IMG/VR virus record: IMGVR_UViG_3300028573_000063
Coordinates: 1 to 21,994 of that record
Source of the DNA: a virus
Reading direction: 5' to 3' (one strand)
Length of the DNA: 21,994 bases
Shown here one piece after another: positions 1-21,994 of this stretch (positions within the stretch are counted from its first letter, which is position 1; every line of letters begins with the position of its first letter). The notes beneath the pieces were generated by a model, which searched no databases, was not told the DNA's origin, and saw only the letters and a list, made by a program, of their open reading frames with translations. The translations under genes and the position numbers were made by a program.

Positions 1-14
1 GCGAGTAAATGTTT

Positions 15-179
15 TTATTGAACTGGTGTTGTCGGGTTCATCTTCTGGCTGATGTACAGATACGCGGCATTAAGAATACCTCCTACTGTAAGGTCAAGAA
101 CTCCTGAATGTGAATTGACGATGACTGGTATTGCGAACAATGCGACTGCCATAATTGCGTGTAAAATTTTGTTTTGCAT
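15..179 (-). CDS. Small two-helix membrane protein, holin candidate (54 aa)
   Basis: A complete short gene with ATG at 179 and TAA at 15-17. It starts one base after the stop of the peptidase gene (TAA-T-ATG), the same junction used by many genes here. Two hydrophobic stretches are visible, about residues 5-22 (ILHAIMAVALFAIPVIV) and 27-44 (VLDLTVGGILNAAYLYIS), followed by a short polar tail ending NPTTPVQ. Size, two-helix topology and position directly after a predicted cell-wall hydrolase fit a small holin or holin-like protein that would release or activate the lysin at the membrane. No family is recognised by sequence, so function rests on context. There is no Shine-Dalgarno-like motif before the start. 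It could instead be a small exported or membrane accessory protein. Confidence 0.6.
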   Translation of the reverse strand: MQNKILHAIMAVALFAIPVIVNSHSGVLDLTVGGILNAAYLYISQKMNPTTPVQ

Positions 180-180
180 A

Positions 181-1221
181 TTATTGTTTATTAAATAAGC
201 TATTAAGTTTTGCTCTCGTTTGATTTCCTACAAAACCTGCTACTGGCATTATATTATATTTTTTCTGAAAAGCCAATACAGCATTTAATGTTTTTAAACC
301 AAAATAATTTGTATTATCAGGATAAGTAAATTCTCCATCAAGACGTAAAGCCTCTTGGAGGGCTATAACATCGACCCCACTACATCCTAACCACAAATTA
401 TTCGTGAAATTATATTGGAAAGTTGAAGAAAAAATCTCAGTAAACATACACCAGATAAAAGGTAAATATTCCTCTCCAATCCATTGCCAGCCCATATCGC
501 CTGCCGATGTCCCCCAAGAATTTAGGAAACCTAGTTGTTTCTTTCCATTAAACATTCTGACTTTGCCAAAATATAGCCAATGAGACCATGTATCCTCGCC
601 TGATCTAGGAGGTTGAGGCATATTAGAAAGCCAGCTACCATTATTTGACCCGTCAAGACCGCATACAACCCCTTGATTATCCCTTATGGCACAAGCTATC
701 GTTTCTATATCTTTAGGCTGGTAGAAGGCATAATTGCTTGAACGAGATAGGGAAGCGTTTGAGATAGCTAAAGGTGTAATATCCTGTGAAGCCTCCATAA
801 AAGGCTCTGTGCTGTTGCCATTCTGATATGACGGACAAAGTGTTTCAGATGAAACACCTACCACATTGCATCGTTTGCATATATCCTGCGCGCCTGAACC
901 TCCACCATTTACATGGATTGGAGCATAAATAAACTTAGCTGATTCCTCTGTAAATATTTTATAAGCAAAAGCATTGGAAACTTCTGATTTATAAGCTCCC
1001 GCCTGACCTCCGCATGAATATGATGACCATTGATTCTTTACTGGAATTTTAAAGTTAGGAATTGTGAGAACTATGGCAAGCTCATTTTCTACGTCATATC
1101 CAGTGTTCCAATCCATAGGCTGTGAAGCCATAGCAATATTGTGATAGGAAAAATCCTTTTTTTGAGGAACATATTTTATAGCACCGTGACCATAAGTATT
1201 TTCTATCAGTTGAGTGTTCAT
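181..1221 (-). CDS. Papain-type (C1) cysteine peptidase with C-terminal peptidoglycan-binding domain; predicted endolysin
   Basis: 346 aa. The N-terminal half carries the papain signature in order: VKNQWSSYSC gives oxyanion Gln64 and nucleophile Cys70 with the same six-residue spacing as papain Q19/C25; His214 lies in DTWSHW; Asn234 lies in FLNSWGTSAGDMGW, matching the papain NSWG motif. Residues about 278-343 form a peptidoglycan-binding type 1 domain (GVDVIALQEALRL, YFGLKTLNAVLAFQ, GFVGNQTRAKLN). There is no signal peptide, so export would need a holin or the enzyme would be carried in the virion. It lies between two small membrane-protein genes, the usual setting of a lysis cassette. The predicted role is cutting peptide bonds in the host wall or surface layer. 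Papain-type catalytic domains are unusual for phage lysins, which more often use CHAP, NlpC/P60, amidase or glycosidase folds. The domain calls are strong; the lytic role is inferred. Confidence 0.85.
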   Translation of the reverse strand: MNTQLIENTYGHGAIKYVPQKKDFSYHNIAMASQPMDWNTGYDVENELAIVLTIPNFKIPVKNQWSSYSCGGQAGAYKSEVSNAFAYKIFTEESAKFIYAPIHVNGGGSGAQDICKRCNVVGVSSETLCPSYQNGNSTEPFMEASQDITPLAISNASLSRSSNYAFYQPKDIETIACAIRDNQGVVCGLDGSNNGSWLSNMPQPPRSGEDTWSHWLYFGKVRMFNGKKQLGFLNSWGTSAGDMGWQWIGEEYLPFIWCMFTEIFSSTFQYNFTNNLWLGCSGVDVIALQEALRLDGEFTYPDNTNYFGLKTLNAVLAFQKKYNIMPVAGFVGNQTRAKLNSLFNKQ

Positions 1222-1222
1222 A

Positions 1223-1606
1223 TTATTTTTTTAAAGTTATGAATAAAGTTACTCCAAATCCTATAATTGCTATCGCCCCAATCATATACCAACGCCACGC
1301 CTCAACATTTCGTATTCTATTTTCGTGGTCTGCTTGAACTTCCAGTACCACTTTGTGTTCTTCCGATGTGGTGTATTTATTGTCCAGCTTATCATTTAAG
1401 TTATCAATTTTTACTTCAATTCCTTTGACGGTAACAACAAGTCCTGTCAATACGTCATGGTCTGCATCGTGTGAATAATGTTCTACTGGTGCGACTGGGG
1501 CTATCGGTGCGACTGGGGCTATCGGTGCGATAGGTGCGACTTTACTGATTTGCTCTATCAAACGTATTAAATCGTCTAATTTTTTTCCTAAAGTTTTATC
1601 TGACAT
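1223..1606 (-). CDS. XhlA-like single-pass membrane protein with Ala-Pro repeat linker
   Basis: 127 aa. Three parts are visible: a short charged N-terminus; an Ala-Pro repeat at about residues 23-41 (units of VAPIAP); and a charged, probably coiled-coil segment (about 55-103) that ends in one membrane span at about 107-124 (MIGAIAIIGFGVTLFITL) with a basic KK tail. This coiled-coil-then-C-terminal-anchor layout resembles the phage XhlA/haemolysin-like lysis proteins, which act beside a holin and lysin. The stop is one base before the peptidase start (TAA-T-ATG), supporting a lysis module. The start at 1606 has only A/T-rich sequence upstream. The Ala-Pro stretch is encoded by a near-perfect tandem DNA repeat. 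It could also be a virion-tethering or spanin-like protein. Membrane topology is clear, but lysis function is inferred. Confidence 0.6.
   Translation of the reverse strand: MSDKTLGKKLDDLIRLIEQISKVAPIAPIAPVAPIAPVAPVEHYSHDADHDVLTGLVVTVKGIEVKIDNLNDKLDNKYTTSEEHKVVLEVQADHENRIRNVEAWRWYMIGAIAIIGFGVTLFITLKK
1488..1540. repeat. 18-bp tandem repeat encoding the Ala-Pro linker
   Basis: Two perfect copies of an 18-base unit (ggtgcgactggggctatc on the plus strand) at 1488-1505 and 1506-1523 are followed by a shortened, diverged 17-base copy. In the minus-strand gene each unit encodes six residues of the VAPIAP repeat. Such a repeat can change copy number by slippage, altering linker length in steps of six residues without a frameshift. 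Confidence 0.85.
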
Positions 1607-1618
1607 ATATTTTCTATG

Positions 1619-3526
1619 TTATTTACAAGCTGTTGATGAATTAGTAATGGTAAATGATGTTGCACCAGCAGCTATGTAGACATATTTTACAGTACCTCCA
1701 GCATCATACCAGATTTGACAAGTTCCTTTTGTTTGTCCAACCTTTCCCCACTCCACTGTTGTAGTTGCGTTTGCTGTTGAAGTTGCAACTTGAAGCAAAG
1801 CATCGGGAGTAGTTGTTCCGATACCTACGAAACCACCAGTAAATATAGCTGCGAAAGTGCTTGATGCATTTGTTGGAGCTGCGACTTTCAATCCATAACC
1901 CGTGAGATTTATACCAGTTAGAGCATACGAATAAATTGCAAAAGTGGCACTCGTATCAAGTTGCGCTCCGTTTGGAGATATTGATGTTTGGTCATTCTGT
2001 TCTCCCCCTGTAAATTTTGTTCCGCCAGCAATCGTCATTGCTCCACCATAGGCTTTTGAAATTGAACCGTCTGCGAGAAAGAGTGTTGCTGTTTGACCAG
2101 TTCCTTGTTTATTATTATTTATTTTTATGCTTCCAGTTTCAACATCAAGACCATATTGAGGTGATGTAGTGCCAATCCCGACATTGCCAGCATCAAACCA
2201 AGAGTTACCTGCTGAACTTATTTTATTTACCAGAGCAGTTGTTTGAGTAGTTGTTGTTCCTCGCGAGTTTCCTGTCGTAGTTGCAAAGACAAAAGTTGTT
2301 GTTGTAGTAGAGAAGTAATAAATTTTTTGATTGGTTGTTGTACCATAGTGAATATTATATGAGCCAGCACCTGTTACAGCATAGTTTGAAAGTGTGATGC
2401 TTCCAGTGCTTCCAGTTGTTGATGCAAAGACTTGTGATGATGGGGTTGTTGTTCCTACACCATCCGATGCAGATATTTGAAAGAAATATGAACCAGCAGT
2501 AAGACTCCCCCCTGATGTTGAAGAAGCAATCGTTGGAGTTGCTGGAATCGACATATTAGTAGCATAATTTCCACCTTGCCAAAGAGTGAGAAGTTGTGAA
2601 GGATTATCTGCTCCTGTTGAAGCACCGAATCCAGCTCCTATTCCGATATTATTATTACCGGCATTTGAACCATTCATAACAAGTGTTGTTGCATTGTTCG
2701 TTCTATAGGTCGAACCAGTTTGATTCAAAGTGATTGCCAATGCACCTCCATTACTAAAGGTTAAACTCTGGTTTGATGTATCATCAAAACCAGATGCAGA
2801 CATTCTTGTATAATACTCTCCAAACTGTGTTGATTGCCATGTAGCTTGAATAATATTCCCTGTGCTATTGCTCCCTCCCGCACCTGTTGACCATGTTTCA
2901 AGATTTACACCAGTATCAGGGCTTGTTGTTCCTATCGCTACCCGACCATCTCCTTGTACTATCATTGTCGAACCTGTTAGGGTAGCTGTATCAGAAATTG
3001 CCCCGCCAATTCCTACATTCAGAGAATTGCTTGAAGCTACTATCTGAGGACTGCTTGCTCCATTTGAAATTATACTTACCGCTTTTCCTGTAGAGCCTTT
3101 CAGATAAGAATTATTACCGTCATAGCCTACCGTTGACCTTCCGCCCGCTAAAGAAATGAATGTTGCAGCGTTTGCTCCTGTTCCGACATTGATTGCCTGA
3201 CCTGTGGTAGCTACTTGAAGAAGTGAATCAGGTGATGATGTACCAATACCTATTTTAAAAACATTAAAAAGTTGTTTTGCGTTCAAATCTACATTTCCTG
3301 TTGCATCTGTGTAAGGAACATAAGAAGTAAGTTGACCTGAAGTTGCATAATTTGAAACATTATCATACAAATAAGTGTTACTACCATTTCCAACTAAAAA
3401 TTGTCCTTGTGTCGGCACACTTGACGTTGCTGTACCTCCCTGAAATATTTGTAATACCGAACTTGCCATTACAGGTGTTGCTACAAATAGAAGTCCTATT
3501 AAAATTGATTTTAGAAAATTTTTCAT
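1619..3526 (-). CDS. Exported fibre-like protein with GIGTTSP-type repeats
   Basis: 635 aa. The N-terminus is a clear Sec signal: basic start (MKNFLKS), hydrophobic core, and a cleavage-like TPVMA at residues 17-21. The mature protein is Gly/Ser/Thr/Asn-rich. It carries spaced repeats GIGTSSPDSLLQ (about 93), AIGTTSPDTG (197), GIGTTSPQYGLDVE (450) and GIGTTTPDALLQ (568), typical of trimeric fibre or adhesin stalks. A Thr-rich fibronectin-III-like segment lies at about 326-432. The last 45 residues form a small module with two cysteines (C603, C634) that could form a disulfide outside the cell. Similar repeats and end modules occur, as I recall, in Patescibacteria surface proteins. The ATG overlaps the previous stop (ATGA), so it belongs to the phage operon. 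A signal peptide is odd for a virion fibre; it may be shown on the infected cell surface. Role not proven. Confidence 0.7.
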   Translation of the reverse strand: MKNFLKSILIGLLFVATPVMASSVLQIFQGGTATSSVPTQGQFLVGNGSNTYLYDNVSNYATSGQLTSYVPYTDATGNVDLNAKQLFNVFKIGIGTSSPDSLLQVATTGQAINVGTGANAATFISLAGGRSTVGYDGNNSYLKGSTGKAVSIISNGASSPQIVASSNSLNVGIGGAISDTATLTGSTMIVQGDGRVAIGTTSPDTGVNLETWSTGAGGSNSTGNIIQATWQSTQFGEYYTRMSASGFDDTSNQSLTFSNGGALAITLNQTGSTYRTNNATTLVMNGSNAGNNNIGIGAGFGASTGADNPSQLLTLWQGGNYATNMSIPATPTIASSTSGGSLTAGSYFFQISASDGVGTTTPSSQVFASTTGSTGSITLSNYAVTGAGSYNIHYGTTTNQKIYYFSTTTTTFVFATTTGNSRGTTTTQTTALVNKISSAGNSWFDAGNVGIGTTSPQYGLDVETGSIKINNNKQGTGQTATLFLADGSISKAYGGAMTIAGGTKFTGGEQNDQTSISPNGAQLDTSATFAIYSYALTGINLTGYGLKVAAPTNASSTFAAIFTGGFVGIGTTTPDALLQVATSTANATTTVEWGKVGQTKGTCQIWYDAGGTVKYVYIAAGATSFTITNSSTACK

Positions 3527-4233
3527 GATATGTATTTATTTATTGGTGGATTATTTGTTGGTGCATTGGTTAATGTTACTGTATTGCCCAATACTGTGTA
3601 ATCACCATTTAAAATTGATAATGCTTGACCTTCCAGTGAAATAAAAGATGGTGTATTTGTAAAAGTATATATTTTATTTATACTATTGACAACACCAGAA
3701 GAAGGATATTCTTCATTCCAAGTTCCAAAAGAACCTGTATGAGCTACTTTTATAGGATTATTGAAAGAACCATCTCCAACTAATGAAGCATCTGTATAAA
3801 CCTTGAACCCAGCAGAACTCCAAGTCATATGGTCTTTTCCTCCTTTTAAATATTCCCAGTCTTTTAAGTCATAGACAGATAGTTTTTCTTTACCGACTAA
3901 GGATTTTAATTTCTCTCTAATTTCCTCTGGTGTAATTATGTTACCGTCTTTTCCTCTTATCGGAGTTGGTATCAAAGGTATTATTATTTCTCTGAGTTCT
4001 TCGTTTGTTGGAATTTTGCCATCAAAATAATGCTTTCCTTTTTTTGGAGTAACCTGTTTCTTAATTTCTTCAATAGGAACAATGGCTAATATTTCTTCGG
4101 CTGTTGGAGTATCTCCCTTATCTCCCTTTAATCTAGCCAAGTCAATGGCTTCAAGCAGATCAAGTATCTTCTCGTCTGGCGTTGAGATTTTTTCGTATAT
4201 TTCTTTTAATTTTTCTTTTTTATCTTTTGGCAT
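3523..4233 (-). CDS. Tail-fibre-like protein
   Basis: About 236 aa from ATG at 4233; a TTG two codons earlier (4239) is the alternative start. The gene overlaps the end of the ATP-grasp gene by 14 bases, and its stop overlaps the next start (ATGA). The N-terminal third is charged and helical (KDKKEKLKEIYEKI). A middle part has short collagen-like pieces (GDKGDTPT, RGKDGN). It continues with the fibre motif YTDASLVGDGSFNNPIKV near residue 150 and ends with a beta module (TNTPSFISLEGQALSILNG, DYTVLGNTVTLTNAP) that I know from the ends of phage fibres and appendage proteins. It probably forms part of a trimeric host-binding fibre. Fibre identity is moderately supported; the exact partner is unknown. 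Confidence 0.6.
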   Translation of the reverse strand: MPKDKKEKLKEIYEKISTPDEKILDLLEAIDLARLKGDKGDTPTAEEILAIVPIEEIKKQVTPKKGKHYFDGKIPTNEELREIIIPLIPTPIRGKDGNIITPEEIREKLKSLVGKEKLSVYDLKDWEYLKGGKDHMTWSSAGFKVYTDASLVGDGSFNNPIKVAHTGSFGTWNEEYPSSGVVNSINKIYTFTNTPSFISLEGQALSILNGDYTVLGNTVTLTNAPTNNPPINKYIS

Positions 4234-5761
4234 AGACAATTTTTTTAAGCTTTTCTCTTATTTCCTTTCTTTTTCCTTCTTCTTTTATAGAGTTTGCCTT
4301 TGATTCTTCTTCCTGTTTCAATTTCAGTTTTTCTGATGTTAAAATATATCCCCACTTTTCAAGGTCATCTTTACACTTATGATAGTTTGTCTTATCAAAA
4401 TCGTCCCTCCAAAAAGACTTTGGAACGATTATTTTTCTAAGTAATTCATCGAGTTTTTTCCCTGCACCTTCAACGGTATTGTCCATTTGAGCCGCAGTAA
4501 GAACATATCCATCAGCATTGGCTATTTCAAGTCTGTCGTTTCTGAACCTTAGCCCATCAGGATAAACATGTTTCCAGTCTTCTTTTGTAAAATCCTTTTT
4601 AAAATTAAGTAAAATACCCTCGGAGTTTGACATTCTAAATGACATCAGATTTTTAATCTCTTCCATTCCTTGTGGTATTCCACCTTCTTCAAATGAAGCA
4701 GTAAGTTTAGCTGAATTTACAAAAGGAAAAGGTTTTGTGTAAAGCCAAGAAACTATGCACATTCTGTCGTCATATTTATAGTTCTTATCCTGTTCCCCAT
4801 CAGCCATAGCTTTTAAAAAGTCATACCATGATGATTTTTGTATCTCTAACTGTGCAGAGGTCGCTGGAACACCCATTCGAGGGGTAAATTCAAGGAAATA
4901 AGCACCTTTTTCAGTGATAATGGTATTTATATCAATATCACCCTTAAAATCAATAGACTTTAAAAGTTCTCTGCACTTATCAAGTGTTTCAGCAAAAATC
5001 TTTGAGTATTTTGCTTTTATATATCTCATCACGGTATATTGTTCACCTGTTGATTCACCCAAGTTTCCTGGAAAAAGGGCTTTGTGTTCCCAGTTTTCTT
5101 CACATATCTCATCACCATCAGAGTCTTTCATAAACTCCTTGCCATTCCAGTATGAACCGCAAGCCATCTCATGCCCTTCTATTTTTCTCTGTAACACAAA
5201 GTCTGGTTTCACTCCTTCAATCCAATGTTTCTCTAGTATTTCAAGTGAGTCTAACAAATCTTCTGAATTAGGCATACGAGCAACGAAGTTTAGACCTTTT
5301 ATCTCATCTATCTTTCCCTGTTGTTTGAGAACCCATTTTCCACCTTTTTCTTTTATAACTTCTCGTATCTTTTCAAATGTATCGCACTCGATCATTTCTG
5401 GGACTAATATACCAGACATTCCCGCTATTTTATTAGCCCAAGTTCTGTCCCATTCTAGTTTATCGGTAAGTTTATCTCCACCTATGACACTCAAACCTTT
5501 TGCTCTAAGTTCCTTAGTTTCGTCTCGGTTTGACTTGTCTTCATATATAATAAGGTCACATTGAGGTGCAAATTCAAGCCTCTCAGCATAGGGAATACGC
5601 TTTATTGTTCCTTTTAGAATGTTAGTGTGTCTTTTGGTTGCTAAATAAACATCGTGTCCTTCGTTTTGAATAACAAGAGCAAGGGAAGGGGCAAGCCACT
5701 CGTCTGTGACGATGAGAATTTTCTTCTTGAGTATTTCTTTGTTTTGTGGTATGATGGGCAT
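4220..5761 (-). CDS. PurD-like ATP-grasp ligase
   Basis: 513 aa, laid out like glycinamide ribonucleotide synthetase (PurD). Residues about 12-43 are a Rossmann-type pre-ATP-grasp strand (KILIVTDEW...GHDVYLATK). The ATP-grasp core runs about 105-320, with the likely ATP-binding Lys146 (KWVLKQQG), the FVLQRKIEGHE segment (188-198) and the metal-site segment GDIDIN...FLEFTPRMG (274-297). Residues about 340-445 resemble the PurD C-terminal domain (GGIPQGME, ANADGYVLTAAQMDNTVEGA). A lysine/glutamate-rich tail (about 465-513) is extra. The usual EFN is EFT at 291-293, so one metal ligand differs. ATP-grasp enzymes join a carboxylate to an amine using ATP. No other purine gene is present, and the gene sits between ejection and fibre genes, so a modifying role on a virion or host molecule is plausible. 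Substrate unknown. Confidence 0.75.
   Translation of the reverse strand: MPIIPQNKEILKKKILIVTDEWLAPSLALVIQNEGHDVYLATKRHTNILKGTIKRIPYAERLEFAPQCDLIIYEDKSNRDETKELRAKGLSVIGGDKLTDKLEWDRTWANKIAGMSGILVPEMIECDTFEKIREVIKEKGGKWVLKQQGKIDEIKGLNFVARMPNSEDLLDSLEILEKHWIEGVKPDFVLQRKIEGHEMACGSYWNGKEFMKDSDGDEICEENWEHKALFPGNLGESTGEQYTVMRYIKAKYSKIFAETLDKCRELLKSIDFKGDIDINTIITEKGAYFLEFTPRMGVPATSAQLEIQKSSWYDFLKAMADGEQDKNYKYDDRMCIVSWLYTKPFPFVNSAKLTASFEEGGIPQGMEEIKNLMSFRMSNSEGILLNFKKDFTKEDWKHVYPDGLRFRNDRLEIANADGYVLTAAQMDNTVEGAGKKLDELLRKIIVPKSFWRDDFDKTNYHKCKDDLEKWGYILTSEKLKLKQEEESKANSIKEEGKRKEIREKLKKIVYAKR
5727..5755 (+). promoter_or_regulatory. Possible plus-strand sigma70 promoter with extended -10
   Basis: TTGAGT at 5727-5732, a 17-base spacer, then TATGAT at 5750-5755 preceded by TGG (an extended -10). 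The ATG of a 29-aa plus-strand reading frame begins at 5762, about where transcription would start, so the message would be leaderless. The element lies inside the first codons of the divergent ATP-grasp gene, and a chance match in AT-rich coding DNA cannot be excluded. Confidence 0.4.
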
Positions 5762-5851
5762 ATGAATGTGATATACTTTATTTTAATTTGTTTTAGTGGT
5801 TATCTTATATACGCTGGACTTAAACAAATGATTGAAGCTTTGTTTTATTAA
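5762..5851 (+). CDS. Putative 29-aa membrane peptide on the opposite strand
   Basis: ATG at 5762, TAA at 5849-5851. The peptide is MNVIYFILICFSGYLIYAGL followed by KQMIEALFY: one membrane span and a short amphipathic end. It is the only plausible plus-strand gene in the window. It fills the whole 86-base gap between two minus-strand genes: its ATG directly abuts the ATG of the ATP-grasp gene (CATATG) and its stop overlaps the TAA of the ejection-protein gene. A promoter-like element lies just upstream with spacing for a leaderless message. Single-span peptides of this size include type I toxin-like and membrane-regulatory peptides, but no family is recognised. The gap could instead be a non-coding spacer. 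Confidence 0.4.
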   Translation: MNVIYFILICFSGYLIYAGLKQMIEALFY

Positions 5852-7296
5852 GGTAAAAATTGACCGATACCAGGTACTAAATTCTTTACTCCTTTTTCTA
5901 TTGCAATACCGCCAGCAACTGTCCCAGCACCTTTTAGGAATTTTCCAGCTTTACTAAGTGAACCAATAGAAGCTTGTATTTTTCCTTTAAGAATTTCAGC
6001 AACATCAAATAATTTAGCTTGAGACTTGTTAGCTGTTTTATAGATAGCCGCTTTATCTGCTGGCAAGCTATCAACAATATATTTTTTTACTGCTTGATAT
6101 GTGGTATCGGCAGCTTTAGATATAGTAGCATCAGATTTTGCATTAGCAGAACGAAAAGACTCAAGCGCATCATCTAAACCTTTAAGAGTTCCGTCTTTAA
6201 CGTGGCTAAGAAAATCAGCAATCCTCTTATCAGAAAAAGCTGCTTGTTGTTCCTTAGTATAGCCCTCATAAATACTATCGCTCATCTTTCCAATAGCATT
6301 TTTTATACCAGAAACAAGAGTATTTTTATTTATAGTTTTATTGACACCATCAAATGCAGTTTTTGATTGTTGCTGTAATTTTCCTAATTCTTTTTGGACA
6401 TTCTGTATGTTTTCTTCTGGGGTTTTACCAGTTAAAACATCTTTAAACTCACTAGCTAATTTTTTAACTTGGTCAGTCATTTTATATATCTTTTCTTTTA
6501 AAATACCGCCCTCTGTTTTTGTCATATCAAATCCTTTATCAGTCAGATATTTTAGTTTTGATTTATCAACAGCACTCAACTCTTTTTCACCTAAAGATAA
6601 AGCTTTCTCTGCTGTTGTTTTTGCTTCAGGTAATATTTTTTTAACTGCATCAACACCTTTTTCAATAGTAGGTTTTGCTGCTTCTCCAAGTTTTTCAACT
6701 GTACCAATAAGTTTTTCTCCTCCGCTGACAACACTCGGTACAGCTTTTGTTGCAAGTGTTCCTGTTTCCATTCCCTTTGCCGCCTTTCCGTAAGTGCCAA
6801 AAGATACTGCATCAAGAGCTGTTCCTGCCGCATTTCCTAAAACTTCACCTGTTGATGGTAACTTCCCTGTAAAATCTTCTTGTTTTGGATTCTCGTTGAT
6901 ATGAGATTGTAAAGCGTTTTTTAATGCTGTTGTATCTTGACCATTTTGTGTTTTTGTTGCTATCGCATCTTGTAACGATTTTGTAATTGAATCATGCTGT
7001 GCCAGTGTCTGAGTAAATTGATCTGTATTACTTCCTGCTGTAATAGCAGAAGTTATGTTTTTCCCCAATCCTTGTTCGGCACTGGTAAGAAAGTTTCCTA
7101 CTCCCTTTGCTGCACTTCCAAGAGTGCCTAAAAGAGAAGTTTTTTGAGGTACTTGTACATTTGTCTTAGGGGCTGGAGCATTCATCTTTATTCCCATTTT
7201 TGATGGGTCGAAACTACTAGCGCTGTTACTCGGAACATTATTTGTACCTGGTGGGTTCATCTTTATTCCAAATTTTGATGGGTCAAATGTTGACAT
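5848..7296 (-). CDS. Probable ejection (internal virion) protein with duplicated N-terminal motif
   Basis: 482 aa. The N-terminus has two near-identical motifs, FDPSKFGIKMNPPG (about 4-17) and FDPSKMGIKMNAPA (about 29-42). Next comes a glycine/alanine-rich amphipathic region (LLGTLGSAAKGVGNFLTSAE), a long lysine-rich helical middle section (about 170-430) and a glycine-rich hydrophobic end (KGAGTVAGGIAIEKG...VPGIGQFLP). This long helical composition with membrane-active ends is typical of podovirus proteins packed in the head and injected with DNA. The place after the nozzle-like gene matches internal-virion genes in short-tailed phages. The start follows the previous stop by one base (TAA-T-ATG). 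No sequence family is recognised. A structural baseplate or plug protein is the alternative. Confidence 0.5.
   Translation of the reverse strand: MSTFDPSKFGIKMNPPGTNNVPSNSASSFDPSKMGIKMNAPAPKTNVQVPQKTSLLGTLGSAAKGVGNFLTSAEQGLGKNITSAITAGSNTDQFTQTLAQHDSITKSLQDAIATKTQNGQDTTALKNALQSHINENPKQEDFTGKLPSTGEVLGNAAGTALDAVSFGTYGKAAKGMETGTLATKAVPSVVSGGEKLIGTVEKLGEAAKPTIEKGVDAVKKILPEAKTTAEKALSLGEKELSAVDKSKLKYLTDKGFDMTKTEGGILKEKIYKMTDQVKKLASEFKDVLTGKTPEENIQNVQKELGKLQQQSKTAFDGVNKTINKNTLVSGIKNAIGKMSDSIYEGYTKEQQAAFSDKRIADFLSHVKDGTLKGLDDALESFRSANAKSDATISKAADTTYQAVKKYIVDSLPADKAAIYKTANKSQAKLFDVAEILKGKIQASIGSLSKAGKFLKGAGTVAGGIAIEKGVKNLVPGIGQFLP
7181..7287. repeat. Direct repeat encoding the duplicated FDPSKxGIKMN motif
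   Basis: Two 32-base copies at 7181-7212 and 7256-7287 share ttcatctttattcc and gatgggtc, differing at only a few positions. They encode the two copies of FDPSK(F/M)GIKMN(P/A)P at the start of the ejection-protein candidate. Near-identity at DNA level suggests a fairly recent duplication or ongoing homogenisation. Confidence 0.8.
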
Positions 7297-7297
7297 A

Positions 7298-9367
7298 TTA
7301 TTGTTGTGAGTTTATTTCATATCCGTCACTAAATGCTGAATTTAGTTGTTGAGGAGTCATTGTGTTTGGTTCTATTGGGTCAGATACATTGCCTTTTGAA
7401 TCCGTAAGTGTAATTGTTTTGTTTACAGGATTTTCAGGATTGATTCCAAGTCCATCAATTTTTATATAAGCCTTAGCATTGGTATTTAAAATAGTGTTCT
7501 GTTGATTGTTTGCCTCTGTCATCAAAGTTTGAAGAATCTGTTTAGCTTGTGCAATATTTGAATTGGCTGGAAGTAAATCTTGCGAAGATAGTTTATCAGC
7601 GACTGTTGTTCCTCCCCCCGCGTTCTTTACTGCCAATAAACTAGAAAGTTCATTTGCTAATGTTTCGTGTTGTGAAAGATACTGGGCGACTGAAGGTGAG
7701 CCTGAAGATTGAGCTATATAGTCTAAGAGACCATTAAAAATAGGTTTTGCTGTATTGATATTATTAGCCGTCATATTTTCAAGATTTAATCCAAAATTCT
7801 TGCTGATTGTCCCAGTTTGTACATCAAGTTGATTCAATAGATTATTATTTGATGTTATATTTTTATTTTGAGTATCAATAGTATTTTTTGAAGGAAGTTT
7901 TAATCCACCTGTCGCTTCTGAATATAAAGTGGCAGCTCGACTTGTAATGGTTGCATTCACAGCGGCAGTTAGTGCACTACGAGAAGCACTCGTTTGGCTT
8001 CCTCCTCCTAAGAAATTCATCAAATATGTATAAGCTTCTTTATCAGTTACGCTAGAGTCAGGCTTAAAATCCTTTACATTAGCAAGTAGTCCATATTGTG
8101 CAACTGAAAGACCATTAGGGTTTGAAGTATTTGTGTTAGAAGGTGCATCTTTTGGAGCAACTGTTGTATCTCCTTGAGGATTTTGTGATATAGATACAGG
8201 TTTGCCGCTAGTATCAAAACCAGAAGTTGCTCCAGGATTCCTCGTCCAATAATTGGTTGCAGCGCCTGTAGCAGGGTCAGTTCCTTTTGCTAATTTATAT
8301 CCTGACTGACCAAGTTTTGTAGCAACATCTTGTTCCTTTTGTGTGAATTGCTGTTGCTGAACATCTATTTTTTGTTGTGCCTGTGTTATTTTAGCTTGTC
8401 CTTGTGCTAGTGTCTGTGATTTATAAAAGTTTGCATCTGATTCTTTTTGTTGTGCTACAGCATCGGAATATGATTTCGCTGCGATATTTTGTTCTCCAAC
8501 AAGCTGTGTTCTCTGTGCTGTAAGAGTATTTCTTTCTGCAAGAAGAGGAGCATTTTCAGCCAATACGGTTGAACGTAGTTGTGATTCATCTACCACTCCA
8601 CCTGATCGAGCTATCTCATCTCTCTTGTTAGCCATAGCAGAGTCGATTGATTTATTTATATCAGCTATTTTTGATGTAACATCAACAACTGCTTGTTGAG
8701 CTTGAGTATAAGCGTCTTTTGACGTAGAAACTTCAGGGATAATTGGGGGTTTTCCCGAATTGCTTGCATCCGTTCCTGCTGAACCTGCCGCACCAGCAAT
8801 TGAACCATTTACGGCATTTTGTGTCGATTGGTCTGGCATTTTATCTCCAGGATAATAATCTGATTGTCCAGGAGTTCCTCTTGAAGTACCTGGAACATAT
8901 TGAATGACGTTACCATGTTCATCTCTTGAAATAGGAGTTCCGTTTGCATCAAAACTATAGTTTGAATTTTGATTTACCCCATTGTTTATAACTGGGGCTG
9001 AAACTGTGCCATTTGGGTTCTGTATTGTTCCTCCAGCACTAGATACCGTTCCGCTAATATTTGTTGCTGTAGGGTCTGTTTTACCGCTTTTAAGGACATT
9101 TAAAAGAGCAGTATTACCTTCGGCTGTACCAATATTGGTTATTCCATACTTTTGTCCCAATGTTTGCCTATTCTGCATTGAAGGGTCTTCCCCAATTGAA
9201 GTTAAATAATCAACTATTGAATTTGGATTTAATTTTGAATAACTATCCTTTAGGTTTGCTATTGTTTGAATAGGTGCTATTTTGAGAGTTGAAAGCTCAT
9301 AAGGAGTTGCGTCTCTTCCTACTGCATCATTTACTGCTGAATGAATCTGATTGTCTTGAATTGACAT
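7298..9367 (-). CDS. Large virion protein, probable ejection/internal protein
   Basis: 689 aa from the ATG at 9367 (MSIQDNQIHSAVNDAVGRDA). This start is chosen because it lies two bases after the stop of the nozzle-like gene; an in-frame ATG 15 codons upstream overlaps that gene and is less likely. Residues about 100-235 are low-complexity Asn/Gly/Thr/Ser-rich. A long coiled-coil-like, Gln/Ala-rich segment lies at about 240-370 (SKDAYTQAQQAVVDVTSKI, QAKITQAQQKIDVQQQQFTQ). The rest is helical with polar linkers. Length, coiled coil and position between the nozzle-like protein and the second ejection candidate fit an internal virion protein that crosses the envelope during infection. It could be a tape-measure-like protein, but no tail-tube genes accompany it. 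No family is recognised. Confidence 0.5.
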   Translation of the reverse strand: MSIQDNQIHSAVNDAVGRDATPYELSTLKIAPIQTIANLKDSYSKLNPNSIVDYLTSIGEDPSMQNRQTLGQKYGITNIGTAEGNTALLNVLKSGKTDPTATNISGTVSSAGGTIQNPNGTVSAPVINNGVNQNSNYSFDANGTPISRDEHGNVIQYVPGTSRGTPGQSDYYPGDKMPDQSTQNAVNGSIAGAAGSAGTDASNSGKPPIIPEVSTSKDAYTQAQQAVVDVTSKIADINKSIDSAMANKRDEIARSGGVVDESQLRSTVLAENAPLLAERNTLTAQRTQLVGEQNIAAKSYSDAVAQQKESDANFYKSQTLAQGQAKITQAQQKIDVQQQQFTQKEQDVATKLGQSGYKLAKGTDPATGAATNYWTRNPGATSGFDTSGKPVSISQNPQGDTTVAPKDAPSNTNTSNPNGLSVAQYGLLANVKDFKPDSSVTDKEAYTYLMNFLGGGSQTSASRSALTAAVNATITSRAATLYSEATGGLKLPSKNTIDTQNKNITSNNNLLNQLDVQTGTISKNFGLNLENMTANNINTAKPIFNGLLDYIAQSSGSPSVAQYLSQHETLANELSSLLAVKNAGGGTTVADKLSSQDLLPANSNIAQAKQILQTLMTEANNQQNTILNTNAKAYIKIDGLGINPENPVNKTITLTDSKGNVSDPIEPNTMTPQQLNSAFSDGYEINSQQ

Positions 9368-9369
9368 AT

Positions 9370-11388
9370 TTATATTGTTATAGTCACAATAGCCCTTATG
9401 ATAGGTTGCCATGTGCTGTTTACTGTTGCTAATTGTATCATAAGTTGGTCTCCTGTAAAACCCTGAACATCAATCCTTGTTCTTTTTGCTGTTAATTTAT
9501 TTGTTGGAGTGATTGAACTAAGGCTTGTTGTTGAACTTCCAGCTATAATATCTTCTCCCTGACCATAGATAGTGACATTTATCGCGTCAGTTCCTGAATT
9601 AGGTGGCGTATCATAATAAATATCTATTGCTTGAAGATTTTTTACATTTATCCATTGGGATTTATAAAAAATGTTCTGATAATTTGTTCCAGTTAAAGGA
9701 AGATAATAAACTGTTGAGTTTCCTGATGGAATATATTGACTTGCAAATATATTGCCATCATATCCTGGAGTTAAAACCTCCATTCTCCTTCCGTAAGAGT
9801 GAATAAAATCTAAATTTCCCATTTCATCACTTCCATGAATTAAAAGTGGGTCAGATATATCAGATGTTGTGTTTAAATGGATACCAGGATAGTTCTTAAA
9901 ATCAAACAATGCACAAGATATAGGTGCATTTCCCCCCAATCCGTCAACTGGTGAATTATATATTTTTGAATATTGAGTAGTTAAGACCTTTCTTAGCGAT
10001 GTATTTACTAACTGATATAAACATGTTTTTCCATTCGCAACTTTTACTGCAACATATAAAACAGAATCAATAACCTTCATATCAATAAATTGACCTGGAA
10101 CTTTTATTGAGTACTGATACGTTAGCCCCGTTCCATTCCATAGAAAAATATAGTTTTGTGCATATCCTTCAGAGCCTCCTCCTACTCCCGTTTTGCCTGC
10201 GGCAATGGCAAGATACTTGTTATTATAATTCCTCATCTGTAAAATACCCCATCCTGCACCCAAATCAATGCCTGCTGATGGTGGAACAGTAATAGTGAAA
10301 GCAGTAACATCTATCTTTTTTATCAAACCCCCTTGAGTAAAAGAAGCACTACCATCCTTTAAAGCAATAAAATCTAAAAATGGTTCTATGATGTGAATGC
10401 CAGAATTTGAAGTTATAGAACCAAAATTTGTCCATGAACTACTCGGTAACGTCATTTTAAAAACAGTACTTGTTGGATATGTAACAAATAAATAACCTGC
10501 AGATGTTGTTCCACCACCACCAATGGCTAGATAACCTCCCGAATTCGCAACACTACCTCCTGATGGATAACCAAGGTCTGTTATTGATGTGGTGGTAATT
10601 CCATATACTTTCGTTGTATCGGTTATTGCATAAGCGCTATATGTTCCTTCTGTACTTGGTATCATATGAACAATGTTCCCATCTAAAATTACCGAAGATG
10701 AACCACTCGCAAGAACATAAAAAATCATATCCTGTGTACTATCAACAGTCCACGATGTACCGTTAGTTGAATAACTTGCATTTCCTGCTGCAGTTAGTGA
10801 TGTACTTGTTCCAATAGTAATATAATTAGTTGCATTTCCTGCTGCAAAATTTATAACTACTACATATTTTGTGTTCGCTGCCAATGTTATCTTGTTCGCT
10901 CCAGTAAAAGTAAACTGCATCAAAGTATAACCAGATGAACCAGAACCAAGAGTTGAACCTCCTGAAATAGCTAATCGTGTTCCTGTAGGAGTTCCATTTA
11001 CCCCATAAGTACCAGTGTGCGCAAATACTTCTGCATAAATTGTTGAACCAGAAATTGATCCGCCATCAGTTACTGAGATATATGCTTGAACACTTCCAAG
11101 CGTTGTCATTGTCGTAACTGAAAACGATTGTGCGTAGTTATCAGTACTTCCTAAATATAACTTTACTCCTGCGTTTCGATTTGATTTATCATAACTATCG
11201 ACAGTAAATGGATTGATATTAAGCCAATCTAGAGAGGCTGATAACGGAGCAATTTGTTCTTCTTGAACACCAGTATCTAAATATGAGATAGGATTAGCAC
11301 CAGCAATAAGATAGTTCTGATTCTTTTGAGAATATTGAGGAATCTCTGGTGTCATCTTCAAAAAGTTTTCTATTGCTATTTTTTTCAT
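9370..11388 (-). CDS. Nozzle-like tail protein with beta-sandwich domain
   Basis: 672 aa, almost wholly beta-rich. Residues about 80-228 look like a carbohydrate-binding-type jelly roll (YAQSFSVTTMTTLGSVQAYI ... GTPTGTRLAISGG ... LAANTKYVVVINF). Residues about 240-530 contain repeated short beta blades (TKVYGITTTSITDLGYPSGG, NYIFLWNGTGLTYQYSIKV), suggesting a propeller. The C-terminal 140 residues form another beta unit (AIDIYYDTPPNSGTDAINVT ... AKRTRIDVQGFTGDQLMIQL). In P22- and T7-like phages the gene after the adaptor encodes a propeller-containing nozzle that closes the head and leads DNA into the tail; that order is seen here. The start overlaps the previous stop (ATGA). Possible sugar binding by the jelly roll is inference. 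Alternative: a tail spike. Confidence 0.55.
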   Translation of the reverse strand: MKKIAIENFLKMTPEIPQYSQKNQNYLIAGANPISYLDTGVQEEQIAPLSASLDWLNINPFTVDSYDKSNRNAGVKLYLGSTDNYAQSFSVTTMTTLGSVQAYISVTDGGSISGSTIYAEVFAHTGTYGVNGTPTGTRLAISGGSTLGSGSSGYTLMQFTFTGANKITLAANTKYVVVINFAAGNATNYITIGTSTSLTAAGNASYSTNGTSWTVDSTQDMIFYVLASGSSSVILDGNIVHMIPSTEGTYSAYAITDTTKVYGITTTSITDLGYPSGGSVANSGGYLAIGGGGTTSAGYLFVTYPTSTVFKMTLPSSSWTNFGSITSNSGIHIIEPFLDFIALKDGSASFTQGGLIKKIDVTAFTITVPPSAGIDLGAGWGILQMRNYNNKYLAIAAGKTGVGGGSEGYAQNYIFLWNGTGLTYQYSIKVPGQFIDMKVIDSVLYVAVKVANGKTCLYQLVNTSLRKVLTTQYSKIYNSPVDGLGGNAPISCALFDFKNYPGIHLNTTSDISDPLLIHGSDEMGNLDFIHSYGRRMEVLTPGYDGNIFASQYIPSGNSTVYYLPLTGTNYQNIFYKSQWINVKNLQAIDIYYDTPPNSGTDAINVTIYGQGEDIIAGSSTTSLSSITPTNKLTAKRTRIDVQGFTGDQLMIQLATVNSTWQPIIRAIVTITI

Positions 11389-11768
11389 TGTGTTAAAGCA
11401 TTAACTGCGCTGTCATAATCTCTCCAGTTTTCACCTATTTCTGAGATAAAAATCCTCTCTATACCTGTAGCTGAGCAGTGTTCTTTTCTATAAGGTGCAT
11501 TAAGGTCATCTCCAGGTTCTACAAAATTGATTTCAGGTTTGTTCATTTCAAAGTTAATGTCAAAAGCTGTTATGTCTTCTTCTTTTATTCCTCTGTCAAG
11601 ACACAGTGCTTGTTCCCATAGTTCGTGAATAGCAACAGCAAGTTCAAACTTCCAGTTTCCCATTTCTGATACTCGTATCTGCCAAACACCGTATGAATCA
11701 ATCCAATAATCACCAGAAGTCTGGTATCTTTGCTCGCTATGCGGAATTGTTTGAATGTTTATGTTCAT
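11385..11768 (-). CDS. HELxE-motif phage protein, zincin-like candidate
   Basis: 127 aa from the ATG at 11768, one base after the adaptor stop (TAA-A-ATG); an ATG eight codons upstream would overlap that gene. The core is MGNWKFELAVAIHELWEQAL, with HELWE at residues 48-52, followed by GIKEEDITAFDINFE, PGDDLNAPYRKEH (His97) and a C-terminal IGENWRDYDSAV. I recall similar short proteins with HELVE and Y.REH motifs in other tailed phages, usually unannotated. The HELxE helix plus a distal His resembles a metal-binding zincin site with the second His replaced by Glu. Metal binding or peptidase activity is inference. Placed between adaptor and nozzle, it may be a head-tail completion or maturation protein. 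Confidence 0.55.
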   Translation of the reverse strand: MNINIQTIPHSEQRYQTSGDYWIDSYGVWQIRVSEMGNWKFELAVAIHELWEQALCLDRGIKEEDITAFDINFEMNKPEINFVEPGDDLNAPYRKEHCSATGIERIFISEIGENWRDYDSAVNALTQ

Positions 11769-11769
11769 T

Positions 11770-12540
11770 TTATGACATTGAATTAAATCCAAACGGATAA
11801 ACCCATCCTCCTGCTAACTCTTGACCTTCCACAATTCCTAATTCATCAGGAATATGTGCAGAAGCATAAGATTTAATTTCAGCCAATCTCTTTGCAAATA
11901 AAACTTTTGCCTTTTCACTCGCGTCATCATCTCCAAGTCTTTTGTGTATATCAATCAAAGAACCTTGAACTATTGCATCATGGAAAGACGGAAATATCTT
12001 AGGAACATCAGTGTCATTTACGAGTTTATCTTGTGTTGCAATATAATACATTTTAACTCCGTCAGTCACAGGATATTTTGTCACATCAGTAACAAGTGGA
12101 TTGAGAACAAAATACGTTCCAAACATTACAGCTTTTGGCTGTTCTTCATTAAATGTGTATTCAGGGTCTGTAATTGAATCAGGGTCAATAATATCTACTC
12201 TTTGATATTCATTTACCAGTGGAGTTGCTACATTAGCTGGTCGGAATGCTACCCAGATAGATTTAATTTTTTCGTATGCTGGTGCTGTTCCGCTCCCATC
12301 AGGAAAACTGTACGAACCATCACCGATAATTAGGTCAGAAGTAGCTTGAGTCATGTAAAAATTCTCATTTACTGCTCTAACCGCTTCCTGTAGTTGACCA
12401 TAATATTTATTGATAATTCTGTTATAGTCACCTGTTGAAAAAGTATTTGTGTTACATTTACCAAGAAAGTAAATGTCTTGAAGAAGACCTCCAAGTGTCG
12501 ATGATGTATCATTATATTGAAGCCCTGGGTATGTAGTCAT
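11770..12540 (-). CDS. Head-tail adaptor-like protein
   Basis: 256 aa. The N-terminal half is helical with a Tyr-rich turn (DYNRIINKYYGQLQEAVRAV), the middle is a beta section (DLIIGDGSYSFPDGSG ... IKSIWVAFRP ... VMFGTYFVLNP) and the C-terminal part is a helical bundle (FPSFHDAIVQGSLIDIHKRL then KAKVLFAKRLAEIKSYASA). This helix-beta-helix arrangement, with a conserved FPxxxHDAI-type turn before the final helices, is typical of adaptor/tail tubular protein A-like proteins that dock under the portal ring. The gene stands directly before the HELxE and nozzle-like genes, as expected for a short-tailed phage connector. The closing segment GGWVYPFGFNSMS could reach towards the portal or nozzle. The start is one base after the fibre gene stop. 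Confidence 0.6.
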   Translation of the reverse strand: MTTYPGLQYNDTSSTLGGLLQDIYFLGKCNTNTFSTGDYNRIINKYYGQLQEAVRAVNENFYMTQATSDLIIGDGSYSFPDGSGTAPAYEKIKSIWVAFRPANVATPLVNEYQRVDIIDPDSITDPEYTFNEEQPKAVMFGTYFVLNPLVTDVTKYPVTDGVKMYYIATQDKLVNDTDVPKIFPSFHDAIVQGSLIDIHKRLGDDDASEKAKVLFAKRLAEIKSYASAHIPDELGIVEGQELAGGWVYPFGFNSMS

Positions 12541-12541
12541 G

Positions 12542-12988
12542 TTAATTGATTATAAAATAAATAATTGTTGAACTGTCAGTAGCGGACGAGCTAGAGAGAG
12601 TAAAACTTCCTGATGTCGTTGTGTATGATATATGTCCGAGTGTCCCTCCTGAAGTTGAACGAGATGTAATTATTAAAGATGTCGTGGTCGCAAGATTATT
12701 TGATACTGTTGCTGAACCTGCGCCAAGAGAGACTGTACCGATATAATTATTGTTCCTCAGATAAGTCATTATAGTTGGAGATTGCTCTGTAATCAAGTCG
12801 ATCGTATCTTGAGTGAGAGGGAAAGTAAGTTGTCCTGAATTTTCAGTTAAAGTATCTATGCTATCTGACTGTTGAGAAAGAGTATCATTTACATCATTTA
12901 AAGAACTATCCAAATTATCAGAAAAATCTTGCAGATTACTGTCATTATCATCCAATCTTTGTGTTATTTCGTCTATTTGGTCTTGCAT
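12542..12988 (-). CDS. Short trimeric fibre protein
   Basis: 148 aa. Residues 1-52 are a regular acidic coiled coil (IDEITQRLDDNDSNLQDFSD ... LDSSLNDVNDTLSQQSDSID), suitable for a trimeric stalk. The C-terminal ~65 residues are a recurrent phage beta module (IGTVSLGAGSATVSNNLATT, TSGGTLGHISYTTTSGSFTL, SSATDSSTIIYFIIN) that I know from tail-fibre and appendage proteins of many phages. It follows the glycine-rich adhesin gene (TAA-T-ATG) and precedes the adaptor. It is probably a small fibre, a head fibre or a trimerising partner for the neighbouring adhesin. Confidence 0.65.
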   Translation of the reverse strand: MQDQIDEITQRLDDNDSNLQDFSDNLDSSLNDVNDTLSQQSDSIDTLTENSGQLTFPLTQDTIDLITEQSPTIMTYLRNNNYIGTVSLGAGSATVSNNLATTTSLIITSRSTSGGTLGHISYTTTSGSFTLSSSSATDSSTIIYFIIN

Positions 12989-12989
12989 A

Positions 12990-14114
12990 TTATTGTCCGC
13001 TATTTTTCTTACTCCAAGTTGTTGAGCTTACAATTTTTTCTTTCCAAGATGAAACATTATTTGATACTGTTTTCCATAAAGTCTTTAAAGGGGTACTAGA
13101 TTTTGCAATAAATTGTCCTAAATTCATTACATAATGAATACCTGAAAGTGTCGCAGCATAAACTTTTGACATTAGTGTTTGAAATGTTCCAATAGATAGA
13201 GTATAGGTTACTCCTGAAAGAAGTGCATGAATTGAACGTACTATTCCAGTATTCCCAAGAGATAAGGCATAAGATACTCCTGAAAGAGTGGCTGTATATG
13301 CTGTACCATTCGACATTACAAGTGAACCGCTTGATGTAAATGTATAAATATCTCTACCTCCTGATGAAGTGTGTGAACCTCCTGAAATTGTCCAGCCAGT
13401 TAAATCTGTTGTTAAAAATGAAACAATAACGATACCCGCTGAACCATTACCGCCTGTTTGCTGAGCATTTGAACTTCCACCTCCACCTGAACCAGTATTT
13501 GCAGTTGCGTTTGTTGCTGCTAATGTCGAACCGTCTGAACCATTACCTCCAATACTCGAACCGCCTGTTCCTTTTGTTCCTGCTAAATAAGCTCCGCCTC
13601 CTCCTCCTCCAGCATAGAATAATGCTGAACCTGATATTGAATTTGATGTACCAGTTCCACCATTACCTGCTGTTGTACCACTTCCTGAGACTCCCGCACT
13701 CGCTGAACCTCCACCTCCACCTGATGGGAATGGTGTTCCGACAGAAGTATTGCCTCCCGCGTTACCCAATTCACCCCCCGAAGCTGTTGACGAACCTCCT
13801 GATGTTCCCGCTCCTCCTGATGACGCTCCTGCACCACCGCCAGAGCCTCCATTAAAGGCAGCGGACGGAGTAGCATTTACTCCACCTCCACCTCCACCTC
13901 CATGAGCGGTCAAAGTATCAAAAGTTGAGTTTTGACCGTTTCCTGGGTCAACTGTACCTGAACTATTCCCGCTTCCTCCGTTACCGACGCTTACTGTGTA
14001 TGTTCCCGATGTCAGTGTGTGTGCTGAATCATACAAATAACCACCAGCGCCTCCACCTCCGTCGCCTCCACCTCCACCTCCAGCAACTACAAGTACTCTG
14101 GCATTTATTGACAT
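12990..14114 (-). CDS. Glycine-rich adhesin-like protein
   Basis: 374 aa. It opens with RVLVVAGGGGGGDGGGGAGG, the start of the widespread glycine-rich domain, and stays dominated by Gly runs with Ser, Ala, Thr and Asn to about residue 225. Gly-rich phage adhesins such as T-even gp38 and S16-type tips pack such runs as polyglycine-II helices with variable receptor-binding loops between them. A beta strand (GSAGIVIVSFLTTDLTGWTI) closes this region. Then three related units follow: YTATLSGVSYALSLG (273-287), IHALLSGVTYTLSIG (295-309) and YAATLSGIHYVMNLG (319-333). The end (TLWKTVSNNVSSWKEKIVSS) is Trp- and Lys-containing and possibly amphipathic. The predicted role is virion surface display or host recognition. 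Sitting next to a short fibre gene supports this. Confidence 0.65.
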   Translation of the reverse strand: MSINARVLVVAGGGGGGDGGGGAGGYLYDSAHTLTSGTYTVSVGNGGSGNSSGTVDPGNGQNSTFDTLTAHGGGGGGGVNATPSAAFNGGSGGGAGASSGGAGTSGGSSTASGGELGNAGGNTSVGTPFPSGGGGGSASAGVSGSGTTAGNGGTGTSNSISGSALFYAGGGGGGAYLAGTKGTGGSSIGGNGSDGSTLAATNATANTGSGGGGSSNAQQTGGNGSAGIVIVSFLTTDLTGWTISGGSHTSSGGRDIYTFTSSGSLVMSNGTAYTATLSGVSYALSLGNTGIVRSIHALLSGVTYTLSIGTFQTLMSKVYAATLSGIHYVMNLGQFIAKSSTPLKTLWKTVSNNVSSWKEKIVSSTTWSKKNSGQ

Positions 14115-14121
14115 TTATTTT

Positions 14122-14529
14122 TTATGAACTAATCTGAATCTGTCCGTTTGTATCTGCTGTAAGAACAAATGTATCACTCGAACCCATATTTACTTCTGAA
14201 CCGAAATCATACCAACAAACTACTGTGCTTGTTGTTACATCTTTAATACCTATGTATCTCCACTGTGGAACTACACCCGAAGCAGTCATGGTTAGATTTG
14301 AGAATATAAGCTTATAAGCACCTGATGTTTGGCTTGAGCTTGATATTGTCAGATAGTTTGGGTTTGAACCTGAAAAGTTCGCATACGATATTTCTCCCGT
14401 TGGTGCTGTTGAAGCAGCCGTTGGTGCTGTATCTGTTAAATAGATAGCAAACTGGTCTGTTGACAAATTGTCATCTGTTACAATATGCAGAATCGCTACG
14501 TTTATTTTATTTCCTGTTAATGTTGACAT
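14122..14529 (-). CDS. Beta-rich virion structural protein
   Basis: 135 aa, no strong family recognised. The sequence alternates beta strands and polar turns: INVAILHIVTDDNLSTDQFA, ISYANFSGSNPNYLTISSSS, GAYKLIFSNLTMTASGVVPQ, WRYIGIKDVTTSTVVCWYDF, FVLTADTNGQIQISS. This composition is common in small phage head- or fibre-associated proteins that precede glycine-rich adhesins. It is separated from the upstream small basic gene by a 66-base spacer containing a hairpin and an AT-rich leader. It precedes the adhesin gene by seven bases. A role as a base or assembly partner of the adhesin is possible but inferred from position only. Confidence 0.55.
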   Translation of the reverse strand: MSTLTGNKINVAILHIVTDDNLSTDQFAIYLTDTAPTAASTAPTGEISYANFSGSNPNYLTISSSSQTSGAYKLIFSNLTMTASGVVPQWRYIGIKDVTTSTVVCWYDFGSEVNMGSSDTFVLTADTNGQIQISS

Positions 14530-14563
14530 ATATTTTTTATATTATTGTTATTAAGCACTATTT

Positions 14564-14587
14564 CTTGCACCTAGTTAAAGATGCAAG
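14564..14587. other. Hairpin in spacer after the basic-protein pair
   Basis: In the transcribed (minus) orientation CTTGCATC and GGTGCAAG form an eight-pair stem (one G-U) with an eight-base loop. No U-run follows in either direction, so it is not a standard terminator. It lies in the spacer between the small basic paralogues and the fibre genes and could protect or process the message at that boundary. Confidence 0.45.
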
Positions 14588-14595
14588 ATAAGTGT

Positions 14596-14766
14596 CTAAT
14601 AACCCATTGTTTTACGAACTGAATTCTGAACTTTTGACATTGATGGTTTTGACTTCGTTAATTTTTTGTCCATTTTTGTCATTAGCTTTCCCTTCATTTT
14701 AGCCATACCACCAATTTTTGTTGGTTGAATAGGTTTCAATTTTGTTTGCTGTTGCTGTTGTACCAT
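14596..14766 (-). CDS. Small basic protein with C-terminal RKTMGY tail (copy 2)
   Basis: 56 aa from the ATG at 14766, four bases after the stop of the preceding paralogue; a longer in-frame extension to 14841 overlaps that gene and is rejected. It is very basic (KMKGKLMTKMDKKLTKSK) after a Gln run (MVQQQQQ). Its final 16 residues PSMSKVQNSVRKTMGY match 11 of 16 positions of the neighbour's PSIGKIKNSLRKTMGY, so the two are tandem paralogues. The stop is TAG, unlike the TAA used by most genes here. A basic protein of this size in the head region could bind DNA inside the capsid, with the tail as a docking peptide. No family recognised; function inferred. Confidence 0.65.
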   Translation of the reverse strand: MVQQQQQTKLKPIQPTKIGGMAKMKGKLMTKMDKKLTKSKPSMSKVQNSVRKTMGY

Positions 14767-14770
14767 ATTT

Positions 14771-15001
14771 TTATTTGTAACCCATTGTTTTTCGCAATGA
14801 ATTTTTAATCTTGCCAATAGATGGCATTTTAGAACTTCCACTGTATGGAGTCCCTGATGGTTTCTTAACTTTCACATCCTTTTTTCCACCCTTTTGAGCA
14901 GTCATCTTTCTTGAGTTTTGAGTTTCAGCTAAAGGTGAATTGACTTTACCCATCTGGGTTGATTTATTTTCTTTAATTATGTTGTGTCTTTTAATAGCCA
15001 T
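14771..15001 (-). CDS. Small basic protein with C-terminal RKTMGYK tail (copy 1)
   Basis: 76 aa, strongly basic, with low-complexity lysine-rich middle (MTAQKGGKKDVKVKKPSGTP) and C-terminus KMPSIGKIKNSLRKTMGYK. It overlaps the end of the preceding 141-aa gene by 11 bases and is followed by its shorter paralogue. The DNA around both 3' ends is also similar (taacccattgttt on the plus strand at 14599 and 14778), supporting duplication. The protein just upstream also ends RKQLYGY, so three consecutive gene products share a related terminus. Probable minor capsid or DNA-associated protein; no domain recognised. Confidence 0.65.
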   Translation of the reverse strand: MAIKRHNIIKENKSTQMGKVNSPLAETQNSRKMTAQKGGKKDVKVKKPSGTPYSGSSKMPSIGKIKNSLRKTMGYK

Positions 15002-15416
15002 ATAATTGTTTTCTGTGGTCTAGTAACTGTTGTTTGAACTTAGGCGAGCAATACGACCATTCTAATGCTCCCAAAAGTCCGTAATCGCGTGTAAAATTCT
15101 TTTTTCCTGCATTTTCTGATGGGTCTGCAAGAAAAAGTTTTTCCTTCTGAAAGTCAGATTTCATTCTAACATTCACATTCTTATCCAATAATTTCTTTTT
15201 AGTTTCAAAATATTCTTCTTGGATTCTCAATAGGTCTTCAGCCTGTCCTGCTGGAACTTTAACTGTTCCCACATAAAGCTTTCCGTTGATTCTAATTCCT
15301 CCGTCTGTCATCTGTCGATCAATATTGATAGTGACCATTTCTTCCGTAGGTTCTTTGGCAAGTTTAACTTCTGGTGTAGGGTTTACCGCCTTGATTTCTT
15401 CTGGTTGTTTTTTCAT
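14991..15416 (-). CDS. Conserved-looking virion-region protein of unknown function (141 aa)
   Basis: 141 aa. A charged, proline-containing N-terminus (about 1-28) is followed by a beta section (VTINIDRQMTDGGIRINGKL, YVGTVKVPAG), a helix (QAEDLLRIQEEYFETKKKLL) and a basic C-terminal region (FTRDYGLLGALEWSYCSPKF ... LLDHRKQLYGY). No family is recognised. The compact beta-plus-helix region looks folded, and the protein sits in the head module between the coiled-coil gene and the basic paralogues. The terminal RKQLYGY resembles the RKTMGY tails encoded next, suggesting a common binding partner such as the capsid. It starts five bases after the preceding stop and overlaps the next gene by 11 bases, so translation is probably coupled. 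Confidence 0.55.
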   Translation of the reverse strand: MKKQPEEIKAVNPTPEVKLAKEPTEEMVTINIDRQMTDGGIRINGKLYVGTVKVPAGQAEDLLRIQEEYFETKKKLLDKNVNVRMKSDFQKEKLFLADPSENAGKKNFTRDYGLLGALEWSYCSPKFKQQLLDHRKQLYGY

Positions 15417-15421
15417 ATCAG

Positions 15422-15751
15422 TTATTTGGTTAGTTTCTTGCTAAGTCTTTCGGCATCTTTCATGGTTTGACCTGCTTTTGCTTTCGTATCCATTTCTGCC
15501 TTAAGAGCATCGTCAAGCTTCTTTACCTCTGCTGTTCTTCTTTCTGAAGCATCAACTAGAAGCTGTTTCTCTCCGATTTCTCTTTCCTGAACTGAAATAA
15601 ACTGCTTATGAATAACTTGGTCTATCAATTTTACCTGTTTTACAACTTCTTCTTCTGAAAGCGTATCGTTATCAGAATGAATTGTTGCCGTAAAGCTAAT
15701 ATTTTCCGAACCAAACTGTCTTAACGCTGAGAACTTGAATTCATTTTTCAT
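15422..15751 (-). CDS. Coiled-coil protein of unknown function (109 aa)
   Basis: 109 aa. A short beta stretch (FKFSALRQFGSENISFTATI) is followed by a long charged helix from about residue 33 (EEEVVKQVKLIDQVIHKQFI ... SERRTAEVKKLDDALKAEMD) with heptad-like spacing, ending KDAERLSKKLTK. It is the first gene after the capsid gene and its hairpin. No family is recognised. Candidates by position are a minor head protein or assembly factor. The start is preceded by a small hairpin and an AT-rich stretch, not a ribosome-binding motif. Confidence 0.5.
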   Translation of the reverse strand: MKNEFKFSALRQFGSENISFTATIHSDNDTLSEEEVVKQVKLIDQVIHKQFISVQEREIGEKQLLVDASERRTAEVKKLDDALKAEMDTKAKAGQTMKDAERLSKKLTK

Positions 15752-15758
15752 ATTGTTA

Positions 15759-15780
15759 GGCGCATATTGTTATATTCGCC
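15759..15780. other. Small imperfect hairpin before the coiled-coil gene
   Basis: In minus orientation GGCG-A-ATAT, loop AACA, ATAT-G-CGCC: two four-pair helices around one purine-purine mismatch. It ends eight bases before the ATG at 15751 and could affect start access. It has the same plan as the hairpin at 18180-18202, though the sequences differ. Confidence 0.35.
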
Positions 15781-15804
15781 AATTAAAAACTAATAATTAT
15801 TTCC

Positions 15805-15843
15805 CGACTCTTCTCAAGGGCTATAAAGCCCCTGAAAGAATCG
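15805..15843. other. Long hairpin after the major capsid gene
   Basis: Inverted repeat in the 105-base spacer downstream of the capsid gene. In transcript orientation the core is CAGGGGCT-TTAT-AGCCCTTG, extended outward by GATTCTTT/AGAAGAGTC with a small bulge, giving roughly 16 pairs. A T-rich stretch (GTTTTTAATT) follows only after about 15 bases, so a classical terminator is not supported. A stabilising 3' stem or partial attenuator that raises capsid message relative to downstream genes is plausible. The rest of the spacer shows an AT-rich leader and the small hairpin at 15759-15780. Confidence 0.55.
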
Positions 15844-15856
15844 AGAAAATTCAAAC

Positions 15857-16822
15857 TTAAGCTGTCGTTCCCGTAAGTGTAGCTGTGATTTCGTTTCTGA
15901 CGATTCTGTTGTTGTCCAAAATTGCAGAAGCTCCTTCCCATTTCCAACCTACTGTTGAACGCTGTTCCAATGGGTCTGAAGTATCCTGTACTCCACCTGT
16001 GTGGATATAGGTTTTCAAACCTCCTGAGAACTCTGATACCGCATATGCACCTTTACCGTAGCAAAGAGCGCCATATACGTTCACACCTGCTGAACCTGCA
16101 CCAACATAAACTGGTGACATGGTTGTAGATATGATTCTAGCACCCATCCAATAACCTAATTCACCAGTGAACAAATCACCTCTCTTATCATTTGATGGAG
16201 TTGGTGATGAGTAATTGACTGCTGAAATAAAGTTCGTGTCGAGTCTCAAATCATAGATACAATCAGGGTGCGTAACGAGAGCGTAGGCTGAACCGATGAT
16301 TGGCATAGGTTCAAACTTCTCTACGTTATTTCTTTCCAAAAATCTTACATCTCTTGTAACAAGAGTTGTAGTAAGTTTCTGGGAAACTGTTGCTCGAGTT
16401 GTGACAGTACCATCACCATAGATAACGTTTGTTCCTGCTGCAACTACGTTCATAATTGTAGTGTCGATGGTTTCTGATGATTGGATACCCAAAACATCTG
16501 AAGCATCTTTAATCAATGAACGGTCATAGAGGAATTCTGCTACATCAGTGATGTAAGTAAAATCTCCGTATTGTGATAAGACTGCTGTGACTGAATTCAT
16601 TGTCATATTTGAACCTGATGGGCTTACTCCTTCATTCAAAGGTGTAAGAGCAAGTGCAAGTCTGTTAAATCCTCTAAAGATGACAGTTTTGGAATTTGAG
16701 CCTTTTGTAACAGGAGAAACTTTCGCTGTTTTGTACCAGAGAAGTTTCATCTTCAAAATGTCAATGAGTTCCTTTGTGACAATCTTCTGTCCAACGTCTA
16801 TCGCTGAAAAAATTGTTGACAT
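15857..16822 (-). CDS. Major capsid protein, N4-gp56 family
   Basis: 321 aa. The sequence shows features of the N4-gp56 family of HK97-fold capsid proteins: N-terminal helix with KMKLLWYKTAK, the LTPLNEGVSPSGSNMTMNSV segment, QYGDFTYITDVAEFLYDRSL, the VTHPDCIYDLRLD stretch typical of the P-domain, and near the C-terminus GGVQDTSDPLEQRSTVGWKW, a family hallmark. It assembles the icosahedral shell. It follows the scaffold-like and decoration-like genes. The leader (16823-16863) is extremely AT-rich with repeated ATTATTA and no Shine-Dalgarno motif, notable for what should be the most heavily translated gene. A hairpin lies after the stop. Confidence 0.9.
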   Translation of the reverse strand: MSTIFSAIDVGQKIVTKELIDILKMKLLWYKTAKVSPVTKGSNSKTVIFRGFNRLALALTPLNEGVSPSGSNMTMNSVTAVLSQYGDFTYITDVAEFLYDRSLIKDASDVLGIQSSETIDTTIMNVVAAGTNVIYGDGTVTTRATVSQKLTTTLVTRDVRFLERNNVEKFEPMPIIGSAYALVTHPDCIYDLRLDTNFISAVNYSSPTPSNDKRGDLFTGELGYWMGARIISTTMSPVYVGAGSAGVNVYGALCYGKGAYAVSEFSGGLKTYIHTGGVQDTSDPLEQRSTVGWKWEGASAILDNNRIVRNEITATLTGTTA

Positions 16823-16863
16823 AATCTAATAATAATTAACTAATAATTTAATAATTCTAACTC

Positions 16864-17385
16864 TTAAAATCCTGTAATTGCGTAATTGTCCTGATATGTT
16901 GTCGTGATGCTAGTTGTATCGAGAGCTGTTGTTCCTGGCGTAAATGTTGTTCCATTTGCGACAGTATTCAAGTTAAGGATACTTACTGCACCAATCACAC
17001 AATCATAAGCGTGTGAAGGCTGTGGTACGTTTCCAAAATTTACCAAGTCTCCTGATGCTGAATAATCAGGGCTTGCAAGCCATGAAAATACTGCGCCAGC
17101 ACTTGATGAACCAGAAACTGCGATTGAACCAACAAGGGCATATGTTCTACCCATCTGTGGAGCAAGTGTCGTTGCTGGAGCTGTTGCTGTACCGTTTGGA
17201 AAAGGAGCTACTAATGTAGCTGTACTCAATGCTGGAGCGGCTGCGGTTGTAATTGATGCAGAGACTCTTCCATTTGCTTTAAAAGAAAAAGTATTTGCAT
17301 ATTTTACCGTTGCACTACCTGCATGGAATATTGCCAAACCTGGTGCAGATAAACACTCGTTTATTGCATAATTGTTATCTTCCAT
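16864..17385 (-). CDS. Capsid decoration-like protein
   Basis: 173 aa, rich in Ala, Thr and Ser and predicted all-beta (SATVKYANTFSFKANGRVSA, SATVSG-like strands, GRTYALVGSIAVSGSSSAGA, YDCVIGAVSILNLNTVANGT). It lies between the scaffold-like and capsid genes, the usual place for a head-decoration or cement protein in phages with N4-gp56 capsids. The N-terminus MEDNNYAINECLSAPGLAIF contains one cysteine. No specific family is recognised, so the call is from composition and position. The start has only A/T-rich sequence upstream. Confidence 0.55.
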   Translation of the reverse strand: MEDNNYAINECLSAPGLAIFHAGSATVKYANTFSFKANGRVSASITTAAAPALSTATLVAPFPNGTATAPATTLAPQMGRTYALVGSIAVSGSSSAGAVFSWLASPDYSASGDLVNFGNVPQPSHAYDCVIGAVSILNLNTVANGTTFTPGTTALDTTSITTTYQDNYAITGF

Positions 17386-17408
17386 TTTTGTATAATCTTA
17401 ATTGATAA

Positions 17409-18146
17409 TTAACCTCTTAAAGAGTCTAATTTTGTATATAGGTCATCTTTTGATAGGTCATCTAAGTTGACTTCTCCATTTCTATTAGGAAGGGAAGGAG
17501 ACGACTCAGTCGGTTTAACTTTATTCATTTGAAGGTCAATTGCTATTTCTCCGATCAGTGATTTTAATGACTGATTGGGGTTTCGCATAAAAGTCTTTTT
17601 CAAATCATTTTTATAATCTGAAAGTCCTTCTATCTTATCGTATTTGCTAAATTCTGTTTCAAATTTAACTTCATTATTTTTCTGTTCTATAGGGGCTAGT
17701 ATAGATGATGTTTCACCTTTAATAACTTCATAGAACTTTTCCAATAACTTACGAGAAGGTTGGTCTTCAACTGCATTTAGAAATTCCTTAACGTCTTTGA
17801 ATTTAGGAGAGTTATTTCCTTCGTCATTTTCATCGGGGATAATTTTCTCTTCCTTTGGAGTTTCCTCTTTAGGTTTATCCGCAAATTCTTTGACTTTCTC
17901 TGCCAAATCTCTAATACGTTTTTGAGCGCGAGGGCTAAGTTTAGATATTTCTTCCTCACTCAATTCCCCAGCCTCTACATCGACTTTAGATTTAGAAGTG
18001 TCAATGTCTTTATCTTCTTCAGGTTTTTGGTCGGACGCCACCTTAGATTCCTTTTCTAATGGTTCTGATTCATCGACAGTCTCAAGAGTTTTTCTTAATT
18101 CTGCATATAAATCTTCTGAACCTACGTCTTTGTTATCTTTATCCAT
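17409..18146 (-). CDS. Scaffold-like protein
   Basis: 245 aa, highly charged and rich in Glu, Lys, Asp and Ser, with predicted disorder and helices (YAELRKTLETVDESEPLEKE, GELSEEEISKLSPRAQKRIR, EIAIDLQMNKVKPTE). This composition and the place between portal and capsid genes match capsid scaffolding proteins, which direct shell assembly and leave before DNA packaging. The two ends carry similar short motifs, EDLYAELRKTL near residue 11 and DDLYTKLDSLRG at the C-terminus; basic C-terminal helices of scaffolds often bind the capsid protein. A consensus promoter ends three bases before its ATG. No catalytic protease motif is seen. Confidence 0.65.
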   Translation of the reverse strand: MDKDNKDVGSEDLYAELRKTLETVDESEPLEKESKVASDQKPEEDKDIDTSKSKVDVEAGELSEEEISKLSPRAQKRIRDLAEKVKEFADKPKEETPKEEKIIPDENDEGNNSPKFKDVKEFLNAVEDQPSRKLLEKFYEVIKGETSSILAPIEQKNNEVKFETEFSKYDKIEGLSDYKNDLKKTFMRNPNQSLKSLIGEIAIDLQMNKVKPTESSPSLPNRNGEVNLDDLSKDDLYTKLDSLRG

Positions 18147-18149
18147 ATA

Positions 18150-18178
18150 ATTATATCAAACTGTATTAAACTTGTAAA
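18150..18178 (-). promoter_or_regulatory. Sigma70-type promoter abutting the scaffold start codon
   Basis: In minus orientation TTTACA (18178-18173), a 17-base spacer and TATAAT (18155-18150). The scaffold ATG begins only three bases after the -10. Transcription would start at or just inside the ATG, so the message is either leaderless or serves mainly the downstream decoration and capsid genes. Confidence 0.7.
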
Positions 18179-18179
18179 T

Positions 18180-18202
18180 GGTTCGTATTTCGCATACCAA
18201 CC
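18180..18202. other. Small imperfect hairpin upstream of the scaffold promoter
   Basis: In minus orientation GGTT-G-GTAT, loop GCGAA, ATAC-G-AACC: two four-pair helices around a G-G mismatch. It lies immediately upstream of the -35 in the 73-base spacer after the 98-aa gene. No U-run follows, so it is not a standard terminator. As a DNA inverted repeat it could be a protein-binding site beside the promoter. Confidence 0.4.
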
Positions 18203-18219
18203 TTACCTGTTTTATTTCC

Positions 18220-18516
18220 TTATTCAGGTAGTGATTCCTCAATAGTTTTATCAAGAATTTTACTCATACTTTTCGTATCAGCTATCTTTAATAAAGCAAT
18301 TAGAGTCTGTATTTTAAGGTCATCTTTGACCAGTTCATTTATTCGTATCTGTAGTTCTTCTCTGATTTTTGTATCTAAAATTTTCCATCCCTCAGTTCTT
18401 TTCATGCTTTCAATAGCACTAATATTTCCTTTGGCAGAATATATGCTCTCAACAAAATCCCTAAGTTCAGGACTTAAATTTTGTTCTACTCTTATTTTTT
18501 CTAAATCTTTAGCCAT
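18220..18516 (-). CDS. Small helical protein between portal and scaffold (98 aa)
   Basis: 98 aa, almost entirely helical and charged (VEQNLSPELRDFVESIYSAK, REELQIRINELVKDDLKIQT, LIALLKIADTKSMSKILDKT). Its start is one base after the portal stop (TAA-T-ATG), so it is probably co-translated with the portal. Phages with N4-gp56 capsids often have a short helical gene here whose function is not established. No domain is recognised. A portal- or scaffold-associated assembly factor is a guess from position. Confidence 0.5.
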   Translation of the reverse strand: MAKDLEKIRVEQNLSPELRDFVESIYSAKGNISAIESMKRTEGWKILDTKIREELQIRINELVKDDLKIQTLIALLKIADTKSMSKILDKTIEESLPE

Positions 18517-18517
18517 A

Positions 18518-20326
18518 TTAAATTTTAGGCATAGGTGCTTTAATCGCTTGAGCCACTTCAGCCTGAGCGCCTTTACCTGTAGCTGAAAGTAAAGCTGAAG
18601 CGTCAGTCATAGGTTTTTCTCCGCCAACACCTTGCGTTTCTTGAGGATTTTCTTCTCCTTGTGGAATAGTATTATCTGCTTTTGGCTGTTCTTCTTGAGT
18701 AAAGAATGATTCTATTTCATCAGGTTCAATATCAAAAGTCTTTGCAACTGAACGTCTTAAAGCTATCTGACCAGGGATTTTGGGGTCATCTTTGAACAAA
18801 GTATATAAATCAATCTTTGCTTTCTGTTTAATAGCTTTATTTTGCTGCGAATCCTCTGATGGTTTTGCTTTGGCTACCAATTTAACATCCTCAAAATTCT
18901 TTTTCGTAACATCATCGAGTGTAAGATTCTTGTAACCGAAAATCTTTACCTTTCTTGGTTTCGTAAGTTTATTAGCTGTTATATCTGACATGAGCTGACA
19001 TAATTCTTCAAAAGCTATCGTAGCCTTCTTCTTCATTATGGTTATTTTTGATTCTACCTCGGCATTGAGTTTCGCTTGTTGTGTAACTGATAATTTCTTC
19101 ACTCCTGACATGTTTGAAGAAAGACCAGAAGCAGCATCCGCAAAACCCTTTATCGTTTGTGACATGGCTAAACCTTGAGAAATTTCAGGAACTTCTTTTA
19201 CCCAAACCTTATCACCTATTTTTTCTCCTGGCGCACACTGAACACTGGTAACTCCATTTGGTCTTGGCACGATTGAAGATTGTTTGAGACCACTTGAAGA
19301 TGCAACAAATATCTCTCCAAAATTTCTATAAGTGTTATTATCTATTCCTTGATTGGTTATGACATTGATAGCTAAATTAGGGTCTCTGTATACATCTGCT
19401 ATTGATGGAGCGAGTATCGCAATGCCTCTTGTAAAAATACCCCAATAAACAAACGATGGTCTGTCTAAACCTATATCTTTAATTGGTTTTGCTCTAAGCA
19501 AGTAAATGTCATTAGCAACAGTCAATCCCATGAGTTCTCCGTCAATATAGTTTTCCCAATATGTTATCTCCGCAACTTTTGATCCGAACTGTGTCGTGTT
19601 GGAAAGTCCCATATTAGCAAGCCTGATATTCTTTGCTGATGCTTCTGAGCTATTTGATTGCTCTGTTTCATTCGGTATCTTATTCGTTTTAAGTTTAAAT
19701 ATCTCTTCTTGGTCATATTCCATCTTATCAGCTTCTTTTTCAATCTCTTCGATGGTTTTATATATAAATTGCTGTCCCTGGTATAAAGCCTTCTTAGGGT
19801 TCTTTGCTATTGGGGAGCGAAGATAAGCGAGTGTATCGACAAGATGAACTTCATTCTTATCATTTCCAGGGATAACTCGATACACTGTTTCACCATATAT
19901 ACCACACTCAATCTTTGAATCTTCCCACAATAAGTCGAAATTGGAATCATCCAAGTCCTCTTTGACAACATGTTTCATTATTTCTCCTGCGTTCTTATCT
20001 CCTTCTGGGATAGTATCAAACTCTATATCTGGGACTGCACCTATCTTAGCACTGGCATTCTGTACTCCTTCAAATACTACTGGGATATGTAAATTAGACC
20101 TGGTGAGTAAGGTCTTTTGTGTAACACCGTTATAGAGTTCTTCATTCTTAAGCCAGTTGTTTATCTTTACCTGTCTCACCTTAATAGCGTAATCTTTCTC
20201 AATGAGATACTGTTTAAGTATCTTTCGCTTATTTTTAATAACATTCGCATATTCAGGAACTTCTTTTGTTGTTTCCGAATCCGTTTGGGGATTTATATTT
20301 TCCTTTGTCTTAGATTTTTTAGCCAT
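18518..20326 (-). CDS. Portal protein
   Basis: 602 aa, within the usual range for large portals of the P22/N4-type groups. The N-terminal wing and stem regions include VRQVKINNWLKNEELYNGVT, the RSNLHIPVVFEGVQNASAKI segment and GIYGETVYRVIPGN. The central part has YWENYIDGELMGLTVANDIY and FVYWGIFTRGIAILAPSIAD followed by a helical DPNLAINVITNQGIDNNTYR. A Gln/Lys-rich C-terminal helical region (barrel-like) and a disordered Pro/Gln/Glu tail end in APMPKI. It forms the dodecameric DNA entry ring to which terminase and the adaptor dock. Placement after the terminase and before scaffold and capsid genes supports the call. A perfect-consensus promoter lies directly before its ATG. Confidence 0.8.
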   Translation of the reverse strand: MAKKSKTKENINPQTDSETTKEVPEYANVIKNKRKILKQYLIEKDYAIKVRQVKINNWLKNEELYNGVTQKTLLTRSNLHIPVVFEGVQNASAKIGAVPDIEFDTIPEGDKNAGEIMKHVVKEDLDDSNFDLLWEDSKIECGIYGETVYRVIPGNDKNEVHLVDTLAYLRSPIAKNPKKALYQGQQFIYKTIEEIEKEADKMEYDQEEIFKLKTNKIPNETEQSNSSEASAKNIRLANMGLSNTTQFGSKVAEITYWENYIDGELMGLTVANDIYLLRAKPIKDIGLDRPSFVYWGIFTRGIAILAPSIADVYRDPNLAINVITNQGIDNNTYRNFGEIFVASSSGLKQSSIVPRPNGVTSVQCAPGEKIGDKVWVKEVPEISQGLAMSQTIKGFADAASGLSSNMSGVKKLSVTQQAKLNAEVESKITIMKKKATIAFEELCQLMSDITANKLTKPRKVKIFGYKNLTLDDVTKKNFEDVKLVAKAKPSEDSQQNKAIKQKAKIDLYTLFKDDPKIPGQIALRRSVAKTFDIEPDEIESFFTQEEQPKADNTIPQGEENPQETQGVGGEKPMTDASALLSATGKGAQAEVAQAIKAPMPKI

Positions 20327-20334
20327 TTTTTATA

Positions 20335-20363
20335 ATTATACGCTTACTAATTTCTTATGTCAA
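20335..20363 (-). promoter_or_regulatory. Perfect-consensus sigma70 promoter before the portal gene
   Basis: In minus orientation TTGACA (20363-20358), exactly 17 bases, TATAAT (20340-20335). Both hexamers match consensus. The portal ATG starts nine bases after the -10, so the predicted leader is two bases or none. This is the strongest promoter signal in the window and probably drives the portal-scaffold-capsid block. Confidence 0.9.
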
Positions 20364-20367
20364 ACAA

Positions 20368-20472
20368 TTAGAACCTGAAAGCAATTTTTGCCAACAAAAA
20401 GAGAGAGACTGAACCATATACTATCATCAATCCTATTTTTATATATTGAACTATTGTTTCGTGTTTACTCAT
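20368..20472 (-). CDS. 34-aa single-span membrane peptide
   Basis: ATG at 20472, TAA at 20368-20370. The start overlaps the stop of the upstream 278-aa gene (ATGAGTAA arrangement), a strong sign of translational coupling. After a polar start (MSKHETIVQYIK) it has one hydrophobic span, IGLMIVYGSVSLFLLAKIAF, and ends RF. It occupies most of the 138-base spacer before the portal, leaving only the promoter region. No family is recognised. It may be a membrane-acting peptide made early in the late block, for example in exclusion or host takeover, but this is a guess. Confidence 0.55.
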   Translation of the reverse strand: MSKHETIVQYIKIGLMIVYGSVSLFLLAKIAFRF

Positions 20473-21301
20473 ACATTTTTTTTCTATCTTCTAAACTCAT
20501 ACCAAACGATTTATAATCTGTTCTTTGTGAAGCCCATCCTCTATCATCATCAGAATACTTTAAACCATCAAAATCCATATCGTTAACCATTTTCTTAAAA
20601 GCTTTTCGATACTTTGGTAACACCAATATGATTGATAAATACTTTATTAAGTTGAACTTATTACGCATTCCTGGCAAATCTCTATCTTTAGCCAACTCAA
20701 TAAGCCTCCAAACTTCCTTTAGAGGCGACTCTGATAACTTTTGCTCATCTGTTTCACTTAAAATATCCTGCAATCTCCAACGATAAGCATTATCATACTC
20801 AATGAGATGGCAAAATATATCACTTAATGCAGTTGATGCTTCCATACTTATCCCGATGGACAAAAGAAAACTACGAATTCCAATCTTAAGTTCATACGCA
20901 ACTGGACTCAAATACTCATCCTCTAGGAAAAGGTGTTCCATTCCTTGTAACGTAACAGTATTAAAACTTCTAATAACCTTCTCTAAATATTTAATCTTTC
21001 TTGGTGAGAAAATAAGGTTAAACTTTAATAGTTTCATCCCCTCTAACATCAGCCTCTTTGCTTGATTAAGAAAGAACCAATCCATAGGGTCTGGCATAGT
21101 TCCAATAAAAGCATATTTAGACTCGCTCATTATCCAATGAAGACCTTTGTATGGAGGATACTCTATATCTTTTAAATGGTTTGTTGTCTTTTGGGCTGAT
21201 TTTGCTTCTATTGGGTCAACAACAATATTATCCCTATAAACAAAAGGAAAAGGCTTCGCATAACCATTGACTAACATATAACCTGATTTTGGATATTCCA
21301 T
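20465..21301 (-). CDS. Unrecognised 278-aa protein between terminase and portal
   Basis: 278 aa; no family recognised. The N-terminal ~70 residues are mixed (GYMLVNGYAKPFPFVYRDNI, DIEYPPYKGLHWIMSESKYA), then the chain is largely helical with aromatic and hydrophobic positions (AKRLMLEGMKLLKFNLIFSP, IGIRSFLLSIGISMEASTAL, YDNAYRWRLQDILSETDEQK), ending in a charged, Asp/Lys-rich tail (DFDGLKYSDDDRGWASQRTD). There is no signal peptide or clear membrane span. The start is four bases after the terminase stop. It may be a packaging or portal-assembly factor by position only. Confidence 0.55.
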   Translation of the reverse strand: MEYPKSGYMLVNGYAKPFPFVYRDNIVVDPIEAKSAQKTTNHLKDIEYPPYKGLHWIMSESKYAFIGTMPDPMDWFFLNQAKRLMLEGMKLLKFNLIFSPRKIKYLEKVIRSFNTVTLQGMEHLFLEDEYLSPVAYELKIGIRSFLLSIGISMEASTALSDIFCHLIEYDNAYRWRLQDILSETDEQKLSESPLKEVWRLIELAKDRDLPGMRNKFNLIKYLSIILVLPKYRKAFKKMVNDMDFDGLKYSDDDRGWASQRTDYKSFGMSLEDRKKMYE

Positions 21302-21305
21302 AGAT

Positions 21306-21994
21306 TTAATTTAAATAGCCTGTTTTTTGGTCAACTTGCATATCGTTTAAAGCTTGTTCATTTCGTGTCAATTCCTTTACTGGAGTAATTACTATTTGTT
21401 CTTGATAAGCTTCAGCGTCTAATTCATCATCATTCTTTCCTTTAGGGAATCTGAGCTGTTCTTCTTCTAGTTTATCACATTCTCCAATAATATGAAATAT
21501 CTTACCAGCTTCATATCGAGGAATCAAACCTCTTATCCTTAATTCTTTATTTACTCCATGATGTTTCAAAGGATATATAACTGGAAACACATTGCGTTTA
21601 ATCATTTCAAGTCTTAGAAATGGATAGACAGCATCATAATAAGTCGTCTCTTCAATTCCTATTGATTCTGGTTGCTCAATTGACCATAAGTTGAATATCT
21701 CATCAATAAGTTTTGCGGAGTTTACTTTTAAACCTTTTGATTTTACATACCAATTATTATCAATATCAACTTTATTGATGCATATACCAGTATAATCAGC
21801 ACTATCCTTTTCTTTTACTGCTGGGTCGATGGTTATAAAACAATTTGTCCTTTTCTCTCTGACCTCTTGAGCAGAGATGTATTTATACATTGGTCTCTTG
21901 AACTCTTGGCTTTCTGCGTTGAGAGGGTTCTGTTGATACAACGATGACCATTCATACGTTCCGACCTCTGAACGTGTCTTTAAGAGGTTTTCTA
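21306..21994 (-). CDS. terL: Terminase large subunit, C-terminal nuclease part (5' end outside window)
   Basis: The reading frame stays open to the window edge, so the gene is partial here; about 229 residues are visible. At the edge lies TRSEVGTYEWSSLYQQNP, the conserved segment at the junction of ATPase and nuclease domains (W...YQQ.P). The RNase H-like nuclease follows with its acidic residues: Asp in FITIDPAVKEKDSADYTG, Glu in SIGIEETTYYDAVYPFLRLE, and Asp in FPKGKNDDELDAEAYQ. This domain cuts concatemeric DNA during packaging through the portal. An internal TTG at 21941 is not the start, since upstream residues match the family. The ATPase part must lie beyond the right edge. Confidence 0.9.
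   Translation of the reverse strand, partial: ENLLKTRSEVGTYEWSSLYQQNPLNAESQEFKRPMYKYISAQEVREKRTNCFITIDPAVKEKDSADYTGICINKVDIDNNWYVKSKGLKVNSAKLIDEIFNLWSIEQPESIGIEETTYYDAVYPFLRLEMIKRNVFPVIYPLKHHGVNKELRIRGLIPRYEAGKIFHIIGECDKLEEEQLRFPKGKNDDELDAEAYQEQIVITPVKELTRNEQALNDMQVDQKTGYLN

Follow-up and report, generated by a model that had tools for sequence, protein, structure and literature searches.

The papain-like gene and its neighbours

The window analysed here, the whole stretch of 21,994 nucleotides of the virus record IMGVR_UViG_3300028573_000063, carries near its position 1 a gene for a C1A papain-fold peptidase fused to a peptidoglycan-binding domain. The gene lies on the minus strand (181–1221, read from 1221 to 181), starts with ATG and encodes 346 amino acids without a signal peptide or a transmembrane segment; the plus frame is interrupted by many stop codons. 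The sequence-only reading had assigned the papain set Gln-Cys-His-Asn to this protein, and we find the four residues exactly as claimed and in papain order, with the correction that they are encoded on the minus strand. As judged from a structure alignment to xylellain and from a profile alignment, the catalytic domain comprises approximately residues 11–266 (424–1191, minus strand) and includes a xylellain-like N-terminal segment (GAIxDxxDxRD). It contains Q64, the equivalent of the oxyanion-hole glutamine (codon at 1030–1032), the catalytic C70 (1012–1014), the catalytic H214 (580–582) and N234, the orienting asparagine of an NSWG motif (520–522), all on the minus strand. The C-terminal peptidoglycan-binding domain of type 1, which had been claimed as well, spans residues 270–344 (190–414, minus strand) and is confirmed by a Pfam match of residues 282–339 to PG_binding_1 (PF01471, 2.9e-6, above the cut-off). 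Our own family HMM, which includes the window sequence itself, matches this domain with 1.2e-33. No murein-hydrolase family matches the protein, and there is no match to Pfam CHAP or NlpC at E ≤ 0.1.

Directly upstream lies a gene for a 127-aa protein (1223–1606, minus strand) with a proline-rich linker, a coiled coil and a C-terminal transmembrane segment, a topology resembling that of XhlA. A homolog is found at the same place in the close relative G002 (E 1e-13) and a weaker one in G019 (0.001). On the other side a 54-aa hydrophobic ORF (15–179, minus strand), not listed in the sequence-only reading, starts 1 nt past the stop codon of the papain gene. It has one clear transmembrane segment and a weak second one and is, by position and hydrophobicity only, a holin-like candidate. 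Upstream of this cassette we read a 635-aa protein (1619–3526, minus strand) as tail-fibre-like from its GIGTTSP-type repeats; it has no Pfam match. Repeated GIGTTSP and N-terminal signal-like segments are shared by this protein and the tail-fibre-like protein of G002 (4920–7517, minus strand).

Two further genes of the window were noted. Among the tail genes there is a 513-aa ATP-grasp gene (4220–5761, minus strand; GARS-A-like with 1.2e-4, below the cut-off), which is kept in eight of the gene-mapped records. A 148-aa protein (12542–12988, minus strand) matches with its C-terminal part the K1 lyase C-terminal domain (PF24146, 6e-13) and adjoins a glycine-rich tail protein (12990–14114).

Homologs and fold of the catalytic domain

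Using the window protein as query we found nothing in viral contigs, in the INPHARED phages (tblastn over 50,697 phage records) or in the PLSDB plasmids. The lack of any homologous C1 domain in these phage records bears out the claimed rarity of C1 lysins, and a relative used as query recovered from the phage records only the Thermoanaerobacterium phage THSA-485A and one uncultured megaphage. Relatives were reached instead through the major capsid protein, which led to 21 related virus records, followed by stepwise searches. Homologs are present in two of the 21 capsid-related records (identities of 28% and 31% within the aligned parts), and both match Peptidase_C1. In IMG/VR the stepwise searches brought the number of non-redundant C1 loci to about 30; PF00112 is above its cut-off in 10 of the 30 homolog-bearing records. 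Searches of genome contigs with the C1 family alignment A3 gave no match, and with alignment A6 three small phage-like contigs were matched, one of which was the entry to a phylum with small genomes.

Among 34 homologs with roughly 20–45% identity the active-site glutamine and cysteine are each conserved in 33 and the histidine in all 34, and at the position of N234 there is an asparagine in 28 and an aspartate in four. An alignment of 19 sequences (A7) has only eight invariant columns, and Q64, C70 and H214 are among them. We considered that the Gln-Cys-His-Asn set might be an artefact and rejected this reading, since the active-site residues are conserved among the homologs. In G002 the lysis slot is occupied by a C1-like protein (L028, 3257–4216, minus strand) that has leucine and tryptophan in place of the aligned glutamine and cysteine and has no peptidoglycan-binding domain; it is possibly inactive or misaligned.

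Because Pfam Peptidase_C1 misses the window protein on its own, the papain assignment needed independent support, and it rests on the homologs, on the family profile compared with the PDB and on the predicted fold. The profile of 19 members of the family finds xylellain with 3.7e-26, followed by Blo t 1, mexicain, chymopapain and cathepsin K, and its active-site motifs line up with those of xylellain. The AlphaFold model of the window protein (pLDDT 89, pTM 0.83) adopts the papain fold, in which the central helix (residues 70–87) begins with C70. With VIA-align, model residues 8–266 superpose on xylellain (3ois) with Z 27.2 and an rmsd of 2.2 over 235 residues, and on the cathepsins and papain with Z 22–25. 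In a viral library the best matches include phage proteins named "Peptidase_C1" and "Peptidoglycan binding-like". From the conservation of the active site, the profile match and the fold matches of the model we conclude that the window protein is an enzyme of the C1A type whose active site is intact, so that the papain-type catalytic domain proposed from the sequence holds. C1A enzymes are proteases of ordinary L-peptides.

The lysis cassette in related phages

We compared the surroundings of 27 C1 genes with those of 119 other large genes from the same loci. A small ORF with at least two transmembrane segments starts within 250 nt downstream of 16 of the 27 C1 genes and of five of the 119 controls (p = 2e-10), and a small transmembrane gene ends just upstream of 15 C1 genes and of 12 controls (p = 9e-7); these p-values overstate independence, as the loci are partly related. 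The two-TM holin-like gene is often followed by a gene for a signal-bearing SLT lysozyme-like protein. The whole order, i.e., coiled-coil–TM gene, C1-like gene, two-TM gene and SLT gene, is seen in G002, and the order is whole or partial in L052, L057, L061 and L064. In G001 and G019 the coiled-coil–TM gene is followed by a C1 gene with peptidoglycan-binding domain, with an SLT-like gene within 1–2 kb. With our own HMM an SLT-like ORF was detected in 18 of the 34 loci, many of which are truncated; the matches in L045 and L046 are weak and concern large virion-type proteins encoded upstream rather than cassette genes. In the lysis cassette of G022 (L045) no wall hydrolase was recognised on a contig that may be incomplete, and the C1 protein with its peptidoglycan-binding domain may be the only lysin of that phage. 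The phage contig of G022 (L105/L106) also encodes the chaperonin proteins Cpn60 (8e-46) and Cpn10 (2e-6). The lysis-type neighbourhood described from the window alone is therefore recurrent, TM and holin-like genes flanking the C1 gene across unrelated phages, and a role of the window protein in lysis is well supported.

Fused domains and adjoining enzymes

The C1 domain is joined to a peptidoglycan-binding domain in 13 of the 34 homologs. It is naturally fused to an M23 murein peptidase in L104 (6406–7857) and to an M15_3 murein peptidase in L073 (4989–6110), and it is joined to SH3_3 in L072 and to DUF5675 in L102. Variants without the peptidoglycan-binding domain, e.g., L052–L054 and L064, carry a short amphipathic helix at the end of the C1 domain. 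CHAP genes adjoin the C1 gene in L103 and L104; in 27 IMG/VR records neither CHAP nor M23 reached the cut-off, so that these partners are seen here only in the chromosomal prophages.

The fused or adjoining partners other than DUF5675 and the amphipathic helices are wall-acting, and through them the C1 domain is linked to lysis. Moreover, several partners are murein enzymes, and this suggests that the C1 domain cuts something other than murein. It is common for a glycosidase to be paired with an enzyme that cuts murein peptides, and the pairing alone is therefore no proof of a protein substrate.

Hosts

Three C1 cassettes (L102, L103 and L104) are located in prophages with integrases. From sequence reading, at least two of these prophages lie beside host genes, namely rpiB and transketolase for L102 and uracil-DNA glycosylase for L104. 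All listed genomes of the phylum that hosts the three prophages are 0.5–2 Mb in size, and the ribosomal protein uL30 is absent in 75 of its 78 genomes compared with one of 14 controls. Since uL30 has been reported to be absent from all CPR (PMC5220378), we infer from the small genomes mostly without uL30 that this phylum is Patescibacteria/CPR.

Peptidoglycan-binding domains resembling that of the window are frequent in large proteins of this phylum, and the capsid family of the window was found in only two of 380 of its genomes, on short contigs. A CPR host had been guessed for the window phage. For the protein family the guess is upheld by the prophages in small genomes lacking uL30; for the window phage itself a patescibacterial host is no more than likely. 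SLH and S-layer proteins have been reported in Patescibacteria (PMC13059738), and S-layers are not universal there, as S-layer biosynthesis is reported to be missing in one member (PMC5220378).

Possible role of the protein in lysis

We think it probable that the window protein is an accessory lysin, released by holin and anchored to the wall, and that it cuts protein while a partner enzyme cuts the peptidoglycan. The protein would be made in the cytoplasm of the tailed-phage host. As it has no secretion signal and its cassette contains a coiled-coil–TM gene and a holin-like TM gene, it would probably escape through holin lesions once the infection comes to its end. The C-terminal domain would then dock the protein on peptidoglycan, and the C1A domain, whose active site is intact, would cleave a polypeptide by Cys-His-Asn catalysis, the probable target being a cell-surface protein of the S-layer or linked to the wall. 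The glycan would be cut by a separate phage hydrolase, which in close relatives would be the SLT lysozyme-like protein encoded just downstream; in the window phage the corresponding gene would lie past the contig end at position 1.

The sequence-only reading had presented the protein as the phage's lysin. Its location in a lysis cassette agrees with this, and the status of a sole endolysin is weakened by the relatives, which usually carry or fuse a conventional hydrolase. An accessory protease fits better than a sole endolysin because the relatives add SLT, CHAP, M23, M15 or GH25 enzymes. Action on proteins rather than on peptidoglycan, which had been mentioned as an alternative, is thus the version we favour.

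The main rival to a protein-cutting enzyme is a true endolysin, whose papain domain would cleave a peptidoglycan of an unusual, Patescibacteria-like type in its peptide cross-links or its stem peptides, with the peptidoglycan-binding domain for targeting and SLT as second activity. The fusion to the peptidoglycan-binding domain, the holin-type neighbours and the missing signal peptide would all suit such an enzyme, as would the G022 cassette, in which no further wall hydrolase was recognised, and other clan CA folds (CHAP, NlpC/P60) do cut murein (PMC10318531). However, the fold matches are to C1A proteases and not to CHAP or NlpC, and the M23 and M15 fusions and the CHAP and GH25 neighbours would be redundant if the C1 domain cut murein peptides. 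C1A enzymes, moreover, act on L-peptides. We consider a true endolysin possible and on the whole unlikely.

The position of the C1 gene just beyond the tail-fibre-like genes, in the window and in some relatives, could also point to a virion-associated protease at the tail tip that opens a surface layer at infection. Against such an entry enzyme, small TM and holin-like genes flank the C1 gene in unrelated phages, often with a spacing of 1–15 nt between stop and start codons, and L045 and L046 have a separate large upstream protein with the SLT-like domain that is expected of virion enzymes, so that we find this explanation improbable. An intracellular protease for anti-defence or host shut-off that lies in the lysis region by chance would agree with the missing signal peptide and with the short amphipathic helix of the variants without peptidoglycan-binding domain, and is hardly credible in view of the repeated fusion to wall-acting PGB, SH3, M23 and M15 domains.

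Extending the accessory protein-cutting lysin beyond the window, we tentatively propose, at somewhat short of even confidence, that phages of Patescibacteria commonly carry a dedicated C1A surface-protein lysin, either wall-anchored or fused to M23 or M15, so that lysis would have a second, separate step, the dissolving of the host's S-layer or protein coat, beside the action of a conventional murein hydrolase. If this is true, lysis of these small-genome bacteria needs digestion of protein as well as of murein, and the enzymes would give direct access to the surface of these bacteria, whose envelopes are poorly known, and could supply proteases directed at bacterial walls. The reading can be tested with the prophages L102, L103 and L104 and with the isolated phage THSA-485A.

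Comparison with known systems

The papain-like phage lysins of a published classification are CHAP, NlpC and amidase clusters (Amidase_5) (PMC10318531). In the literature searched we found no description of true C1A enzymes in lysis cassettes. The "papain-like amidase" of Tyrovirus was considered as a precedent and discarded, since it belongs to the tail and its description is that of a permuted papain-like amidase. The CHAP, NlpC/P60 and Amidase_5 lysins resemble the window protein in that they are cysteine enzymes of clan CA whose wall-binding domain is separate; they are, however, other families, whereas the window protein folds like C1A. The pseudomurein endoisopeptidases PeiW and PeiP of methanogen phages (PMC4592898) are described as cysteine peptidase lysins fitted to an unusual wall; they differ in peptidase family and target, and the likeness is one of description.

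The 127-aa upstream protein corresponds to the XhlA-type holin-cassette accessory proteins (PF10779) in its coiled coil followed by a C-terminal TM segment, and the only match to this family is a sub-threshold one for its counterpart in G001 (E 0.14). Xylellain, the C1A cysteine protease of Xylella fastidiosa, is the nearest solved structure and has the N-terminal segment in common with the window protein; it differs in being a bacterial and not a phage protease, in lacking a peptidoglycan-binding domain in the matched structure and in its sequence, with 19% identity.

The closest parallel in an isolated phage is Tsac_2838, annotated as "peptidase C1A papain", of THSA-485A (NC_018264), which belongs to phrog_16701. 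This phage C1A family is filed by PHROGs as "peptidase, other"; it matches several of the relatives and not the window protein itself. The gene of Tsac_2838 begins 15 nt after that of an endolysin composed of GH25 and a peptidoglycan-binding domain, and coiled-coil–TM and holin-like genes lie upstream. Unlike the window protein, Tsac_2838 has no peptidoglycan-binding domain, the wall-binding domain being carried by its partner enzyme. THSA-485A thus shows that the papain–lysin arrangement is not confined to Patescibacteria.

Follow-up and report, generated by a model that had tools for sequence, protein, structure and literature searches.

A candidate C-terminal docking tag on small basic head-region proteins in a clade of phages probably associated with Patescibacteria

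Encapsulin cargo-loading peptides and the encapsulation peptides of microcompartments act as a short terminal address on unrelated cargo, and encapsulin shells are of the HK97 type. In phage T4, the internal head proteins IPI, IPII and IPIII have as their sole common part a short terminal capsid targeting sequence (CTS; PMC3012670, PMC9026906). The T4 CTS is N-terminal, about 10 residues long and cut off by gp21 after L/I-X-E. The virus fragment IMGVR_UViG_3300028573_000063, analyzed here over its whole length of 21,994 bases (the window), encodes two small basic proteins with a related C-terminal tail that recurs in a clade of related phages. Like the T4 CTS, this tail is a short terminal peptide common to otherwise divergent small proteins. 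Unlike it, the tail is C-terminal in 25 of 25 cases, longer and predicted to be helical, and targeting to the head would follow by analogy. Inspection of the two window tails revealed no L/I-X-E site, and no protease family was recognized among 10 head-region proteins scanned against Pfam and PHROGs. A sequence-only reading of this DNA had likened the tail to encapsulin cargo peptides. The likeness is a conceptual one, the clade tail being a C-terminal peptide with a putative address role; the T4 CTS is the nearer precedent. Encapsulin cargo consists of enzymes, with the cargo gene adjoining the shell gene, whereas the clade carriers are small basic phage proteins encoded in a phage head operon, their neighbor being the phage major capsid gene within a head gene cluster. 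By membership the tail is neither a T4 CTS nor an encapsulin peptide. Searches of the open-licence literature brought up no description of a comparable tag at the C-terminus.

The minus strand of the window carries, in order, terminase, a 278-aa protein, portal, a 98-aa protein, a presumed scaffold, a 173-aa protein and the major capsid protein, followed by 109-aa and 141-aa proteins, the basic 76-aa and 56-aa proteins, a 135-aa protein and tail genes; gene names other than that of the capsid were assigned by eye from sequence and order. The major capsid protein (15857..16822, minus strand) matched phrog_1357 (E 1e-49) and Pfam Phage_capsid_4 above the cut-off. It is 28% identical to a relative in Pseudoalteromonas phage vB_Pun_Y3 that is annotated as N4-gp56, so the N4-gp56 label given to it earlier is a fair one. 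An acidic protein of 245 aa, encoded upstream of the capsid (17409..18146, minus strand), is a presumed scaffold by position and composition only, and the 109-aa protein (15422..15751, minus strand), a neighbor of the tagged genes, is conserved in synteny; neither had a significant match in Pfam or PHROGs. All three are possible docking partners. At 4220-5761, the tail region encodes a 513-aa protein that resembles, by eye, an ATP-grasp enzyme, an odd member of a structural cassette. One Patescibacteria MAG has a capsid relative with 76% identity on a contig of 3 kb, and 3 of 379 sampled Patescibacteria genomes had any capsid match, two of them remote; on this sequence evidence Patescibacteria are the probable host of the clade.

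The coordinates and letters given for this region by the sequence-only reading were correct. The first tailed protein is a 56-aa basic protein with a glutamine-rich start (MVQQQQQTKLKP...; 14596..14766, minus strand), for which 16 other distinct phages have a Q-rich-start orthologue at the corresponding place. By analogy with these relatives its likely start is the ATG at 14766 (MVQQQQQTK...), the mechanically called GTG at 14841 being less likely. Its open reading frame, with the stop at 14596, ends NSVRKTMGY, and its tail core, MSKVQNSVRKTMGY, occupies 14599..14640 (minus strand). The second is a 76-aa basic protein (14771..15001, minus strand) ending NSLRKTMGYK, with the tail core IGKIKNSLRKTMGY at 14777..14818 (minus strand), followed by one lysine and the stop. 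Neither protein had a significant family match in Pfam or PHROGs. As had been noted before, the two tails are related, with 11 of 16 residues identical at a one-residue offset, and none of 200,000 residue shuffles gave an equally good match.

Capsid searches defined a clade of 25 records including the window, leaving out three remote matches with 26-30% identity (L118-L120). In four records (L004, L014, L021, L102) the contig ends before the expected place of the tail gene, leaving 21 of 25 assessable, and these represent 17 distinct phages once near-identical copies (L003; L011-L013) are removed. Recurrence in related phages had been proposed as a check, and at least one tail protein was present in 17/17 distinct phages and 21/21 assessable records, so an objection from non-recurrence falls away. 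The tail genes follow the 141-aa gene, with an HNH-like gene inserted between them in L015. The core of the tail can be written [VI]xxS[VIL][RK]K[TS]MG[YKH], followed by up to two more residues; together with a few residues preceding this pattern the conserved core spans about 14 residues. Each of the 17 phages has [TSA]-M-G in at least one tail, while second copies may drift (KAKGY, KSKGY, HSKGR). Two clear tagged proteins were found in 7/17 phages (the window, L002, L005, L009, L010, L016 and L019) and one in the other 10, among them L115, which has an additional marginal protein of 58 aa ending INAAKGY (13.6 bits). In leave-one-out scoring with a 14-position profile, the 25 tails reached 11-39 bits and 3,746 other ORF ends of the clade at most 2.5, a separation that partly reflects selection because the 25 tails were chosen by regular expression, although the gap in scores is itself empty. 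Distant capsid relatives (named, fecal and other Patescibacteria-binned records) lack any tagged protein downstream of their capsid genes. HNH-like endonuclease genes, recognized by eye, surround the tagged gene in the head region of some clade members, at about 1.8-2.2 kb past the capsid gene in L010 and at about 0.9-1.4 and 1.7-2.2 kb past it in L015.

The pattern is largely specific to this clade at gene ends. A DNA search for xKTMGY-stop in IMG/VR viral contigs recovered 62, 22 and 27 stretches for the respective stop codons (111 places), of which nine lie on ORFs of at least 29 aa. Eight of the nine are clade contigs, and the one unrelated ORF encodes a 507-aa protein ending SHKTMGY (L027); a 26-aa end in L025 is of the same kind. 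A stop-free pattern matched at least 119 stretches and, among the 80 listed, all gene-end matches of plausible length were clade members. Within 23 clade records, K-x-M-G-Y occurred 13 times, each time coinciding with a tail by coordinates, and the reversed pattern did not occur. No match to the tail was found in the phage collection. In 379 Patescibacteria genomes, xKTMGY followed by TAA or TAG occurred zero times, and mimicry of a host protein was rejected as far as this search extends.

Most carriers are Q-start proteins, predicted to be disordered, with a lysine-rich spacer of any length; at 33 aa, the L017 carrier is scarcely more than a Q-start and a tail. Other bodies match families found in phages outside the clade, and in three of these carriers the tail lies outside the matched module. 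The 58-aa carrier of L009 matches phrog_2423 at residues 1-46 (E 1.8e-21; profile 1-46 of 52); it also has a weak match (E 0.0014) to the N-terminal part of a family of head maturation proteases. The second carrier of L016 (79 aa) matches phrog_28725 at residues 1-68 (E 6.5e-12) and also the full DUF3008 profile (1-57 of 57) with 13.5 bits, below the Pfam cut-off of 24. The 106-aa carrier of L115 matches phrog_16160 at residues 50-91 (E 6.7e-8). Carriers in L005 and L002 have weak matches to a virion structural family (E 0.0064) and to DUF6496, respectively. L010-L012 also encode a tagged 29-aa protein (KSDKQRKFF...KKTMGY), whose gene lies 5.5 kb away from that of the capsid and immediately upstream of the presumed terminase genes.

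Bodies of several tagged proteins match phrog_2423/DUF6496, DUF3008 and DUF6582-like proteins, the Pfam families only weakly, but the ends of their relatives in other phages lack the tail of the clade carriers. The module of Enterobacter phage phiEap-2 ends ...SKAGKKRKSK where the L009 protein runs on into PTKGMVEKSLRATMGY. The tail was absent from the same modules outside the clade at all 80 loci inspected, the best 80 of at least 346 IMG/VR relatives. Coverage of 80% of the L009 protein was reached in none of 348 phage records. The corresponding count for the L016 module (at least 80%) was 7 of 111 records, and no tail was seen on reading three records with relatives of this module. One relative of the L016 module, ORF93 of cyanophage S-SCSM1, is annotated as a virion protein; the S-SCSM1 study reports 45 virion proteins by mass spectrometry (PMC9602691), of which ORF93 may be one. 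In a P22-like phage from spring water, a phrog_2423-like gene comes directly after the gene for the P22 coat protein (L309:1501-1683), which hints at a head role for this family and, the module gene adjoining a coat gene there, extends the module's linkage to the head beyond the clade. Searches of the open-licence literature for the DUF names of the tag bodies and for Patescibacteria phages with such proteins gave nothing useful (PMC13059738 included).

Other recurring ends were observed on the phrog_2423-like module in other phages, namely [AP]TYE, ARPQxFxGxF and GGGAATKGLxFYEIE (L318, L338, L358; L320, L327; L389, L390). Each is found on one protein per contig fragment, so that their sharing by several proteins is unsupported, and so is a general rule by which every phage lineage tags several proteins. 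The latter two ends gave nothing credible against phage records. Lysine-rich small phage proteins outside the clade that end in -PMGY or -KKGY (L332:2543-2659, L379:2669-2797, L311:1501-1647, L315:1501-1644) may represent chance or a looser G-Y end.

An AlphaFold model of the 56-aa protein, built with 18 sequences, contains a single helix at residues 43-54, with block pLDDT values of 94 and 91 against 57-73 for the remainder, making the tail the only confident element. The helical hydrophobic moment of the tails averaged 0.55, compared with 0.31 for shuffled sequences (24/24 above) and 0.23 at the strand angle, and the tail is thus predicted to be an amphipathic helix. Residues S(-8), K(-5) and G(-2) are strictly conserved. 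Synonymous codons of the tail vary freely, which places the constraint at the protein level; a signal in RNA or DNA was rejected on account of these codon differences and of the motif's in-frame position at the end of the gene. Within the Q-start family, mean pairwise identity was 47% in the tail against 37% in the bodies, a value that fell to 27% when the bodies were shuffled, and the tail exceeded the body in 110 of 136 pairs. This contrast is real but modest, because Q-start bodies share composition and an N-terminal motif. Given that the tail is cationic, part of its conservation could serve binding to nucleic acid or membrane.

The sequence-only reading had proposed that the tail is a docking or encapsidation tag. 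What stands of this proposal is a shared, recurring, constrained peptide with a predicted helix that lies outside the modules of different proteins; the inclusion of the 141-aa protein is not supported. Recurrence across the clade, position outside modules, constraint at the protein level and the predicted amphipathic helix all fit such a tag, and we hold with moderate confidence that a transferable C-terminal docking tag is the best reading, its partner and virion location being what we infer. The tail would fold as an amphipathic helix with a stripe of V/I(-11), V/L/I(-7) and M(-3), small S(-8) and T(-4) beside the stripe, and a G-Y cap. The binding site of this helix might be a groove on one conserved protein of head assembly, be it the capsid, scaffold, portal or 141-aa protein, and docking there would carry lysine-rich cargo compatible with DNA to the inside or the surface of the head, much as may be envisaged from the T4 internal proteins that share only the capsid targeting sequence.

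In the main rival reading the tail is a helix for self-association or co-assembly: it would link tagged basic proteins to one another, or to DNA, in a condensate or a layer of the core, and would be no address for another protein. That the tail is amphipathic, that it is the one part of a disordered basic protein modeled with confidence, and that 7 of the 17 phages have two clear tagged proteins, would suit this explanation. Heterotypic pairing is not general, however, as the other 10 phages have one clear tagged protein (L115 with its marginal one), and the strict S(-8), K(-5) and G(-2) resemble docking into a fixed surface; we consider self-association unlikely, though the strongest of the alternatives.

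Somewhat less probable still is that the tail serves recognition outside head assembly, for instance by a host factor, a protease or a membrane. Degrons typically sit at the C-terminus, as do amphipathic cationic helices that act on membranes, but nearly all tagged genes lie in the head region, with one in the packaging region, and the exact pattern with TAA or TAG stops was absent from the 379 Patescibacteria genomes, with no mimicry of host proteins seen. Simple paralogy, in which an ancestral basic protein was duplicated and its bodies drifted around a conserved end that is no special tag, appears improbable. The window copies are in tandem and the Q-rich start is common to many carriers, as paralogy would have it, yet in several bodies the match to families of unrelated phages stops before the tail, and one carrier is encoded in the terminase region.

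The sequence-only reading had placed an RK-x-x-G-Y tail on three consecutive proteins, the third being the conserved 141-aa head-region protein (14991..15416, minus strand), which ends HRKQLYGY. This end is RK-x-x-x-G-Y, with three residues rather than two between RK and GY; it aligns to the basic tails only with a gap (P=0.09, 9% of shuffles scoring as high), and the tail profile gave at best 1.2 bits on 141-aa orthologues against 11-39 for true tails. On these grounds we conclude that the tail is common to two window proteins, not three; the earlier observation is right for those two and understated for them. The YGY end is part of the protein's own conserved C-terminus, with R135 and G140 invariant in an alignment of 16 sequences and an AlphaFold model that predicts a folded C-terminal region with a helix at residues 125-139. 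A single tail on all three proteins is very improbable: both kinds of end are a helix followed by G-Y, but to the gap and the low score is added L113, whose 141-aa orthologue ends LYNY while its tagged basic protein retains SMGYNS. A fold search with the 141-aa model gave no match at E below 0.001, and searches of phage records and genome contigs with the protein or its profile gave nothing useful. The 3' end of the 141-aa gene and the start of the 76-aa gene have 11 nt in common (14991-15001), with equally long overlaps in L006 and L016, which hints at coupled translation.

Returning to the docking tag, we tentatively propose, with less confidence than in the tag itself, that a clade-specific C-terminal helical tag recruits interchangeable small basic modules from the wider phage gene pool into the heads of Patescibacteria-associated podovirus-like phages, as a counterpart of the T4 CTS with a separate origin. 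If true, addressing of cargo by terminal peptides would have arisen more than once in tailed phages. The tagged bodies also suggest that small basic families, widespread in phages and without an assigned function, serve as head or virion cargo, and the tail would offer a short peptide, open to testing, with which to load the capsid of an uncultured phage with cargo. The question of why such small modules adjoin capsid and terminase genes would then become approachable by pull-down.
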